Assembly: GCF_008973825.1 (NCBI RefSeq)
Contig: NZ_WCHR01000034.1
Location: forward strand, 1 to 64,000
DNA length: 64,000 nucleotides
Source: Gemmobacter serpentinus
GTDB taxonomy: Bacteria; Pseudomonadota; Alphaproteobacteria; Rhodobacterales; Rhodobacteraceae
Reading direction: 5' to 3'
The notes under the pieces are model-generated. The model made no database searches. It saw only the letters and a list, made by a program, of their open reading frames with translations, and was not told the origin of the DNA. Below, piece by piece: positions 1-64,000 of the stretch. Numbering within the stretch: the stretch's first letter is position 1; the number at the start of each line of letters is the position of its first letter. Position numbers and translations under genes: made by a program.

Positions 1-96
1 GACGCTGAGACGCTGAGACGCTGAGACGCTGAGACGCTGAGACGCTGAGACGCTGAGACGCTGAGACGCTGAGACGCTGAGACGCTGAGACGCTGA
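1..96. repeat. 8-bp tandem repeat, 12 perfect copies
   Basis: Twelve uninterrupted copies of the octamer GACGCTGA fill the first 96 bases and probably continue beyond the window edge. There are no spacers, so it is not a CRISPR array. It lies downstream of a minus-strand cyclophilin gene and its terminator. A related octamer (CCCGCTGA) is repeated near 26212. Confidence 0.95.
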
Positions 97-127
97 AGCT
101 CCAGATCACCCCAACCCGCAACAGGAA

Positions 128-147
128 AAGGGGCCTTGCGGCCCCTT
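128..147 (-). terminator. Rho-independent terminator of the cyclophilin pair
   Basis: An 8-bp perfect stem (AAGGGGCC / GGCCCCTT) with a TTGC loop lies 28 bases past the stop of the minus-strand cyclophilin gene. Read on the minus strand it runs into a short T-rich stretch. Confidence 0.75.
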
Positions 148-174
148 CCCCGGATCATCGCTTACAGGCCGCGT

Positions 175-744
175 TCATTCCTGAACGGTGACCTTGACCA
201 TGCGGTCGGGCACGGTGACCTCACCATTGCCGCCAGACCCTTTCTTGATCGCATCGACCACATCCATGCCTTTGATGACATGGCCCACGACGGTGTATTG
301 GCCATCCAGATGCGGCGCGGGGGCGAACATGATGAAGAACTGGCTATTGGCCGAGTTCGGATCCTGCGACCGGGCCATGCCGACGACACCTCGATCAAAG
401 GTCAGGTTCGAGAACTCCGCCGGCAGATCGGGCTTGGACGAGCCCCCCATGCCAGCCTGGGCGCTGCCGCCCTTCTTGCCGAATTCGACATCGCCGGTCT
501 GCGCCATGAAGCCGTCGATCACGCGGTGAAACACCACGTCATCATAGGCACCTTCCTTGGCCAGCGCCACGATCTGCGCCACATGCTTGGGCGCGACCTG
601 ATCGTTCAGATCGATGACGATCTCGCCCTTGGTCTCGCCGCCGACCTCGATCACGAGATTGGGGCCGGGACCATCGGTTTCCGCCATGGCCATGAAGGGC
701 GTGGCGATCAGCGCAAGGGCTGCCAGCGAAAGCTTATTGAACAT
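175..744 (-). CDS. Peptidylprolyl isomerase, cyclophilin type, periplasmic
   Basis: Predicted to catalyse cis-trans isomerisation of prolyl bonds in exported proteins. The 189-aa product begins with a signal peptide (MFNKLSLAALALIATPFMAMA, probable cleavage after the last AMA). The cyclophilin fold follows, with family motifs FHRVIDGFMAQTGD, the NSANSQFFIMFA stretch and HLDGQYTVVGHVIKGMDVV. The start overlaps the end of the upstream cytoplasmic cyclophilin gene by 11 bases, so the two are almost certainly co-transcribed and translationally coupled. Together they give the cell one exported and one cytosolic isomerase, as in E. coli PpiA/PpiB. Confidence 0.93.
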   Translation of the reverse strand: MFNKLSLAALALIATPFMAMAETDGPGPNLVIEVGGETKGEIVIDLNDQVAPKHVAQIVALAKEGAYDDVVFHRVIDGFMAQTGDVEFGKKGGSAQAGMGGSSKPDLPAEFSNLTFDRGVVGMARSQDPNSANSQFFIMFAPAPHLDGQYTVVGHVIKGMDVVDAIKKGSGGNGEVTVPDRMVKVTVQE

Positions 745-1246
745 CGGCTGCCACCCGCACCGAGATCATGCGATCGGGGTTCACCGGCGGCTCGCCGCGC
801 ATGATCTTGTCAACCGCATCCATGCCCGAGATCACGCGGCCATAGACCGTGTATTGCTGGTTCAGGAAGTGGTTGTCCTTGAAGTTGATGAAGAACTGGC
901 TGTTGGCCGAGTTCGGGTTCTGCGAACGGGCCGCGCCAAGCGTGCCACGGTCATGCGGCAGTTTGGAGAATTCGGCCGGAAGGTCGGGCAGATCCGAACC
1001 GCCGGTGCCGGAACGCCGCGCGTTATAGGCGGGGCTTTCCATATTGCCATGTTCCACATCGCCGGTCTGGGCCATGAAGCCCTCGATCACGCGGTGGAAG
1101 GCCACGTTGTCATATTTGCCGGCGCGGGCCAGCTCTTTCATGCGGGCGGTGTGCTTGGGGGCCACATCGGCCAGCAGTTCGATCACCACTTCGCCGTCTT
1201 TCAGGGTCAGGATGATGGTGTTTTCGGGGTCTTTGATCTCGGCCAT
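734..1246 (-). CDS. Peptidylprolyl isomerase, cyclophilin type, cytoplasmic
   Basis: Cytosolic prolyl isomerase of 170 aa with no signal peptide. Cyclophilin motifs are clear: VAFHRVIEGFMAQTGD, NSANSQFFINF and FLNQQYTVYGRVISGMD. The reading frame is open further upstream, but the start at MAEIKDP is chosen because AGGAG sits 10 bases before it and homology begins there. It is the first gene of a two-gene minus-strand operon with the exported cyclophilin. The pgk gene is divergent across a gap of about 130 bases. Confidence 0.93.
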   Translation of the reverse strand: MAEIKDPENTIILTLKDGEVVIELLADVAPKHTARMKELARAGKYDNVAFHRVIEGFMAQTGDVEHGNMESPAYNARRSGTGGSDLPDLPAEFSKLPHDRGTLGAARSQNPNSANSQFFINFKDNHFLNQQYTVYGRVISGMDAVDKIMRGEPPVNPDRMISVRVAADVQ

Positions 1247-1380
1247 AAGGTCGGTCTCCTCTTTTCTGGGGCGCAAGGTAATGGCGCGGCACGCCAAGGG
1301 AAAGGGCAAACCCGCGTGAACGGTTGACGCCGGGCCTCGATCGGCGGAAAGAAGATCAACCGCATTTCGAGGAGGCCGCC

Positions 1381-2568
1381 ATGGCTTGGAAGACGCTCGA
1401 CGATATCGATCTGGCCGGCAAGACCGTGCTGATGCGGGTCGACATCAATGTTCCGATGGAAAATGGCGTGGTGACCGACGCCACCCGCATCGAAAAGATC
1501 GTGCCCACGGTGAAGGATATTCAGGCCAAGGGTGGCAAGGTCGTGCTGCTGGCGCATTTCGACCGCCCCAAGGGCAAGGTCGTGCCGGAAATGAGCCTGG
1601 CGCATGTGCAGGGCGCGCTGGAAGCGGCGCTTGGCAGCAAGGTGGTCTTTGCGGCCGATTGCATCGGTGCCCCCGCCCGCGAGGCCATCGCGCGCGCCTC
1701 GGGCGACGCGGTCGTGCTGCTGGAAAACACCCGCTTCCACGCCGGTGAGGAAAAGAATGACGAAGGTCTGGCCCGCGAGATGGCCGCGCTTGGCGATGTC
1801 TTTGTGAATGACGCCTTTTCCGCCGCGCATCGGGCACATGCCTCGACCGCCGGCATCGCGCATCTTATGCCCGCCGCCGCAGGCCGGCTGATGGAGGCCG
1901 AACTGCGCGCCCTCGACGCGGCCCTCGGTGCCCCCAAGCGCCCGGTCGTAGCCGTGGTGGGCGGTGCCAAGGTGTCCACCAAGCTGGATCTTCTGGGCAA
2001 TCTGGTGGCCAAGGTCGACCATCTGGTGATCGGCGGAGGCATGGCCAATACTTTCCTTGTGGCCCAAGGGGTTGAGGTCGGAAAGTCACTGGCCGAACGC
2101 GACATGGCGCAAACCGCGCGCGAGATCCTTGCCAAAGCCGATGACGCGGGCTGTGCGATCCACCTGCCGATCGACGTGGTTGTGGCGCGCGAATTCAAGG
2201 CGGGGGCCGCCAATGAGACCGTGCCGGTCCATGCCTGCCCGGCGGATGCCATGATCCTGGACGCAGGCCCGGCCACGGTCGCCGCCCTGCGCGATGTCTT
2301 TGCGACCGCGCAGACCTTGATCTGGAACGGCCCGCTCGGGGCTTTCGAGATCGAGCCGTTTGACGCGGCCACCAATGCGGCGGCGCGCGCGGTCGCCGAT
2401 CTGACGCAGGCTGGCAAGCTGGTCTCGGTCGCGGGGGGCGGCGATACGGTTGCCGCGCTGAACAAGGCGGGGGCCGCCAATAGTTTCAGCTTCATCTCCA
2501 CCGCGGGCGGTGCCTTCCTGGAATGGATGGAGGGCAAGGAACTGCCCGGCGTTGCGGCATTGGGCTGA
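1381..2568 (+). CDS. pgk: Phosphoglycerate kinase
   Basis: Interconverts 1,3-bisphosphoglycerate and 3-phosphoglycerate with ADP/ATP in glycolysis, gluconeogenesis and the Calvin cycle. It is 395 aa, the normal family length. Visible motifs include the N-terminal substrate site ([20 protein letters not shown]), [26 protein letters not shown] and the nucleotide-domain motifs [10 protein letters not shown] and GGGDTVAAL. An in-frame ATG exists at 1324, but the start at 1381 has GAGGAGG just upstream and gives the conserved N terminus. A hairpin follows the stop, so it is probably monocistronic. Confidence 0.97.
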
Positions 2569-2580
2569 TTTACCGATCAT

Positions 2581-2605
2581 GCGGGAGGCAATTGACGCCT
2601 CCCGC
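2581..2605 (+). terminator. Hairpin terminator after pgk
   Basis: A 9-bp perfect stem (GCGGGAGGC / GCCTCCCGC) with a 7-base loop begins 13 bases after the pgk stop. No long T run follows, so it may act only as a weak terminator. Confidence 0.65.
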
Positions 2606-2676
2606 AGCACATTGCTAACGTGCCAAAGCCGCCCGGATCTGGCGGTTTATTTCATTACAGCCCTGGGGGGCACGAT

Positions 2677-3750
2677 ATGGCACTTATTAGTAAGGTAACC
2701 ATTCCCAGTTTTCCCGGCATTCCTGGTTCTGGTTCGGGCTTGGTCTGGACGGGCACGGCCAAGAGTGAGAAAAAAGTCGGCACCAGCAAGGCTGACATGC
2801 TCTTCGGGATGCAGGGCAATGACACGCTTGACGGCAAGGCAGGCAATGACACGCTGGACGGCAGCGCCGGCAATGACAAGCTGCTGGGTGGCGGTGGCAA
2901 GGACGCCCTGACCATGATGGGGGCCGATACGCTGACCGGCGGCGCGGATGGCGATTTCTTTATCCTGCTCGGCATCAAATACAACATGCGCCTCGGCTCG
3001 GCCAATACCTCGGTCATCACCGATTTCAAGGCCAAGGGCGCCGATCATGACGTGCTGGAGCTTGGCGGCATGTTCAAGTTCAAATGGGCCGATCGCGACA
3101 AGGACACCAATGACGGCTTTGCCATGACTCAAAAGGGCAAGGACGTGCATGTCTATACCAAGGACCCGGGCGGCAATATCCAGAAGATCATTCTCAAGAA
3201 TGTGAAGCTGGCCGACCTCACACCGGAAAACGTCAAGATCATCAAACCACCGCCGGGCGTGAAGGCAGCCGATCCCATTGGCGATGATGCGGGTGGCGCG
3301 GGCAATGACCGGCTGCGCGGCGATGCCGATGACAACCGCATTCTTGGCCATGGCGGGGATGACACGCTGCGCGGTGCGGGCGGCGATGACACGCTGGATG
3401 GCGGTGCGGGCTCCGACCTTTTGCTGGGCGGGCGTGGCGACGACCGGCTGCTGGTCTCGGGCGGCGATACCGCCCTTGGCGGACATGGGGCCGATACGTT
3501 CGTGCTGGTGGACCAGGATGCGGGTGTGGCGCGGATCCGCGACTTCGAGACCGGCACCGACCGGATCGACCTTTCGGGTTTCGATCTTGACTGGTCGGGC
3601 CGCGACAAGGGTCTGGAAGACGGGTTCGAGCTGCGCCAGGTTGCGGGCGGCACCGAAATCCGCGTGGTCGATGGCGATGGTGATCTGGTGACCCTCATGC
3701 TGCAGGGGGTGAAGCCGGGCCAGCTTTCGGCAGACGACTTCCTGTTCTGA
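2677..3750 (+). CDS. RTX calcium-binding repeat protein, two-module
   Basis: A 357-aa acidic protein with glycine-rich RTX nonapeptides (GNDTLDG, GGDDTLDGGAG types) that bind calcium in secreted proteins of this class. It has two successive modules. Repeats at about residues 45-85 are followed by a segment containing DRDKDTNDGF. Repeats at about 215-280 are followed by a segment containing GRDKGLEDGF. This suggests internal duplication. There is no N-terminal signal peptide, and the C terminus ends in an aspartate plus hydrophobic tail (DDFLF), as expected for type I secretion. No transporter gene is in the window. The start is set at MALISKV after a G-rich stretch; an upstream in-frame ATG at 2620 is less likely. 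The molecular function is unknown. Confidence 0.88.
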   Translation: MALISKVTIPSFPGIPGSGSGLVWTGTAKSEKKVGTSKADMLFGMQGNDTLDGKAGNDTLDGSAGNDKLLGGGGKDALTMMGADTLTGGADGDFFILLGIKYNMRLGSANTSVITDFKAKGADHDVLELGGMFKFKWADRDKDTNDGFAMTQKGKDVHVYTKDPGGNIQKIILKNVKLADLTPENVKIIKPPPGVKAADPIGDDAGGAGNDRLRGDADDNRILGHGGDDTLRGAGGDDTLDGGAGSDLLLGGRGDDRLLVSGGDTALGGHGADTFVLVDQDAGVARIRDFETGTDRIDLSGFDLDWSGRDKGLEDGFELRQVAGGTEIRVVDGDGDLVTLMLQGVKPGQLSADDFLF

Positions 3751-3768
3751 GACGGATATTCGACAAAG

Positions 3769-3804
3769 GAAGAAGCCCCGCACCGGATGATGCGGGGCTT
3801 CTTC
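3769..3804. terminator. Bidirectional Rho-independent terminator
   Basis: A perfect 14-bp stem (GAAGAAGCCCCGCA and its complement) with an 8-base loop sits between two convergent RTX genes. The A/T-flanked arms let it serve both strands. Confidence 0.9.
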
Positions 3805-3857
3805 ATGACGCGGCCCATAGATATCGCCAATCTCTGGCCAGCGTCGGAATCTTGCGG

Positions 3858-4739
3858 TTACTCGCCGAAGACCTGGTCGATGGTGCGCAGGCGGTCGGCA
3901 AAATCTTCGAGATTGGTCATGCCGTGCACGAAAACCGCATTGTCGCCCATCTCAAGCAGAATGCCATCGCCCTTGCGGGTGGCGAATTGCTCGACAATAT
4001 CAGCGGCGTCGCGGCCATCCGCCCAGAAGCGGTCATCCAGCGCGATACGATCATCGCGGGAAAAATCGCCGATCACATCCTTGCCGAAATCCCCGCGGAA
4101 GACGAAGGCGTCGTTTCCTGCCCCGCCACGCAGCCGATCGTTTCCGGCCCCCCCCTCCAGCGTGTCGTCACCGCCGCCGCCCAGAAGGTAATCCGCACCG
4201 GCATTGCCGCGCAGCAGATCGTCGCCGAATTTGCCTTCCAGCTTGTCGGCCCCGTTGCCGCCTTGCAGCAGGTCGCGCCCGGTGCCGCCCTGCAAGCGAT
4301 CATTGCCATTGCCGCCGTTCAGCGTGTCATTGCCCGCCCCGCCGAGGATCGTGTCATTGCCGTCACCACCATCGATGCGGTCGCGCCATTTCGACCCGTT
4401 CAGCCGATCATTGCCCGATAGCAGCGCATCCAGCAGATCATTGCCGTTTCCGGTTTCGATCATGCCAAGCAATTCGGCACCGTCAAAGCCCAGATCGGTG
4501 AAATGCATCGTCGTGATGCGCCCGCTCTGGTTCAGGGATTGCACGCCGATGGTCACGATCTCGCCGCTGAGACGACCGTTCTCATAGGAATAATCGCCAT
4601 CAAGCAGCAGACGCTTGCCGCCCAGCGTCACCCGCAGCTGATCGGTATCTGTGGTGATGAGCCGGCCGAATTCGGCATCCTCCATGAAGCGCAGATCCAA
4701 TCCGCGCATCAGGCTCGACGTGGTCGTCAGTTTGGTCAT
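3858..4739 (-). CDS. RTX calcium-binding repeat protein
   Basis: A 293-aa acidic protein. Residues about 1-110 are non-repetitive (MTKLTTTSSLMRGLDLRF...). A run of about eight RTX nonapeptides (GGDGNDTILGG, GGAGNDTLNGG and similar) covers about 125-225. A C-terminal stretch follows, with FRGDFGKDVIGDFSRDDRI typical of RTX C-terminal modules. There is no signal peptide, so export by a type I system is expected. The start is chosen at 4739, which has GAGGA about 8 bases upstream; the frame is open to 4907 but those codons look non-coding. It is convergent with the neighbouring RTX gene. Cargo function is unknown. Confidence 0.87.
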   Translation of the reverse strand: MTKLTTTSSLMRGLDLRFMEDAEFGRLITTDTDQLRVTLGGKRLLLDGDYSYENGRLSGEIVTIGVQSLNQSGRITTMHFTDLGFDGAELLGMIETGNGNDLLDALLSGNDRLNGSKWRDRIDGGDGNDTILGGAGNDTLNGGNGNDRLQGGTGRDLLQGGNGADKLEGKFGDDLLRGNAGADYLLGGGGDDTLEGGAGNDRLRGGAGNDAFVFRGDFGKDVIGDFSRDDRIALDDRFWADGRDAADIVEQFATRKGDGILLEMGDNAVFVHGMTNLEDFADRLRTIDQVFGE

Positions 4740-5088
4740 TCTATCCTCGCACCTACGGATCGCCGCAGCATCCGAAATCGATAATTCAAGGCAAACTTGA
4801 TCCTGCGCAGTCCGCCGGTCAATGCAGATCACAAAAAACCCGGTCATCATCAGGGCTTGGGGAACAAACCCCCAAGGATGCAACCACCATGCCAAGACCG
4901 GAAACAATACCGTTTTACTTGTAGTTGCATTCGGGAAACAGCGCGAATCACAGCGCCAAAATCGGGACTGTTGCGCTTTACGATGCCGCTAGCGCTAACA
5001 CGATTGCGCGGGGTATCGGCAGCGATTAACTGCAACCTGCACGCCCCAAGGCCCTATGGGCCGTCCGAACCAGATAGGAGCATCCGAC
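4740..5088. promoter_or_regulatory. Divergent intergenic region, RTX gene / aldolase
   Basis: This 349-base region has no gene that I can support. It separates the minus-strand RTX gene from the plus-strand aldolase gene and must hold both promoters. It is less GC-rich than the flanking genes. The one clear motif is the LacI-type palindrome listed separately at 4988-4999. Confidence 0.6.
4988..4999. promoter_or_regulatory. LacI-family-type operator upstream of the aldolase gene
   Basis: GCTAGCGCTAAC is a near-perfect palindrome (one mismatch from GTTAGCGCTAAC) about 90 bases before the aldolase start. LacI-family regulators of central carbon metabolism recognise sites of this form. From memory, the CceR regulator of Rhodobacter uses a very similar TTAGCGCTAA core. 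Which protein binds here is inferred. Confidence 0.55.
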
Positions 5089-6018
5089 ATGCGCGCCACC
5101 AAGCAGGTGCAGAAGATCCTGAGCAATTATGAAGGCGAGAATGCCGGGGTGAAGGGCAATCTCTGCCGCATCCTGATGGAAGGCAAGCTCGGCGGCACCG
5201 GCAAGATGATTATCCTGCCCGTCGATCAGGGGTTCGAGCATGGCCCGGCGCGCAGCTTTGCGCCCAATCCGGCAGGCTATGACCCGCATTACCATTACCA
5301 ACTGGCGATTGACGCGGGCCTTTCGGCCTATGCCGCACCGCTGGGGCCGCTGGAAGCCGGTGCCGATACCTTTGCCGGCCAGATTCCGACGATTTTGAAA
5401 GTGAACTCTGCCAACAGCCTGATGTCGGAGACCGCCGGCAAGAACCAGGCGATCACAGCATCTGTCGATGACGCGCTGCGCCTTGGCTGCTCGGCCATCG
5501 GCTTCACCATCTATCCGGGATCGGACATGGCGCTCGACATGTTCGAAGAGATCGTCGAGATGCGGAAGGAAGCCGCGGCCAAGGGCGTGGCGACCGTGAT
5601 CTGGTCCTATCCGCGCGGCGAGGCGATCACCAAGGATGGCGAGACCGCGATCGATGTCGCAGCCTATGCAGCCCATATCGCGGCGCTGCTTGGGGCCCAT
5701 ATCATCAAGATCAAGCTGTCGACCGACCACCTGATGCTGCCCGAGGCGAAGAAGGTCTATGAGAAAGAGCAGATCGACGTGTCCGACATGGCCGCGCGCG
5801 TGAAGCATTGCGTGCAATCGAGCTTCAATGGCCGCCGCATCATCGTCTTCTCGGGCGGTGCGTCCAAAGGTGCCGATGCGGTCTATGATGACGCCCGCGC
5901 AATCCGCGATGGCGGCGGCAACGGCTCCATCATCGGGCGCAACAGCTTCCAACGCTCGCGCGAGGATGCATTGGCGATGCTGGCCAAGCTGGTCGACATC
6001 TACAAGGGCAAGGCCTGA
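5089..6018 (+). CDS. fbaB: Fructose-bisphosphate aldolase, class I (FbaB/DhnA type)
   Basis: Predicted to cleave or form fructose 1,6-bisphosphate by Schiff-base chemistry. The 309-aa protein matches the archaeal-type class I aldolase family: LPVDQGFEHGP near residue 45, YDPHYHYQLA, the GFTIYPGS segment, HIIKIKLSTDHL carrying the likely Schiff-base lysine, and IIVFSGGASKG phosphate-binding loop. No class II zinc ligands are apparent. The start at 5089 has TAGGAG upstream; an earlier in-frame ATG at 5056 lacks one. A putative LacI-type operator precedes it, which fits control by carbon source. Confidence 0.93.
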   Translation: MRATKQVQKILSNYEGENAGVKGNLCRILMEGKLGGTGKMIILPVDQGFEHGPARSFAPNPAGYDPHYHYQLAIDAGLSAYAAPLGPLEAGADTFAGQIPTILKVNSANSLMSETAGKNQAITASVDDALRLGCSAIGFTIYPGSDMALDMFEEIVEMRKEAAAKGVATVIWSYPRGEAITKDGETAIDVAAYAAHIAALLGAHIIKIKLSTDHLMLPEAKKVYEKEQIDVSDMAARVKHCVQSSFNGRRIIVFSGGASKGADAVYDDARAIRDGGGNGSIIGRNSFQRSREDALAMLAKLVDIYKGKA

Positions 6019-6080
6019 TCCCGCCCGCCCCCGCGGGTGGATCAGATCCTGCCTGCATCCTTGGGTGCAACAAAAACGAA

Positions 6081-6101
6081 AGGGCGGCCTGTGGCCGCCC
6101 T
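6081..6101 (+). terminator. Hairpin after the aldolase gene
   Basis: A 9-bp perfect stem (AGGGCGGCC / GGCCGCCCT) with a 3-base loop, 62 bases past the aldolase stop. The downstream T content is modest. Confidence 0.65.
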
Positions 6102-6226
6102 GCCCCATTCTGTCACATTCCTGCAAATAGCTGACTCTGCCGCATTTTCCCGATTCACAAGCTGATTCGGCTATGGCATAACTCTGTCATGCCCCCAGCG
6201 AACGAGGGGCAAGGCAAGAGACGCGT

Positions 6227-6523
6227 ATGACCCAGACCCGCCTTTCCATCGGCAGCATGTTGATCTTTGCCCTGGCAATCGGCCTGGGCGGTTACTTCAC
6301 CTTTGCAGCCGTTCAAGGCGATTACGGGCTGTTCCGCCGCGCCCAGATCCATGCCGAGGAAACAGCCTTGGTGGCCGAGCGTGACCGCCTGAAAGCCGAG
6401 CTTTCGGCGCTGCAAAACCGCACCCACCGCCTGTCGGATGCCTTCCTTGACCTTGATCTGCTGGACGAACAGGTCCGCGACGTGCTGGGCTATATCCGCG
6501 CAGACGAGATCGTCATCCGCTGA
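6227..6523 (+). CDS. FtsB/DivIC-like septum formation initiator
   Basis: A 98-aa protein with one N-terminal membrane segment (about residues 9-28) and a predicted periplasmic coiled coil (about 42-80, rich in E, L, R and A). It ends in a short region with LDLLDEQVRDVLGYIRADEIV. This layout matches the FtsB/DivIC septum initiator family, which bridges FtsL and FtsQ in the divisome. In alphaproteobacteria the gene commonly lies between a glycolytic gene (eno or aldolase) and the pdh genes, as here. A promoter may lie in the AT-richer stretch before it. Confidence 0.85.
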   Translation: MTQTRLSIGSMLIFALAIGLGGYFTFAAVQGDYGLFRRAQIHAEETALVAERDRLKAELSALQNRTHRLSDAFLDLDLLDEQVRDVLGYIRADEIVIR

Positions 6524-6670
6524 GATTTCGCCCGTAGCCCCGACCCTCGGGGCCAGGCTGCGTCTCATCGGCATGGCCCCGCCCATACCCCGCAATACTG
6601 CGCCCCATCGCTGCGTCGCGGCGAGAGATTTGCTTGCGCAACGCCTTATTTCCCCGATAATGGGTAGATA

Positions 6671-6684
6671 GTTCAATATTGAAC
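6671..6684. promoter_or_regulatory. Perfect 14-bp palindrome in the pdhA leader
   Basis: GTTCAATATTGAAC is a perfect inverted repeat 27 bases before the pdhA start, in an AT-rich patch. Its symmetry and position suggest an operator for a dimeric regulator of the pdh operon. I cannot name the regulator. Confidence 0.6.
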
Positions 6685-6710
6685 ATTCTCATTGTTGGGA
6701 GGGGCGCCGC

Positions 6711-7700
6711 ATGGCCACCAAGAAGGCACCGGAGAGACCGAATGTCTCGAAAGAGGAACTTCTGAAATACTACCGTGAAATGCTGTTGATCCGCCGTTTC
6801 GAGGAAAAGGCAGGCCAGCTTTACGGGATGGGCCTGATCGGCGGCTTCTGCCACCTTTACATCGGACAGGAAGCAGTGGTCGTGGGGCTTGAGGCCGCCA
6901 CGAAGGAAGGCGACAAGCGCCTGACCTCCTACCGCGACCATGGCCATATGCTGGCCTGCGGCATGGACCCCAAGGGGGTGATGGCGGAACTGACCGGGCG
7001 CGAGGGGGGCTACTCCAAGGGCAAGGGCGGCTCCATGCACATGTTCAGCCGCGAAAAGCATTTCTACGGCGGCCATGGCATCGTCGGCGCGCAGGTGCCG
7101 CTTGGGGCGGGCCTTGCCTTCTCCGACTGGTATAAGGGCAATGACAATGTGACCTTCACCTATTTCGGGGATGGCGCGGCGAACCAGGGCCAGGTCTATG
7201 AAACCTATAACATGGCCGAGCTGTGGAACCTTCCGGTGATCTTCGTCATCGAGAACAACCAATACGCCATGGGCACCAGCGTCAAACGCTCCACCAAATC
7301 GACCACGCTGTTCGGCCGTGGCACCGCCTACGGCATTCCGGGCGAACAGGTCGACGGCATGGATGTGCTGGCGGTGAAGGAAGCGGGCGAAAAGGCCATT
7401 GCGCATTGCCGCGCGGGCAAGGGCCCCTACATCCTTGAAATGATGACCTATCGCTATCGCGGGCATTCGATGTCCGATCCGGCGAAATACCGGACTCGCG
7501 AAGAGGTCGAGAAGATCAAGACCGAGAAGGACTGCATCGAGCATGTCCGCGACCTGCTGACCCAAGGCGGTCTGGCCTCGGACGAGGATCTGAAAGCCAT
7601 CGACAAGGAGATCAAGGCCATCGTGAATGAGGCGGCCGAATTCTCCAAGGAAAGCCCGGAACCCGCCTTGTCCGAGCTTTACACCGACATTTACGCCTGA
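6711..7700 (+). CDS. pdhA: Pyruvate dehydrogenase E1 component, alpha subunit
   Basis: Decarboxylates pyruvate with thiamine diphosphate as part of the E1 alpha2-beta2 heterotetramer. It is 329 aa, normal for the type. Motifs are clear: [16 protein letters not shown], the [12 protein letters not shown] segment, [18 protein letters not shown], and the thiamine diphosphate/Mg motif [12 protein letters not shown] followed by [15 protein letters not shown]. The phosphorylation-loop region [11 protein letters not shown] is present. GGGAGGGGCGCC precedes the ATG. It is the first gene of pdhA-pdhB-pdhC. The E3 gene is not adjacent. Confidence 0.97.
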
Positions 7701-7713
7701 GGGAGAGAAAGAC

Positions 7714-7959
7714 ATGGCAATTCAAGTTCTTATGCCCGCGCTTTCTCCCACCATGGAGGAAGGCACGCTGGCCAAATGGCTGGTGAAAGAGGGCGATGTG
7801 GTCAAATCCGGCCAGATCATCGCCGAGATCGAGACCGACAAGGCCACGATGGAATTCGAGGCTGTGGATGAGGGCATCATCGGCAAACTGCTGGTGGCCG
7901 AAGGCAGCGCGGGCGTGAAGGTGAACACCCCGATCGCCGTGCTGGTCGAAGAAGGCGAA
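7714..7959 (+). repeat. Direct repeat copy 1 (lipoyl domain of pdhB)
   Basis: This coding stretch is nearly identical at the DNA level to 9093-9338 in pdhC, including most third codon positions. Only scattered changes are visible. Confidence 0.9.
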
Positions 7960-9084
7960 AGCGCCGATGCGGCCCCCGCCGCGGCTGAGGCCCCCGTTGC
8001 TGCGGCCCCTGTTGCGGCTGCCCCCGTCGCAGCGGCCCCCATTGCTGCAGCTCCTGTCGCGGTCGTCTCCAAGGCCTCGCCCGACTGGGCGGAAGGCACA
8101 CCGATGAAAACCATGACCGTGCGGGAAGCCCTGCGCGAAGCCATGGCCGAGGAAATGCGCGGCAATGACGCGGTCTTCCTGATGGGCGAGGAAGTCGGTG
8201 AATATCAGGGGGCCTACAAGATCAGCCAAGGCCTGCTGGACGAGTTCGGCCCCAAGCGCGTGATCGACACCCCGATCACCGAGCATGGCTTTGCCGGCAT
8301 CGCGGTCGGCGCGGCATGGGGTGGGTTGAACCCGATTGTGGAGTTCATGACCTTCAACTTTGCCATGCAGGCCATCGACCATATCGTGAACTCTGCCGCC
8401 AAGACGAATTACATGTCGGGCGGGCAGCTGGGTTGCCCGATTGTGTTCCGCGGTCCGAACGGTGCCGCCGCCCGTGTGGGCGCGCAGCACAGCCAGGATT
8501 ACGCGGCATGGTATGCGGCGCTGCCCGGCCTCAAGGTGGTGATGCCCTATTCGGCATCTGACGCCAAAGGCCTGCTGAAACAGGCGATCCGCGATCCGAA
8601 CCCGGTGATCTTCCTTGAAAACGAGATCATGTATGGCAAGTCCTTCGAAGTGCCGGACCTGCCCGATTTCACCATTCCCTTCGGCAAGGCCCGGGTCTGG
8701 CGTGAAGGCACCGATGTCACCATTGTCTCCTTCGGCATCGGCATGACCTATGCACTTGAGGCCGCGGACAAGCTGGCTGAAGAGGGCATCTCGGCCGAGG
8801 TGATCGACCTGCGCACCCTGCGCCCGATCGATTACGACACGGTGCTGGCCTCGGTCATGAAGACCAACCGCTGCGTCACCGTCGAGGAAGGCTTCCCCGT
8901 TGGCTCCATCGGCAACCACCTGTCGGCGGTGATCATGGAACGCGCCTTCGATTATCTGGATGCGCCTGTGCGCAACCTGTGTGGCAAGGACGTGCCGATG
9001 CCCTATGCGGCCAACCTTGAGAAACTCGCGCTGGTGACGACTGCCGAAGTGGTCGAAGCCGTGAAATCCGTCTGCTATCGCTGA
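7714..9084 (+). CDS. pdhB: Pyruvate dehydrogenase E1 component, beta subunit, with N-terminal lipoyl domain
   Basis: Partner of PdhA, at 456 aa about 125 residues longer than a plain E1 beta. Residues about 1-80 form a lipoyl domain with the lipoylation site in [14 protein letters not shown]. An Ala/Pro-rich linker covers about 88-118. The transketolase-like E1 beta core then starts at [14 protein letters not shown], with [29 protein letters not shown] and [15 protein letters not shown]. The start at 7714 follows GGGAGAGAAAG, 13 bases after pdhA. An E1 beta carrying its own lipoyl domain is known from alphaproteobacteria such as Sinorhizobium and Zymomonas. Confidence 0.97.
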
Positions 9085-9092
9085 GGTGTGAC

Positions 9093-9338
9093 ATGGCAAT
9101 TGAAGTTCTGATGCCTGCGCTGTCTCCGACGATGGAGGAAGGCACGCTGGCCAAATGGCTGGTGAAAGAGGGCGATACGGTGAAATCCGGTCAGGTGCTG
9201 GCCGAGATTGAAACCGACAAGGCCACGATGGAATTCGAGGCCGTGGATGAGGGCGTGATCGGCAAGCTGCTGGTGGCCGAAGGCAGCGCGGGCGTGAAGG
9301 TGAACACCCCGATCGCCGTGCTGCTGGAAGAAGGCGAG
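9093..9338 (+). repeat. Direct repeat copy 2 (lipoyl domain of pdhC)
   Basis: Partner of 7714-7959 at a constant offset of 1379 bases. The similarity stops abruptly where the Ala/Pro linkers begin. Confidence 0.9.
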
Positions 9339-10412
9339 GATGCCTCTGCCGCAGTCGCGGCACCGGCAGCACCCGCCCCAGCGGCGGCGCCCGCCCCGGT
9401 TGCCGCAGCCCCGGCTGCCGCAGCCGCTGCTCCGGTCGCGGCCCCTGCCGCCCCGGTTGCCGCATCTGGCGCGCGGGTCTTCGCCTCGCCTCTGGCGCGG
9501 CGGATCGCGGCCGACAAAGGTCTGGATCTGACGCAGGTCAAGGGCTCCGGTCCGCATGGCCGCATCGTGAAAGCCGATGTGGAGGGGGCCGTTGCTGCAC
9601 CCAAGGCGGCCGCCCCCGCAGCCGTTGCCGCCCCCACAGCGGCGGCAGCCCCTGCCCCGGCGGTAGCCAGCGCCCCGGCAGCCCCCTCGGCGGATGCGGT
9701 CAAGAAGCTTTACGCAGACCGCGCCTATGAAGAGGTCGCGCTGGATGGGATGCGCCGCACCATCGCGGCCCGTCTGACCGAAGCCAAGCAGACCATCCCG
9801 CATTTCTATCTGCGCCGCGAAGTGCAGCTGGATGCCCTGGTGGCCTTCCGCGCACAGTTGAACCATGCGCTGACGGGTCAGGGCGTGAAGCTGTCGGTCA
9901 ATGACTTCATCATCAAGGCCTGCGCGCAGGCCCTGCAGAAAGTGCCGGATTGCAATGCTGTCTGGGCGGGTGACCGCATCCTGAAGCTGAAGCCTTCGGA
10001 TGTCGCCGTGGCCGTGGCCATCGAGGGCGGGTTGTTCACCCCGGTCCTGCGCGATGCCGACAAGAAGTCGGTCTCAGCGCTGTCGGCCGAGATGAAGGAT
10101 CTCGCGGCGCGCGCCAAGACCAAGAAACTTGCGCCGCATGAATACCAGGGCGGCAGCTTCGCGATCTCCAACCTTGGCATGATGGGGGTCGAGAATTTCG
10201 ACGCCGTCATCAATCCTCCGCATGGTTCGATCCTTGCGGTTGGTGCCGGGATCAAGAAGCCCATCGTGGATGCGGCGGGCGAGATCAAGGTGGCAACGAT
10301 GATGTCGATGACGCTGTCGGTCGATCACCGTGTGATCGATGGCGCGCTTGGCGCGGAGTTCCTGAAAGCCGTGGTCGAGGCGCTGGAAAACCCGCTGACC
10401 ATGCTGGCCTGA
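9093..10412 (+). CDS. pdhC: Dihydrolipoamide acetyltransferase (E2) of pyruvate dehydrogenase
   Basis: Core of the complex; it transfers the acetyl group from lipoamide to CoA. The 439-aa protein has one lipoyl domain (about 1-80, [12 protein letters not shown]) and an Ala/Pro-rich linker. A peripheral subunit-binding domain follows at about 125-165 ([33 protein letters not shown]), then a second linker. The catalytic domain runs from about 210 to the end, with the acetyltransferase motif [16 protein letters not shown] near the C terminus. It starts 8 bases after pdhB. A strong terminator follows, so the operon ends here. Confidence 0.97.
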
Positions 10413-10431
10413 GCCATCGCCACATGAAATG

Positions 10432-10468
10432 AAAAGCCCCCCGGCAGGATCGCTGCCGGGGGGCTTTT
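10432..10468. terminator. Strong bidirectional terminator after pdhC
   Basis: A perfect 16-bp stem (AAAAGCCCCCCGGCAG and its complement) with a 5-base loop lies between the convergent pdhC and CDP-alcohol phosphotransferase genes. It has A and T runs on the two sides. Confidence 0.95.
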
Positions 10469-10486
10469 CTTTGTAATTCAGGGGTC

Positions 10487-11284
10487 TTAGCCTGCCTGAA
10501 GGCCCGCAAGCAGGCGCCATGTCCGGCGCGCGATGGTGGCCACCAGGCCGATCACGATCACCCAAAGGGTCAGGTTCAGGATCGCCGCCGCGGTCATGGT
10601 GACCGGCAGCAGGGCCGCCGCCAGCGCGCCGATGGTCAGCGCGGCCATCCGGTGCGGCTTGGCCATCGGGCCGCTGAAATCGGGGGCCAGCCCCTCGGCC
10701 CGGCCCAGCTCGCGCAGATAGGCAGTGCCCACGGCCAAAGCCGCCGCACCAAGGCCAAGCGCCGGGTGGCCCGCGGCAAGTCCCGCGCCCCAAAGCAGCA
10801 GGATATCGGCGATGCGGTCCGGTGCCTCGTTCCAGAACGGCCCGGTATCAGAGGATTTGCCGCCCTCGACCGCCACCATCCCATCCAGCAGATTGCAGAT
10901 CAGCCGGGCCTGAATGGCGGCAGCCGCCACCACCAGCAGCATGGATTGCAACACGCCAATGGTAGCCGATGCCCCCCAGAAGACCAGCAGGCCAAGGGCT
11001 GCAAAACCGATGGAAGCCTGCGAGATCTGGTTGGGCGTGATATCGCTTTCCGCCAGGCGGCTGGCCGCAGACCGGGCAAAGCGGCTGTTGCGGGCGCTGA
11101 TTGGGCGGCGATTGGCAGGGTCAGGGCCGTCATCCTCCATTGCCGGTTCTGCCTCTTGCGGGGCAGTAGCGGCCCGGGTTGGACGCGGCGCGGCCCTCAG
11201 CGGCGGGTCATCGGGAAGGCGCGCGCGGGCCTCGGCCTCGGCGGCTTCAAGTTTAGTGAAAATATCGCGCAGATCGTCGCTCAT
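10487..11284 (-). CDS. CDP-alcohol phosphatidyltransferase family membrane protein, variant active-site motif
   Basis: A 265-aa protein with a charged N-terminal region (about 1-75) and about five to six membrane segments. The family motif is recognisable but altered. The usual D-x2-DG-x2-AR-x8-G-x3-D-x3-D reads here N131-LL-D134-G135-MV-A138-V139, then G148, N152 and D156. Two of the four metal-binding aspartates are therefore Asn, and Arg is Val. It is the last gene of a minus-strand operon with an acyltransferase and a CdsA-like enzyme, so it probably uses or makes a CDP-diacylglycerol-derived lipid. The E. coli YnbA protein may be the closest analogue. The substrate is unknown. Confidence 0.82.
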   Translation of the reverse strand: MSDDLRDIFTKLEAAEAEARARLPDDPPLRAAPRPTRAATAPQEAEPAMEDDGPDPANRRPISARNSRFARSAASRLAESDITPNQISQASIGFAALGLLVFWGASATIGVLQSMLLVVAAAAIQARLICNLLDGMVAVEGGKSSDTGPFWNEAPDRIADILLLWGAGLAAGHPALGLGAAALAVGTAYLRELGRAEGLAPDFSGPMAKPHRMAALTIGALAAALLPVTMTAAAILNLTLWVIVIGLVATIARRTWRLLAGLQAG

Positions 11285-11294
11285 GTCTCGTCGT

Positions 11295-12269
11295 TCATGT
11301 CAGGGACCAGCCAAATCGAACCAGATGGAAGAAGATGGGGGCGGCGAAGACCACGCTGTCGAGCCGGTCGAGGAAACCACCATGACCGGCTATCAAATGG
11401 CCCCAATCCTTCACACCCTTGTCACGCTTGATCGCCGACATGACAAGCCCGCCAAAGCTGCCCATCAGCGTGACGATCAGCGCGATCCCCGCCGCCTGCG
11501 GCAGCGAGAACGGCGTCATCCACCACAGTGCAGATCCCGCGGCTGAGGCTGTCAGCACGCCGCCAGTCAACCCCTCCCATGTCTTGGACGGCGACAGTTC
11601 CGGCGCAAGTTTGCGCCGCCCGATCAGCTTGCCCCAGACATATTGCATCACATCCGACAGCTGCACGGTGAAGATCAGCCAGGCGATCAGGATGACATTG
11701 CGCCCCTCATAGCCGGGGATCTGCAAGGATAGCAGCGCGGGCACATGGCTCACGCAATAGACACAGATCATCAGGGCCCATTGGGTTTCGGCGACCCGGC
11801 TCAGATAGCCCTTGGGATTGCCGCGCAGCGCCGAGACAACCGGCATCAGCAAGAAGGCATAGACCGGCACCAGCACCGAATAGAGGCCATACCAATCGAT
11901 CCCGATCAGCCAATATTGCAGCGGCAGCACGATGAAGAATGCCCCCAGCAGCGCCCAATGATCGGCGCGGGCCTTGGAGGTCAGCGTCAGGAATTCCCGC
12001 AGCGCCGAGAAGGACAGGATCGCGAACAGAACCACGACCCCGATGCGCCCGGCGAGAAAGGCCAGCGCCAGCAGCAGCACCATGCCCCACCATGCGGCGA
12101 TGCGGGCATTCAGGTTCTCGATGACCGGGTTGGAGCCATCGGGCGCTATGCGCAGACGCAGGGCCTCGCCGATCAGCGTTGCGATAATCAGGATCAGCGC
12201 CACCCCGGCCAGCAGCCAGATCAGATGCGGCGCGGTGCCCGCGATGGTGCCGTTCAGGGTTTCAGTCAT
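11295..12269 (-). CDS. Phosphatidate cytidylyltransferase (CdsA family)
   Basis: Predicted to make CDP-diacylglycerol from phosphatidate and CTP. The 324-aa protein has about eight membrane segments and the C-terminal CdsA signature: LSPSKTWEGLTGG, then SAIKRDKGVKDWGHLIAGHGG with the metal-binding Asp and FLDRLDSVVFAAP. It overlaps the upstream acyltransferase stop (ATGA) and lies 10 bases before the CDP-alcohol phosphotransferase gene. The housekeeping cdsA of this group usually sits with uppS, dxr and bamA. This copy in a lipid mini-operon is probably a second enzyme, resembling the E. coli YnbB arrangement. Confidence 0.9.
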   Translation of the reverse strand: MTETLNGTIAGTAPHLIWLLAGVALILIIATLIGEALRLRIAPDGSNPVIENLNARIAAWWGMVLLLALAFLAGRIGVVVLFAILSFSALREFLTLTSKARADHWALLGAFFIVLPLQYWLIGIDWYGLYSVLVPVYAFLLMPVVSALRGNPKGYLSRVAETQWALMICVYCVSHVPALLSLQIPGYEGRNVILIAWLIFTVQLSDVMQYVWGKLIGRRKLAPELSPSKTWEGLTGGVLTASAAGSALWWMTPFSLPQAAGIALIVTLMGSFGGLVMSAIKRDKGVKDWGHLIAGHGGFLDRLDSVVFAAPIFFHLVRFGWSLT

Positions 12270-12916
12270 GCCTGCCCCTCCGACCGGAGCGCGAGCAGCG
12301 CAGTTGACGCCCGATCCAGAAAGGCCTGTTTCTCTTCGCCCGGCTGCAGATGCAACGGTGCGCCGAAGGTCAGCGTGCAGACCAGCGGCAGCGGCACGAT
12401 CTCGCCCTTGGGCATGATCTGGTTCAGGTTGGAAATCCAGACCGGGACCAGATCGACCTCAGGGCGCTGTGTCGCCAGATGGAACAGGCCGGATTTGAAC
12501 GGCATCAAGGGGGCATCGGTCATGTTGCGCAAGCCCTCGGGGAACAGGATCAGCGACGATCCCTCATCCAGCGCCTGCGCCATCAAGGTGACCGGATCTT
12601 CGACCCGCTGATCCGGGCGGCGATCAATCAGCACCGCATTGAAGACATCCCGCCCGATAAAGGCCCGCAGGGGCTTGGCCAGCCAGTAATCCAGCGCCGC
12701 AACCGGGCGGGTGCGCCTGCGCAACATCGCAGGCAACACCGTCCAGATCAGCACGAAATCGCCGTTGGAAGTGTGATTGGCGTAATAGACACGCTGCATG
12801 GGGACCGGCTCGATCCCGGCCCAGATCGCGCGCGGGGCGGTCACGATCCGGGCAAACAGGGTGATGGCCTTGCCGGTAAGCCCGGCCGCGATACGGGTAA
12901 GAACAGGCGCAACCAT
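12266..12916 (-). CDS. 1-acyl-sn-glycerol-3-phosphate acyltransferase-like protein (PlsC family)
   Basis: Predicted to acylate lysophosphatidate, giving phosphatidate for the next enzyme in the operon. The 216-aa protein has the acyltransferase motif NHTSNGD (H-x4-D), the FPEG block within LILFPEGLRNMTDAP, and a later VPVWI hydrophobic block. It is shorter than typical PlsC. First gene of a three-gene minus-strand operon, with its stop overlapping the CdsA-like start. The cysE stop lies 6 bases upstream, so transcription may also enter from cysE. Confidence 0.85.
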   Translation of the reverse strand: MVAPVLTRIAAGLTGKAITLFARIVTAPRAIWAGIEPVPMQRVYYANHTSNGDFVLIWTVLPAMLRRRTRPVAALDYWLAKPLRAFIGRDVFNAVLIDRRPDQRVEDPVTLMAQALDEGSSLILFPEGLRNMTDAPLMPFKSGLFHLATQRPEVDLVPVWISNLNQIMPKGEIVPLPLVCTLTFGAPLHLQPGEEKQAFLDRASTALLALRSEGQA

Positions 12917-12922
12917 CCGGGA

Positions 12923-13729
12923 CTATTGCGATGTGATCAGCTGATCCATGGTGAGCGAGGGCTGCGCACAGCCCGCCTCACCCACCACCCGCGCAGGCAC
13001 GCCTGCAACGGTCTTGCAGGGCGGTATGTCCTGCAAGACGACAGAGCCCGCCGCGATGCGCGAGCAATGGCCGATATGGATATTGCCCAGAACCTTGGCC
13101 CCGGCCCCGATCAACACGCCATTGCCGATCTTCGGATGACGGTCGCCATCCTCCTTGCCGGTCCCGCCCAGCGTCACAGAATGCAGCATGGAGACATTGT
13201 CGCCGACCTGCGCCGTCTCGCCGATGACGATGGAATGGGCGTGATCAATCATGATGCCGCGCCCGATGCGGGCTGCGGGATGGATATCGACCCCGAACAC
13301 TTCCGACACGCGCATCTGCACGAAATAGGCCAGATCCTGGCGTCCCTGCGTCCAGAGCCAGAGACCGATCCGGTAAGCCTGCACCGCCTGATAGCCTTTG
13401 AAATAAAGGATCGGCTGCAGGTAACGATGGCAGGCGGGATCACGTTCATAGACCGCAACAAGATCCACTCGCGCGGCCTGCCCGATCTCGGGGTCAAGGG
13501 TATAGGCCTCGTCGGCGATCTCGCGCAGGATCTGTTCGCTCATCTCGCCCGAGGCCAGCTTCAGCGAAAAGCGGTAGGATAGCGCGCGTTCGAGCGTCGC
13601 ATGATGCAGCAGGCTGGAATGGATCAGCCCGCCCAGCAGGGGCTCATTGGCGACGGCTGCGCGGCCTTCCTCACAGACGCGCGACCAGACGGGATCAAGA
13701 GTTTGAACCTTCTGACTGATCTTTGGCAT
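12923..13729 (-). CDS. cysE: Serine O-acetyltransferase
   Basis: First step of cysteine synthesis: acetyl-CoA plus L-serine to O-acetylserine. The 268-aa protein has the N-terminal helical domain (about 1-140, with LLGGLIHSSLLHH) and a left-handed beta-helix of hexapeptide repeats (about 150-245). The active-site region is IDHAHSIVIGETAQVGDN, followed by LGGTGKEDGDRHPKIGNG. The start at 13729 has GGAG 9 bases upstream; the open frame before it includes a terminator hairpin and is not coding. It lies directly downstream of the gene transfer agent cluster, a placement I recall from other Rhodobacterales. Confidence 0.95.
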   Translation of the reverse strand: MPKISQKVQTLDPVWSRVCEEGRAAVANEPLLGGLIHSSLLHHATLERALSYRFSLKLASGEMSEQILREIADEAYTLDPEIGQAARVDLVAVYERDPACHRYLQPILYFKGYQAVQAYRIGLWLWTQGRQDLAYFVQMRVSEVFGVDIHPAARIGRGIMIDHAHSIVIGETAQVGDNVSMLHSVTLGGTGKEDGDRHPKIGNGVLIGAGAKVLGNIHIGHCSRIAAGSVVLQDIPPCKTVAGVPARVVGEAGCAQPSLTMDQLITSQ

Positions 13730-13809
13730 ACGCGTGCTCCGTTCGTATTCATCCCCCCAATATAGCCGAATTGCTGCAAACGACCAGAGGCTCGCAGCGG
13801 CTTGAATGC

Positions 13810-13839
13810 AAAGCCCCCGGCGCGAAGTCCGGGGGCTTT
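13810..13839 (-). terminator. Terminator at the end of the gene transfer agent operon
   Basis: An 11-bp perfect stem (AAAGCCCCCGG / CCGGGGGCTTT) with an 8-base loop begins 6 bases after the stop of the last GTA gene. It separates that operon from cysE. Confidence 0.85.
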
Positions 13840-13845
13840 GATCGG

Positions 13846-16800
13846 TCAAAGGTCAAGGACCAGCCGCCGCATCGGGCCCGGCCCATACCGATCCGAAATC
13901 TGCGCGACAGAAAACGTCACTTCGCCAAAGCCGCCATCGCCGGATTGCTGCGCTGCAGTCCAGGTCCAGGCCGGTGCGCTGATCTCTGCCTCGCGCAACA
14001 AGGTGGCGTCCTTGTGGATCTGCACATGGTATTCCTCGCGCTCCTCGCCCAATGGCACCTCGCGTGATTGCCAGCTGTCGCCATCAATCCGGCTGCGGCG
14101 GATCCAGGTGAAGCGCAGATCGCCATCAGGCTGACGGCTGGCTTTCAGATGCACCGGCGCGTAGGGACGCAGCCCCACGCCGTCAAAGCTGCGCTCGGAA
14201 TGCAGCACCGCCGCATCATCATAGCCCTTGGACGCCAACCCGACCCGGTAATGCCGCGACAGGCCGCGGGCTGAAGCCGCCAGATCAACCTGCGTCAGAC
14301 TGCGATCCAGAAGCACGATCTGGCTGCCTTCCGGCCAAAGTGCGGGCATGATCGCATCGGTGCCAGCCTGCCCGCGCAGCCGATGCGACACCTCCCACAG
14401 CTGCGGTGCGACCAGATTGGCGGTGCAGAACTGGAAGACCTCCCAGTGGCCGGTTTCCGGGTTACCGATCGCCATGGCATTGGCACCATTCAGCACCGCC
14501 CGCGGTGAGGCGGATGACAGCGTGCCGGAACTCAGCCGGATCCGCAGCGGCTCTCCCCGGTCCCAAAGCCCGGGATCGGCCGACCGCAGCACCGTCTGGC
14601 TGCGGCCAACCGTCGACCCCACCACGATGTTGCGGTTCAGCTTGTAATCCTCATCCGAATCCGAGGACCAAAGCCCGACCTGCCCGCGCCATGGCCTGGC
14701 CGCGATTGCAATATGGGGCGCATGTGGCACCTCGTCCCCGGTCATCAGCGGCAGATCCAGAAAGACCGGATAGACCGGCAGCTCCGGCACATAGCCGCGT
14801 GGCGGCACCGGCACCTCGACGAAATCCGACGGCCGATAGACCCCGGGTTCGGTGCGGGTGGCCTCGGCCAGCATCACGTCGCCCAGATCAACCCGGTCCA
14901 GCCGATATCGATCCTGCCCGATCCGAACCACATCCCCGGCCCCAAGATGCGACAGGCTGCGCGGCAGGGCAAAGCGGGCCGTATCCCGCGACACCCGCGC
15001 CTCGGTCAGCCAGCGTTCGGCGATGCTGACGCCTTCGGCGGCGGTCAGCAACAAGGGCAGATCGGTCTGCGACACCGATGGCGCGGTGTCCTCAGGCATC
15101 CGGGTTTCCGACACGCGAATCTCGAAATCGGCCTCGGCCAGATAATGCCCGATCAACACCCGCCCAGACAGATCGCCATCGGGGCTGCGCAGCATCTCGA
15201 TCCGCCCCGGTAACTCATCACTGATTGCCAGTTGGTCTAGGCTGAGGTCAGCATCGGCCTGCCCGTCCCGCATCAGGAAGATCAGCTTGCCCTCACGCTC
15301 CACCGCTTCGAACCCATATGCCAGCATCAAGACCTGCAGCGCAGATCGTGCCGATCCCAGCTGATCCAGCATGAATCCCCGCACCACGCCGCGCAGGTCG
15401 CTGACATCGATGCGGGTCATCCCTGCCGCCTCGCAGATCTCGGCCACCACCGCCGCAAGCGACTGATGACTGGCCCGGCCTGTCAGCCAATGCCCGCGCT
15501 GGTAGTTGTCACCATCCGACCAGATGCCGCCCTCATTGGGAAAGGCCGGAAACGGCCGCGCGTCCCACGCCCAGACATGCGCGCGCGACCAGTCGATCAT
15601 CGGACCGCCATAGATCGGTGATACCGGATTGTTCTCCGGTAAAGTCCAATGGTCGTGCATCGCGATCAGATATTGGAACTGCATCAGATCGTCACGCCGG
15701 CCGCTGGAATATTTCGGCAGCAAAGATTCCGATGATTTCGGATCGAGGAACTTGTTTGGCTGGTTCGCACCTTTATCAAGGGCTGCACAACCATATTCGG
15801 TGAACCAGACCGGCTTTGACTGCGGGACCCACGCTGTGGGGAATGCCGCACGCGCGCCGCCCGGGCGGTCGAAATGGCGGTGTGACCACCAGGCGCGAAT
15901 ATCCTTGTAGCGAAACACCCATGGCTCATCATAGGCCCCATCGGTGATCGACTTGCGACGCTGTGACGCCTCGCCCTCGGGGCTATCATAATACCAGGCA
16001 TAGCCTTCGCCGCCTTCGACATTGGCCTTGAGGTAGTCAAGGTTGTGGATCGAGCCCCAGCCAGCATCAGCATGGTCATCCCCATCACGCCAATCCGACA
16101 GCGGCATGTAATTGTCGATGCCGATGAAATCGACATTCTCATCTGCCCAGAACGGGTCGAGATGGAAATAGACATGCGGGCCGGTGTGATATCCGAAATA
16201 TTCGGTCCAATCCGCCGCGTAAGATATCTTGGTTGCGGGCCCCAGAATCGCGCGCACCTCTGCGGCCAGTTGCCGCAAGGCCGTGACTGCCGGAAAGCTG
16301 TCGCCCGCGCCACGGATCGTGGTCAACCCGACCATTTCGGACCCCACACAAAAGGCATCCACACCGCCCGCCGCAGCGCAAAGATGTGCGTAATGCAGCA
16401 CGAAGCGACGGAACTTCCATTCGTCAGGGCCGCTGTAGCTGACCGTTTCGCCACTCAGGCCGAAATCGGCAGGCGCCGCGGTGCCAAAGAACGCAGCCAC
16501 CTCCGCCGTCGCAGCCGCCGTCCGGTCAGTCGTGCCTGTTTGCCCGGGTGCCTTCTCCAGCGTGATGCGCCCGCGCCAGGGCAGCGCAGGTTGGCTGGCA
16601 GCGCCCGTCCACGGGTTCGCAAGGCCATTCCCCGCCAGCTGATCCATCAGGATGAACGGATAGAACATGACGGCCCGCCCCTGCGCGCGCAGACTGCGGA
16701 TCGCCTCAATGACCGATGCATCCGACGGGGTGCCGCCATACACGGAATGGCCACTGACGCGTGGCACCTCCTGCGCCTCGGCCCGGCCGATCCCGCCCGC

Positions 16801-17745
16801 GCGCCAGATCTGTGGCGCAGCCTCATCATCTTTCTGTTCGACTTTGGGCCGCACCTCACACTGACCGCAACGCAGATCCGTGCCAAACCATGACACCACC
16901 AGCGAAACCGAGCCGCAATCAGGCAGTTCGACCCCCAGCTGATGCATCGACACCGCCATATCCGTGCGCTCCTGGGGGGTGTGCACATTGGCCGAACGCA
17001 GCACCTCATCGCCTTGGGCGTAATGCACCTTGGTGCTGGACAGCGAAAACTCACCCGTGCCCGGGATCAACGCGACCGCGCGCACCGCGTCGCGCAAATC
17101 TGTCATACCATTTGCAAGATGGCCCTGCGCTGGACGGATCACCTCAAAGGAAAACTGCGGCACGCGGTTGCCGAACCGCCCAAGATCCAGCCCCTCGATC
17201 ACCACATAGGCAATACCGCGATAGGCCGGGGCCTGGTCCACGCCCTGCACCGCCGCGATCTTCGGGTCGGGCAATTGCGTCTCGCTGCCGGTATAGATCC
17301 GCAGGTTCAGCGTGTTCGGCGCGATCTCGGTCCCATCGGCCCAGATCCGCTCAATGCCCGAGATGCGCCCCTCGCACAATGCAACGGCAAGGGACACGCT
17401 ATAGGAATAGGTCGTCGTTGCGGGGCCTTTTGGCGCGCCTTTGCCACCACCGCTGGTGCTCACCGTTTCCTCGAAGCGGCTGGCCCAGATCACCTGACCC
17501 GCCACCCGCATCCGCCCCCAGACCCGACCGACCGCCGCGCCCTCGGATGCCCCCATAAGTCGGAACCGCTCCACCCGGCCGATCTCTACCGCGTCAGAGC
17601 CGCCCCCCAGCACACGCTGGTCAATCGCCCGACCAATGGTCGCGCCGACCGCACGCCCGATCACGGCGCCCGATAGGCCCAGAACCGTGCCGCCAAAGCC
17701 CGCGCCGATCGCCGAACCGGCTGCCGAAAGAAGGATCGTCGCCAT
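13846..17745 (-). CDS. Gene transfer agent tail tip/host-specificity protein (g15, megatron-like)
   Basis: The largest GTA protein (1299 aa), forming the tip of the tail and probably the DNA-delivery channel. The N terminus is hydrophobic and glycine-rich (about 1-45), suited to membrane insertion. A TIM-barrel glycoside-hydrolase-like domain lies at about 420-750, with ADENVDFIGIDNYMPLSDW and PVWFTEYGCAALDKG. Phage-tail-like domains and fibronectin-like C-terminal parts follow. The order NlpC peptidase then this gene matches g14-g15 of the Rhodobacter capsulatus GTA. It is the last gene of the cluster and is followed by a terminator. The frame is intact over 3.9 kb, which argues for retained function. 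Confidence 0.95.
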   Translation of the reverse strand: MATILLSAAGSAIGAGFGGTVLGLSGAVIGRAVGATIGRAIDQRVLGGGSDAVEIGRVERFRLMGASEGAAVGRVWGRMRVAGQVIWASRFEETVSTSGGGKGAPKGPATTTYSYSVSLAVALCEGRISGIERIWADGTEIAPNTLNLRIYTGSETQLPDPKIAAVQGVDQAPAYRGIAYVVIEGLDLGRFGNRVPQFSFEVIRPAQGHLANGMTDLRDAVRAVALIPGTGEFSLSSTKVHYAQGDEVLRSANVHTPQERTDMAVSMHQLGVELPDCGSVSLVVSWFGTDLRCGQCEVRPKVEQKDDEAAPQIWRAGGIGRAEAQEVPRVSGHSVYGGTPSDASVIEAIRSLRAQGRAVMFYPFILMDQLAGNGLANPWTGAASQPALPWRGRITLEKAPGQTGTTDRTAAATAEVAAFFGTAAPADFGLSGETVSYSGPDEWKFRRFVLHYAHLCAAAGGVDAFCVGSEMVGLTTIRGAGDSFPAVTALRQLAAEVRAILGPATKISYAADWTEYFGYHTGPHVYFHLDPFWADENVDFIGIDNYMPLSDWRDGDDHADAGWGSIHNLDYLKANVEGGEGYAWYYDSPEGEASQRRKSITDGAYDEPWVFRYKDIRAWWSHRHFDRPGGARAAFPTAWVPQSKPVWFTEYGCAALDKGANQPNKFLDPKSSESLLPKYSSGRRDDLMQFQYLIAMHDHWTLPENNPVSPIYGGPMIDWSRAHVWAWDARPFPAFPNEGGIWSDGDNYQRGHWLTGRASHQSLAAVVAEICEAAGMTRIDVSDLRGVVRGFMLDQLGSARSALQVLMLAYGFEAVEREGKLIFLMRDGQADADLSLDQLAISDELPGRIEMLRSPDGDLSGRVLIGHYLAEADFEIRVSETRMPEDTAPSVSQTDLPLLLTAAEGVSIAERWLTEARVSRDTARFALPRSLSHLGAGDVVRIGQDRYRLDRVDLGDVMLAEATRTEPGVYRPSDFVEVPVPPRGYVPELPVYPVFLDLPLMTGDEVPHAPHIAIAARPWRGQVGLWSSDSDEDYKLNRNIVVGSTVGRSQTVLRSADPGLWDRGEPLRIRLSSGTLSSASPRAVLNGANAMAIGNPETGHWEVFQFCTANLVAPQLWEVSHRLRGQAGTDAIMPALWPEGSQIVLLDRSLTQVDLAASARGLSRHYRVGLASKGYDDAAVLHSERSFDGVGLRPYAPVHLKASRQPDGDLRFTWIRRSRIDGDSWQSREVPLGEEREEYHVQIHKDATLLREAEISAPAWTWTAAQQSGDGGFGEVTFSVAQISDRYGPGPMRRLVLDL

Positions 17746-18186
17746 TCAAAAAGCTCCTGCGGGAAACGCAAAACGTGCCACGATCCGACGCCGCCAAGGC
17801 GCAGAAAGCGGACTTTCTATGACACCATGCCCGGTATAGGCATGAATGAACGTGGCCACGGCTCCAATGCCGCCCTGCAATCCAAGATGCTTGGCAATGG
17901 CCCCGTCGCGCATTCTGAACAGCAGCACATCCCCAGCAGCTTCGTCCTGCACGGCTTTTTCTGTCAGATGGCGCAGCGCAGCGGCCAGCAGCACCTCCGC
18001 GCCCGATGGCTCTGCCCAGTCCTGCGTGTAGGGCGGGACCACCTCGGGTTCCGCCCCGATCACCGCGCGCCAAACCCCGCGCAGCAGGCCAAGGCAGTCG
18101 GTGCCTGCACCCTTCACCGAACACTGGTGCAGATAGGGCGTGCCAATCCAGCCGCGCGCTTCGGCCACGATCCGCGCCCCCGGCAT
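17746..18186 (-). CDS. Gene transfer agent NlpC/P60 cell-wall peptidase (g14)
   Basis: Tail-associated peptidase that should cut peptidoglycan during DNA delivery. The 146-aa protein has the NlpC/P60 arrangement: Cys31 in GAGTDCLGLL, His100 in AIAKHLGLQ and His115 in TFIHAYTG form the likely catalytic set. WIGTPYLHQ precedes the Cys, as is usual. Its ATG overlaps the stop of the hub gene by one base, and the tip gene starts immediately after its stop, so the three are translationally coupled. Confidence 0.95.
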   Translation of the reverse strand: MPGARIVAEARGWIGTPYLHQCSVKGAGTDCLGLLRGVWRAVIGAEPEVVPPYTQDWAEPSGAEVLLAAALRHLTEKAVQDEAAGDVLLFRMRDGAIAKHLGLQGGIGAVATFIHAYTGHGVIESPLSAPWRRRIVARFAFPAGAF

Positions 18187-19073
18187 CAGCGCAACCTCCC
18201 GCCATCATTGACCGTGGTCGAGGTCGGATAGGACGAGATCCAATCCTCGCCCGGAATGTGAGGAAATCCGCGAAAATTTATGAAATTATTGAATTTTCCT
18301 AGACATGTCTCCGCGCGTTTGTCACAGCCTGCAATCAGCCGGATCCGGTCGCCCGGCGCGATATCGATGGCAAAGGCTTGCCACATCTCGACGCTGCGGC
18401 TGCCATCTGCCGCAAGACGATCCGCCTTCACAACGCCCTCCAACCCGGCACCGTCGCCGTCCAGAACGATCAACCGCCCGCGCTCAAACCAGCGATCTTC
18501 AAAGCCGGTGAAAGCGGCGAAGCAGAAGATCTGTCGGTCTTCGGCATTTTGCACCGCACGCTCGGTCGTAAAGCCTGGCTGATCGGTCACAAACCTGCAC
18601 GCCCTGTCCCCAAGGGCTGCGCCGCACAGCCGGTGATACACCCGGCCCTGCACCTGATTGACCTGTTCGGCCAATCCGCGAAGTTCGGCGCTGAAGCTGC
18701 CACCAACCCGTGTCAGTTCGCCAAGGCTGCCTCGAAACTGCATCATCCGTTGCGAGGTGTCTGCCCAGTTCACCGCCCAGGCACGCAGCTCGGCGCGGTC
18801 ATAGCGTCCGGCCAGAACATCCGCCTCTGTGATCGCCGCATCACTCAACGCACCGATTGCCTCGCTGTTGTCGACGGCAAGGCCGGTGCTCTGCTGCAAG
18901 GCGCGCGCCGTCATCCCGGAACTGGCCTTGAAGGTGATGCCTTCAAAGCTCAGATCCCGGTCATGATCCGTGAAGCCCAGAACCACGCCGTCGCGCCGGG
19001 TCACCGCCCAGGCTTGACAAGCGGTCGTGGTGCCGCTGGCCATATGGCTCAGATACGCGTTCTTGCCCGTCAT
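18186..19073 (-). CDS. Gene transfer agent baseplate hub protein (g13, DUF2163 family)
   Basis: A 295-aa baseplate hub protein linking the distal tail protein to the tip. Family landmarks are RRDGVVLGFTDHDRDL, an ALSDAAITEADVLAGRYD segment and the C-terminal GFPHIPGEDW. Four conserved-looking cysteines (C150, C159, C250, C257; contexts RLCGAALGDRAC and AGCDKRAETC) could bind an iron-sulfur cluster, as described for the R. capsulatus particle. It overlaps the distal tail gene start by 4 bases and the peptidase start by 1 base. Confidence 0.93.
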   Translation of the reverse strand: MTGKNAYLSHMASGTTTACQAWAVTRRDGVVLGFTDHDRDLSFEGITFKASSGMTARALQQSTGLAVDNSEAIGALSDAAITEADVLAGRYDRAELRAWAVNWADTSQRMMQFRGSLGELTRVGGSFSAELRGLAEQVNQVQGRVYHRLCGAALGDRACRFVTDQPGFTTERAVQNAEDRQIFCFAAFTGFEDRWFERGRLIVLDGDGAGLEGVVKADRLAADGSRSVEMWQAFAIDIAPGDRIRLIAGCDKRAETCLGKFNNFINFRGFPHIPGEDWISSYPTSTTVNDGGRLR

Positions 19074-19702
19074 ATCCGCACCTCGACCACGGGCACCGAC
19101 GGCACGTCACCTGCCTGAAACGATGCCATCGAACATTGGATGCGATCGGTGTCGAAACGCACCGGCACATCGAATTCGAACCCCGCATAGACCTCTGCCC
19201 CTTTCGGTGGCGCGGTTTCAAAGGTGATCTCGCCCGTCGTCAGGTCCACCGTAAACTCCTGCCCCTCGACCTTGATGTCGCGATCCACCGCGACCAGAAG
19301 ACTGCCTGCAACCGGCTTGCTGATCGGACGCACATAGGTTTGCGCGCCAGAGCGGTAGGTTTTGCGCAAGCCAAACTGCGTCTGGCCGCCGGTCCCGGTG
19401 CCAAGGTTCTGGTCAAAGGCCGTGACGGCGCGCGCGGCAGGGCCAGAGCGGTAGTCCGACCAATCCTTCCAGCGAAAGCCATGAAGCTGTCCGCGTCGCG
19501 CCTCGAAGAACGCGATCAGTGCCTCGACATCCTCCAAGGACCGCAATCCGACGCCTGCATCGTAGCGGCGGCGCGAATGCGCCCATGGCGTGTTCCGCTC
19601 TTCAAAGCCATTGGCCAAGGTCACGATCTCGGTCCGCCGCTCTGGCCCACCGATGGAGCCGAAGCTGAGATTGGCCGGAAAGCGGATCTCGTGGAATCCC
19701 AT
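19070..19702 (-). CDS. Gene transfer agent distal tail protein (g12, DUF2460/TIGR02217 family)
   Basis: A 210-aa protein forming the ring at the end of the tail tube. Family features are the N-terminal FHEIRFPANLSFGSIGGPER, the repeated-looking RRRYDAGVGLRSLEDVEALIAFFEARRG and FRWKDWSDYRSG. It lies 12 bases after the tape measure gene in the usual GTA order and overlaps the hub gene by 4 bases. Confidence 0.93.
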   Translation of the reverse strand: MGFHEIRFPANLSFGSIGGPERRTEIVTLANGFEERNTPWAHSRRRYDAGVGLRSLEDVEALIAFFEARRGQLHGFRWKDWSDYRSGPAARAVTAFDQNLGTGTGGQTQFGLRKTYRSGAQTYVRPISKPVAGSLLVAVDRDIKVEGQEFTVDLTTGEITFETAPPKGAEVYAGFEFDVPVRFDTDRIQCSMASFQAGDVPSVPVVEVRI

Positions 19703-19714
19703 GATATTCCCCTT

Positions 19715-20365
19715 TCAGCGATTGCGCTGACCGCGCGCCAAGGCGCGGCTTGCCTGCGCCGCGATCTGGCTCTGGCTGCGTTGAAAGCCCTGCACATCGG
19801 GCGTTGCGATGTTCATCACCACGGTCACCGGCCGGCCGCCGGCGGCCTGCACGCCAAGCCTGCCATCCGCACCGCGGGCCAGAGGCATGATCGCCTCCGG
19901 CCCAGCCTCGCCCATCAACCCGGTGCCACCCCGCATCGGAAAGCTGACGGGTGAGGCGACAACCCCGCCTTTGGCAAAGGGCATCACCCGCCCTTGGGTG
20001 AAGGCACCGCCCTTGGCGAAGGGCATTATGCCGCCGATCAGCCCGTTCAAGCCTTCGGCGACAAAGCCGCCGACCGCCGATTGCACTGGTTTCATCGCCA
20101 GATTGTAGACCGTGTCGACCATGCTCTGCGCGACGGATTTCAGCGCGTCTGACAGTTTCATCCCGTCAAAGACGAGCCCGTCAAACGCGCCGCGCAGACC
20201 CCGCCCGATGCCGGTCGCCAGGTGGTCAACCTCACGCCCGGTGAAAACCAGACTGTCGCGCAGCCGTGCCAGGTCACCATCAAACCCGGATACCACCGCG
20301 CCCGTCCCGGCCAGCGTTGCCTCCAGCGCGGCGATCTGGTCTTCCAATGTCTCCGTCTGCGCCAT
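19715..20365 (-). CDS. Gene transfer agent tail tape measure protein, short (g11)
   Basis: A 216-aa protein much shorter than siphophage tape measures, which fits the very short tail of GTA particles. It has an N-terminal coiled-coil stretch (about 1-50), a hydrophobic helical part around 75-115, and a glycine-rich C-terminal region with FAKGGAFTQGRVMPFAKGG and the RGGTGLMGEAGPEAIMPL block typical of lambda-type tape measure C termini. GGAGG lies 8 bases before the ATG. The start lies 86 bases inside the preceding chaperone gene. Confidence 0.92.
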   Translation of the reverse strand: MAQTETLEDQIAALEATLAGTGAVVSGFDGDLARLRDSLVFTGREVDHLATGIGRGLRGAFDGLVFDGMKLSDALKSVAQSMVDTVYNLAMKPVQSAVGGFVAEGLNGLIGGIMPFAKGGAFTQGRVMPFAKGGVVASPVSFPMRGGTGLMGEAGPEAIMPLARGADGRLGVQAAGGRPVTVVMNIATPDVQGFQRSQSQIAAQASRALARGQRNR

Positions 20366-20576
20366 CGCGGGCGTCCTCCGTCTTGTCAGGCTTCACATCG
20401 GGAAAGGCCGCGCGCAGTTCATCCAGCCGTGCGCGCGTCAGCGCCGGGGCGGCAACCTCCGCCCCCAGCATGATCCGCAATTCCTGCGGTGTCAGGCTCC
20501 AGAACACGGCGGGGTGCAGATGCAAGCCCCGCAGCCCTGCCCGCAATAACGCGGGCCAGTCAAAGCCCCGCCTCAT
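20280..20576 (-). CDS. Gene transfer agent tail assembly chaperone (g10.1, rcc01693-like)
   Basis: A 98-aa protein whose first 65 residues match the small phage protein found in GTA clusters after g10 (FDWPALLRAGLRGLHLHP, FWSLTPQELRIML, LDELRAAFPD). The likely role is tail chaperone, by position before the tape measure gene. The ATG at 20576 overlaps the end of g10. The last 28 or so codons overlap the tape measure gene in another frame; this tail (GADGDIGRPDRRAGG...) looks unconstrained. Confidence 0.85.
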   Translation of the reverse strand: MRRGFDWPALLRAGLRGLHLHPAVFWSLTPQELRIMLGAEVAAPALTRARLDELRAAFPDVKPDKTEDARDGADGDIGRPDRRAGGNAGRDGRGGIRV

Positions 20577-20899
20577 TTTGCTGGCGGCCCAGGTTCGGCA
20601 AAGGCGCGGGCCAGAAGATCCGCCGCGATGCGCGCAGCCGCCAGCAAGCCACCGCCGATCTCGACCTTCGCCAGATCGGCAGCGTTGCCCTGCCATCCAC
20701 CGCCCCGAAGCCCTGGCACGATCAGCGCCAGCACGTCCCGCGCCGTGAATCCGCCCGCCTCGAACCGCTCTACCAGGTCGATCAGCCCGCCGCTTTCCAT
20801 TGTGGCCTCCAGCTCCGCCAGTGCCCCCAGCGTCAGCTTCGCGACATGGGGTTGCCCATCGATGACAATCGCCACCTCGCCCGCCCAAGGGTTCACCAT
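20573..20899 (-). CDS. Gene transfer agent g10 protein (tail chaperone-like family)
   Basis: A 108-aa protein of the GTA-gp10 family (VNPWAGEVAIVIDGQPH, LTLGALAELEATMESGG, LIDLVERFEAGGFTARDVLALI). By analogy with long-tailed phages, the small proteins between tail tube and tape measure act as tail assembly chaperones. The ATG at 20899 overlaps the tail tube stop (ATGA). A GTG one codon upstream is a less likely start. The stop overlaps the g10.1 start. Confidence 0.9.
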   Translation of the reverse strand: MVNPWAGEVAIVIDGQPHVAKLTLGALAELEATMESGGLIDLVERFEAGGFTARDVLALIVPGLRGGGWQGNAADLAKVEIGGGLLAAARIAADLLARAFAEPGPPAK

Positions 20900-21312
20900 C
20901 ACAGTGCCGTAAAGGTCAGCGCCCCGGCAGAGGCCAGCGTCAGCTCATAGGTTGCCTCGCCATTATGGCTGCCCGCATATTCGATGGCCGAGATCTGAAA
21001 CGGCCCCTGCACCACGCCGAAATCCGGGATCACCACCTGAAACTGCGGCACTTCGCCCGCGAAAAAGATCTGCCTTGCGCGCTCATCGGTATCGGCATCC
21101 CGAAACACGCCGGATCCCGAGATCGAGGCCGAGCGCACCCCAGCCCCCGCCAGCAGCTCGCGCCATCCCCCCGCACTATCAAGGCTGGTGACATCCACCG
21201 TTTCGGCATTGAAACTGATCCGTGAGGCCCGCAGGCCCGCAATCGTCTCGAATTGAAGACTGCCATTGATATCGATTTTCACCAGCAGATCCTTGCCGCT
21301 TTGCACAGCCAT
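20899..21312 (-). CDS. Gene transfer agent major tail (tube) protein (g9)
   Basis: A 137-aa tail tube subunit of the TP901-1-like family. Features are the N-terminal QSGKDLLVKIDINGSLQFETIAGLR, the NAETVDVTSLDSAGGWRELL loop and the C-terminal YAGSHNGEATYELTLASAG. It lies at the expected place between g8 and g10, with a 75-base gap before it and an ATGA overlap after it. Confidence 0.94.
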   Translation of the reverse strand: MAVQSGKDLLVKIDINGSLQFETIAGLRASRISFNAETVDVTSLDSAGGWRELLAGAGVRSASISGSGVFRDADTDERARQIFFAGEVPQFQVVIPDFGVVQGPFQISAIEYAGSHNGEATYELTLASAGALTFTAL

Positions 21313-21387
21313 GGCTTTCTCCGATTTTGCGCTGTAATTGCCAATTTATCCGCAGAAGGGTCGGCAATATTGTTCGATTTGTATAAA

Positions 21388-21780
21388 TCAGGCTTCAACA
21401 CGCGCGACAAAGCGCAGGTCAATCCGTCTTGCGGATCCCGCCTCCAGCCGCCGGGCCTGCGCCCTAAGGAAGCGCAGATAGACCAGCCGCCCCCGGCTCA
21501 GCGTCAGACCGGCATTCACCAATGCATCCGAGACCTGCACGGCAATCGCCTTTGCCTGAAGAAATCCCTCGGCATCCGAGATCACGCTGATGACCAGCCG
21601 ATGCTCTGCGCCGCCCCCAGACCCGTCACTGGCATCCAGCGCCTCTTCTGGCCCCAGCAGCACGAAACTGCCAGTGCCGCCACCCGCCGGCAGCGCATCA
21701 TGGATCGCGACCCCTGGCAATTGCGCGACCAGGCGCTGATAGATCGCCCCCTGCAGGGCTGCCGCCACGCCATAGCTCAT
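21388..21780 (-). CDS. Gene transfer agent tail terminator/completion protein (g8, DUF3168)
   Basis: A 130-aa DUF3168 protein (YGVAAALQGAIYQRLVAQLPG, ALPAGGGTGSFVLLGPEEALDA, FLQAKAIAVQVSDALV). In GTA and phage clusters this family sits between the head-tail adaptor and tail tube genes and caps the tail tube. Its ATG overlaps the stop of g7. Confidence 0.92.
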   Translation of the reverse strand: MSYGVAAALQGAIYQRLVAQLPGVAIHDALPAGGGTGSFVLLGPEEALDASDGSGGGAEHRLVISVISDAEGFLQAKAIAVQVSDALVNAGLTLSRGRLVYLRFLRAQARRLEAGSARRIDLRFVARVEA

Positions 21781-22115
21781 ATCGGGCCCTCCTCGCGGGC
21801 AAAACAGGTCAGATAGCGCCCTGCCGGATCGGCCTCGGTCACCGCCAGAATGTCAAAGGCCCGCACGCCGTCACGAAAGCGTTGCCCCGGTTTGGGGCGC
21901 GATGCGGCCCCCTGTGGCGCCCCGCGCACCGTGATCTTGCTGGTGACCGCGGCCAGAACCACCTCCTCGCCCGTTGCGTCGCGACCGCTCGCCGCCCGCA
22001 GATCAGCCCAAAGGGTGCCGCGCGTGACCCAGCTTGCCACAAAGCCCCCGGCACCGTCCGCGATGCGCTCCATCTCCTCCAGAACCAGGCGGCGTGTCAG
22101 ATGCGGCGCGTTCAT
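21777..22115 (-). CDS. Gene transfer agent head-tail adaptor (g7)
   Basis: A 112-aa head closure or stopper protein of the phage head-tail joining family. Recognisable are LTRRLVLEEMERIADGAGG, WVTRGTLWADLRAASGRD and the later RFRDGVRAFDILAVTEADP with LTCFAREEGP at the end. It overlaps g6 and g8 by 4 bases each. Confidence 0.92.
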   Translation of the reverse strand: MNAPHLTRRLVLEEMERIADGAGGFVASWVTRGTLWADLRAASGRDATGEEVVLAAVTSKITVRGAPQGAASRPKPGQRFRDGVRAFDILAVTEADPAGRYLTCFAREEGPI

Positions 22116-22708
22116 GCCTCCCTCCCGCCCAGAACCCGAATATTGCGCCAGGTCTCGATCAGCGCCTGAACCGTCATCGGCAAAGCCCGCGCGCCACCCA
22201 CCTCGTGACGTGTCTCGTAGAACTGCGCGGCCAGCATCAACACTGCCTGCGCCAGATCGCCAGGCAGGCTTGCCCAGGACGCGCCAAACCCTGCGGTAAA
22301 GACGATCTCGACCTGGCCATCACCCGGCACCGTCGGCAACAGCAGCCCGACCCCCTCCAGCCTTGGCCGGTGACGATCCAAACGCAGCCGGTAGCGCGCC
22401 GGGGCCACCACCTGTGTGGCCCCCCCGGCCTCCACCAGCGTCACACTGGCGATCGAACTGACCGGGGCCAGCGGCAAGGCCTGGGCCGCCGGGTCGCGCC
22501 AAGCTGTCAGCACCAGCCGAAAGCTGCGGCTCAACAGCGCCTTGCCGATCCGCCCCTCGATCGCGGCGATTGCCGCCCGCAGCGAGCTTTCGATCAGCCC
22601 ATCCTGCATCCCGTCATCGGAAAACCCGGTGCCCAGCCGCAGGTGATCCCGCAAGCCCTGCATCGGCAGCGCCGCAAGCGGCACCGTGCTCAGTTCGGTC
22701 AACATCAT
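22112..22708 (-). CDS. Gene transfer agent head-tail connector (g6, gp6/gp8-like)
   Basis: A 198-aa connector protein that joins the portal ring to the tail adaptor. Features are LPMQGLRDHLRLGTGFSDD, a helical stretch with AIAAIEGRIGKAL, and the C-terminal LAQAVLMLAAQFYETRHE. GGAG lies 8 bases before the ATG at 22708. It is separated from the capsid gene by 162 bases that contain a hairpin. Confidence 0.92.
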   Translation of the reverse strand: MMLTELSTVPLAALPMQGLRDHLRLGTGFSDDGMQDGLIESSLRAAIAAIEGRIGKALLSRSFRLVLTAWRDPAAQALPLAPVSSIASVTLVEAGGATQVVAPARYRLRLDRHRPRLEGVGLLLPTVPGDGQVEIVFTAGFGASWASLPGDLAQAVLMLAAQFYETRHEVGGARALPMTVQALIETWRNIRVLGGREA

Positions 22709-22760
22709 GGTTCAGCTCCGATGATCCCCGCTCCCCCAGCCAATGCCCGATGACTCGGGC

Positions 22761-22832
22761 CGGACGCGCGCATCCCGCACCACTCGGACGGAGGGGGGAG
22801 CAGCTAGAAGGCGCAGAGGTGGCGCGCGTCCG
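22761..22832 (-). promoter_or_regulatory. Long-range hairpin in the capsid-connector gap
   Basis: Perfect 11-bp arms (CGGACGCGCGC at 22761-22771 and its complement at 22822-22832) enclose about 50 bases in the only sizeable gap among the head genes. A smaller GGCCG/CGGCC hairpin lies at 22841-22854, closer to the capsid stop. Either could stabilise the capsid mRNA or partly stop transcription. Confidence 0.55.
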
Positions 22833-22870
22833 TCGGTTCAGGCCGGATGCGGCCGGAACCATCTCACCCG

Positions 22871-24028
22871 TCAGGAGACGGCGATCTTCAGCAGCTTGAT
22901 CGCAGCGAAATCAGTCACCTCGCCGCCAACCCGCTTGCTGGCATAAAACAGCACATGCGGCTTGGCCGAGAACGGGTCGCGCAGCATCCGCAGATCCGGG
23001 CGTTCCGCGATGGTATAGCCGGATTTGAAGTCGCCAAAGGCCACAGGATAGGCATTGGCCCCGATGTCAGGCATATCCTCGCAGATCAGCACCGGATAGC
23101 CCATCAGCCGCGCAGGCTCGCCTGCGGCCAGCCCGTCCGACCACATGAACCGCCCATCGGCATCCTTCATCTTGCGCACAGCGCCCGCGGTTTTGGAGTT
23201 CATCACGAAGCTCGCATTGGCGCGGTAATCTGCGCCAAGCGCATAGACCAGCGAAATGATGCAATCCGCCGCATTGGTCGTGGCAAAATCCGCTGCAGCC
23301 CCGCTTGGAATGTAACCAAGGCTCCCCCAGGTCCAGCTGGCATTCGCAACCTTCCCGGGCAGCAGAATACCCTTGGGCTTGTCCACCCCGTCCCCCGAAA
23401 CGAAAGCCGCCGATTCCGCCCGGATGAAGCGCGTGGCGATCTTGCCGGCAAGCCAGCCCTCCACGTCAAAGGCGCTGTCATCCAGCAGCCGCTGGCTGGC
23501 CTTCGGCATGGCCGACAACTCGTGCAGCTTGATGGAGATGCGCTCGATGGTGGGGGTGGATGTCTCGGTCTGCGCCGCAACCTCGGTCGCCCAGCCCGAC
23601 CCGACCTCACTCCGGTCGATCAGCACGTCAAAGGACGCCCCCTCCACCTGCACCACATTGGCAATCGCCCGCAGGCTCGAGGTCGAGACCAGCATGGACC
23701 GGATCGTATCGGCCGTGCGCGGATCCACCAGATAGCCGCCATCGGCCGCCACTGCACTGGACATGGCCTTGCCTTCCAGCACCAGGCCGCGCAGCGCATC
23801 ATCATCGCCGGTGCGGATATAGGCGTCAAAGGCCTTCACATGCGGCACCTCCACCTCGGCCGAGGCCGACAGGGCCGGGCGGCCATAGGCCATCGTCTTC
23901 GCGTTCAGCATGGTCAGTCGCTCTTCCTGTTGTTGCAACGCAGATTTCACTTCACCCTGAAAGCCATTGAACTCTTTCAGAAATCCGGCCATCGCGATGG
24001 CCATGTCGGTGGGCGTGGCCTCGGTCAT
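22871..24028 (-). CDS. Gene transfer agent major capsid protein (g5, HK97 fold)
   Basis: Forms the capsid shell. The 385-aa protein has an N-terminal helical delta/scaffold-like region (about 1-85), then the HK97-type body. Markers are VPHVKAFDAYIRTGDD, AAVAADGGYLVDP, GWATEVAAQTETSTP and, near the C terminus, GYTIAERPDLRMLRDPFSAKP. Mature capsid is normally made by removal of the N-terminal region by the g4 protease. I chose the ATG at 24028, preceded by GGGGAGG. In-frame ATGs at 24061-24082 with a GGAGAGAG are alternatives that would add up to 18 residues. Confidence 0.94.
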   Translation of the reverse strand: MTEATPTDMAIAMAGFLKEFNGFQGEVKSALQQQEERLTMLNAKTMAYGRPALSASAEVEVPHVKAFDAYIRTGDDDALRGLVLEGKAMSSAVAADGGYLVDPRTADTIRSMLVSTSSLRAIANVVQVEGASFDVLIDRSEVGSGWATEVAAQTETSTPTIERISIKLHELSAMPKASQRLLDDSAFDVEGWLAGKIATRFIRAESAAFVSGDGVDKPKGILLPGKVANASWTWGSLGYIPSGAAADFATTNAADCIISLVYALGADYRANASFVMNSKTAGAVRKMKDADGRFMWSDGLAAGEPARLMGYPVLICEDMPDIGANAYPVAFGDFKSGYTIAERPDLRMLRDPFSAKPHVLFYASKRVGGEVTDFAAIKLLKIAVS

Positions 24029-24122
24029 GGCTCCGCCTCCCCGCAACTCCTTGCCGGTCATCATCACACTCTCTCCAGTCATGGATCACTTGGCGCGCCG
24101 CCTGGCCCGGGCGCGTCGGGTC

Positions 24123-24695
24123 TCACCTTGCGGCCAGCCGCTCCCGCGCAGCCTCAAACAGCGCCGCCAATGCCTGCCAGTTTTCACCCGCAGGCACCGC
24201 CTTGGCCGCAACCCGCGCCTCGGGCTGCATGGGAAAGGTCACCAGCGACACTTCCCAAAGATCCAGTTCGGTCAGCTGTCGCCCCTTGGCCTCGCGCAGC
24301 GCCTTCACCGTGCGATAGCCGATCGACAGCCCGTCAATCGCGCCCGCCGCCAGCAGCGCCGCCGCCTCGCGGCCCTTCGCCACCTCGGGCAAAAGCCGCC
24401 CCTTGACCCAAAGCCCGGTCGCATCTTCGCGCATCTCGTCCCAGACGCCGATGGGCTGGGCCGGGTCGTGCTGCCACAGCATCTTCACCCGTCGCCCCGC
24501 CGCCGCAAGCGCCGCCAGCGATGCCGCATAGGCCCCGGCCTGCACCACATCGCCACCATGATCGCGCTTGCCAAACAGGCTTGCGTAACCCGCAATCACA
24601 TGGCCCTCGCTGACCGTCAGCCCCGGCCCCGCCTCGGGGGCCAGCGCCACGAACTTGCGCTCGGGCGCGCCATTTCCGTTGAAATCCTGCATCAT
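24123..24695 (-). CDS. Gene transfer agent prohead protease (g4, HK97 family)
   Basis: Serine protease that processes the capsid protein during maturation. The 190-aa protein carries the family signature: GYASLFGKRDHGGDVVQAGA, His76 in MLWQHDPAQPIG and Ser124 in DGLSIGYR as likely catalytic residues, and LWEVSLVTFPM. Its ATG overlaps the stop of g3.5. It lies upstream of the capsid gene, as usual. Confidence 0.94.
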   Translation of the reverse strand: MMQDFNGNGAPERKFVALAPEAGPGLTVSEGHVIAGYASLFGKRDHGGDVVQAGAYAASLAALAAAGRRVKMLWQHDPAQPIGVWDEMREDATGLWVKGRLLPEVAKGREAAALLAAGAIDGLSIGYRTVKALREAKGRQLTELDLWEVSLVTFPMQPEARVAAKAVPAGENWQALAALFEAARERLAAR

Positions 24696-24961
24696 CCCCT
24701 CATCGCCGCCCTCAGAACCGCCTCCGCCCCCTGCGCCAGCAGAAAGGCCGCGACCCCGTAAACCCCCAGCCAGATCCGCTTCTCCAACCGCTCCAGCGTC
24801 GTCTCGATCTGGCCCAGCCGGTATTCCAGCGCGGCCCAGCGTTGTTCCGCCACCCGCTCATTGGCCTCGATCCGGGCATGGGCTGCGTCGAAACTGTCGT
24901 AAAGGAAGCGCGACCCGCCCCCGCCCGGCCCGGCACCTGACGCGGCTCCAGCTCTGGTCAT
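24692..24961 (-). CDS. Gene transfer agent small protein g3.5
   Basis: An 89-aa protein between portal and protease. It has a Gly-rich N terminus, a helical/coiled-coil centre (FDAAHARIEANERVAEQRWA, LGQIETTLERLEKRIW) and one C-terminal membrane segment (about 65-80, LGVYGVAAFLLAQGA). Position and features match the g3.5 protein of other GTA clusters, whose function is not established. The start overlaps the portal stop by 4 bases (ATGA) and the stop overlaps the protease start. A longer upstream frame is portal coding sequence. Confidence 0.85.
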   Translation of the reverse strand: MTRAGAASGAGPGGGGSRFLYDSFDAAHARIEANERVAEQRWAALEYRLGQIETTLERLEKRIWLGVYGVAAFLLAQGAEAVLRAAMRG

Positions 24962-26133
24962 GGCACCTCCGCCAGCGGCGGCAGCCCCAGCAGCGCGCGC
25001 TTCTCGGCCTGGGTCAGAAAATCGGCCGCCCCCACCCGCGCCCATTGCTGGTCCCGCTCCACAGCAAGGGCGGGCACCTGATCCAGATCGGGGCGCAACT
25101 CCGCCATCTCGCCGCTGAAGCCTTCCAGCCATTGCGACACCGCCGCCGTCACCTTCGCCACCAGCGGCAGCACCGTCAGCCGATAGAAGGCGCGATTGGC
25201 CTCCTGATAATTGGCATAGGTCGCATCGCCCGGAATGCCGATCAGCATCGGCGGCACGCCAAAGGCGATGCAGATCTCGCGCGCGGCCGACAGCTTGGTC
25301 TCGTGAAACTCCATATCCGAGGGGCTGAAGCCCATCGGCTTCCAATCCAGCCCGCCTTCCAGCAGCATCGGCCGCCCCGCATTGCGCGCGCCCTGATGAT
25401 TGGCCTCCAGCTCACCGACCAACCGCTCATATTGATCTGCCGACAGCGTGCCTGCCCCTTCAGGCCCCTTGTAGACAATCGCCCCCGAAGGCCGCGCCGC
25501 ATTGTCCAGCAGCGCCTTCGACCAGGACGAGGCACTGGAATGCACATCCACCGCAACTGCCGCCGCCTGCATCGGCGACAAGCCGTAATGATCGTCCTGC
25601 GGGTGGAAGCTGCGAATATGACAGATCGCCCCCATCCCGCCCGTCATCTCAAAGCGGTGTTTCCGCCCGCCTACGGTGTAATCATAGGCGACCGGCCAGC
25701 CATCCGCCCCTGGCACAAGGCTCATCCGGTCGGATCGCAGGACATGCAGCTCCGCCGGCACGCCACGCGCCCCCGGCACCGCCTCCAGATAGCCATTGCC
25801 GCTCAGCAGCAGCTGCGCATAAAGCGCCTCGAACAGATCGGCCCGCCCCTGTGCCGGATTGGGCCTGCGCAGCAGATCCAGCACCGGATGGCTGTCATAG
25901 CGCTGCGCCGCATCCTGCAACACCAGCGGCAAAGCCGCCGCCGCCTCTGAGATCAGCTTCACCACGCGAAAACCGATGGGATTGCCCTGAAAGCCGTTCT
26001 TCATCAGGCTGACCCCGTCGCGCGGGCTCCAGACCACCCGGCCCGAGGTTCCGAACGCCACCACCCGCCCCGTGGCCGAGGCCTTCTGCTCCGGCACCGC
26101 CTTTTCGGCGCGCCGCAGAAAATCGAACACCAT
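24958..26133 (-). CDS. Gene transfer agent portal protein (g3)
   Basis: Forms the dodecameric ring through which DNA enters and leaves the head. The 391-aa HK97-type portal protein shows GFRVVKLISEAAAALPLVL, HPVLDLLRRPNPAQGRADLFE, LLLSGNGYLEAV and the GAIVYKG and GIPGDATYANYQEANRAFYR motifs. The start MVFDFLRRAEK at 26133 follows GGGAGAGCGGG. The frame stays open to 26301, but that stretch is repetitive intergenic DNA. Confidence 0.94.
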   Translation of the reverse strand: MVFDFLRRAEKAVPEQKASATGRVVAFGTSGRVVWSPRDGVSLMKNGFQGNPIGFRVVKLISEAAAALPLVLQDAAQRYDSHPVLDLLRRPNPAQGRADLFEALYAQLLLSGNGYLEAVPGARGVPAELHVLRSDRMSLVPGADGWPVAYDYTVGGRKHRFEMTGGMGAICHIRSFHPQDDHYGLSPMQAAAVAVDVHSSASSWSKALLDNAARPSGAIVYKGPEGAGTLSADQYERLVGELEANHQGARNAGRPMLLEGGLDWKPMGFSPSDMEFHETKLSAAREICIAFGVPPMLIGIPGDATYANYQEANRAFYRLTVLPLVAKVTAAVSQWLEGFSGEMAELRPDLDQVPALAVERDQQWARVGAADFLTQAEKRALLGLPPLAEVP

Positions 26134-26211
26134 CCCGCTCTCCCAGATTTCTGACCTGCTCCATGGCCCGGCACCGCCGACCAAACCCCGGTCCCGGGCC
26201 CGTGCCCCAAA

Positions 26212-26241
26212 CCCGCTGACCCGCTGACCCGCTGACCCGCG
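26212..26241. repeat. 8-bp tandem repeat between terminase and portal genes
   Basis: Three full copies and a partial copy of CCCGCTGA. The unit differs from the window-start octamer GACGCTGA in two positions. Confidence 0.85.
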
Positions 26242-26285
26242 ACCACCCCAGATCCCCGGCCCCGCGCAACCACCCACATGCCCCA

Positions 26286-26307
26286 TTTGCTGCTTGCCCA
26301 AATACTC
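26286..26307. repeat. 22-bp intergenic element, copy A
   Basis: The element is TTTGCTGCTTGCCCAAATACTC. The same sequence, with one or two changes, occurs twice in inverted orientation at 57589-57674. Confidence 0.85.
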
Positions 26308-26326
26308 CCGCCGGAGGCGTCCGCCG

Positions 26327-27625
26327 CTACAGCAGCCGCACCGCCGGCCGCAGCGCCGCCGCCGCCGGATCCACCATCAGCGCCGTCAAGGCCCAGACCA
26401 GGGCATCGACCCGGTCGGGCGATCCCTTGCCCTCATAGCCCCGCGACGTCATCCGGCACATCTGATCCTCCAGCCGTGCCAGATGGCGCAGATGGCTGAC
26501 CCGGCCCTGCTCATAAAGGGCGGCCACCGGCTCGGCGCGCGCGACCTTGCCGCGTGAGGCCCGCACCGCCTTGTAGCTGACCAGCGGGTCAACCTGACGG
26601 ATCACCGATTGCACCAGATCACCGCCCTGATTGACCTCTGCCACCAGCCGCTCGGCCCCATGGCGCTGCATCGCATCCACCGCCGCCCGCGCCCATTGAT
26701 CGGGCGACGCGCCCTGCACCGAGGCATCCTCCAGCACATAGGCCCGCCAGTCCTGCACCGGCCCTTCTGTCACCGCGCCCACCACAACGATGCCGCATTC
26801 ATCCGACCCGCCATGGCCCGTCACCGGCGGATCGACCGCCACCACCACCCGGCTCAGCCGCGGCACGATTGCAACCCGTGCGGCCTCGATCATCCCCGTC
26901 GTCCAAAGCGCCCCTTCCGCATCCTCCAGCAGCGCCCCTTCCAGCTCTTGGCGGCCAAGCCGCGTGCCGCCATAGCGCGCCTGCACTTCCGTGAGGAACG
27001 AGGCCGCCAAATGGGCCCGGTTCGCATCCGTCGGCGCATGGGTCACCACGCTGGACGGATTGTTCAAAATCGCCTTCAGCACCGCGACATTCTTTGGCGT
27101 CGTGGTCACCACCTGCTGCGGATTACCCCCCAGGCGCAGCGCGAATTGCAGCTGGTCCCAGGTTTCCTCGGCCTTCTTCCACTTCGCCAGTTCATCGACC
27201 CAGGCCGCATCGAATTGCGGTCCGCGCAAGCTCTCCGGCTCATGCGCCGAAAACACCTGCGCCGTGGCTCCATTGGGCCAGACCAGCCGCCTGCGGCCCG
27301 CCTCCCAGAGCGGGCGACGATCCGGCGGCGAACAGGCGATGATGCCGCTTTCGCCGAACACCATTACTTCGCGCACCTGATCGATGGTCTCGCCCACCAA
27401 GGCCAGCCGGCGCGCCCGCCCCGGATCGCCGGGCCGTGCGCCTTCCACCATCGTCCGCACCCATTCCGCCCCGGCGCGGGTCTTGCCCGCACCACGTCCC
27501 CCCATGACGACCCATGTCTTCCAGCCCCCTTCGGGTGGCAGTTGATGCGGCAGCGCCCAGAACTCGAACAGCCAGGGCAGCGCCAGCAGCGCCTCGTTGC
27601 TCAGGCCTGCCAGAAACTCATCCAC
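26327..27625 (-). CDS. Gene transfer agent terminase large subunit (g2)
   Basis: Packaging motor: ATPase plus nuclease that fills heads with host DNA. With the GTG start the protein is 432 aa. Walker A is GGRGAGKT (residues 42-49), and Walker B with its Asp-Glu is at FDAAWVDELAKW (D144, E145). The motif VTTTPKN follows, then a nuclease domain beginning VVVAVDPPVTGHGG. I chose GTG at 27625, which nearly abuts the g1 stop and has GGAG upstream. An ATG at 27757 would overlap g1 by 140 bases and has no ribosome site. Confidence 0.93.
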   Translation of the reverse strand: MDEFLAGLSNEALLALPWLFEFWALPHQLPPEGGWKTWVVMGGRGAGKTRAGAEWVRTMVEGARPGDPGRARRLALVGETIDQVREVMVFGESGIIACSPPDRRPLWEAGRRRLVWPNGATAQVFSAHEPESLRGPQFDAAWVDELAKWKKAEETWDQLQFALRLGGNPQQVVTTTPKNVAVLKAILNNPSSVVTHAPTDANRAHLAASFLTEVQARYGGTRLGRQELEGALLEDAEGALWTTGMIEAARVAIVPRLSRVVVAVDPPVTGHGGSDECGIVVVGAVTEGPVQDWRAYVLEDASVQGASPDQWARAAVDAMQRHGAERLVAEVNQGGDLVQSVIRQVDPLVSYKAVRASRGKVARAEPVAALYEQGRVSHLRHLARLEDQMCRMTSRGYEGKGSPDRVDALVWALTALMVDPAAAALRPAVRLL

Positions 27626-27947
27626 CTGCTCCGGCGTCACGGAGGCGAGCCAGCCTGCGCCCGATCTCAGCCCGGGCTGCGGCGAAATCCAGTTCCCCGG
27701 CACCTCCGGCGACCCCGGCAATCTGCTTGCGGAGTTTGTCAACACGCGTCCTTTCATCCATCACCATCTGGAAGGCGAGCCGCAGGTCCTTCACCGCCTG
27801 CACGGCGGATTTGACCTCGGAGAAATCGCCCTCACGGACCTTCTGTGTCGCGGTCACCAGCTCCTGCGCCAGTTCCCGGTAATAGTTCTCGGTTGCCTGA
27901 AGAAGTGCTTCAGGCCCCGTCTCTCCCCCGGAGATACCCATGTCCAT
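27618..27947 (-). CDS. Gene transfer agent terminase small subunit (g1)
   Basis: A 109-aa mostly helical protein (ALLQATENYYRELAQELVTATQ, VREGDFSEVKSAVQAVKDLRLAF). It matches the g1 protein of Rhodobacter GTAs, which acts as small terminase with reduced sequence specificity. It is the first gene of the cluster, about 95 bases downstream of the predicted transcription start. The stop overlaps the start of the large terminase. Confidence 0.9.
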   Translation of the reverse strand: MDMGISGGETGPEALLQATENYYRELAQELVTATQKVREGDFSEVKSAVQAVKDLRLAFQMVMDERTRVDKLRKQIAGVAGGAGELDFAAARAEIGRRLARLRDAGAGG

Positions 27948-28049
27948 TCTGTCGTCGCCCGCCTCTCATGCCTCCGCACGAGTGAGCCGCCAGGGCCTTT
28001 CCCGGATACGTTCCGGGGCACAGGGCCTGCGTCTCTTCTAGCAAGGCCA

Positions 28050-28078
28050 GTAATAGCCAAAAGCACTAGAAATGTCAA
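28050..28078 (-). promoter_or_regulatory. Predicted promoter of the gene transfer agent operon
   Basis: On the minus strand a perfect -35 hexamer TTGACA (28078-28073) is followed by a 17-base spacer and TATTAC (28055-28050) as a -10 hexamer. The leader to g1 would be about 95 bases. The surrounding DNA is strikingly AT-rich for this genome. Confidence 0.7.
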
Positions 28079-28081
28079 ATA

Positions 28082-28099
28082 ATATTGTATTTTCAATAT
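28082..28099. promoter_or_regulatory. Inverted repeat just upstream of the GTA promoter
   Basis: ATATTG and CAATAT flank a 6-base AT spacer, ending 4 bases before the -35 hexamer. The centre lies near -47 relative to the expected transcription start, where an activator would contact RNA polymerase. The identity of the protein (for example a GafA-like activator) is inferred. Confidence 0.5.
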
Positions 28100-28102
28100 C
28101 TT

Positions 28103-28125
28103 AACAGAAGGTTCGCCCTTCTGTT
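28103..28125. promoter_or_regulatory. Perfect 9-bp inverted repeat upstream of the GTA promoter
   Basis: AACAGAAGG and CCTTCTGTT enclose TTCGC. It could be a second operator or an extra terminator for mltG transcripts coming from the right. Confidence 0.5.
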
Positions 28126-28169
28126 GATCCACGCAACACCCGTCCTCCATGCATGGCCAAGGACATGAA

Positions 28170-28192
28170 AAAGGGGGCCAGCGGCCCCCTTT
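28170..28192 (-). terminator. Rho-independent terminator after mltG
   Basis: A 10-bp stem (AAAGGGGGCC / GGCCCCCTTT) with a 3-base loop. On the minus strand it is followed by a run of five T. It separates fabF-mltG from the GTA operon. Confidence 0.9.
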
Positions 28193-28215
28193 CCATCCCG
28201 GATCCTGTCACGGTT

Positions 28216-29388
28216 TTATTGTTGCGGGTCAGGGGCTTGCTGTCCCTGCTGCGCCTCGATCTGGCGCCAGACCGCGACATTGGCGTTATGCTCTTCCAGG
28301 GTGCGGGCAAAGGCATGACCGCCGGTGCCATCCGCCACGAAGAACAGGAAATCCGAGATTTCCGGGTTCATCGCCGCCGCGATGCTCTCGCGACCGGGGT
28401 TGGCAATCGGTGTCGGCGGCAGCCCTTGAATGACATAGGTATTATAGGGCGTCGCGCGCCGCAGCTCGCTCTGGCGCAGGCCACGGCCCAGCACGCCCTC
28501 GCCCTTGGTGATGCCATAGATCACCGTCGGGTCGGTCTGCAGCCGCATCCCGGCGCGCAGCCGGTTGACAAAGACGCTGGCGACCAGCGGGCGCTCGGCG
28601 GCAACCCCGGTCTCCTTCTCGACAATGGAGGCCATGATCAGCGCCGCTTCCGGCGTGTCATAGGGCAGATTATCGGCGCGTCCGGCCCAAAGATCGGCCA
28701 GAATGCGGGTCTGCTTTTGCTGCATCTGCGCCAGAAGCGCCTCGCGCGAACCACCCTTTTCCACGTCATAGCCATCGGGGGCAAGGCTACCCTCGGGCGG
28801 CACGGCGGAGACATCGCCTTCCATGAAATCGGCGCGTTTCAGGCTTTCGACCACCTGCCAGCTTGTCACGCCCTCGGCCAGCGTCACCTGCCAGCGCAGA
28901 TCACCGGCAAGGGCCGCATCGACATAGGCTTGTGGCGCGGGTTCCGCCGCCGGGTCGAACTTCACCACCTCGACATAGCGTTGCGTCGCCGGGTCCAGCT
29001 CGCGCAGCAGGATTTCCGCCTTGGCCACGCCGATGCGGAAATTCACCTCGCGCCCGCAGGTCGAGGCCCCACCCGCCGTCAGCAGATCGATGATCGCCGT
29101 CATCGACGCCTGTTCCGGCACAAGGTAAGAGCCGAACTTCAGCCCTGCCGCCTTACCGGAATAATCCGCGCCGATACGGAAGATCCGCGCATCCGAAATC
29201 GCACCCTGCGCTTCCAGATCGCGGCTCACTTCGCCCAGGGACGCGCCACGCTCAACCTTCACACAGACAGCTTGGGTCAAGGGCCCCGGGCCGACATATT
29301 GCTGGCGGCCCCAGGCCAACAGGCCCGCAACCCCCACCAGCAGCACAATGAACAGCGTCAGCGCGTTCGAGGCGATGGAACGCCACAT
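28216..29388 (-). CDS. mltG: Endolytic murein transglycosylase MltG
   Basis: Inner-membrane lytic transglycosylase that cuts nascent glycan strands and sets peptidoglycan chain length. The 390-aa protein has one N-terminal membrane segment (about 10-27), a LysM-like region and the YceG/MltG domain. The catalytic motif is IMASIVEKETG (E257 region), followed by DPTVIYGI, and near the C terminus YNTYVIQGLPPTPIANPG and FVADGTGGHAFARTLEEHN. Its start touches the fabF stop, so they are coupled. Older annotations call this family aminodeoxychorismate lyase, which is wrong. Confidence 0.95.
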   Translation of the reverse strand: MWRSIASNALTLFIVLLVGVAGLLAWGRQQYVGPGPLTQAVCVKVERGASLGEVSRDLEAQGAISDARIFRIGADYSGKAAGLKFGSYLVPEQASMTAIIDLLTAGGASTCGREVNFRIGVAKAEILLRELDPATQRYVEVVKFDPAAEPAPQAYVDAALAGDLRWQVTLAEGVTSWQVVESLKRADFMEGDVSAVPPEGSLAPDGYDVEKGGSREALLAQMQQKQTRILADLWAGRADNLPYDTPEAALIMASIVEKETGVAAERPLVASVFVNRLRAGMRLQTDPTVIYGITKGEGVLGRGLRQSELRRATPYNTYVIQGLPPTPIANPGRESIAAAMNPEISDFLFFVADGTGGHAFARTLEEHNANVAVWRQIEAQQGQQAPDPQQ

Positions 29389-30650
29389 CAGTCGCGCACC
29401 TTGCCCAGAACCAGGCTGGCATTGGTGCCGCCAAACCCGAAGGAATTGGACAGCGCCACGTCGATCTTGCGCTTGACGGCCGTGTTCGGTGCCAGATCCA
29501 GCTTCGGTGCCACAGCAGGATTATCAAGGTTGATCGTCGGCGGCGCGATCTGGTCCCGGATCGCCAGCACACAGAAGATCGCCTCAACCGCGCCCGCAGC
29601 GCCCAGCAGGTGGCCAATGCTCGATTTCGTCGACGACATCGTGGCCTTGGCCGCCGCATCGCCCATCAGCCGCTCCACCGCGCCAAGCTCGATGGTGTCG
29701 GCCATGGTCGAGGTGCCATGGGCATTGATGTAATCCACCTGATCGGGGGTCAGACCGGCACGCTTCAGCGCGGCCTGCATGGACCGATAGCCACCATCAC
29801 CATCTTCCGACGGTGCGGTGATGTGATAGGCATCGCCCGACAGGCCATAGCCCAGCACTTCGGCATAAATCCTGGCACCGCGCGCCTTCGCGTGCTCGTA
29901 TTCTTCCAGCACCACGATGCCCGCGCCCTCGCCCATGACGAATCCGTCACGATCAGCATCATAGGGGCGGCTGGCCTTTTCAGGCTCGTCGCCGCGCTTC
30001 GTCGACAGCGCCTTGCAGGCATTGAACCCGGCAATTCCGATCTCGCTGATCGGGGCCTCGGCACCGCCCGCCACCATCACATCGGCATCGCCCAGCATGA
30101 TCAGCCGCGCCGCATCGCCGATGGCATGTGCGCCGGTCGAACAGGCGGTGACCACCGCGTGGTTCGGCCCCTTGAAGCCGAAGCGGATCGACACCTGCCC
30201 CGAGACAAGGTTGATCAGCGAGCCGGGAATGAAGAAGGGCGACACCCGCTTGGGGCCCTTTTCCTTGATCAGCACCGCCGTCTCGGCAATCGTTGACAAG
30301 CCGCCAATGCCAGATCCGATCATGACGCCGGTGCGCAGGCGGTCTTCCTCGTCTTGCGGCTCCCAGCCGGAATCCTTCACCGCCTGAACCGCGGCAGCCA
30401 TGCCATACAGAATGAAGTCATCGACCTTGCGGCGTTCTTTCGGCTCCATCCAGTCATCAGGGTTGAATGTGCCATCGCTGCCGTCCCCCATCGGGATCTC
30501 GCAGGCATATTTCGTCACCACATTCGTGGTGTCAAAGCGGGTGATCGGGCCCGCGCCGGATTGCCCTGCCACCAGCCGCTTCCAGGTCTCCTCTACCCCG
30601 CAAGCCAGCGGCGTGACCATTCCAAGACCCGTGACAACAACGCGACGCAT
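29388..30650 (-). CDS. fabF: 3-oxoacyl-ACP synthase II
   Basis: Condenses malonyl-ACP with acyl-ACP in fatty-acid elongation. It is 420 aa, normal length. The catalytic triad is visible: Cys170 in VVTACSTGAHA, His310 in INAHGTSTMADT and His346 in SSIGHLLGAAG, with Lys341 before it. The C-terminal NSFGFGGTNASLVL is intact. It forms a unit with mltG but lies apart from, and opposite to, fabD-fabG-acpP at 33921-36173. In relatives acpP and fabF are usually adjacent. Confidence 0.97.
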   Translation of the reverse strand: MRRVVVTGLGMVTPLACGVEETWKRLVAGQSGAGPITRFDTTNVVTKYACEIPMGDGSDGTFNPDDWMEPKERRKVDDFILYGMAAAVQAVKDSGWEPQDEEDRLRTGVMIGSGIGGLSTIAETAVLIKEKGPKRVSPFFIPGSLINLVSGQVSIRFGFKGPNHAVVTACSTGAHAIGDAARLIMLGDADVMVAGGAEAPISEIGIAGFNACKALSTKRGDEPEKASRPYDADRDGFVMGEGAGIVVLEEYEHAKARGARIYAEVLGYGLSGDAYHITAPSEDGDGGYRSMQAALKRAGLTPDQVDYINAHGTSTMADTIELGAVERLMGDAAAKATMSSTKSSIGHLLGAAGAVEAIFCVLAIRDQIAPPTINLDNPAVAPKLDLAPNTAVKRKIDVALSNSFGFGGTNASLVLGKVRD

Positions 30651-30692
30651 CCGATCTTCCCTTTTTCAATCGCCCCTCAAGGGGCCAGAAAT

Positions 30693-30714
30693 CCCCGCGT
30701 TGATACACGCGGGG
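30693..30714 (-). terminator. Hairpin between the b561-YceI gene and fabF
   Basis: An 8-bp perfect stem (CCCCGCGT / ACGCGGGG) with a 6-base loop lies downstream of the minus-strand b561-YceI gene. It probably ends that transcript before the fabF promoter. Confidence 0.55.
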
Positions 30715-30815
30715 CGCGGCTTAGGCAAGAAACCGCACCGGCCCCGGCGGGCCAGCGCAGCCCGATCACCCGGGGGACGGGCCGATCCCCGCCGATCCCC
30801 GCGCCAGCGATGGTC

Positions 30816-32021
30816 CTATTTGCGCCGCGCCGTCAGATCGACCGTGACGACAACCGGAAAGCCCACGCTCGATTCATCGCCGTAACTTGCCCCCATGCCG
30901 AAGGCGCGACGGTCCAGCGTGACCGCACCCTGCATCCGGGCGGTGTCGCCCTCGATGGTCAGGGCAAACGGCAGGCTCACCGGCTGGGTTTCCCCGCGCA
31001 GGGTCAGCGTGCCATTCGCCTGATAGCCCGAGGCGGCAGGCAGGATATCGGCCTCGAAGACCGCAGTCTTGTGGCCCGCCACATCAAAGAACTCCGCGCC
31101 CTTGGCCTGATCGGTGACTGATCCAAGCGTCAGCGTCGTCGTATCGATCTGCACGCGCACATGGCCATGCTTGCCATTGGTCGCGGCCTCGTCAAAGGCG
31201 ATCTCGGCCGTCCAGTCCGGCAGATTGCCCTGCACATCGGCGCCCATCTGCTTGACGGTGAAGTTCAGCGCACCGCTTTCCACCTGCCAATTGCCCGCAT
31301 CAGTGGCCGCAGCGTTGGCCGGGGTTTCGGCAGAGGGGGCCTCCGCCGCCTGCGGTACCTCGCGCCCGGACAGCATCAAGACGCCCCCCACAACCAGCGC
31401 AAAGACCGCCAGCACCGCAAAGGCCGGGGATTTCGGATGTGCCGCAGGCCGGCCCGCCTCGCGCCCCGTCAGCATCCGCGACAGCGTGCCGTCACGATCC
31501 CAGACCGCGTGTTTCAGCGCCCCCACCACATGCAGCAGCACCGCCGCAATCAGCAGCTTGGAGAAAACGACATGCAAGATACCTGAGATCTTGGCGATCA
31601 GTTCCGATTTCGGCACAAACGGCAGATCCTGTCCGAAAGGCCACAGGATCGGCGCGAACCCCTCCACCGCCGCGTGATGGATCCAGCCGCTCAGCGGCAT
31701 CAGCAACATGGAACCATAAAGCATCCAGTGCACGCCCTCTGCCGCCAGCGTCTCCAGCTTGCGGTCAGGATGGACCGGCGCCGGGCGTGGCTGGCTCAAT
31801 GCCCAAAGAATGCGGATCAGCGCGATGAAAAACGCCGCAATCCCGATGGTCTTGTGCCACGAGAAGACCTGCGCCTTCGCAGCCAGTGCCTCGGATGTGT
31901 CATAGGGAAGATCTTGGGCATAGAGTCCAAGGCCGATGGCGGAAAGGATCAAGATCGCGGTGGCCCAATGCAGGCTGCGGGCGACCGAGCCGTATCGGCG
32001 CGCGGTATTGGTGGCTGGCAT
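30816..32021 (-). CDS. Cytochrome b561 fused to a YceI domain
   Basis: A 401-aa two-domain protein. Residues about 1-200 form a four-helix cytochrome b561 (ARRYGSVARSLHWATA, SWHKTIGIAAFF, VHWMLYGSMLLMPLSGW, GILHVVFSKLLIAAVLLHVVG) with histidines for two haems. After a linker and a further membrane segment (about 207-225), residues about 250-401 form a YceI lipocalin-like domain (NFTVKQMGADVQG, FFDVAGHKTAVFEADI). Such proteins are thought to link quinone or haem redox chemistry to an isoprenoid-binding periplasmic domain. The ATG at 32021 has AGGAG 9 bases upstream. A separate periplasmic YceI lies at 36912. Confidence 0.9.
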   Translation of the reverse strand: MPATNTARRYGSVARSLHWATAILILSAIGLGLYAQDLPYDTSEALAAKAQVFSWHKTIGIAAFFIALIRILWALSQPRPAPVHPDRKLETLAAEGVHWMLYGSMLLMPLSGWIHHAAVEGFAPILWPFGQDLPFVPKSELIAKISGILHVVFSKLLIAAVLLHVVGALKHAVWDRDGTLSRMLTGREAGRPAAHPKSPAFAVLAVFALVVGGVLMLSGREVPQAAEAPSAETPANAAATDAGNWQVESGALNFTVKQMGADVQGNLPDWTAEIAFDEAATNGKHGHVRVQIDTTTLTLGSVTDQAKGAEFFDVAGHKTAVFEADILPAASGYQANGTLTLRGETQPVSLPFALTIEGDTARMQGAVTLDRRAFGMGASYGDESSVGFPVVVTVDLTARRK

Positions 32022-32140
32022 GAATGTCATCTCCTGGTCAGTGCCCCCCGATACCACGGGCGCGCCCGAAGGCGAGAGACCAGTTCGCGCACATCACCTG
32101 TGCGGCTGCGGCGAAGCGATCCGCCGCAGCGCAGAAATCA

Positions 32141-33691
32141 TCAGACCAACCAGAGGTTCCAGCCGTCCATTCCGCCATCGAAGCTGATGAAAGCCACGGC
32201 CTTGCCGCTGCCCGATCCATCAGCATCGAAGTAAAGCGTATGGTTGGCGCTGCGATAGACCCAGTGATCGCTTGCATCCTTGGCGGTGTCTTGGGCCAGA
32301 TCGGCGATTGATACACGCCCGCTCTGCCCGGCATAGCCAAAGGCCGCTGCCGCAACCTCTATCCGGTCCTCGGATGCAGAAAAATCGGTGATCCGGTCAC
32401 CTTTTTCCGACAGGGCGGTGAAGACAAAGCGATCCGCCCCCGCGCCCCCTGTCAGGGTATCCGCACCGCCCCCCCCTGCCAGCGTGTCATTGCCCGCGCC
32501 ACCGTTCAGCAGATCGTTGCCGCCCTCACCGCGCAGCAGATCGTCGCCGGTGCCAGCCATCACCGTGTCATTGCCACCGCCCGCCAGAATTGTGTCATTG
32601 CCAGACGCTGGATCCAGCTCTTGCACAAAATCGTTACCCTCACCCGCGCGCAGATGATCGGCACCGGCCCCGCCATCGATCCGGTCATTTCCGGCATCGG
32701 TAAAGATCGTATCCTCGCCGCTGCCGCCATAGACGGTATCATTGCCCCGTCCGGTGGTGACCAGATCGTTCCCCTCTCCGCCATCGGCAAGCATGGTGCC
32801 GCTCAGCGTGGCAGTCAGGCTGTCATCGATTGTGTCATTGCCTGCACCGCCATACAGCGTGTCATTCCCCAGATAGGCCAGCAACAGGTCATTGCCGTCG
32901 CCCCCGAACAGCAGGTCATTGCCATTGCCGCCATCCAGATGGTCGTGATCGGCCCCGCCGCGCAGCGTGTCGTTGCCATAGCCCCCAAGCAGGGTGTCAT
33001 TGCCGTCGCCCCCAAGAACGGAATCGTCATTGGTGCCCGCGACCGCGCGGTCATAATAGTAATCATTGCCGATCCCCAGATCGACAATGCCCCGAAGCAC
33101 ACCGCGCGTCTCAACCCGGTCGTCACCTTCCCGCAGGTTGAAGTCACCCGTGATCGTGCCGTAATTCATGATGTTATCGACACCCGAGATGCCATAGACA
33201 GCAATCGCCCCCGAAATGCTGCCGCGGTTCTCCAGCTTCATCTCGCCCAGACCAAAGGGCCCATAGATGCCGTAATTCTCGCCCTTCATGGTGCCGGTAT
33301 TGGTGATCTGCGTGGTGCCGCCGTCCCGCACATAAGCCCAGACCGCCGCATTGGCCCCTTGGACATAACCCGCATTGTAAAGCGTGGTGTTCTGACCATC
33401 AATCACCACCCCATTGGAATGGGTATAGAGACCAAGACCGCCTGCCGTCACGACAGCACTGGCACCAAGAAAGATCTTGCCTGGCTCGGCCATGCCCAGA
33501 AGCTTGATGCCATCATCCTCACCATGGATCTGGCCATACACAGTGATGCTATGGGCACCCTCCCAGGAATTGATCCCCGTCGCAGCAGAGGAAGAAATGC
33601 TGACGCCAGCATCCACACGAATGCTGTCACTTCCAAACAGGAGATAGCCATCTCCCTCACTGTTCACACTTGTCGCGATAATCAGGGGCAT
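32141..33691 (-). CDS. Large RTX calcium-binding protein
   Basis: A 516-aa acidic protein. Residues about 1-200 have no RTX repeats and look like a beta-helix with repeated short hydrophobic and asparagine turns (VVIDGQNTTLYNAGYVQG, NRGSISGAIAVYG). About 215-425 hold a long run of RTX nonapeptides (GGDGNDTLLGGYGNDTLRG and similar), broken by a short insert near 300. The C-terminal 90 residues resemble the end module of type I secreted proteins (FSASEDRIEVAAAAFGYAG, NHTLYFDADGSGSGKA). There is no signal peptide or obvious catalytic domain. The start at 33691 has only a weak ribosome site. The AT-rich region to its right probably holds its promoter. Confidence 0.88.
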   Translation of the reverse strand: MPLIIATSVNSEGDGYLLFGSDSIRVDAGVSISSSAATGINSWEGAHSITVYGQIHGEDDGIKLLGMAEPGKIFLGASAVVTAGGLGLYTHSNGVVIDGQNTTLYNAGYVQGANAAVWAYVRDGGTTQITNTGTMKGENYGIYGPFGLGEMKLENRGSISGAIAVYGISGVDNIMNYGTITGDFNLREGDDRVETRGVLRGIVDLGIGNDYYYDRAVAGTNDDSVLGGDGNDTLLGGYGNDTLRGGADHDHLDGGNGNDLLFGGDGNDLLLAYLGNDTLYGGAGNDTIDDSLTATLSGTMLADGGEGNDLVTTGRGNDTVYGGSGEDTIFTDAGNDRIDGGAGADHLRAGEGNDFVQELDPASGNDTILAGGGNDTVMAGTGDDLLRGEGGNDLLNGGAGNDTLAGGGGADTLTGGAGADRFVFTALSEKGDRITDFSASEDRIEVAAAAFGYAGQSGRVSIADLAQDTAKDASDHWVYRSANHTLYFDADGSGSGKAVAFISFDGGMDGWNLWLV

Positions 33692-33920
33692 GATCCGGGG
33701 TTTCCAGCCATATTGTTGAAGACATATAAACAATTGAAAAATAACGCATTTATGAAAATTTGTCACGTTCTTTTCCAAACCATGGCAAAACTGTGACCGC
33801 GCAAAGGGACAGGGAACTGTCCCGCCCCCGGCAGGCCAGGAAGGAACGCCCCGCCCCCCAGAGCGATTGCGCGCAGGGGCGCTTGGCTGTATCCGGTTTG
33901 AAACAATTGACGGAGGACGC

Positions 33921-34850
33921 ATGAGCCGCGCATTCGTATTCCCCGGCCAGGGGGCACAGACCATTGGCATGGGCCGCGCATTGGCCGAAAGCTATCCCGC
34001 CGCGAAAGCGGTGTTCGACGAGGTGGATGATGCCCTGGGCGAGAAGCTCTCGACCCTGATCTGGGAAGGCGAGATCGCGGATCTGACGCTGACGCAAAAC
34101 GCCCAGCCTGCACTGATGGCGACCTCCATCGCCGCCCTGCGCGCGCTGGAAAGCGAAGGCATCACCCTCGACAACGCGGCGTTTGTCGCGGGTCACAGCC
34201 TTGGCGAATATTCGGCGCTTTGTGCGGCGGGCTCGATCACGCTGTCGGATACCGCGCGGCTGCTGCGCATCCGTGGCCAGGCCATGCAAGAGGCGGTGCC
34301 GGTCGGCGTGGGTGCGATGGCGGCCCTTCTGGGCCTTGATTTCGAGACCGCGACCGAAGTCGCGCAGGAGGCAGCCCAGGGCGAGGTCTGTCAGGCCGCC
34401 AATGACAATGACCCGGCGCAGGTCGTGGTCTCCGGTCACAAGGCCGCCGTTGAGCGCGCGGTGGAGATCGCCAAGGCCAAGGGTGCCAAGCGCGCGCTGC
34501 TGCTGCCGGTCTCTGCCCCCTTCCATTGCGCGCTGATGCAGCCCGCAGCCCATGTCATGGCCGAGGCCCTGGCTGCGGTGAATATCGAGAACCCTGCCGT
34601 GCCGGTCGTGGTCAATGTCCGCGCCGAGGCGGTGATGGAGGCGGATCGCATTCGCGATCTGCTGGTCGCGCAGGTAACCGGATCGGTGCGCTGGCGCGAA
34701 AGCGTGCTCTGGATGGAGCAGGCAGGCGTCACCGATTTCTGGGAAATCGGCGCAGGCAAGGCGCTGTCGGGCATGATCAAGCGCATCGCGAAAGGCGTGG
34801 AAACCCGCGCCATCGGCACGCCCGAAGACGTGCAGGCCGCCAAGGCCTGA
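33921..34850 (+). CDS. fabD: Malonyl-CoA:ACP transacylase
   Basis: Loads malonyl groups onto acyl carrier protein. The 309-aa protein has GQGAQTIGMG near the N terminus, the nucleophile Ser93 in AGHSLGEYSAL, and His202 in SAPFHCALM. The start MSRAFVFPGQ at 33921 follows GGAGGACGC; an upstream in-frame ATG lies in non-coding DNA. First of the plus-strand fab genes, with a palindromic terminator after it. Confidence 0.96.
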   Translation: MSRAFVFPGQGAQTIGMGRALAESYPAAKAVFDEVDDALGEKLSTLIWEGEIADLTLTQNAQPALMATSIAALRALESEGITLDNAAFVAGHSLGEYSALCAAGSITLSDTARLLRIRGQAMQEAVPVGVGAMAALLGLDFETATEVAQEAAQGEVCQAANDNDPAQVVVSGHKAAVERAVEIAKAKGAKRALLLPVSAPFHCALMQPAAHVMAEALAAVNIENPAVPVVVNVRAEAVMEADRIRDLLVAQVTGSVRWRESVLWMEQAGVTDFWEIGAGKALSGMIKRIAKGVETRAIGTPEDVQAAKA

Positions 34851-34857
34851 CCCGCGA

Positions 34858-34884
34858 CCCCGATTTTTCGTCGAAAAATCGGGG
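34858..34884. terminator. Palindromic element/terminator after fabD (TTTTCGTCGAAAA family)
   Basis: A perfect inverted repeat of 13-bp arms around a single T, beginning 8 bases after the fabD stop. It shares its core with two copies between pyrC and pyrE. Confidence 0.85.
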
Positions 34885-35014
34885 CCAATAACCCGGGGCG
34901 CAAAAGGGATTTGGGGGGCTGTCTGCCCCTCCGGGGCCTGCGGCCTTCCACCCCCAAGGATATCTGAGACAAGAAGAAGGGCCCGAAGCGGCACCTTTCT
35001 GAAAGGGACAAACG

Positions 35015-35752
35015 ATGTTTGATCTGAATGGCAAGAACGCTTTGATCACCGGCGCCTCCGGCGGCATCGGCGGCGAGATCGCGCGGGCGCTGCACAAGGC
35101 CGGGGCCACCGTCACCCTGTCGGGCACGCGTCTGGCCCCGCTGGAGGCCTTGGCGGCCGAACTGGGTGACCGTGCCCATGTCGCGACCTGCGATCTGTCG
35201 GATGCGGCGTCTGTCGAGGCGCTGCCCAAGGCTGCGATCGAGAAGATGGGATCCATCGATGTGCTGGTGAACAATGCCGGCATCACCCGCGACAACCTGT
35301 TCATGAGGATGTCGGACGAGGAATGGCAGTCGGTGATCGACGTGAACCTGACCTCCACCTTCCGGCTGTGCCGGGGCGTCTTGCGCGGCATGATGAAGGC
35401 CCGCTGGGGCCGTATCGTCAATATCAGCTCGGTCGTGGGGGCCACCGGCAACCCGGGCCAGGGCAACTATGCCGCCTCAAAGGCGGGGATGGTCGGCATG
35501 TCCAAATCCCTCGCCGCCGAAGTGGCCAGCCGGGGAATCACCGTCAATTGCGTGGCACCCGGCTTCATCACCACCGCGATGACCGACAAGCTGAATGACG
35601 AACAGAAATCGCGCATTCTGACGCAGGTTCCGGCCGGGCGCATGGGCGAAGTGACCGAAATTGCGGCAGCCGTGCTCTATCTGGCCAGCCCGGAGGCAGG
35701 TTATGTCACCGGGACCACGCTGCATGTGAATGGCGGCATGGCGATGATCTGA
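35015..35752 (+). CDS. fabG: 3-oxoacyl-ACP reductase
   Basis: NADPH-dependent reduction of 3-oxoacyl-ACP in fatty-acid elongation. A 245-aa short-chain dehydrogenase with cofactor motif TGASGGIG (12-19), NNAG at 87-90 and catalytic Ser139, Tyr152 and Lys156 (NISSVVG, YAASK). The C-terminal [15 protein letters not shown] is typical of FabG. AAAGGGAC lies before the ATG. It is 164 bases after fabD and 187 bases before acpP. Confidence 0.96.
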
Positions 35753-35939
35753 TCTGTCGCGGCTGGCCTGCGGGAAAGGGTTTGCCAAGGCCCTGCCCGC
35801 TTGCTATAGCCGCGAACGGAACCACCCGGCCCCGAAAGGGTTTGGGCCCTGCTTCATGCAGGGACTAATCGCCAAGGGGCAAAGCCCCGCGGCAGGGACA
35901 CCAGACCGGGGAGATCCCCGTAACGATGAGGAAGTGACA

Positions 35940-36173
35940 ATGAGCGACATCGCAGATCGCGTGAAAAAGATCGTCGTCGAGCATCTCGGCGTCGAAGAAG
36001 ACAAGGTGACCGAGACCGCCTCGTTCATCGACGATCTGGGCGCTGACAGCCTCGACACCGTCGAGCTGGTCATGGCTTTCGAAGAAGAATTCGGCATCGA
36101 GATCCCGGATGACGCTGCCGAAACCATCCAGACCTTCGGCGATGCCGTCAAATTCATCTCGGGCGCTGTGTGA
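35940..36173 (+). CDS. acpP: Acyl carrier protein
   Basis: Carries growing acyl chains on phosphopantetheine. The 77-aa acidic four-helix protein has the attachment Ser37 in [18 protein letters not shown]. The start at 35940 is preceded by GAGGAAG; a longer in-frame ORF upstream is leader DNA. A strong terminator follows 47 bases later. The usual downstream partner fabF is absent here and lies at 29388. Confidence 0.97.
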
Positions 36174-36220
36174 TCCCACACGGGCAGAGTTCCGTGTGAT
36201 CTGACACGGACAGAATAAGC

Positions 36221-36249
36221 AAAAGGGCCCCGCGATGCGGGGCCCTTTT
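36221..36249. terminator. Strong terminator after acpP
   Basis: A 13-bp perfect stem (AAAAGGGCCCCGC and its complement) with a 3-base loop and a T run. It lies between convergent acpP and the VOC-family gene. Confidence 0.92.
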
Positions 36250-36309
36250 GCCATGGTCGGTTCGGGTATCGGCGGCCCTGCGATCTGAACGCCCGCTTTC
36301 GGCGAAAGG

Positions 36310-36354
36310 GGCAGCCGTCGCGAGGGCAGCCGTCACGGGGCCAGCCGTCACGGG
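36310..36354. repeat. 15-bp tandem repeat, three copies
   Basis: Three head-to-tail units of the type GGCAGCCGTCACGGG with one or two differences. A fourth, decayed unit (GGAGCCGTCACCGCG) lies near 36370, at the end of the VOC gene. Confidence 0.85.
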
Positions 36355-36376
36355 GGAACCCGGCATCGCGGAGCCG

Positions 36377-36790
36377 TCACCGCGGCGGGGATCGCCGCCC
36401 CAGATCGGTGACAAATCGCAACAGATAGCCATCAGGATCGGCGATGATGAACTGGCGGTTGCCGGTTTGCTGATCCCCCACCCCATACCAGCGATCCTCA
36501 AGCGGCAGATGCAGCGCATGGCCCGCAGCCAGCAAGGTTGCGGCCAAGGCCGCAGCATCCTCCACCTTGATCGACAGGTTCACGCCACGCCCGAAAGGAT
36601 GGGCAAAGCCCTGATCGAAATCGCGCCCGAGGCCCAGCTGGTCGATCATCAGTTCCGCCCCATTCAGATCGAGATAGGAGAACCCCTCCTCGGGCCGATC
36701 ATAGCGGGCGGCGAATCCCAGAAGATCGACATAGAAGGCGCGCGAGCGCGCCCAATCCGTCACCGCAAGTTCCGGCACCAGAGCCGCCAT
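36377..36790 (-). CDS. VOC-family (glyoxalase/bleomycin resistance-like) protein
   Basis: A 137-aa single protein with the paired beta-alpha-beta-beta-beta VOC fold. Visible are VPELAVTDWARSRAFYVDLLGF at the N terminus, GAELMIDQLG in the first half, and FIIADPDGYLLRFVTDLG at the C terminus. Metal or drug ligands cannot be assigned with certainty. The HPFGRGVNLSIKV and WYGVGDQQTGNRQF segments resemble bleomycin-binding members, but the fold also serves dioxygenases and isomerases. It is monocistronic on the minus strand. The C terminus runs into a short tandem repeat and may be freshly altered. Confidence 0.8.
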   Translation of the reverse strand: MAALVPELAVTDWARSRAFYVDLLGFAARYDRPEEGFSYLDLNGAELMIDQLGLGRDFDQGFAHPFGRGVNLSIKVEDAAALAATLLAAGHALHLPLEDRWYGVGDQQTGNRQFIIADPDGYLLRFVTDLGRRSPPR

Positions 36791-36810
36791 GTGATCCCCC
36801 CTAAATGCAA

Positions 36811-36837
36811 ATGCCGGGGACCCTTGGCCCCCGGCAT
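36811..36837. terminator. Hairpin terminator after the periplasmic yceI gene
   Basis: A 9-bp perfect stem (ATGCCGGGG / CCCCGGCAT) with a 9-base loop, about 75 bases downstream of the minus-strand yceI stop. Confidence 0.7.
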
Positions 36838-36911
36838 CACTCTTTCCGATTCCCGGCCCCGGGCATACCCCCCGGATCTGCTCCCGGAACTGCCGGTCGG
36901 AGCTTCTCCGA

Positions 36912-37487
36912 TCACTCGGCCTTTACGGCCTCGATCGAGATCTGGATCGTCACGTCATCGCCGACATAGGGGGCGAACATGCCCAGATTGTAGTCGCTGC
37001 GCTTGATGACGGTTTCGCCATTGAAGCCGAGCCACGGCTTCTTCTCCATCGGGTGCTCCATCGCCTGATTGAGCGTCGCATCAATCACGACCGACTTGGT
37101 CACACCGTTCAGGGTCAGATCGCCTGTGATCTTGCCGGTCTTCTCGCCGGTCACTTCGATGCCGGTCGACTTGAAGGTGACGGTCTTGTCCTCTGACGCC
37201 CCCAGGAAATCGGGGCTCATGAAGTGGTCAAAGCGCGCCTGCCAGCCGGTCAGCATGGTGCTCACCGGGAAGGCAACCTCGACCGAGGATTCCGCCGGGG
37301 CTTCGGCATCAAAATTGATCGTGCCGTCAAAGCCCGAGAACATGCCATAGGTGGTCGAGAAGCCCAGATGGCTGTAGTGGAACAGGATCTGGCTATGGCT
37401 CGGATCCAGCTTGTAGGCTTCCGGGGCGGCAAATGCGGGGGCGGCGATCAGGGCCGCGACAAGCGAAAGGGGGGCAAGACGGATCAA
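36912..37487 (-). CDS. Periplasmic YceI-family polyisoprenoid-binding protein
   Basis: A 191-aa exported lipocalin-like protein. A signal peptide (MIRLAPLSLVAALIAAPAFA) is followed by the YceI fold: KLDPSHSQILFHYSHLGFST, FPVSTMLTGW, FLGASEDKTVTFKST and DLTLNGVTKSV. Family members bind isoprenoid chains such as ubiquinone; the exact ligand here is unknown. I place the start at a TTG with AGGAG six bases upstream. An earlier in-frame TTG at 37508 would add seven residues that include the ribosome site. Confidence 0.88.
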   Translation of the reverse strand: MIRLAPLSLVAALIAAPAFAAPEAYKLDPSHSQILFHYSHLGFSTTYGMFSGFDGTINFDAEAPAESSVEVAFPVSTMLTGWQARFDHFMSPDFLGASEDKTVTFKSTGIEVTGEKTGKITGDLTLNGVTKSVVIDATLNQAMEHPMEKKPWLGFNGETVIKRSDYNLGMFAPYVGDDVTIQISIEAVKAE

Positions 37488-37646
37488 GGGAAACTCCTGA
37501 AGGGTCAAAGGTTTGGCAAGCGTGCTTGCTGCAGGTGCAAAATGCCCTGCCCCCTTTCACGGCTCAATCCGACATGTTCCCACAAGTTCTGTGCGCCCCC
37601 GCACATCACGTTGCTGCCAGCCCCCTTCCGCCTGGCACATCTGGCT

Positions 37647-39893
37647 CTAGCCCGAGGAATTTTCCATGTCTGCCATGGACTTGCGGATGAAGCGATTGCT
37701 GCCCCGCGTCAGCACCCAGCGGCCAATACGCTGCGCAAGTGCCGGTCGCCCGCGCGCCAATGCACGTTTGAACAATTCCTTCTGATAGCGCGAAAAGGTC
37801 TTTCGCGCCCGCAGCAGGCGGTAGAACTCTGCCTCGGTCAGCGTGCCGTTCAGCGCATCCACCGTGATGGTGGACAAGATACCCATCTGTTGCAGGCTGG
37901 AGCCCAGCCGATGCCCCATCAGCGGCGCGCGCAGCTTCAGCACATTGTCATTCTGGCAGCGCGCGACATGGCCCGCATCCAGCGGCTCATAGGGATCATA
38001 GAGCAGGATCACCTTGCCCGCCGCCTTCGATACCTCGGCCGCATCGCCATAGGGGCCGCTGAAATCGCTGTCCCAGGCGGTCTGATAGCGGGTTTCCCAA
38101 GGCACAAGGGTCTTGTCCAGCGTGGTTTGCGGGCTGATCGCCACCACATCCGCGCCGGGACAGGCGGGCGAAAACGCCATCGCCGCATACCCGCCCATCG
38201 AGGCGCCGTAGAACACCACGCGCTTGTAGCGGTCGAAGAAATCCGAAGTCGCCAGATCATCGAACTGGTCCCAGACCCATGGGTCACGATACCAGGTCCA
38301 GCCATTGGCCATCACCCCCAGCATGTCCCAGCCCTGTTTCTCGATGAAGCCATAGCCCCAAGGGCGCCGCTCTTCGCGCTTGGTCATCGCGATATCGAGA
38401 TTGTCGAAGGTCACGACCAGCGTGTCCGAGCCGCGCGGCACATAGAGGAAGGAATGCATCGGATTGTCGCGCACCCAGCCATCTGGCCCCGCCAGCATCA
38501 CCGCAAGTTCCGACCAGTCGATCGGCTCGGCGGCCTCGGTTGCGCGTTCCATCGCGGCGGAGGCGGCCTCAGCCGTTGGCCGGAACAGCGCACGGGTGAT
38601 CGGCACGCCGTCCAATGTGCGCGACGACAATGTCTCGCAGGCCCCATATTTGTTCAGGAAGGGATAGGCCCCCGATCCTTTGCGGATATCCAGGAACATC
38701 CGCGTGCCTTCGCGCAGACAGCGCTCCAGGACCGGCGTGAGATGCGCAATCTTGCTGACATCACCAAAGCCCGACAGGTTCGCGATCACGTCACAGCCGG
38801 TCAGCTGTCCGGGGCTGGCAATGTGATGGATGCGGTCTTCCTCGACCCCGTTTTCCATCAGGAAGGCGCGGTAAGGCTCCACCCAACGCGAGGGTTTGCT
38901 CGCCCAGTTGCCGCGCCCGTCCATGTCGATCAGCTGCACCTCGCAGCCGGTTTGCAGCGCGACAGTCAAGACCAGCCCCTGCGCATTGCCCCCCAGATCG
39001 GCCAGAACCTTCACCGGCGCGTCGCCAATATGATCCAGCAACATCGCCTCGAACTGGTTGCGCCCGCGCCCGCGGATCGGGGTCGCCCCGGCCAGGATGC
39101 CATGTTCGCGGCAGGCCCGGTCGAACCAGCTGCCCGGCGGCGGCAGACCGTTGTGACGAATGCCGATCTCGCGCTTGTTCGAGGCCCAGACATGCAAGGC
39201 GGTGGTGTCTTTCGTGACCGCCATATCCACCACACCCGCCTTGCGCAGAAACTGCATCCGGTTCGGGAAGGTCACCGGGTAAAAGGCCGCCAGCGGCTGC
39301 ACCTTGTCCATCAACCCGAACTGGCGGACGAAATGGGTGATCAGCAAGGGCCCCCAGACACCCCAGGGCTGCTGACTGACATGAATGGGCGTGCCCGCAT
39401 CGCGCGCGGCCTCCAGCTCTTCCACCTGTTCGGGCTTGAGGAAGGGCGGGATCACGAAAGGATCGGAGGTGAAATCGATCAGCGCCGCCAGAACCTCGCT
39501 CTCGGCGGGCAGACCCAGCACGGCATTATTGACCCTGCCCCGGCCCGGCAGTTCGAACCCCATCACATAATCGCTGTCATAATCCATCACCCGCTGGCAA
39601 TAGACATCGGTATCGACCCAGATCATGCCGGGACAGGCCCGGATCATATGCAGGCGGAACAGATCAGCAAACAGCGCATAGCTGTCTTTCTGTTCGTATT
39701 TCAGGAAGTTGTCGGTATCGATGATCTCGCGCCCGTTGCGCAGGATCACGCCTTCGGGCACGTTTGGCACATCGTCATAATGGAAGAGCGTGATCTTCTG
39801 TCCCTTGTCGACAAAGGATTTCAGACAAAGCTGTTCCATCCAGCTCAGCGCGCCGCCGATCCAAAGGGTGCCCACCTCGCGCTGTCGTGCCAT
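37647..39893 (-). CDS. Three-domain protein: glycosyltransferase, methyltransferase-like, alpha/beta-hydrolase-like
   Basis: A 748-aa protein with three apparent parts. Residues about 1-255 look like a DXD-type glycosyltransferase (GALSWMEQLCLKSFVDKG, WVDTDVYCQ with D94 and D96), reminiscent of families with a sugar-binding DXD region. About 290-440 resembles a SAM-dependent methyltransferase (VLADLGGNAQG, then VQLIDMDG). About 480-700 is an alpha/beta-hydrolase-like domain with elbow FYGASMGGYAAM (S565), an acidic residue in LLYDPYEPLD (D633 or D639) and H661 in LMGHRLG. The C-terminal domain is homologous to the protein at 43956-44903. It has no signal peptide and is divergent from a glycosyltransferase gene. 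ATGs at 39893 and 39905 are both possible starts; GGGCGAG favours 39893. The biological role is unknown, perhaps surface glycan assembly. Confidence 0.8.
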   Translation of the reverse strand: MARQREVGTLWIGGALSWMEQLCLKSFVDKGQKITLFHYDDVPNVPEGVILRNGREIIDTDNFLKYEQKDSYALFADLFRLHMIRACPGMIWVDTDVYCQRVMDYDSDYVMGFELPGRGRVNNAVLGLPAESEVLAALIDFTSDPFVIPPFLKPEQVEELEAARDAGTPIHVSQQPWGVWGPLLITHFVRQFGLMDKVQPLAAFYPVTFPNRMQFLRKAGVVDMAVTKDTTALHVWASNKREIGIRHNGLPPPGSWFDRACREHGILAGATPIRGRGRNQFEAMLLDHIGDAPVKVLADLGGNAQGLVLTVALQTGCEVQLIDMDGRGNWASKPSRWVEPYRAFLMENGVEEDRIHHIASPGQLTGCDVIANLSGFGDVSKIAHLTPVLERCLREGTRMFLDIRKGSGAYPFLNKYGACETLSSRTLDGVPITRALFRPTAEAASAAMERATEAAEPIDWSELAVMLAGPDGWVRDNPMHSFLYVPRGSDTLVVTFDNLDIAMTKREERRPWGYGFIEKQGWDMLGVMANGWTWYRDPWVWDQFDDLATSDFFDRYKRVVFYGASMGGYAAMAFSPACPGADVVAISPQTTLDKTLVPWETRYQTAWDSDFSGPYGDAAEVSKAAGKVILLYDPYEPLDAGHVARCQNDNVLKLRAPLMGHRLGSSLQQMGILSTITVDALNGTLTEAEFYRLLRARKTFSRYQKELFKRALARGRPALAQRIGRWVLTRGSNRFIRKSMADMENSSG

Positions 39894-40170
39894 TTTCTCG
39901 CCCATCACTGCCAACGGGCTGCCGCACCCGCCTTGTTACCGTCCGATTGCTTCGGATTTCGAAACATTCTGGCGAAGAAAGCCTGACTTGCCAATGTGAA
40001 TGCAGCGAAAACCCGATCCAATTGCCTGGAATGGGGTGAAATGATGCGACAAATACACAGAAACTCGATTGCATTCAGACCTTTGCCGCATTGTTGCCAT
40101 TGTGATAACGATACCCCTAGGCCAAGAGACCAGTGTGTCGGGTATCAGTTCACGTCAGCCAGAGGCGGCC

Positions 40171-42504
40171 ATGCCGGAAGATCGAAAATCTGCGAAGCAG
40201 CGCCAAAATGGCGCGGCACCCGCCGTCGCGACGGAGGCGCGCGTCTTGCTGCGTGTCCTTGGCGGGTGCCAGCTTGATCTGCCGGGCCTGCCACGGTTGC
40301 TGGATGCCGTGCGCCATGGGGACCGGCTTTATGCCTGTTTCGGCAATGGCAGCGATGCGGCTGCCTTGGCTCCCGATGGCGGGCCGGGATGCGCGGTGCC
40401 ACAGGAATTGCGCGCGGTCTCGGGCTCTTTGCTGGCGATCGCCCGCCTGACGGATGCAGCCGCCCCGGCCCGGCTGGCCCTGACGGGTGGCACGGTGTTG
40501 GATCTTGAGGCACCGCAGGCCGAGACCGACCTGTTTCGCGGCCTGAACACCATTCTTGCCTTCCGTCATGCCGAGACACCCGCGCAGCTTGCCGAAGGTC
40601 TGCGCTATCACTGGCGCCATCATGGACTTCAGGCGGCGCTGATCGTCAGCCGCGCGGATGAAGATCTGACGGAATTTGCCGCAGCCCTCTCGCATCGGCT
40701 GACCGGCACCGGGCTGACTGTCGTGCTGCTGCGCAGCCCTTTGCCGCTTGGCCAGGCCGATGCAGGCCCATTGACCCATCCCTTCCTTGCCCCCGATGCG
40801 CCGGGCAAGGACCGAATGGAACAGCCCGCGCCCGATCCCTGGCTCAGCCCGCTGGCCGAAGGCCTGATCCACGAGGCGCTGAAATGGCGCTTTCTGTCCG
40901 AGGCGCGTGCGGTGCTGACGCTCGATGCCTGCGATATCCTCGCACCAAGGGCCGAGGGCGCGCCGTCAGCCTTTGATCTTTGCGTGCAGGCCGAACAGGG
41001 CACGATCCTGCTGGTCGGGCATCGCATCTATCCCTGGCGCGTCCGCCCCGACCACGAGGCCCTGTTCGGCGATCACATCTGCCGCCAGTTCGACCATCGG
41101 CGCGGCATCGCCCGCTGGGGCGTAGCCCCCGGCAAGGCCGGGCTGGAAAACACCTGGCGATTGGTGCGCATATCCTATGCACGGCCCGATACCACCGGCA
41201 CCGCGCATTTCTACCGCGCCATGGCGCTGCTTGTGCCCGGTCGCAATGCGGGCGATCTTGCCCCCAAATCGGCACTGATCGAAGACCCTTCGCTGATCGC
41301 GCTGTCGCAGGATGTCTTCAACCACCGCCCCGTGCGCGCCCCCGTCTCGCGCAAGCGGCAGGCCCCGACACCCGCAATCGACGCCGGGCGCACGGCCATC
41401 GTGACGACGATGAAGAATGAGGGCCCCTTCATTCTGGAATGGCTGGCCTATCACCGCGCCATCGGAGTCGATGATTTCCTCGTCTATACAAACGATTGCA
41501 CCGATGGCACCGACACGATGCTGGAACTGTTGACCCGCAAGGGCATCGTTCAGCACCGGATCAACCCCTATGTGCCGGGCGGCGCGTTGAAGCCGCAACA
41601 TGCCGCGCTTCAGGCCGCTGAATCCGAGCCCGTCATGCAGAATTGCGGCTGGGGCATCTGCATGGATGTCGATGAATTCATCGATATCAAGATCGGCGAC
41701 GGCACCCTGAAGGCCCTCTATGAGCGGATGGGCGAGGCAAATATGATCTCGCTGACCTGGCGGCTGTTCGGCAATGCAGAGGTGCATGGCTATGAAGACC
41801 GCTTCATCATCGACCAGTTCACCCGCTGCGCGCCGGAGCTGATCCGCAAGCCGCATCAGGCCTGGGGCTTCAAGACCCTGTTCCGCAACATCGACATCTA
41901 CAAGAAGCTGGGGGTCCACCGCCCCAAGGGCTTGCGTCCCGACCTGTGGGATCAGGTGCGCTGGTTGAACGGATCGGGTCGCCCGATGCCGAAAGAGGCC
42001 TATCGCAATGCCTGGCGTTCCACCGCCGACACCTATGGCTATGACTGGGTGCAGCTGAACCACTATGCGGTGCGCAGCGCCGAAAGTTTCCTGGTAAAGC
42101 GCGACCGTGGCCGGGTGAACCATGTCGATCGCGATCAGGGGCTGAACTACTGGTTCCGCATGAACCACAATATCGAAGCCGATGCCTCGATCCGCCGGAT
42201 GATTCCCGCAGCCAGGGCCGAATTCGACCGGATGATGGCCGACCCCGAGATCCGTGCCGCCCACGAATATTCCGTGGCCTGTCACCGCGAAAAGATCACC
42301 GCTTTGATGCAAACCGAAAACTATCAGGCGTTTTTTGCCGAACTGACCGGCAATCGGATGGAAAAACTCTGCCGGATGCAGCACCATTTCGGCTCTGCCG
42401 TGTTTCTGGCGGGGCCGGGGGTTATCCCGACCGATCTGCATGAGCGTGACTTGCCCGAGAATTTCTTTTTCACCGTCGACCATGTCGGCGAAGCCGAGCA
42501 CTGA
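40171..42504 (+). CDS. Glycosyltransferase family 2-like protein with a large N-terminal domain
   Basis: A 777-aa protein in two parts. The first 400 residues match no family I recognise; they hold LRVLGGCQLDLPGLPRLL, an RGLNTILAFRH segment and LVGHRIYPWRVRPDHEALF. From about 408 the sequence is a glycosyltransferase of the Glyco_tranf_2_4/GT92-like type: TAIVTTMKNEGPFILEWLA, VYTNDCTDGT and the metal site CMDVDEF (D499, D501). A C-terminal part with NHYAVRSAESFLVKRDRGR follows. The second half is a paralogue of the next gene, 8 bases downstream. I took the ATG at 40171, after AGAGG. The open frame continues upstream with only TTG or GTG starts. Confidence 0.82.
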   Translation: MPEDRKSAKQRQNGAAPAVATEARVLLRVLGGCQLDLPGLPRLLDAVRHGDRLYACFGNGSDAAALAPDGGPGCAVPQELRAVSGSLLAIARLTDAAAPARLALTGGTVLDLEAPQAETDLFRGLNTILAFRHAETPAQLAEGLRYHWRHHGLQAALIVSRADEDLTEFAAALSHRLTGTGLTVVLLRSPLPLGQADAGPLTHPFLAPDAPGKDRMEQPAPDPWLSPLAEGLIHEALKWRFLSEARAVLTLDACDILAPRAEGAPSAFDLCVQAEQGTILLVGHRIYPWRVRPDHEALFGDHICRQFDHRRGIARWGVAPGKAGLENTWRLVRISYARPDTTGTAHFYRAMALLVPGRNAGDLAPKSALIEDPSLIALSQDVFNHRPVRAPVSRKRQAPTPAIDAGRTAIVTTMKNEGPFILEWLAYHRAIGVDDFLVYTNDCTDGTDTMLELLTRKGIVQHRINPYVPGGALKPQHAALQAAESEPVMQNCGWGICMDVDEFIDIKIGDGTLKALYERMGEANMISLTWRLFGNAEVHGYEDRFIIDQFTRCAPELIRKPHQAWGFKTLFRNIDIYKKLGVHRPKGLRPDLWDQVRWLNGSGRPMPKEAYRNAWRSTADTYGYDWVQLNHYAVRSAESFLVKRDRGRVNHVDRDQGLNYWFRMNHNIEADASIRRMIPAARAEFDRMMADPEIRAAHEYSVACHREKITALMQTENYQAFFAELTGNRMEKLCRMQHHFGSAVFLAGPGVIPTDLHERDLPENFFFTVDHVGEAEH

Positions 42505-42512
42505 AACAGTCC

Positions 42513-43580
42513 ATGTCCCAGACCTATACGATCCTGACGACGATGAAGAACGAGGGCGCCTTCCTGCTGGAATGGTTCGCCCATCACAAGGCGCTTGGCT
42601 TTGATGAATTTGTCATCTGCACCAATGATTGCGAGGATACGACCGCCGAAATCGTGAAACGGTTGCAGAAGATGGGCCTCGCCCGGCTGCATCTGACCAA
42701 TTACCGTCCCGGTCAGTCGATCCAGCGCCGGGCGCTGCGGCAGGGGATGCGCTATGACGAGGTGCAGAAGGCCGACTGGATCTTTGTCTGTGACGCGGAT
42801 GAATTTCTGGCCTCGCATATCGGTGATGGATCGGTGCGGGCGCTGACCGCCGCCGCCTCGCCCGGAACCGAGGCGATCTGCGTGCCTTGGCGCCGCTTTG
42901 GCACCAATGGCCAAAAGGATTACCGCGAAGGCCCGATCACAAGGCAGTTTGTCATGGCCAATGCGACGCGGGGCGCAAAGGCACGGCCATTTGTGTTCCC
43001 CAAGACGCTGTTTCGCGGCGATATCCTGCCGCATGTCGAACGTCTGGGCGTGCATGTGCCGCTGCCGCGCCCCGATCTGGGGCACGAATTGCGGATCGAG
43101 GTGCCCGGTGGCAAGCCGGTCTTGCCGCCGCCGCAGCGTCTGCTGGTGCAGGCCGATTACAGCGCGGCGCAGGTGAACCATTACCAGTTGCGCTCGATGG
43201 ACAGCTTTCTGGTGAAATCGGCGCGCGGCAAGGTGAACCATGTCAATGACAAGATGGATTACCGCTATTGGTCCTATAATGACGCCAATGAGGAACGCTG
43301 CGACCTGATCCGGCGCTATGACCCGGAGGTGGAACGCTGGATGACAGAGCTGCTCTCGGACCGGCGGCTGAACACCCTGCACGAGCGCGCGGTGCGCTGG
43401 CACAAGGCCAAGGTGGCCGAGCTTCATGCCGCCCCCGCATTCACCGAGATGATCGCCTTGATCGAGGCGCATCGTGCCCGCATGGCCAGCGATCCGGTCG
43501 AAGAGATCGGCTATGGCGGCGATCTGGATGTGCCGGAAACCGCTGAGCCCGAACTGGATGTGAAGATCACCGCCGCCTGA
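42513..43580 (+). CDS. Glycosyltransferase family 2-like protein
   Basis: A 355-aa predicted glycosyltransferase. The N-terminal ILTTMKNEGAFLLEWFAHH and ICTNDCEDTT match the family that includes PF13704-like enzymes. The DXD-type metal site is FVCDADEF (D94, D96), and NHYQLRSMDSFLVKSARGK in the second half parallels the previous protein. It is therefore a paralogue of residues 408-777 of the upstream gene and probably co-transcribed with it. No membrane segment is seen, so it acts in the cytoplasm. Donor and acceptor sugars are unknown. Confidence 0.85.
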   Translation: MSQTYTILTTMKNEGAFLLEWFAHHKALGFDEFVICTNDCEDTTAEIVKRLQKMGLARLHLTNYRPGQSIQRRALRQGMRYDEVQKADWIFVCDADEFLASHIGDGSVRALTAAASPGTEAICVPWRRFGTNGQKDYREGPITRQFVMANATRGAKARPFVFPKTLFRGDILPHVERLGVHVPLPRPDLGHELRIEVPGGKPVLPPPQRLLVQADYSAAQVNHYQLRSMDSFLVKSARGKVNHVNDKMDYRYWSYNDANEERCDLIRRYDPEVERWMTELLSDRRLNTLHERAVRWHKAKVAELHAAPAFTEMIALIEAHRARMASDPVEEIGYGGDLDVPETAEPELDVKITAA

Positions 43581-43955
43581 GGTGGCACCGGCCCGTGCGG
43601 CCACGCCTTGCCCCTTCGCGCCAGTCACAAGCCACAGGGCATCAAGCGTGTGTCGCGGGCCGCTTCTCGGCGCTGTCAGCCCGTTTCCGACAGGGCCATT
43701 CCTGGCCCCCATGCATGAGCCACCATGCAGAGGCCGCCGAATGGGCCGACGAATGGGCTGCCCCCCCCTCAGATCCGGCGTAGCCTGACACCTGTCACTT
43801 GACGCGGGAATCGGCGTGGCGCGGCAGGTTGACTTGCGAAACAATCACGCCCGATTGTTTCAGCCCTGCCCCGTCGCTGCCCCCTTGTCTGCCCGCTTTC
43901 GACACGCGAGATTGGCACTTCTTTTCATATGTTCGTTTGCCTGCCGGGAATCACG
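43581..43955. other. Intergenic region without a supported gene
   Basis: This 375-base region separates the glycosyltransferase gene from the hydrolase-like gene. Short open frames here have no ribosome site or recognisable product. I see no tRNA, repeat or clear terminator; a short ATGGGCCGACGAATGGGC duplication lies near 43741. It probably holds the promoter of the next gene. Confidence 0.5.
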
Positions 43956-44903
43956 ATGTCGGAGACCGTCCAGACCGCTGCGCCGCCCTCGCGTTACGAC
44001 GCGTCGATGGCGGCTGACCACGCAAGCTGGCTTGCGCGGCTGGACGAGATCTGCGCCGATGAAGGCTATTTCGAGCCACTCGGCGCACGCCACCATGCCT
44101 TCTTCGCCGATGAAGGCCCGACGCTGATCGTGTCCTTCGAGACCGTCGAACAGGTGCGCGCCCGCAAGGACCAGATGCCCTTCGCGCTGTCGGTCGCCGC
44201 CCCGCGTGGCTGGTCGCAGCTCTGCATCCTGTCCGAGGGCGAAACCTGGTATCGCGACCCGGCGGTCTATCGCTATTTCGACCGGCTGGTCGATGATGCG
44301 TTTTTCGAGGATTTCGACCGCGTGCTGTTCTATGGCGCGGGGATGGGGGGCTATGCCGCCTGCGCCTTCTCGGTCTGTGCGCCGGGGGCCACGGTGCTGG
44401 CCGCGGCACCGCGCGCGACGCAAGACCCTGCCGTCGCCGGCTGGGATCGCCGCACGCTGGATGCCCGCCGCCTGAACTTCACCGATCGTTTCGGCTTTGC
44501 CCCCGATATGGTCGAGGGCACGGGCGAGGTCTTCATCCTGCACGACCCGCGCGACGTGATGGATGCGATGCACGCCGCCCTTTTCACCCGGCCCTTCGTG
44601 ACCCAGTTGCGCACGCCGTTCCTGGGTGCGCGCCCAGATCAGGCGCTGGACGCGATGGGTTTGCTGCCGGGCCTGCTGGCCGATGCGGCCGAAGGCCGTC
44701 TGAGCGCCACGCGCTTTGCCCGGCTGTGGCGCAGCCGCCGCAGCTTTGGTCCCTGGCTGCGCGCCATGCTGACCCATGTCGAGGCCCAGGGCAGCCTGCG
44801 CCGCGCGCTCGGCATCTGTCGCTCGGTCAATGCCCGGCTTCAGGCACCGCGCTTCCGCCGCCGCCAGACCGAAATTGAAGCGCAGCTTGGCGGCAAGGGC
44901 TGA
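43956..44903 (+). CDS. Stand-alone alpha/beta-hydrolase-like protein lacking the catalytic residues
   Basis: A 315-aa protein homologous to the C-terminal third of the 748-aa protein at 37647. Shared landmarks are ETWYRDPAVYRYFDRL, the elbow LFYGAGMGGYAACAFS and FILHDPRDVMDAMHAALF. At the elbow the nucleophile Ser is Gly129 (GAGMGG against GASMGG), and the His position is Ala225 (FLGARPD against LMGHRLG). The acidic position is kept. It therefore looks like a binding or scaffold form of the domain, not an enzyme. Relatives in databases may carry a phosphoadenosine phosphosulfate reductase label, for which I see no motif. The start at 43956 is tentative; ATG 43929 would add nine residues. Confidence 0.78.
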   Translation: MSETVQTAAPPSRYDASMAADHASWLARLDEICADEGYFEPLGARHHAFFADEGPTLIVSFETVEQVRARKDQMPFALSVAAPRGWSQLCILSEGETWYRDPAVYRYFDRLVDDAFFEDFDRVLFYGAGMGGYAACAFSVCAPGATVLAAAPRATQDPAVAGWDRRTLDARRLNFTDRFGFAPDMVEGTGEVFILHDPRDVMDAMHAALFTRPFVTQLRTPFLGARPDQALDAMGLLPGLLADAAEGRLSATRFARLWRSRRSFGPWLRAMLTHVEAQGSLRRALGICRSVNARLQAPRFRRRQTEIEAQLGGKG

Positions 44904-44961
44904 GGCCGCCCGCGCCACATATCTGGGCGCGGCCAGACCAGCCTTCAGCCTGCGCGGTCTC

Positions 44962-45351
44962 TCACCCGGCCAGAACCCAAAGATCCTTTGCCCTTTGCCG
45001 CGTCAGGGTTGCGCGGCAGCCATAGATCACCATCGGCTCGGCCGATCCGCCATGCATCTGATAGCCCTCCGCCGCGCAAGCCTCATCGCGGAAGGTGACC
45101 CAGGCCCGTTGTGCGGCCCGCAGATGCGCCTCAGCCCCGCGCTGATCTTGCGGCAACGCCGCATCGATCGCCTTCATTGCCGCCATCGCGGATTTATAGG
45201 CATCATTCAGATCGGCATCGGCGCGCATCCAATCCTGTTCGGCGCAATAGGTCATCTCCATCTGCGCCATCGCATTGGCGCAATCCACATCCTGCGCCAT
45301 CGCCGCTGATGCAGCCATCAGGCCAAGTGCCGCCAGCACAAGCGCCCGCAT
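44962..45351 (-). CDS. LprI-like (DUF1311) exported protein
   Basis: A 129-aa exported protein. The signal peptide is MRALVLAALGLMAASAAMA, followed by QDVDCANAMAQMEMTYCAEQDW, the typical start of the DUF1311/LprI family. Four cysteines (in VDCAN, TYCAE, DEACAAEG and YGCRATLT) suggest two disulfides. Some family members inhibit lysozyme; others have no known role. Its ATG overlaps the stop of the upstream GFA-family gene, so the two form an operon. A GTG one codon earlier is possible. Confidence 0.85.
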   Translation of the reverse strand: MRALVLAALGLMAASAAMAQDVDCANAMAQMEMTYCAEQDWMRADADLNDAYKSAMAAMKAIDAALPQDQRGAEAHLRAAQRAWVTFRDEACAAEGYQMHGGSAEPMVIYGCRATLTRQRAKDLWVLAG

Positions 45352-45704
45352 CACAATGCCCGCCCGTCATGGGCAAAGGCATGGGCTGCAATCTCGCGCG
45401 GCTCCACCCCGTCCAGACAATTCACATTGATCGCCACCATCTCCGCCCCGTCCGGCGTCTGCCCAAGTGCATAGCTTTCGATCCCGCAGGTCTTGCAGAA
45501 CAGGTGATGGATCACATGCTTGTTGAACTGATAATCCGTCAGGTTCTCGGCCCCCTGTTCCAGCACGAAGGCCGATCTCGGCGCAAAGACCAGCACCGAT
45601 CCCAGCCGCTGACAGCGCGAACAATTGCAGGTGACCGGCTGATCCAGCGCAGCCTCCACCCGGTAGCGCACCGCGCCGCATTGGCATCCACCCTGATACT
45701 GCAT
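45351..45704 (-). CDS. GFA-family (CENP-V-like) zinc protein
   Basis: A 117-aa protein with the zinc-binding cysteine pattern of the glutathione-dependent formaldehyde-activating family: GGCQCGAVRY at the N terminus, TCNCSRCQRLG in the middle and FCKTCGIESY later. The family name comes from one debated activity; most members have no proven reaction. The start at 45704 is supported by GGAGGG upstream. The longer open frame is not coding, since the pyrC start overlaps it on the other strand. It is co-transcribed with the LprI-like gene. Confidence 0.88.
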   Translation of the reverse strand: MQYQGGCQCGAVRYRVEAALDQPVTCNCSRCQRLGSVLVFAPRSAFVLEQGAENLTDYQFNKHVIHHLFCKTCGIESYALGQTPDGAEMVAINVNCLDGVEPREIAAHAFAHDGRAL

Positions 45705-45833
45705 CGCGAGATCCCTCCATTCATGGCCCATTGCCAAGGCCACGCTATGCCGGTCACAGGCACAAGGCCAGCCCCGGCAAAAGCATCCCCGAATCCTCTG
45801 GAAAATCGTGGCGAGTTGCGATAGCCGCAAGCC

Positions 45834-46877
45834 ATGACCCAAAGCCTCACGCTCCGCCGCCCCGATGACTGGCACCTGCATCTGCGCGATGGCGCAATGC
45901 TGCAAGGTGTGCTGCCGGAAACCGCCCGCCATTTCGCGCGCGCGATCATCATGCCCAATCTGGTGCCGCCGGTGGTGACCGGGGCGCAGGCAGCAGCTTA
46001 CCGCGACCGCATCCTTGCGGCCCTGCCCGAAGGCGCGCGATTCGAGCCGCTGATGGTGCTATACCTCACCGAAGACAGCGATCCGGCCGATATCCGCGCA
46101 GCCCATGCAAGCGGCCTCGTGAAATCGGTGAAGCTCTATCCGGCGGGGGCCACCACCAACAGCCAGTCCGGCGTGCGCAATTTCGACAAGGTGCGCCCGG
46201 TGCTGGAGGCGATGGCCGAAATCGGCCTGCCGCTTTGCGTGCATGGCGAGGTCACCGCCTCCGAGGTCGATATCTTTGACCGCGAGGCGGTGTTCATCGA
46301 CACCGTGCTGGACCCGCTGCGCCGGGCGACACCCGGCCTGCGCGTGGTGATGGAACATATCACCACATCACAAGGCGTGGATTATGCCCGCGCGGGCGGG
46401 CCCGATCTGGGCGCCACCATCACCACCCATCACCTGATCATCAACCGCAACCACATCCTCGCCGGGGGCATCAAGCCGCATTACTACTGCCTGCCGGTCG
46501 CCAAGCGCGAGACCCACCGTCAGGCCCTGCGCGCGGCGGCGACGAGCGGCGATGCCTGCTTCTTCCTTGGCACCGACAGCGCGCCGCATGTCGATGCGCT
46601 GAAGGAACATGCCTGCGGTTGCGCCGGTTGCTTCACCGCGACCAATACCATGTCCTGCCTTGCCCATGTCTTTGAAGAAATGGGCGCGCTGGACCGGCTG
46701 GAAGCCTTCACCTCCTTGAACGGCCCCGCCTTCTACCGCCTGCCGGTGAACGAGGCGACGATCCGGCTGGTCAAGCACGACGCCCCCCATGCCTACCCGG
46801 ACAAGATCTATACCGAGGCAGGCCCGGTCACCGTCTTCAATCCCGGCTTCCCGCTGCATTGGACGGTCGAGGCCTGA
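45834..46877 (+). CDS. pyrC: Dihydroorotase (class II)
   Basis: Forms dihydroorotate from carbamoyl aspartate in pyrimidine synthesis. The 347-aa protein has the metal motif [10 protein letters not shown] (H14, H16), [15 protein letters not shown] with the likely carbamylated lysine, LCVHGEV, and the metal Asp in FLGTDSAPH. The C-terminal [16 protein letters not shown] is typical of E. coli-type PyrC. It is followed by two palindromic elements and pyrE, 76 bases downstream. Confidence 0.96.
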
Positions 46878-46881
46878 CGCC

Positions 46882-46902
46882 CGGATTTTCGTCGAAAATC
46901 CG
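46882..46902. repeat. Palindromic element with TTTTCGTCGAAAA core, copy 2
   Basis: CGGATTTTCG and its complement flank a single T, starting 4 bases after the pyrC stop. It may act as a terminator or mRNA-end hairpin. Confidence 0.85.
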
Positions 46903-46910
46903 TAACTTCC

Positions 46911-46931
46911 CGCGTTTTCGTCGAAAACGCG
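46911..46931. repeat. Palindromic element with TTTTCGTCGAAAA core, copy 3
   Basis: CGCGTTTTCG and its complement flank a single T, 8 bases after copy 2. The outer bases differ from copy 2 but remain self-complementary. Confidence 0.85.
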
Positions 46932-46953
46932 TTCCGCACGCAAAGGACGCGCC

Positions 46954-47634
46954 ATGATCCCGACCTCGTTCCCGCCCAAGGAAGACATCGCCCGCCTCAC
47001 CGCCCGCGCCTTTCTGGAGATCGGCGCCGTCCATTTCAACGCGCGCGACCCATTCACGCTGGCCTCCGGCCTGCCCTCGCCGACCTATATCGACTGCCGC
47101 AAGCTGATCTCCTATCCGCGCATCCGCTCCACGCTGATGGATTTCATGGCGGTGACCATCATGCGCGAGGCAGGGTTCGAAGCCTTTGACAATATCGCGG
47201 GGGGGGAAACCGCAGGCATCCCCTTTGCGGCGCTGGTGGCCGAACGTCTGGCCCTGCCAATGAGCTATGTTCGCAAAAAGCCGAAAGGCTATGGCCGCAA
47301 TGCCCGCATCGAGGGCGCGATGTCCGAGGGCCAGCGCGTGCTGCTGGTCGAGGATCTGACCACCGATGGCGGATCGAAGCTGTCTTTCGTCGATGCGATC
47401 CGCGACACGGGTGCCACCTGCGGCTGGACGGCGGTGATCTTCTATTACGGCATCTTCAAAGAGACCGAGGCGCGCCTTGCCGATCATGGCGTCAAGCTGA
47501 TCCATCTCTGCACCTGGTGGGACATGCTGGCCGAAGCCCGCGCGCAAGGCAGCTTCGACGAAGAGACATTGGCGGGGGTTGAGGCCTTCCTGAACGACCC
47601 GCGCGGCTGGCAGGCCGCCCGCAGCAAGGCCTGA
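46954..47634 (+). CDS. pyrE: Orotate phosphoribosyltransferase
   Basis: Joins orotate and phosphoribosyl pyrophosphate to give orotidine monophosphate. The 226-aa protein has [18 protein letters not shown] near residue 40, [11 protein letters not shown] as the flexible-loop region, and the PRPP motif [14 protein letters not shown]. It lies downstream of pyrC, separated by two palindromes, and probably shares at least part of its transcript. Confidence 0.96.
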
Positions 47635-47891
47635 GCGCCGCTTGACCCAAGGGCAACAGGCAAATCCCCGCCCATTACCCAGCTTCGGCTTGTGGGCAAT
47701 TTGGGGATATTGTTGCACCGAATCGGGAACGCGTCCCATGGGAGCGGCCCGCGCTGCATTCCACCGCAATATGTGGTAGGCTGGGTTCGCACCTCCGCGA
47801 GACCGGCCAGATATCCACAGGAATATCCCAGATTTGCCGAAAGCCCGCGGAAGGGCTATCGCCAATTGGGGCCAGATGAAGAGACCGGGTT

Positions 47892-49388
47892 ATGAACGAG
47901 ATCACGGCGATGAAACCTGTCGGTTTGCCCGCCACAGCCGAAACCGAGGCGCTGCCGCATAACATCGAGGCCGAGCAGCAGCTTCTCGGCGCGATCCTGA
48001 CCAATAACGACATTTACGACCGTATCGCCTCGCTGGTGCGGTCCGAGCATTTCTTCGATCCCGTCCACCAGCGCATTTTCGAGATCGCGGCAGCGCGGAT
48101 CCAGAAGAACGCGCTGGCCTCGCCCGTCACGCTGAAGGCGTTTCTCGAAGACGACGCAGGTCTGCGTGAACTGGGCGGCCCGGCCTATCTGGTGCGTCTG
48201 GCGGGGGCCGCGATCAGCGCCTTTGCCGCCCGCGATTTCGCGCAGATGATCTATGATCTGGCGGTGCGGCGCGAGCTGATCCAGCTGGGCCGCGATATCT
48301 CGGCCAAGGCGGGCAAGGTCGAGGTGACATCCGAGCCGCGCGAGCAGATCACCGAGGCCGAACAGCGGCTTTACAAGCTGGGCGAACAGGGCGTGGCGGA
48401 GCGCGGCTTTCAATCCTTCCTGAAGGCTGTGACCGATGCGGTGAACAGCGCCAACGCTGCCTATCAGCGCGGCGGCGGGCTTGCCGGCACCTCAACCGGG
48501 TTGATCGATCTCGACAAGAAGATGGGCGGCTTGCACCCGTCCGACCTTATCATTCTGGCAGGGCGTCCCTCGATGGGGAAGACCTCGCTTGCCACCAACA
48601 TCGCCTTCAACATCGCCAAGGCCTATAAGCGCGGCATGACCCATGAGGGGCATGAGGGCGCGATCGAAGGCGGCGCTGTCGGCTTCTTCAGCCTCGAGAT
48701 GAGCGCAGAACAACTTGCCGCGCGGATTCTGTCGGAGGCGGCCGAGGTGCCATCCGAACAGATTCGCCGCGGTGACATGACCGAGACCGAGTTCCGCCGC
48801 TTTGTGGAGGCCGCGAAATCGCTGGAAAGCTGCCCGCTTTACATCGATGACACGCCCGCCTTGCCGATCAGCCAGGTCGCGGCCCGGGCGCGGCGGCTGA
48901 AGCGCACCCATGGCCTTGATGTGCTGATGGTGGACTATCTTCAGCTTCTGAAAGGCACCGGGCGCGGTGAAAGCAACCGGGTGCAAGAGGTGTCGGAAAT
49001 CACCCAAGGCCTGAAGGCCATCGCGAAAGAGCTGAACATCCCCGTCATCGCGCTGTCCCAGCTGAGCCGGACGGTGGAAAGCCGCGAAGACAAGCGCCCG
49101 CAACTGTCGGATCTTCGCGAATCCGGCTCGATCGAGCAGGACGCCGATGTGGTGATGTTCGTCTACCGCGATGAATATTACCACGAACGCCTGAAACCGC
49201 CGGAGGATGATCCGCGCTTTGCAGAGTGGCTCGACAAGGCCGAGCGCGTGCATGGCAAGGCCGAGGTGATCCTTGGCAAACAACGCCACGGCCCGATTGG
49301 CACGGTGGAGCTTTCGTTCGAGGGGCGCTTTACCCGCTTTGGCAATCTTGTGCAGCCTTGGCAGTCGGAACCGCGCGACGAGTATTGA
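47892..49388 (+). CDS. dnaB: Replicative DNA helicase
   Basis: Hexameric helicase that unwinds DNA at the replication fork. The 498-aa protein has the N-terminal helical domain ([19 protein letters not shown]), a linker and the RecA-like domain with Walker A GRPSMGKT (224-231), then [23 protein letters not shown] and [18 protein letters not shown]. An insert around residues 245-258 ([15 protein letters not shown]) follows Walker A. The 257-base region before it has no supported gene. Confidence 0.96.
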
Positions 49389-49430
49389 TCGCCGTTGCCA
49401 CTGGCCCCGCGTTACCGCTAAACCCGTGGG

Positions 49431-50117
49431 ATGAACCTGCAAGACCGCCAGTTCGACCTCGTGATCTTCGATTGCGACGGGGTGCTGATCGACAGCGAGA
49501 TCATCTCGCTGTCGATGCTGATCCATGAGTTGCAATTGCGCGGCGTCATGGTCGATCTGGACTATGTCTCGCGCAACTTTCTTGGCCGCAGCTATCCGAC
49601 CGTGATGCAGAAGATCCGCAACGAATTCGGGCTGGATCTGCCACCCGCATTCGAGATGCATTACCGTGCGCGCCTGCTGGCGGCGTTCGAGACCGATCTG
49701 AAGGTCATGCCCGGCGTGCGGGCGGCCCTGGACGGGCTGGCCCTGCCCCGCTGTGTCGCAACCTCGTCCAGCCCCGGGCGGGCTGAAGCCTCGCTGCGGC
49801 TGACTGGCCTCGATGACTTGATCGGGCCGCGTCTCTTCACCGCCTCCATGGTGCCGAACGGCAAGCCTGCGCCGGATCTGTTCCTGCACGCGGCACAGGT
49901 CTGCGGCGCCGATCCCGCGCGCTGTCTGGTGATCGAGGACAGCCTGACCGGCATCCGCGCCGGGCTGGCGGCTGGCATGACCGTCTGGCGTTTCACCGGC
50001 GGCAGCCATATGGCCGGGCGCAGCCTGACCCAGCCCGAAGATGCGACACCGCATCTTGTCTTTGACGATTTTGCCGGTTTTCTGGACCTTCACCCCGATT
50101 TTCGAGGCCCCGCATGA
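49431..50117 (+). CDS. HAD-family phosphatase (sugar-phosphate type)
   Basis: A 228-aa haloacid dehalogenase-type hydrolase. The nucleophile motif is VIFDCDGVLIDSE (D14, D16), with TSSSPGRAEASLRLTGL as motif II, and VIEDSLTGIRAGLAAGM as motif IV. A helical cap inserted after motif I places it near beta-phosphoglucomutase/sugar phosphatase enzymes. It is the first gene of the polyol cluster and overlaps the regulator start (ATGA), so a sugar or polyol phosphate substrate is likely. Confidence 0.88.
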   Translation: MNLQDRQFDLVIFDCDGVLIDSEIISLSMLIHELQLRGVMVDLDYVSRNFLGRSYPTVMQKIRNEFGLDLPPAFEMHYRARLLAAFETDLKVMPGVRAALDGLALPRCVATSSSPGRAEASLRLTGLDDLIGPRLFTASMVPNGKPAPDLFLHAAQVCGADPARCLVIEDSLTGIRAGLAAGMTVWRFTGGSHMAGRSLTQPEDATPHLVFDDFAGFLDLHPDFRGPA

Positions 50118-51085
50118 GCCGCGCCCCCAGTGCCAAAGCCGATCAGGAACCCACCGTTCAGGACGAGGCCGCACGGGCGGGCTGGCTTTATTATGTCGCG
50201 GGCATGACGCAGGATCATATCGCGACCGAAATGGGCGTCAGCCGTCAGCGGGCGCAACGGCTGGTCAGTCGGGCGATGGCGGATGGGCTGATTCAGGTGC
50301 GCCTGAACCACCGGATCGGGGCCTGCATGGATCTGGAACGCGCGCTGCGCGACCGCTTTGGCCTGAATCGTGCCCGTGTCGTGCCGGGGCTTGGTGCCGG
50401 GGCCGACCCGGTTCTGGGGCTGGCCCCGGCAGCCGCAGCCGAGCTGGAGCGCGTCTTGCGCATGGCCGATCCGCAGGTGATCGGCCTTGGCACCGGGCGG
50501 GCCCTGCGCGCGCTTGTCGACGCGATGGAGCCGTTGGAGGCCCCGCAGCATCGCCTTGTCTCGCTGATCGGCAATATCGCCCCCGATGGCTCTGCCTCGT
50601 TCTTCGATGTGGTCATGCGGATCTCCGACAAGGTGCGCGCGCCGCATTACCCGATGCTGGTGCCGGTGGTCTCCCCCACCGAGGCCGAGCGCGCGGCCTT
50701 CCACAAACTGGCCCCGGTGCAGCGCGTGCTGGAACTGGCGCGGACGGCGGATGTGATCTTTGTCGGCGTGGGCCAGATGTCCGATGACGCCCCCTTGCAC
50801 AAGGACGGGTTCGTCTCGACCGAGGAACTGCGCCAGATGCAGGCGGCGGGTGCCGTGGGCGAGGTCGCGGGCTGGGTCTTCGATTCGCGCGGGCAATACC
50901 TAGATTTCGGCATCAATACCCGCACTGGCGGTGTGCGGGTCGAGCCGGGGCTTGATCGCCCCGCCATGGGCATTGCTGCGGGCCAGACCAAGGTTCCCGC
51001 GATCAGGGCCGCGCTGAAATCCGGCATTCTCAATGGTTTGGTAACCGACGCCCCCACCGCCGAAGCCATCCTTTCCGACCGCTGA
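50114..51085 (+). CDS. smoC: SorC/DeoR-type sugar-binding transcriptional regulator
   Basis: A 323-aa regulator. The N-terminal helix-turn-helix is MTQDHIATEMGVSRQRAQRL (about residues 31-50), followed by the SorC sugar-binding domain (about 70-320) with GLGTGRALRALVDAM, ISDKVRAPHYPML and the C-terminal GVRVEPGLDRPAMGIAAG. It should respond to a sugar or polyol phosphate and control the downstream transport and dehydrogenase genes. A candidate operator lies between it and smoE. The symbol follows the Rhodobacter sphaeroides polyol operon and rests on synteny. Confidence 0.87.
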   Translation: MSRAPSAKADQEPTVQDEAARAGWLYYVAGMTQDHIATEMGVSRQRAQRLVSRAMADGLIQVRLNHRIGACMDLERALRDRFGLNRARVVPGLGAGADPVLGLAPAAAAELERVLRMADPQVIGLGTGRALRALVDAMEPLEAPQHRLVSLIGNIAPDGSASFFDVVMRISDKVRAPHYPMLVPVVSPTEAERAAFHKLAPVQRVLELARTADVIFVGVGQMSDDAPLHKDGFVSTEELRQMQAAGAVGEVAGWVFDSRGQYLDFGINTRTGGVRVEPGLDRPAMGIAAGQTKVPAIRAALKSGILNGLVTDAPTAEAILSDR

Positions 51086-51132
51086 CCTTCGCATCTGCAG
51101 CGTATCAGGGGGATTGACGTCTTCGTGATGAT

Positions 51133-51167
51133 GTGAGCATTTAACCGCAATGCGATGATTTGCTCAC
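51133..51167. promoter_or_regulatory. Candidate operator of the polyol operon
   Basis: The inverted repeat GTGAGCA (51133-51139) and TGCTCAC (51161-51167) lies between regulator and smoE, ending 20 bases before the smoE start. Spacing of about 28 bases centre to centre suits a tetrameric SorC-type regulator. Confidence 0.6.
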
Positions 51168-51187
51168 GCATCCAGGGAGGATTACCG

Positions 51188-52501
51188 ATGAACATGACCT
51201 GCCGTGCCCTGTTGGGCGCGACCGTCTCGCTCACCCTTGCGGGTGCCGCGATGGCCGAAACCACCATCACCGTGGCGACCGTGAACAACGGCGACATGAT
51301 CCGTATGCAATCGCTGATGGACGGCTTTTACGCCAAGCATCCCGACATCAAGGTCGACTGGGTGACGCTGGAAGAAAACGTGCTGCGCCAGAAGGTCACG
51401 ACCGACATCGCCACCAAGGGCGGCCAGTTCGACGTGATGACCATCGGCACCTATGAAGCCCCGATCTGGGGCAAGCAGGGCTGGCTGGTCAACCTGAACG
51501 ACCTGCCCGCCGAATATGATGTGGACGATCTGCTGCCCGCCATCCGTGGCGGCCTGACCGTGGACGGCAACCTGATCGCCGCGCCGTTCTATGGCGAAAG
51601 CTCGATGGTGATGTATCGCACCGACCTGATGGAAAAAGCGGGCCTGACCATGCCCGAAGCGCCCAGCTGGGCCTTCATCAAGGAAGCCGCCGAGAAGATG
51701 ACCGACAAGTCGGCCGAGGTCTATGGCATCTGCCTGCGCGGCAAGGCCGGCTGGGGCGAGAACATGGCCTTCCTGACCGCCATGTCCAACAGCTTTGGTG
51801 CCAAGTGGTTCGACATGGACTGGAAGCCGCAGTTCGACCAGCAGCCCTGGAAAGACACGCTGAACTTCTATCTCGATCTGATGACCAATTACGGCCCGCC
51901 CGGCGCGTCGAACAACGGCTTCAACGAGAACCTCGCGCTGTTCCAGCAAGGCAAATGCGGCATGTGGATCGATGCGACCGTCGCCGCATCCTTCGTGACC
52001 AATGCCAAGGAATCGACCGTGGCAGACAAGGTGGGCTTTGCGCTCGCCCCCGACAATGGTCTGGGCAAGCGCGGCAACTGGCTCTGGGCCTGGAACCTCG
52101 CCATTCCGGCAGGCACCCAGAAGGAAGACGCAGCCAAGGCCTTTGTCGCCTGGGCAACCTCCAAGGAGTATCTGGCAGAGGTCGCCGCGAAAGAGGGCTG
52201 GGCCAACGTTCCCCCGGGCACCCGCTCGTCGCTCTATGCGAACCCGGAATACCAGAAAGTGCCGTTCGCCAAGATGACGCTGGAAAGCATCAACGCGGCT
52301 GACCCGACCCACCCGACCGTGGACGAAGTGCCCTATGTCGGCGTGCAATTCGTGGCGATCCCGGAATTCCAGGGCCTCGGCACCATGGTGGGCCAGCTGT
52401 TCTCGGCAGCCCTTGCAGGCTCGTCCACGGCGGATGCCGCGCTGGCACAGGCACAGGCGATCACCACGCAGGAAATGACCCGCGCGGGCTACATCAAGTA
52501 A
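51188..52501 (+). CDS. smoE: Polyol ABC transporter substrate-binding protein
   Basis: Periplasmic receptor for sorbitol/mannitol-type polyols. The 437-aa protein begins with a signal peptide (MNMTCRALLGATVSLTLAGA, cleaved near AMA-ETT). The rest is a family 1 solute-binding protein (NNGDMIRMQSLMDGFYAKHP, FDVMTIGTYEAPIWGKQGW, and a C-terminal PYVGVQFVAIPEFQGLGT). AGGGAGG precedes the start. It is the first of the transporter genes, and a hairpin after it may keep its message more abundant than the permease mRNA. The substrate is inferred from the two dehydrogenases in the operon. Confidence 0.93.
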   Translation: MNMTCRALLGATVSLTLAGAAMAETTITVATVNNGDMIRMQSLMDGFYAKHPDIKVDWVTLEENVLRQKVTTDIATKGGQFDVMTIGTYEAPIWGKQGWLVNLNDLPAEYDVDDLLPAIRGGLTVDGNLIAAPFYGESSMVMYRTDLMEKAGLTMPEAPSWAFIKEAAEKMTDKSAEVYGICLRGKAGWGENMAFLTAMSNSFGAKWFDMDWKPQFDQQPWKDTLNFYLDLMTNYGPPGASNNGFNENLALFQQGKCGMWIDATVAASFVTNAKESTVADKVGFALAPDNGLGKRGNWLWAWNLAIPAGTQKEDAAKAFVAWATSKEYLAEVAAKEGWANVPPGTRSSLYANPEYQKVPFAKMTLESINAADPTHPTVDEVPYVGVQFVAIPEFQGLGTMVGQLFSAALAGSSTADAALAQAQAITTQEMTRAGYIK

Positions 52502-52533
52502 CGTAAACCGCGCTTTCGGTTTCGTTCCTCCCC

Positions 52534-52564
52534 GGCGGGGTCGGGCCTCTCTCCCGGCCCCGCC
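52534..52564 (+). terminator. Attenuator-like hairpin between smoE and smoF
   Basis: GGCGGGG and CCCCGCC arms, with further CGGG/CCCG pairing inside, form a GC-rich stem-loop 33 bases after the smoE stop. There is no T run. Similar hairpins in ABC operons favour excess binding protein. Confidence 0.6.
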
Positions 52565-52597
52565 ATCTTCATCTTTCTCCGACATTCAGGACACGCC

Positions 52598-53470
52598 ATG
52601 GCAACCGAACAGTCCCGCACGGCTGCGCGCCTCATGGTCTCTCCCGCCGTCATCCTGCTGTTTCTGTGGATGATCGTGCCGCTTGGAATGACCATTTACT
52701 TCAGCTTCCTGCGCTACAACCTGCTTATGCCGGGGATGGAAAGCTGGGCCGGCTTCGACAATTACTATTACTTCCTTGCCCAACCCGCCTTCACCTCGGC
52801 GCTGATCAACACGCTACTGCTGGTGGGGGGCGTGCTGCTGATCACCGTGGTCGGCGGCATCGCGCTGGCGCTTCTGCTGGACCAGCCCTTCAAGGGGCAG
52901 GGTGTGGTGCGCGTCATGGTGATCGCACCCTTCTTCGTGATGCCCACCGTTTCGGCGCTGGTCTGGAAGAACATGTTCATGAACCCGGTCAACGGCATCT
53001 TTGCGCATATCGCCAAGGCCATCGGCGTTCAGCCCTTTGATTTTCTCAGCCATGCGCCGCTTGCCTCGATCATCCTGATCGTCGCCTGGAGCTGGCTGCC
53101 CTTCGCCACGCTGATCCTGCTGACCGCGCTGCAAAGCCTTGACCGCGAGCAGATGGAGGCCGCCGAGATGGATGGCGCCAACTGGATCAACCGTTTCGTC
53201 TATCTGGTGCTGCCGCACCTGACCCGGTCGATCACCGTGGTCGTGCTGATCCAGACAATCTTCCTGCTGTCGGTCTTTGCCGAGATCCTGGTGACCACCA
53301 ATGGCGGTCCGGGCACGGCCTCTACCAACCTGCCCTATCTGGTCTATGCGCAATCGCTGTTGAACTTCGACGTGGGCGGTGGCTCGGCCGGCGGGATCAT
53401 CGCCGTCATCCTCGCCAATATCGTGGCCTTCTTCCTGATGCGCATGATCGGCAAGAATCTGGAGACCTGA
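52598..53470 (+). CDS. smoF: Polyol ABC transporter permease (first)
   Basis: A 290-aa inner-membrane permease of the MalF type with six predicted membrane segments. The ATPase-contact EAA loop is visible as EAAEMDGANWINRFVYLVLPHL. Others in the row are FNFD-containing periplasmic loops such as PYLVYAQSLLNFDVGGGSAGG. It lies 96 bases after smoE, with an intervening hairpin, and 3 bases before the second permease gene. Confidence 0.93.
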   Translation: MATEQSRTAARLMVSPAVILLFLWMIVPLGMTIYFSFLRYNLLMPGMESWAGFDNYYYFLAQPAFTSALINTLLLVGGVLLITVVGGIALALLLDQPFKGQGVVRVMVIAPFFVMPTVSALVWKNMFMNPVNGIFAHIAKAIGVQPFDFLSHAPLASIILIVAWSWLPFATLILLTALQSLDREQMEAAEMDGANWINRFVYLVLPHLTRSITVVVLIQTIFLLSVFAEILVTTNGGPGTASTNLPYLVYAQSLLNFDVGGGSAGGIIAVILANIVAFFLMRMIGKNLET

Positions 53471-53473
53471 GAC

Positions 53474-54304
53474 ATGGCCCGCAAAACAACCCCCGCGAAA
53501 ACCGCCGTGGTCACAATTGCTGCCTGGACCATCGGCTTTCTGATCTTCTTCCCGATCCTGTGGATCATCATCCTGTCCTTCAAGACCGAGGGCGACGCGA
53601 TCAAATCGCCGCTTCAGGTGCTGACTTCGGGCTGGACGCTGCATTCCTATGCCGAGGTGCAGACGCGCTCCAACTATGCGCTGCATTTCTGGAACTCGGT
53701 CATCCTGTCGCTTGGATCCACGGTGCTGGCGCTGGTGATCGCGATCCCGGCCGCCTGGGCCATGGCCTTCGTGCCGGGCAAGCGCACCAAGGATCTGCTG
53801 ATGTGGATGCTGTCGACCAAGATGATGCCTGCCGTGGGCGTTCTGGTGCCGATGTATCTGCTGTTCCGCGATTTCGGTCTGCTGGACAGCCGCATCGGTC
53901 TGGTTGTGGTGCTGACGCTGATCAACCTGCCGATCGTGATCTGGATGCTTTACACCTATTTCAAGGAAATCCCCGGCGAGATCCTTGAAGCCGCCCGCAT
54001 GGACGGTGCCGGTCTGAAATCCGAGATCCTCTATGTGCTGACGCCGATGGCGGTGCCGGGCATCGCCTCGACCCTGCTCCTGAACATCATCCTCGCCTGG
54101 AATGAGGCGTTCTGGACCCTGCAACTGACCACCAAGAATGCAGCGCCCCTGACGCAGTTCATCGCCAGCTATTCCAGCCCCGAAGGGCTGTTCTACGCGA
54201 AACTCTCGGCGGCCTCGACCATGGCCATTGCGCCGATCCTGATCCTCGGCTGGTTCAGCCAGAAGCAACTCGTCCGCGGCCTGACATTCGGCGCGGTGAA
54301 GTGA
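53474..54304 (+). CDS. smoG: Polyol ABC transporter permease (second)
   Basis: A 276-aa permease of the MalG type with about six membrane segments. The EAA loop reads EAARMDGAGLKSEILYVL, followed by PMAVPGIASTLLLNIILAWNE, and the C terminus is the usual GLTFGAVK. It pairs with SmoF to form the membrane channel. It starts 3 bases after smoF, and the ATPase gene begins 8 bases after its stop. Confidence 0.93.
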   Translation: MARKTTPAKTAVVTIAAWTIGFLIFFPILWIIILSFKTEGDAIKSPLQVLTSGWTLHSYAEVQTRSNYALHFWNSVILSLGSTVLALVIAIPAAWAMAFVPGKRTKDLLMWMLSTKMMPAVGVLVPMYLLFRDFGLLDSRIGLVVVLTLINLPIVIWMLYTYFKEIPGEILEAARMDGAGLKSEILYVLTPMAVPGIASTLLLNIILAWNEAFWTLQLTTKNAAPLTQFIASYSSPEGLFYAKLSAASTMAIAPILILGWFSQKQLVRGLTFGAVK

Positions 54305-54312
54305 GGTAACCC

Positions 54313-55319
<1,007 letters not shown>

Positions 55320-55320
<1 letters not shown>

Positions 55321-56090
55321 TGCGGCTTTTGGGCAAGACTGCGCTGATCACGGGGGCCGCGCGCGGCATCGGGCTGGAATTTGCCCGTGCCTATATCGCC
55401 GAGGGCGCGCAGGTCGCCCTTGCAGATATCAATGCGGCGGCGGTGGCGGAAGCCGCCGCCAGCCTTGGTCCCAAGGCGCACGCCGTGCAGATGGATGTGA
55501 CCGATCAGGCCAGTATCGATGCGGGCTTTGCCCGTGCCGTGGGGGCGATGGGCAAGCTGGACATCCTTGTAAACAATGCGGCCCTTTTCACCGCATCGCC
55601 GGTGACCGAGATCGCCCGCGCCGATTATGACCGCCTGTTCGCGGTCAATGTTGCGGGCACGCTGTTTTGTATGCAGGCGGCGGCGAAACAGATGATCGCG
55701 CAAGGCCATGGTGGCAAGATCATCAATATGGCAAGCCAGGCCGGGCGGCGTGGTGAAAGCCTTGTTGCGGTCTATTGCGCGACCAAGGCTGCCGTCATCA
55801 GCCTGACCCAAAGCGCGGGCCTGAATCTGATCGCCCATGGCATCAATGTGAACGCCATCGCCCCCGGCGTGGTCGATGGCGATCATTGGGACGGGGTCGA
55901 TGCCTATTTCGCCAAATACGAGCGCAAGGCACCCGGCCAGAAAAAGCGCGAGGTGGGCGCCGCCGTTCCCTTCGGGCGCATGGGCACCGCCGCAGATCTG
56001 ACCGGCATGGCGATCTTCCTCGCCACGCCAGAAGCCGATTACATCGTCGCCCAATGCTTCGGCGTGGACGGCGGCAACTGGATGGCATGA
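55320..56090 (+). CDS. smoS: Sorbitol (L-iditol) 2-dehydrogenase, SDR type
   Basis: NAD-dependent oxidation of sorbitol to fructose. The 256-aa short-chain dehydrogenase has the same length as the R. sphaeroides enzyme. The cofactor motif is TGAARGIG (11-18), NNAA at 85-88, with catalytic Ser139, Tyr152 and Lys156 (INMASQAG, YCATK). The C-terminal CFGVDGGNWMA is typical. The ATG at 55320 overlaps the smoK stop; a GTG one codon earlier is a minor alternative. Confidence 0.93.
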
Positions 56091-57538
56091 CCATGACCGA
56101 CACTGCCCTTTCCGTGCAGACACCCCGCTATGACCGCAAGGGCCTGACGCCCGGCATCGTCCATATCGGGCTTGGCAATTTCCACCGCGCCCATATGGCG
56201 GTCTATCTGGATGACCTGTTCGCCCAAGGGGTCGACCATGACTGGGCGATCATCGGTGCGGGCGTGCGCGCGCCCGATGCCGCGATGCGGGATGCGCTGA
56301 AGGGGCAGGATTGCCTCTCCACCGTGATCGAGCTGGATCCGGCGGGCAAGACCTGTCGCCGCGTGGGGTCGATGATCGACTTTCTGCCGGTCGAGGCCGA
56401 CAATGCCAGCCTGATCGCCGCGATGGCCCGCCCCGAGATCCGCATTGTCAGCCTGACGGTGACGGAGGGCGGCTATTTCATCAATGCCGCCACAGGCCAG
56501 TTCGACCCGACCGCGCCCGATATCGTCCATGATGCCGCCAACCCGGAAAAGCCCCGCACCGCTTTCGGCGCGATCATCGCGGCGCTGAAGGCGCGGCGGG
56601 CGGCGGGCACCGCGCCCTTCACCGTCATGTGCTGCGACAACCTGCCGGGCAATGGCGATGTGACCCGGGCCGCCGTTCTGGGCCTTGCCCGCCTGTCGGA
56701 CCCCGCACTTGCCGATTGGATCGACGCCAATATCGCCTTCCCCAATGGTATGGTGGATCGCATCACCCCCGCCACCGGCCCGCGCGAGCGCGCGCTGGCC
56801 GCAAGTTTCGGCCTTGGCGATGACCCGGTGCCCGTCACCTGCGAGCCGTTCCGGCAATGGGTGGTGGAGGATCACTTCCCCTCCGGCCGACCGGCACTGG
56901 AAAAGGTCGGCGTCACCTTCTCGGATCAGGTTCATGCCTATGAGATGATGAAGATCCGCATCCTGAACGGGGGGCACGCGATCATCGCCTATCCCGGCGG
57001 GCTGATGGATATCGAACTGGTGCATGAGGCGATGGCCAACCCGCTGATCTCGGGGCTTCTGGACAAGGTGGAGACCGAAGAGGTCATCCCTTGCGTGCCC
57101 CCGGTCCCCAATACCGAGATCCCGGCCTATTACGATCTTATCCGCGCGCGGTTCTCCAACCCGGAAGTCGCGGATACCGAGCGCAGGCTTTGCCTTGACG
57201 GCTCCAACCGCCAGCCGAAATTCATCATCCCCTCGGTGCGCGACCGCCGTGCCGCTGGCAAATCGGCGCGCGGGCTTGCCCTGATATCGGCCCTGTGGTG
57301 CCGTTACTGCGCAGGCGTGACCGATAGCGGCGCGGAGATCGCGCCCAATGATCCGAACTGGGACACGCTGCAGGCCCTGTCGCGTCAGGCCAAGACCGAG
57401 CCCCGGCTCTGGCTGGAACAGCGCATGATCTATGGTGATCTGGCCGATGACGCGGAATTTGCCGCCGATTTCACCCATTGGCTGAACAGCCTCTGGGCCA
57501 ATGGCACGGCGGCGACACTGAAAGCCTATCTGGGCTGA
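56087..57538 (+). CDS. mtlK: Mannitol 2-dehydrogenase (polyol-specific long-chain dehydrogenase)
   Basis: NAD-dependent oxidation of D-mannitol to fructose, possibly also D-arabinitol or sorbitol. The 483-aa protein has the N-terminal GIVHIGLGNFHRAHMAVYLDDL cofactor region, LTVTEGGYF and CCDNLPGNG. The catalytic row K289-x4-N294-x2-H297 is in KIRILNGGH. Length and motifs match the long-chain mannitol dehydrogenase family. Its ATG overlaps the smoS stop. A second in-frame ATG lies at 56093. A terminator follows, and no fructokinase or xylulokinase gene follows, unlike some relatives. Confidence 0.94.
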   Translation: MTMTDTALSVQTPRYDRKGLTPGIVHIGLGNFHRAHMAVYLDDLFAQGVDHDWAIIGAGVRAPDAAMRDALKGQDCLSTVIELDPAGKTCRRVGSMIDFLPVEADNASLIAAMARPEIRIVSLTVTEGGYFINAATGQFDPTAPDIVHDAANPEKPRTAFGAIIAALKARRAAGTAPFTVMCCDNLPGNGDVTRAAVLGLARLSDPALADWIDANIAFPNGMVDRITPATGPRERALAASFGLGDDPVPVTCEPFRQWVVEDHFPSGRPALEKVGVTFSDQVHAYEMMKIRILNGGHAIIAYPGGLMDIELVHEAMANPLISGLLDKVETEEVIPCVPPVPNTEIPAYYDLIRARFSNPEVADTERRLCLDGSNRQPKFIIPSVRDRRAAGKSARGLALISALWCRYCAGVTDSGAEIAPNDPNWDTLQALSRQAKTEPRLWLEQRMIYGDLADDAEFAADFTHWLNSLWANGTAATLKAYLG

Positions 57539-57549
57539 TCCACCCTTAT

Positions 57550-57572
57550 CCCCCGGGCCTTTGGTCCGGGGG
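57550..57572 (+). terminator. Terminator of the polyol operon
   Basis: A 10-bp stem (CCCCCGGGCC / GGTCCGGGGG, one G-T pair) with a TTT loop, 11 bases after the mtlK stop. Confidence 0.8.
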
Positions 57573-57588
57573 TCAGCCGCGCAAAGAT

Positions 57589-57674
57589 TGAGTATTTGGG
57601 CAAGCAGCAATGAGCATATCGCAGCACCGGCATTCCGCGCCGCCCTTAGGCTTTGCTGCTTGTCCAAATACTCA
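57589..57674. repeat. Inverted pair of the 22-bp intergenic element (copies B and C)
   Basis: TGAGTATTTGGGCAAGCAGCAA (57589-57610) and its complement with one mismatch (57653-57674) flank 42 bases. They could form a long hairpin in RNA. The same element occurs once at 26286-26307. The rest of the 57573-57810 gap shows no gene. Confidence 0.85.
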
Positions 57675-57810
57675 AATGCCAGCGCCAGCCGAGCCACGCG
57701 CTGCCCTCCAGATGGCCCCCTCACCGAATAGTCAGCCCACATCCGCCACCGCGCTGCGGCGGGACGGGATTTCCCCTTGACCTTCGCGCCCGCCCTGTCA
57801 AAACCGCCTC

Positions 57811-58872
57811 ATGGCTACAGCGACCCTCACAATTGACCTAGACGCCATTGCCGCCAATTGGCGCGCGATGGACCGGATGAGCGACCAGACCACGCAGACC
57901 GCTGCGGTGGTGAAGGCCGATGCCTATGGCCTGGGCGCGCGCCGTGTGGCGCGGGTGCTGGCCGAGGCGGGTGCCCGGCGCTTCTTTGTGGCCGCCGCCG
58001 AAGAAGGCGCGGCCGTCCGCCAGGCGCTTGGGCCGGGCCCGCAGATCAATGTGCTGGGCGGCCATATGGCGGGCGATACCGAAATGGTCCATGATCTGGA
58101 CCTGACGCCCATGCTGAATTCGGTCGACCAGATCACCCGGCATCTGGAAAGCCTGCCGGGCCATCCGTTCGGCATCCAGCTGGACACGGGCATGAACCGT
58201 CTGGGGCTTGAGGCCGCGGAATGGGAGGCGGTGGCCCCGCTGGTTCTGGAACAAGGCCCCGAGTTGGTAATGAGCCATCTGGCCTGCGCCGATGAGCCCG
58301 ACCATCCGATGAACCTTGCGCAACTGACCGAATTTCATGCCCTGACCGACGGGATCGGCGTGCCACGCAGTCTGGCGGCGACCGGCGGCATCCTGCTTGG
58401 CCCCGACTATCACTTTGAACTGACCCGCCCGGGCATCGGCCTTTACGGCGGGCGCCCCTTTGGCGATGCCCGCCCGGTGGTCGGCCTCAGCCTGCCGGTC
58501 ATTCAGGTGCGCGAGGTCGCCCCGGGCGAGATCGTGGGCTATTCCTGTGGCTATATCGCCGATCAGCCGCGCCTGATTGCCACGCTGGCCGCAGGCTATG
58601 CCGATGGCTTGACCCGGCGCTATTCGGGGGCGGCAACGCTCTGGGATGGCGATACCGCCGTGCCGCTGGTGGGGCGCGTCTCGATGGATCTGATCACCGC
58701 CGATGTCACCCATCTGCGCGACATTCCCCGCGCGCTTGACATGCTCGGGCCGATGCAGGGGATCGACGATCTGGCCGATATCGCGGGCACCATCGGCTAT
58801 GAGGTTCTGACCTCGCTCGGCCATCGCTATACCCGCCGCTATGTCTCGGCCATGACCCGGGGGCAGGTGTGA
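57811..58872 (+). CDS. alr: Alanine racemase
   Basis: PLP-dependent interconversion of L- and D-alanine for peptidoglycan. The 353-aa protein has the PLP lysine K35 in [11 protein letters not shown], a [10 protein letters not shown] segment, [11 protein letters not shown] and the C-terminal-domain motifs AAGYADGL and GRVSMDLI. Length is normal for the family. Its stop overlaps the GTG start of mlaE, an uncommon coupling of a wall-precursor enzyme to a lipid transporter. Confidence 0.94.
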
Positions 58873-59648
58873 GCATCCTTTCCCCCGTAGCAAGCCTCGG
58901 GCGTGCCACGCTCGGGCTTCTGGCAAGCCTTGGCCGCGTGGTGATCTTTGCCGCGCAGATCATCAGCCATATCTTCCGCCCGCCCTTCTATCCGCGGGAA
59001 TTCGGGCAAGCCCTGCTGCAGATCGGCTGGTTCTCGCTGCCGGTGGTCGGCATGACTGCCCTGTTCACGGGCGGCGCGCTGGCGCTTCAGATCTATGCCG
59101 GCGGCGCGCGCTTCAGCGCCGAGGCCGTGGTGCCCGCCATCGTCGCCATCGGCATGGCGCGCGAGCTGGGGCCGGTGCTGGGGGGCCTGATGGTGGCCGC
59201 GCGCGTGGCGTCTTCCATCGCCGCCGAAATCGGCACGATGAAGGTGACCGAACAGATCGACGCGCTGACCACCCTGTCGACCAACCCGTTGAAATATCTG
59301 GCTGTGCCGCGCGTGGTTGCGGCCACACTCGCCGTGCCGGTTCTGGTTGCCGTGGGCGACAGCATCGGCATCATGGGCGGCTGGCTGGTCGGCGTGCAGC
59401 GCCTTGATTTCAACTCTGCCGCCTATATCAAGAACACGGTCGATTTCCTCGAGATGTGGGACGTCACCTCGGGCCTGCTGAAAGGCGCGGCCTTCGGCTT
59501 TCTCGTGGCGCTGATGGGCTGCTATCACGGCATGAACTCGGGTCGAGGCGCGCAGGGCGTGGGGCGGGCCACCAAATCCGCCGTTGTCTCGGCCTCGGTG
59601 CTGATCTTCGCTGCGAACTACCTGCTGACGGAGCTGTTCTTTTCATGA
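58869..59648 (+). CDS. mlaE: MlaE-family ABC transporter permease
   Basis: Membrane subunit of an outer-membrane lipid-asymmetry (phospholipid transport) system. The 259-aa protein has five to six membrane segments and family motifs [43 protein letters not shown] and [20 protein letters not shown]. It starts with GTG, overlapping the alr stop, and its own stop overlaps the mlaF ATG. The substrate-binding MlaD and MlaC partners are not in the immediate neighbourhood. Confidence 0.92.
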
Positions 59649-60391
59649 TCGAACTCTCTGACGTGCATAAATCCTTTGGCAGCAATGCGGTGCTGCGTGG
59701 CGTGGATCTGACCATCGCCAAGGGCACCTCGATGGTGATTATCGGTGGCTCGGGCACCGGCAAATCGGTGCTGCTGAAAGGCATTCTGGGGCTGGTGAAG
59801 CCCGATCGCGGCACCATCACGCTGGATGGTCAGGATGTGACGCGCGGCGACCGCGACGCCTTTCTGGCGCGGTTCGGGATGCTGTTTCAAGGGGCCGCGC
59901 TGTTCGACAGCCTGCGCATCTGGGAAAATGTCGCCTTCCGCCTGCTGCGCGGATCGCTGGCCCGCCCCAAGGCCGAGGCGCGCGAGATCGCGATTGAAAA
60001 GCTGCGCCGTGTGGGCCTCGGGCCCCAGGTCGCCGACCTCTTTCCGGCGGAACTGTCGGGCGGGATGCAAAAACGCGTAGGTCTGGCCCGCGCCATTGCC
60101 GCCAACCCGGAAGTGATCTTTTTCGACGAGCCGACGACAGGTCTTGACCCGATCATGTCTGGCGTCATCAATGATCTGATCCGCGAGATCGTGACCGAGA
60201 TGGGCGCGACCGCAATGACCATCACCCATGACATGACCAGTGTCCGCGCCATCGCCGACAATGTGGCGATGCTGCATGGAGGCAAGGTGCGCTGGACCGG
60301 GCCGGTTTCGGAATTGGATGAAACGCCAGACCCTTATGTGCAGCAGTTCATCCACGGCCGGGCCGAAGGGCCCATCGAATCGCTGCGCTGA
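59645..60391 (+). CDS. mlaF: MlaF-family ABC transporter ATPase
   Basis: A 248-aa ATPase partner of MlaE. Walker A is GGSGTGKSVLLKG, the signature is ELSGGMQKRVGLARAI, Walker B is VIFFDEPTTGLDPIMSG and the His loop is in MTITHDMTS. The ATG at 59645 overlaps the mlaE stop; an upstream open frame belongs to mlaE. With MlaE it forms the inner-membrane transporter core. Confidence 0.94.
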   Translation: MIELSDVHKSFGSNAVLRGVDLTIAKGTSMVIIGGSGTGKSVLLKGILGLVKPDRGTITLDGQDVTRGDRDAFLARFGMLFQGAALFDSLRIWENVAFRLLRGSLARPKAEAREIAIEKLRRVGLGPQVADLFPAELSGGMQKRVGLARAIAANPEVIFFDEPTTGLDPIMSGVINDLIREIVTEMGATAMTITHDMTSVRAIADNVAMLHGGKVRWTGPVSELDETPDPYVQQFIHGRAEGPIESLR

Positions 60392-60534
60392 ACACCGCGC
60401 ATGACCGTTGCCGCCCCGGCGACAGTCACGAGGCCCCACCCCCACTGTTTCCACATGCTGCAATTGCGGCAAGAATGTGTTGCACTCGGCGGGCTTCCGG
60501 GAAAGGTTAACCGCAAGGATTACCGGGGTGCATC

Positions 60535-61323
60535 ATGTTTGACGATCACGCGCATCTGTGGCGGCTGGCAAGCAGCGTGGCGCAGAACGTGGCCTTTGGG
60601 GCGATTGTCGCCATCACCGCCTTCCTGGGCCTCTGCACCCTGCTTGCCGCCATCGGCCAGATGCCCTGGCCAACCATGCAACTGGCCTGGGGCGATGTGG
60701 CGCTGCCCGCGGCAGGCATGTGGGTGCAGATCGCACTGACCGCGATCATGCTCTGTATCTGCTTCTTCATTCCGGCCAATGCCCGCATGGCGCGGCTGGA
60801 GAAAACCCACCGTTCCTTCCAGATCGGGATGGAGGATGTGAAGCGCGCCTATTCGCTGGCGCACGCCGCCGACCGCACCGGCGTCTTCAGCCTGTCCTCG
60901 GAATTCGAGGAGATGCGGCAGCGGATGGAACTGCTGCGCAAACATCCGGACCTGCAGCATCTGGAGCCGGAGCTGCTGGAACTTGCCGCGCAGATGAGCT
61001 TCCAATCCCGCGATCTGGCCCGGGCCTATTCGGATGACAAGGTCGGGCGGGCACGCGAATTTCTGAAAGCCCGGCAATCGGACAGCGATGCCATGGCCGA
61101 AAAGATCCGCCTTGCCCGCATGACGGTCGACGAACTGAAACGCTGGATCACCGATGTCGAGGCGGAAGAACGCCGCAACCACGCCCAGATCCGCCGCCTT
61201 GAGGCCGATCTGCACGAGGTGCTGCCCGCGCTTGGCTATGCCTTTGACGAGCCGCGCGAGGTGGCGCGCGATCTGAACGTGGTGCCGCTGCATGGCAGCA
61301 AGGGCGAGATGCTACCGCAGTAA
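60535..61323 (+). CDS. Membrane-anchored coiled-coil protein of unknown function
   Basis: A 262-aa protein with two N-terminal membrane segments (about 17-40 and 61-81) followed by a long charged, helical cytoplasmic part. Coiled-coil heptads are likely around 105-150 (EFEEMRQRMELLRK) and 175-235 (AEKIRLARMTVDELKRW). The C terminus contains LNVVPLHG. I do not recognise a family or active site. It is on the same strand as mlaEF, 143 bases downstream, and may be independently transcribed; the sequence before it (AAAGGTTAACC) is unremarkable. Homologues in this order are sometimes called DNA repair proteins, without visible support. Confidence 0.75.
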   Translation: MFDDHAHLWRLASSVAQNVAFGAIVAITAFLGLCTLLAAIGQMPWPTMQLAWGDVALPAAGMWVQIALTAIMLCICFFIPANARMARLEKTHRSFQIGMEDVKRAYSLAHAADRTGVFSLSSEFEEMRQRMELLRKHPDLQHLEPELLELAAQMSFQSRDLARAYSDDKVGRAREFLKARQSDSDAMAEKIRLARMTVDELKRWITDVEAEERRNHAQIRRLEADLHEVLPALGYAFDEPREVARDLNVVPLHGSKGEMLPQ

Positions 61324-61348
61324 GCCGGGCGGGCCGTGCTGTCATAAG

Positions 61349-61447
61349 GATCGCGCGACCATCGGATCGCCCTCTCATGCGGATCGCCCGGCCATGCGGG
61401 CCGCTCGTCCATGCGGGGGATCTACCATGCAGGGGGATCTGCCCTGC
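61349..61447. repeat. Degenerate 16-17-bp tandem repeat, six units
   Basis: Six consecutive units of the form GGATCGCCCGGCCATGC lie at 61349, 61364, 61381, 61398, 61415 and 61431. They drift in sequence but keep the length. They fill half of the gap between the coiled-coil gene and the PqiA-like gene. Confidence 0.8.
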
Positions 61448-61526
61448 GGATCACACATCACGCGGACCAACTGCACCGCGAAAAGGTGAGGCCGCGCCCA
61501 CCTTGCGCCTGCCCCGCTTTCCAAGC

Positions 61527-61967
61527 ATGGTCTGGCCCATGCCATACCCCGTCTCGCGCCTGCTGAACCTCTGCCTGCTGATCGCCTTTCCGGTATCGTG
61601 GTTCGCGCCGCTGTTGCGGGCAGGCCTGCTGCCGGTCTTCGGCCTGTCGGAACTCTCGGTCCTGTCGGGTCTGCAATCGCTGTGGCAAAGCGATGTGGGC
61701 CTTGCGCTGCTGGTGACCTTCTGCGCGGTCTTCGCCCCGATGATGAAGGTCACGGGCCGTGCGTTGCGCGATTTCGGCCTGCTGGACCCGCGTGTTGAGC
61801 CTGCGCTGGTGGTGCTTGGCAAACTGGCCATGGCCGATATCTTTCTGATCGCGCTCTATGTGGTGATCGTCAAAGGCGTGGGGATGGCCACGGTGGAAAC
61901 CGCCTGGGGGCTGTATCTCTTTTCCGCCTGCGTCCTGACCTCGCTGTTCCTGAGGAGCCCGAAATGA
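61527..61967 (+). CDS. PqiA-like (paraquat-inducible protein A family) membrane protein
   Basis: A 146-aa protein with about four membrane segments, matching one PqiA domain: [31 protein letters not shown] and [22 protein letters not shown]. PqiA/LetA proteins help move lipids between membranes together with MCE proteins, so proximity to mlaEF fits. Most relatives have two domains; this has one. The start at 61527 is chosen by homology; the frame is open to 61377 but covers a tandem repeat. ATG 61539 is an alternative. The stop overlaps the next gene by 4 bases. Confidence 0.8.
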
Positions 61968-62941
61968 CCCGTCCGCCGCTTTCCCTGCTGGATCTGACCC
62001 GCGTGCGCGAGGATCAGGGGCCGGCACAGGCGCTGCGCAATGCAGCCGCCATTGCCGCCCATGTGGAGACCTTGGGCTTTCGCCGCTACTGGGTGGCCGA
62101 GCATCACAATATGGAGGGCGTGGCCTCGGCCGCGACGCCGGTGGTGATCGGACATGTCGCGGGGGCGACCAAGACGATCCGCGTGGGGGCTGGTGGCGTC
62201 ATGCTGCCCAATCACGCGCCCTATGTGATTGCCGAACAATTCGGCACGCTGGCGCAGCTTTATCCGGGCCGCATCGATCTGGGCCTTGGCCGGGCACCGG
62301 GCACCGATGGCGCGACCCTGATCCGGGCGCTGCGCCGCGATCCGCAAGGTGCCGACCGCTTTCCGCAAGACGTGGTGGAGCTGATGGGGTGGTTCGCGCC
62401 CGAGAACGGCCATGGCATCACCGCCGTGCCTGCCGCGGGCACCGATGTGGAGATGGTGATCCTTGGGTCATCCCATTTCGGCGCGATGCTGGCAGCACAG
62501 CTTGGCCTGCCCTATGCCTTTGCCTCGCATTTCGCGCCTGCCGCACTGGACGAGGCGCTGCATCTCTATCGCAGCAACTTCCGTCCCTCGGATCGCCTGC
62601 GCGATCCGCATGTCATGGTCGCGGTCAATGTGCTGACCGCCGAAACCGAGGCCGAGGCGCGCCATCTGTTCACCACCACGCAGCAGGGATTTCTGGGGCT
62701 GATCCGCAACAACCGCCGCTTCCAGCATCCGCCGGGGCCGCTGGACTGGACCCCGCGCGAAGAGGCGCATGTGATGGGGATGCTGTCCTGCCATGCCTGC
62801 GGCACGCCCGATCAGGTCCGCGCGGGGCTTGAAGGCATCGTGTCGATGACCCGTGCCGATGAGCTGATCCTTGTCACCGATTGCTTTGATTTCGAGGCGC
62901 GCAAACGCTCATTGTCGCTGACGGCAGAGGTCTGGACGTAA
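61964..62941 (+). CDS. Luciferase-like (LLM class) flavin-dependent oxidoreductase
   Basis: A 325-aa TIM-barrel oxidoreductase of the bacterial-luciferase superfamily. Visible are the N-terminal [38 protein letters not shown] (the family's AEHH), [20 protein letters not shown] and [12 protein letters not shown]. It should use reduced flavin supplied by a partner, but the substrate is unknown. It overlaps the PqiA-like gene by 4 bases and radA by 1 base. That overlap likely reflects compact packing and not a shared pathway. Confidence 0.9.
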
Positions 62942-64000
62942 TGGCCAAGCTGAAGGGTTTCACCTGTTCGGTCTGCGGTGCCACCTATCCCCGCTGGGCT
63001 GGCAAATGCGATGCCTGCGGGTCCTGGAACAGCATTTTGGAAGAAGCCCCGCTTTCCGCCGGGCCGAAACCCACCGCCAAGGGCCGCACTATCCCGATCA
63101 CCGATCTGGCCACCGAAGAGGCCCCGCCGCCACGCGCCGGCAGCGGCATTGGCGAGCTGGACCGGGTGCTGGGTGGTGGCCTTGTGCCCGCCTCGGCCAT
63201 TCTGGTCGGCGGCGATCCCGGCATCGGCAAATCGACGCTGCTGTTGCAAGCCGCTGCAAGTTTCGCCCGTAACGGGTTGAAATGCCTTTATATCTCGGGC
63301 GAGGAGGCCGCCGCACAGGTGCGGATGCGGGCGCAGCGTCTTGGGCTGCAATCGGCACCCGTGGGCCTTGGGGCCGAAACCAATCTGCGCGATATCCTGA
63401 CCACGCTGGATGCGGAACGCCCGGCGCTAGCGATCATCGATTCGATCCAGACCATGTGGCTGGACAATGTCGAAAGCGCCCCCGGCTCGGTCTCTCAGGT
63501 GCGCGCCGCCGCGCATGAGCTGGTGACCTTTGCCAAACGGCGCGGCGTGGCCGTGGTCATCGTGGGCCATGTCACCAAGGAAGGTGCCATCGCAGGCCCC
63601 CGCGTGCTGGAACATATGGTCGATACCGTCCTTTATTTCGAGGGCGAACGCGGCCATCAGTTCCGCATCCTGCGCGCGGTGAAGAACCGCTTTGGCCCGG
63701 CGGATGAGATCGGCGTGTTCGAGATGACCGGGGACGGGCTGTCCGAGGTTCTGAACCCCTCGGCCCTGTTCCTGTCGGACCGCGAAGCCGCCACCCCGGG
63801 ATCTGCGGTCTTTGCCGGGATCGAGGGCACAAGGCCGGTTCTGACCGAGGTGCAGGCCCTCGTCGCGCCATCAAACCTCGGAACGCCGCGCCGCACCGTG
63901 GTCGGCATCGATTCGGGACGGCTTGGCACGATTCTGGCCGTGCTGGAGGCGCGCTGCGGTATCCCCTTCACCGGATTGGATGTTTTCCTCAATGTCGCGG
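62941..64000 (+). CDS. radA: DNA repair protein RadA (partial, cut by window end)
   Basis: ATP-dependent branch-migration factor acting with RecA. The first 353 codons are present with an open frame to the last base. The N-terminal zinc finger is CSVCGATYPRWAGKCDACGS, followed by Walker A GGDPGIGKSTLL, Walker B LAIIDSIQTMW, the RadA-specific VKNRFGPADEIGVFEM motif and the start of the Lon-like domain (VLNPSALFLSDR, GTRPVLTEVQALVAPS). The ATG overlaps the stop of the luciferase-like gene (TAATG). About 100 further residues are expected beyond the window. Confidence 0.95.
   Translation, partial: MAKLKGFTCSVCGATYPRWAGKCDACGSWNSILEEAPLSAGPKPTAKGRTIPITDLATEEAPPPRAGSGIGELDRVLGGGLVPASAILVGGDPGIGKSTLLLQAAASFARNGLKCLYISGEEAAAQVRMRAQRLGLQSAPVGLGAETNLRDILTTLDAERPALAIIDSIQTMWLDNVESAPGSVSQVRAAAHELVTFAKRRGVAVVIVGHVTKEGAIAGPRVLEHMVDTVLYFEGERGHQFRILRAVKNRFGPADEIGVFEMTGDGLSEVLNPSALFLSDREAATPGSAVFAGIEGTRPVLTEVQALVAPSNLGTPRRTVVGIDSGRLGTILAVLEARCGIPFTGLDVFLNVA

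Follow-up and report, generated by a model that had tools for sequence, protein, structure and literature searches.

A four-gene block of Gemmobacter serpentinus, predicted to assemble and decorate a glycan, with an O-acetyltransferase-like domain and an inert paralogue

Four genes of Gemmobacter serpentinus (positions 37647-44903 of the window, the whole 64,000-nucleotide stretch analysed here) probably form a module, typical of Rhodobacteraceae, that would work in the cytosol to assemble and decorate a glycan; glycosyltransferases would act together with methylation and with acetylation by an alpha/beta-hydrolase (ABH) domain, and gene 4 would be non-catalytic. This reading rests on the genes, the folds of their models, synteny, conserved residues, a single inert group in the ABH tree and purifying selection. 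We found no description of the block in the literature searched, which covered few subscription journals.

The four open frames that the earlier note had listed are all in place. Gene 1 (P0001; 37647-39914, minus strand; 755 amino acids) combines a GT32-like, a methyltransferase-like and a triad-bearing, O-acetyltransferase-like ABH domain. Its frame opens with TTG at 39914, but the more probable start is 39893, the second of two in-frame ATGs that come after it (the first is at 39905); residues are counted here from the TTG. On the plus strand follow gene 2 (P0002; 40171-42504; 777 amino acids), with an N-terminal beta-rich segment, a probable GT-A-like domain and a Glyco_tranf_2_4 domain; gene 3 (P0003; 42513-43580; 355 amino acids), a stand-alone GT2/GT92-type glycosyltransferase; and gene 4 (P0004; 43929-44903; 324 amino acids; second ATG at 43956), an ABH paralogue. 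The view that these genes encode three apparent glycosyltransferases is supported. A divergent promoter had also been proposed for the gap between genes 1 and 2 (39915-40170); what can be seen there is no more than a divergent arrangement: a scan of 39800-40250 gave a single weak sigma-70-like match, on the minus strand at 39966-39994. Downstream lie what we take to be pyrC (45834-46877, plus strand), pyrE (46954-47634) and dnaB (47892-49388); pyrC is a recurrent neighbour that, with pyrE and dnaB, marks the syntenic site and is outside the proposed pathway. An RTX protein is encoded at 32141-33970 of the window. None of the four block proteins has a strongly hydrophobic segment (maximum 19-residue mean, 1.56), and no Wzx/Wzy-type gene was identified among them and seven scanned window neighbours, in line with the earlier statement that the block has no flippase or Wzx/Wzy gene.

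The confident AlphaFold2 model of gene 1 (mean pLDDT 90.9, pTM 0.56) agrees with the three-domain layout first proposed from the sequence, a glycosyltransferase fused to methyltransferase-like and hydrolase-like domains. We read the N-terminal domain (residues 8-285; 39060-39893, minus strand) as GT32-like from its sequence, the family name being our own; Pfam gives it a below-threshold match to Gb3_synth (E 0.0035), and the W, D, D and C of its conserved WxDTDxxC motif are invariant in 29 aligned domains. Next comes a SAM-methyltransferase-like Rossmann domain (residues 286-458; 38541-39059, minus strand), with Foldseek matches that include KMT9, TrmK, YjhP and Trm11. Its SAM motifs, motif I and acidic loop 2, are partly conserved: Ala305-Asp306 in 18/18, Gly309 in 17/18 and Asp330 of loop 2 in 11/18.

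The C-terminal domain of gene 1 (residues 461-755; 37650-38534, minus strand), recognized by its fold matches and active-site residues, had been called hydrolase-like; the fold is upheld, and the function is best read as that of a predicted CsaC/Asp2-like glycan O-acetyltransferase. Foldseek searches with the gene 1 model, the output of which carries no residue ranges, rank Gap123 6oyc_B first (E 1.2e-6) and CsaC at ranks 3, 5, 15, 20 and 35, and also place ordinary esterases, Ag85 and a chloramphenicol-metabolising esterase beside CsaC. Chain B of 6oyc is presumably Gap2, which we take to be the counterpart of Asp2. The nucleophile elbow, GASMGG, fits GxSxG, and the residues of interest are Ser572 (38199-38201), Gln596 (38127-38129), Asp646 (37977-37979), His649 (37968-37970) and His668 (37911-37913). 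The counterparts of His668 and Asp646 and a glutamine exactly 24 residues after the serine are present in all 77 nucleophile-bearing ABH domains, gene 1 included; three residues after the aspartate, 75 have histidine and the other 2 glutamine. The published CsaC active site consists of S114, Q138 (+24), D198, H201 (+3) and H228, and Q138A removes 96.8-98.0% of activity, according to the accessible part of that report (PMC7501274). Compared through this published numbering rather than a sequence alignment, all five CsaC-type positions occur together in gene 1 and, counting it, in 75/77 triad-bearing domains. Asp2 likewise has a Ser-Asp-His triad and O-acetylates GlcNAc, as described in the available portion of its report (PMC5578698). 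Searches of ABH profiles against the sequences of solved structures gave no match to CsaC or Asp2 up to E 10 (the best match, E 0.024, was to another ABH protein), so the link to both rests on fold and residue spacing; no Asp2 family is listed by Pfam or NCBIfam for the block proteins or ABH domains. The domain is best read as working like CsaC, not as being a CsaC. Among remote ABH relatives, glutamine occupies Ser+24 in 9/12 sequences (Val, Val and Arg in the others) and DxxH is found in 12/12. A glycan context drawn from the neighbours of remote triad-bearing relatives was dropped: at the 7/9 fetched loci scanned (L211 and L212 were left out), 6/10 neighbour proteins are metabolic or housekeeping, 1/10 has no match and 3/10 are sugar-related (a GT4-type glycosyltransferase, a GH38 mannosidase and EarP).

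Gene 4 is 35% identical to residues 498-755 of gene 1 (258 aligned columns, E 7e-49). A separate copy of the hydrolase-like domain therefore closes the block in the sense of paralogy, as the earlier note had it, but not as an equivalent copy, because nucleophile and histidine are gone. Gly138 (44340-44342) replaces Ser572, Arg162 replaces Gln596 and Ala234 (44628-44630) replaces His668; the elbow, GAGMGG, does not fit GxSxG, and Asp212 and His215 are kept. After removal of matches under about 200 residues and of identical sequences, serine and histidine are both missing in 73 of 150 ABH domains and either one alone in none; the positions of Asp646 and His649 are retained in 72 of these 73. In a tree of 149 rows (one further row, under 240 residues, was removed), 72 rows that lack serine and histidine form one group (SH-aLRT 99). 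Separate ABH genes occur at 63 of 80 compared loci, where 49 are without the two residues, 3 have them and 11 went unrated as short or identical rows. Gene 4 has a dN/dS of 0.20 against one close relative, similar to gene 2; because it is under purifying selection, we read it from its sequence as a retained pseudoenzyme.

The C-terminal half of gene 2 and gene 3 are 34% identical (325 columns, E 2e-48), which bears out the description of two paralogous glycosyltransferases; both this likeness and that of the two ABH sequences far exceed what chance would give. Both match PF13704 (Glyco_tranf_2_4) and PF01697 (Glyco_transf_92) above curated cut-offs, and both have a DxD-type motif, DVDE in the GT2/GT92-type domain of gene 2 (about residues 406-735; 41386-42375, plus strand). 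Residues 1-400 of gene 2, which could not be placed before, probably hold a second GT-A-fold domain (residues 110-400; 40498-41370, plus strand) behind a beta-rich segment, as judged from fold matches of the model and profile comparison. For this reason, the statement that the block contains no polymerase cannot be sustained. K4CP, the heparosan synthase PmHS2, LARGE1, LH3 and COLGALT1 carry several GT-type domains in a single chain. With the gene 2 model, Foldseek ranks K4CP chondroitin polymerase (2z86_D, E 7.7e-9) and heparosan synthase 2 (8vh8_B, E 2.7e-8) best, followed by LH3, LARGE1 and COLGALT1; the alignments with tandem-GT structures span about 550-740 columns (counting gaps), a length suggesting that the fold match involves both halves of gene 2.

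Relatives keep the four genes as a block, often beside pyrC-pyrE-dnaB, with the same domains fused, split or swapped. Rhodobacter capsulatus has genes 2-4 as a three-gene form next to pyrC, whereas the gene 2 orthologue of Phaeobacter inhibens DSM 17395, PGA1_RS19920, stands alone. Among 121 genomes sampled from the order, each of them assigned to one and the same family, the methyltransferase-ABH part of gene 1 occurs in 15, and a two-domain gene 2, found in 37, lies within 10 kb on the same contig in 15/15; gene 1 has no match at E 0.001 in 7 of the 121 genomes and gene 2 in 13. The 80 loci were retained for their likeness to gene 2 out of at least 559 relatives, and 40 further loci, some sharing regions with them, were hand-picked from genome matches to genes 1 and 2, so that fractions from either set are not frequencies within the family; gene calls at these loci are simple open frames, not annotation. 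At the 80 loci we found a separate GT2_4 gene at 65, GT32 at 64, methyltransferase plus ABH at 55 and pyrC at 42, within 3 kb of an ABH gene at 42/42. The earlier note had proposed a co-occurrence survey in Rhodobacterales as a way to refute its single pathway with shared domains; in our survey the genes do co-occur, and the locus comparison supports one co-inherited block. A second form of the locus (L070-L076 and L087) has sulfotransferase-like genes at 5/8 loci and a methyltransferase-type gene at 2/8, which fit glycan decoration. These eight loci have another two-domain glycosyltransferase, the N-terminal domain of which was rejected as a form of the gene 2 N-terminal domain (profile comparison P 0.56, a different domain); Pfam scans of two of the eight proteins gave nothing above cut-off except the glycosyltransferase.

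We propose that gene 2, with its two GT-A-like domains, and the related single-domain glycosyltransferase of gene 3 would add sugars, that the GT32-like domain of gene 1 would add another, and that the methyltransferase-like domain may methylate the chain. The C-terminal ABH domain of gene 1 would take acetyl from acetyl-CoA onto Ser572 and hand it to a sugar hydroxyl, in the manner of CsaC and Asp2, and gene 4, a non-catalytic relative of this acetyltransferase, would probably be a glycan-binding, scaffolding or regulatory partner. Here we infer substrates, chemistry, cytosolic location and the role of gene 4.

The triad-bearing ABH domain might instead be an esterase (a deacetylase) that trims acetyl or acyl groups off the glycan or its precursor rather than adding them; weak Pfam matches do go to esterase and hydrolase families, and esterases are among the Foldseek matches. 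We consider this improbable, given the CsaC-type glutamine at Ser+24 in 77/77 triad-bearing domains, a position held by Ile in two solved esterases (3fcx and 3i6y), although the boundary is not sharp: CsaC without an acceptor also hydrolyses the acetyl-enzyme, as stated in the accessible part of its report (PMC7501274). Decay is harder still to credit for gene 4 and its group. Missing serine and histidine would suit redundant copies without function, but the gathering of 72 rows in one well-supported group, the retained Asp646 and His649 positions and a dN/dS like that of gene 2 make this highly improbable, as does the second locus form, in which the sole ABH in the stretch read at all eight loci belongs to this group. 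Gene 2, for its part, could be a bifunctional polymerase with two alternating GT-A sites, as in K4CP and heparosan synthase, making a complete polysaccharide, the export of which would depend on a system encoded at another place in the genome. Its two best fold matches and the length of their alignments point that way, but the structures superpose poorly as a whole (TM-score by query 0.15-0.18, rmsd 19-25 Å), DxxD takes the place of DxD in the N-terminal domain, which also has many fewer invariant residues (27/285 against 114/335 in the C-terminal glycosyltransferase), and the profile comparison between the two domains is only suggestive (P 0.0003 to 0.005); we regard it as unlikely.

Somewhat easier to entertain, if still doubtful, is protein glycosylation, in which a preprotein in the cytosol would receive an O-glycan from the glycosyltransferases, as GspB, an SRR adhesin, does from GtfA/B, Gly and Nss, and this glycan would be acetylated by the Asp2-like domain. 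In its favour, gene 1 has its top fold match in the Gap123 complex, which comes from a streptococcal glycosylation system, and gene 2 has the protein-glycosylating enzymes LH3 and COLGALT1 among its own matches; the lack of strongly hydrophobic segments and of Wzx/Wzy among the scanned proteins is also compatible with it. Against it, we saw no recurrent acceptor: RTX-type proteins, the sole kind tested, were detected by their repeat motif in 6/121 sources (the window, the 40 loci and the 80 loci), two of the six, L049 and L097, being the same genome region, and an RTX adhesin as the glycosylated target was dropped. No SecA2/SecY2 or SRR adhesin gene was identified among the block and seven scanned window neighbours.

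Rhodobacteraceae abound in aquatic habitats, and the sugars on their surface affect both attachment and the uptake of gene transfer agents. In Rhodobacter capsulatus, the gene transfer agent first targets the capsule, according to the available part of one report (PMC13420450). Extending the glycan-assembly reading, we tentatively suggest that a pyrC-anchored decoration locus exists family-wide, in which the recombination of glycosyl-, methyl-, sulfo- and acetyltransferase domains would make one surface glycan differ between lineages, with an ancient inert acetyltransferase sister in a constant non-catalytic role, either as a binder or gauge of the glycan or as a scaffold for the enzymes. The block, widespread in Rhodobacteraceae, offers an old pseudoenzyme group, a tandem-GT candidate polymerase and a predicted glycan O-acetyltransferase with a CsaC-type extended triad. 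The last bears on a question raised by the CsaC authors in the part of their paper available, whether the extra glutamine is a general route from esterase to transferase (PMC7501274); if the decoration-locus reading is true, the Gln/His extension would be the hallmark of a broad class of ABH enzymes that acetylate glycans, and so answer it.

Among known families, at least two RefSeq records (two Thioclava plasmid records) name proteins of the same family as the ABH domain 'phosphoadenosine phosphosulfate reductase'; the name appears wrong because the copy scanned has no Pfam match up to E 0.01. The likeness to PF13704 and PF01697 is one of profile matches, shared by gene 3 and the C-terminal half of gene 2. 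The tandem GT-A enzymes resemble gene 2 as its top fold matches, and differ in their 9-13% identity and poor global superposition, and in that DxD is missing from the N-terminal half of gene 2, which comes after a beta-rich segment. Asp2/Gap2 of the accessory Sec glycosylation systems supplies the top-ranked fold match of gene 1, but the neighbours scanned here have no accessory Sec or SRR adhesin gene. CsaC, the capsule O-acetyltransferase of Neisseria meningitidis serogroup A (PDB 6yuo, 6yuq, 6yus and 6yuv), gives no sequence match and, unlike it, the gene 1 ABH domain shares its chain with a GT32-like and a methyltransferase-like domain and comes with an inert paralogue. The two share the ABH fold, the glycan target proposed here, and a Ser-His-Asp triad extended, with the same spacing, by glutamine at Ser+24 and histidine at Asp+3.

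The four open reading frames of the block stand where the earlier note had placed them in this 4.26-Mb genome. Gene 1 (37647–39914, minus strand) encodes three domains: GT32-like, methyltransferase-like (MT) and alpha/beta-hydrolase (ABH). On the plus strand follow gene 2 (40171–42504), which joins an N-terminal region to a Glyco_tranf_2_4 (GT2_4) glycosyltransferase (GT) domain, gene 3 (42513–43580), a stand-alone GT2_4 protein, and gene 4 (43929–44903), a paralogue of the C-terminal domain of gene 1. The two GT2_4 domains are the only Pfam matches above cut-off in the block, and an NCBIfam search matched none of the four proteins to a family. The nearest named relatives here are from Gemmobacter; best-segment identity of gene 2 to homologues in two Gemmobacter records is 78% and 77%. 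Gene 4 is under evolutionary constraint, as its dN/dS is 0.20 against Gemmobacter caeruleus (one pair, NG86; gene 1, 0.30; gene 2, 0.20; gene 3, 0.29; pyrC, 0.12). From the observed genes, model folds, synteny, residues, one inert group and constraint, we lean towards a soluble module for glycan assembly and decoration, the domains of which belong, or probably belong, to known folds. Its proteins would carry out glycosyl, methyl and acetyl transfer, with gene 4 acting as a partner.

The predicted structure of gene 2 (mean pLDDT 86.6, pTM 0.69) has a beta-rich segment at residues ~24–112, followed by an alpha/beta domain whose order of elements, in our reading of the model, appears to resemble that of the C-terminal GT. 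Its best matches among solved structures are K4CP, heparosan synthase 2, LH3, LARGE1 and COLGALT1, each of which has more than one GT-type domain. Profile comparison of the N-terminal domain with the GT2_4 domain gave P = 0.0044; for its GT-like part against the GT2_4 profile, P was 0.0046; it fell to 0.00047 when a stand-alone relative (from neighbourhood L077) was included, and that relative by itself gave 0.00031. That relative scores 65 bits against the N-terminal domain profile and 0.9 bits against the GT2_4 profile, under the best shuffled control (5.3), with a Pfam E value of 0.09 at best. A GT-A fold is therefore probable for the N-terminal domain, a putative enzyme that retains D..D, not DxD.

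We searched 121 genomes sampled from the order, all of which are listed under the same family. At E up to 0.001, 114 of them have a relative of some part of gene 1 and 108 have one of gene 2, most listed matches spanning one domain only. Counted by hand, 37 genomes have a two-domain gene 2 and 15 have the MT and ABH part of gene 1; in all 15, a copy of the former lies no more than 10 kb away on the same contig. A close orthologue of gene 3 (56–76% identity) is found in 8 of the 10 other genomes of the genus. In 80 loci chosen by likeness to gene 2, a co-directional GT2_4 gene lies just downstream of it in 59, a divergent GT32/MT gene lies within 1.5 kb in 54, and all 42 loci with pyrC in the stretch have an ABH gene no more than 3 kb from it. 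The full module set is present in 40 of the 80 and the complete three-domain fusion in 39; a gene missing from a locus is not proven absent, because each locus stops at 10 kb or the contig end. Gene 2 is found in Gemmobacter, Pseudorhodobacter, Thioclava, Pseudotabrizicola, Rhodobacter capsulatus and Litoreibacter, among others; the R. capsulatus loci (L129, L152) have genes 2, 3 and 4 and no gene 1 within the stretch read. A solitary two-domain gene 2 orthologue with unrelated neighbours (PGA1_RS19920; L089:8803–11076) is carried on plasmid pPGA1_262 of Phaeobacter inhibens DSM 17395, a culturable strain. An RTX calcium-binding-repeat protein is encoded ~3.7 kb before the block (32141–33970), and RTX-type genes lie between pyrC and pyrE in L049/L097 (the same region), L074 and L095.

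The modules are also rearranged. Some relatives have gene 1 split into GT32 and MT–ABH genes, and others have the fusions GT32–GT2_4, GT32–GT2_4–ABH, ABH–GT2_4 or GT32–GT2_4–GT2_4. Eight genomes of the family (L070–L076, L087) have a second form of this locus, which comprises a GT2_4 gene, a two-domain GT, another GT2_4 gene and an ABH gene without Ser and His; the N-terminal 440–570 residues of its two-domain GT form a domain that is different from the one in gene 2 and is unplaced. It is adjoined by genes from the sequence clusters that we take to be pyrC (7 of 8) and dnaB. Five of the eight loci also have a sulfotransferase-like gene, and two have a methyltransferase-type gene (one of each in a Pfam scan). 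A Litoreibacter protein has a triad-bearing ABH C terminus (Ser and His kept) and a weakly sulfotransferase-like N terminus (E = 0.0015, below cut-off). Plasmid pP78_c of P. inhibens P78 (L090) groups the same modules as the block: GT32-like, ABH, FkbM-type methyltransferase (by annotation), GT2_4 and rhamnosyltransferase-type genes, the GT2_4 protein having a weakly methyltransferase-like part.

Further afield, a mixed ABH profile matched 7 of 240 genomes of the class (3 in the same family), and a triad-bearing profile 23 of 249 of the phylum (13 in the same family). Of ten scanned proteins encoded near remote copies, six are metabolic or housekeeping, three are sugar-related and one has no match, a make-up that lends no support to a role in glycan biology across the wider family. 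Individual remote triad-bearing genes include three in tandem beside a DAHP synthase gene in another family of the class (L204:8277–10853), one directly adjoining the gene for EarP, the EF-P rhamnosyltransferase (L209:8706–9614), and one ~6 kb from a GT2_4 relative (L210:8005–8874). On plasmid p2 of Thioclava sp. GXIMD4216, a triad-bearing relative (L091:7974–8906) with no Pfam match up to E = 0.01 bears the RefSeq name phosphoadenosine phosphosulfate reductase, as does a second Thioclava record (H5); two further ABH genes in that stretch lie beside formylglycine-generating-enzyme and sulfatase-like genes.

We collected 150 distinct ABH domains of ~200 residues or longer (2 from the window, 46 and 102 from two locus sets): 77 have both Ser and His, 73 have neither and none has one alone. 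The inert domains keep Asp646 and His649 (gene 1 numbering) in 72 of 73 cases; at position 596, 43 keep Gln and 26 have Arg. In a quick tree, with no bootstrap, an arbitrary root and long branches flagged outside the two groups and in part of the inert one, one branch has all 72 inert rows on the same side, and another has all 62 MT-fused rows likewise (SH-aLRT 99 each), the 15 remaining triad-bearing rows falling in two places. Because Ser is present in all 12 remote sequences read (Gln at Ser+24 in 9, DxxH in 12), we infer that the inert state is probably a loss and not ancestral.

Foldseek with the gene 1 model ranked the Gap123 complex, of accessory Sec glycosylation, first and many ABH enzymes after it, including CsaC, the serogroup A capsule O-acetyltransferase of Neisseria meningitidis, at ranks 3, 5, 15, 20 and 35; Ag85 acyltransferases and ordinary esterases were also matched. 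As the output gives no residue ranges, we infer from length and fold that these matches span residues 460–755. In the CsaC report (PMC7501274), S114, Q138, D198, H201 and H228 make up a Ser-Gln-Asp-His-His set, Q138A removes 96.8–98.0% of activity and exchange of H201 >70%, and the authors raise the question of transferase activity in other proteins that have the glutamine. Searches of an open-access library found no paper that describes the inert sister group, the CsaC-type spacing, the site beside pyrC or this combination of domains. All 77 triad-bearing domains have Gln exactly at Ser+24 and Asp646 three residues before position 649, and 75 have the complete Ser-Gln-Asp-His-His set, matching CsaC in both residues and spacing (Gln at Ser+24, His three after Asp). 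As a search found no sequence homology of the ABH domain to CsaC, we propose by analogy, and not as a claim of membership, that the gene 1 domain may work like CsaC and Asp2.
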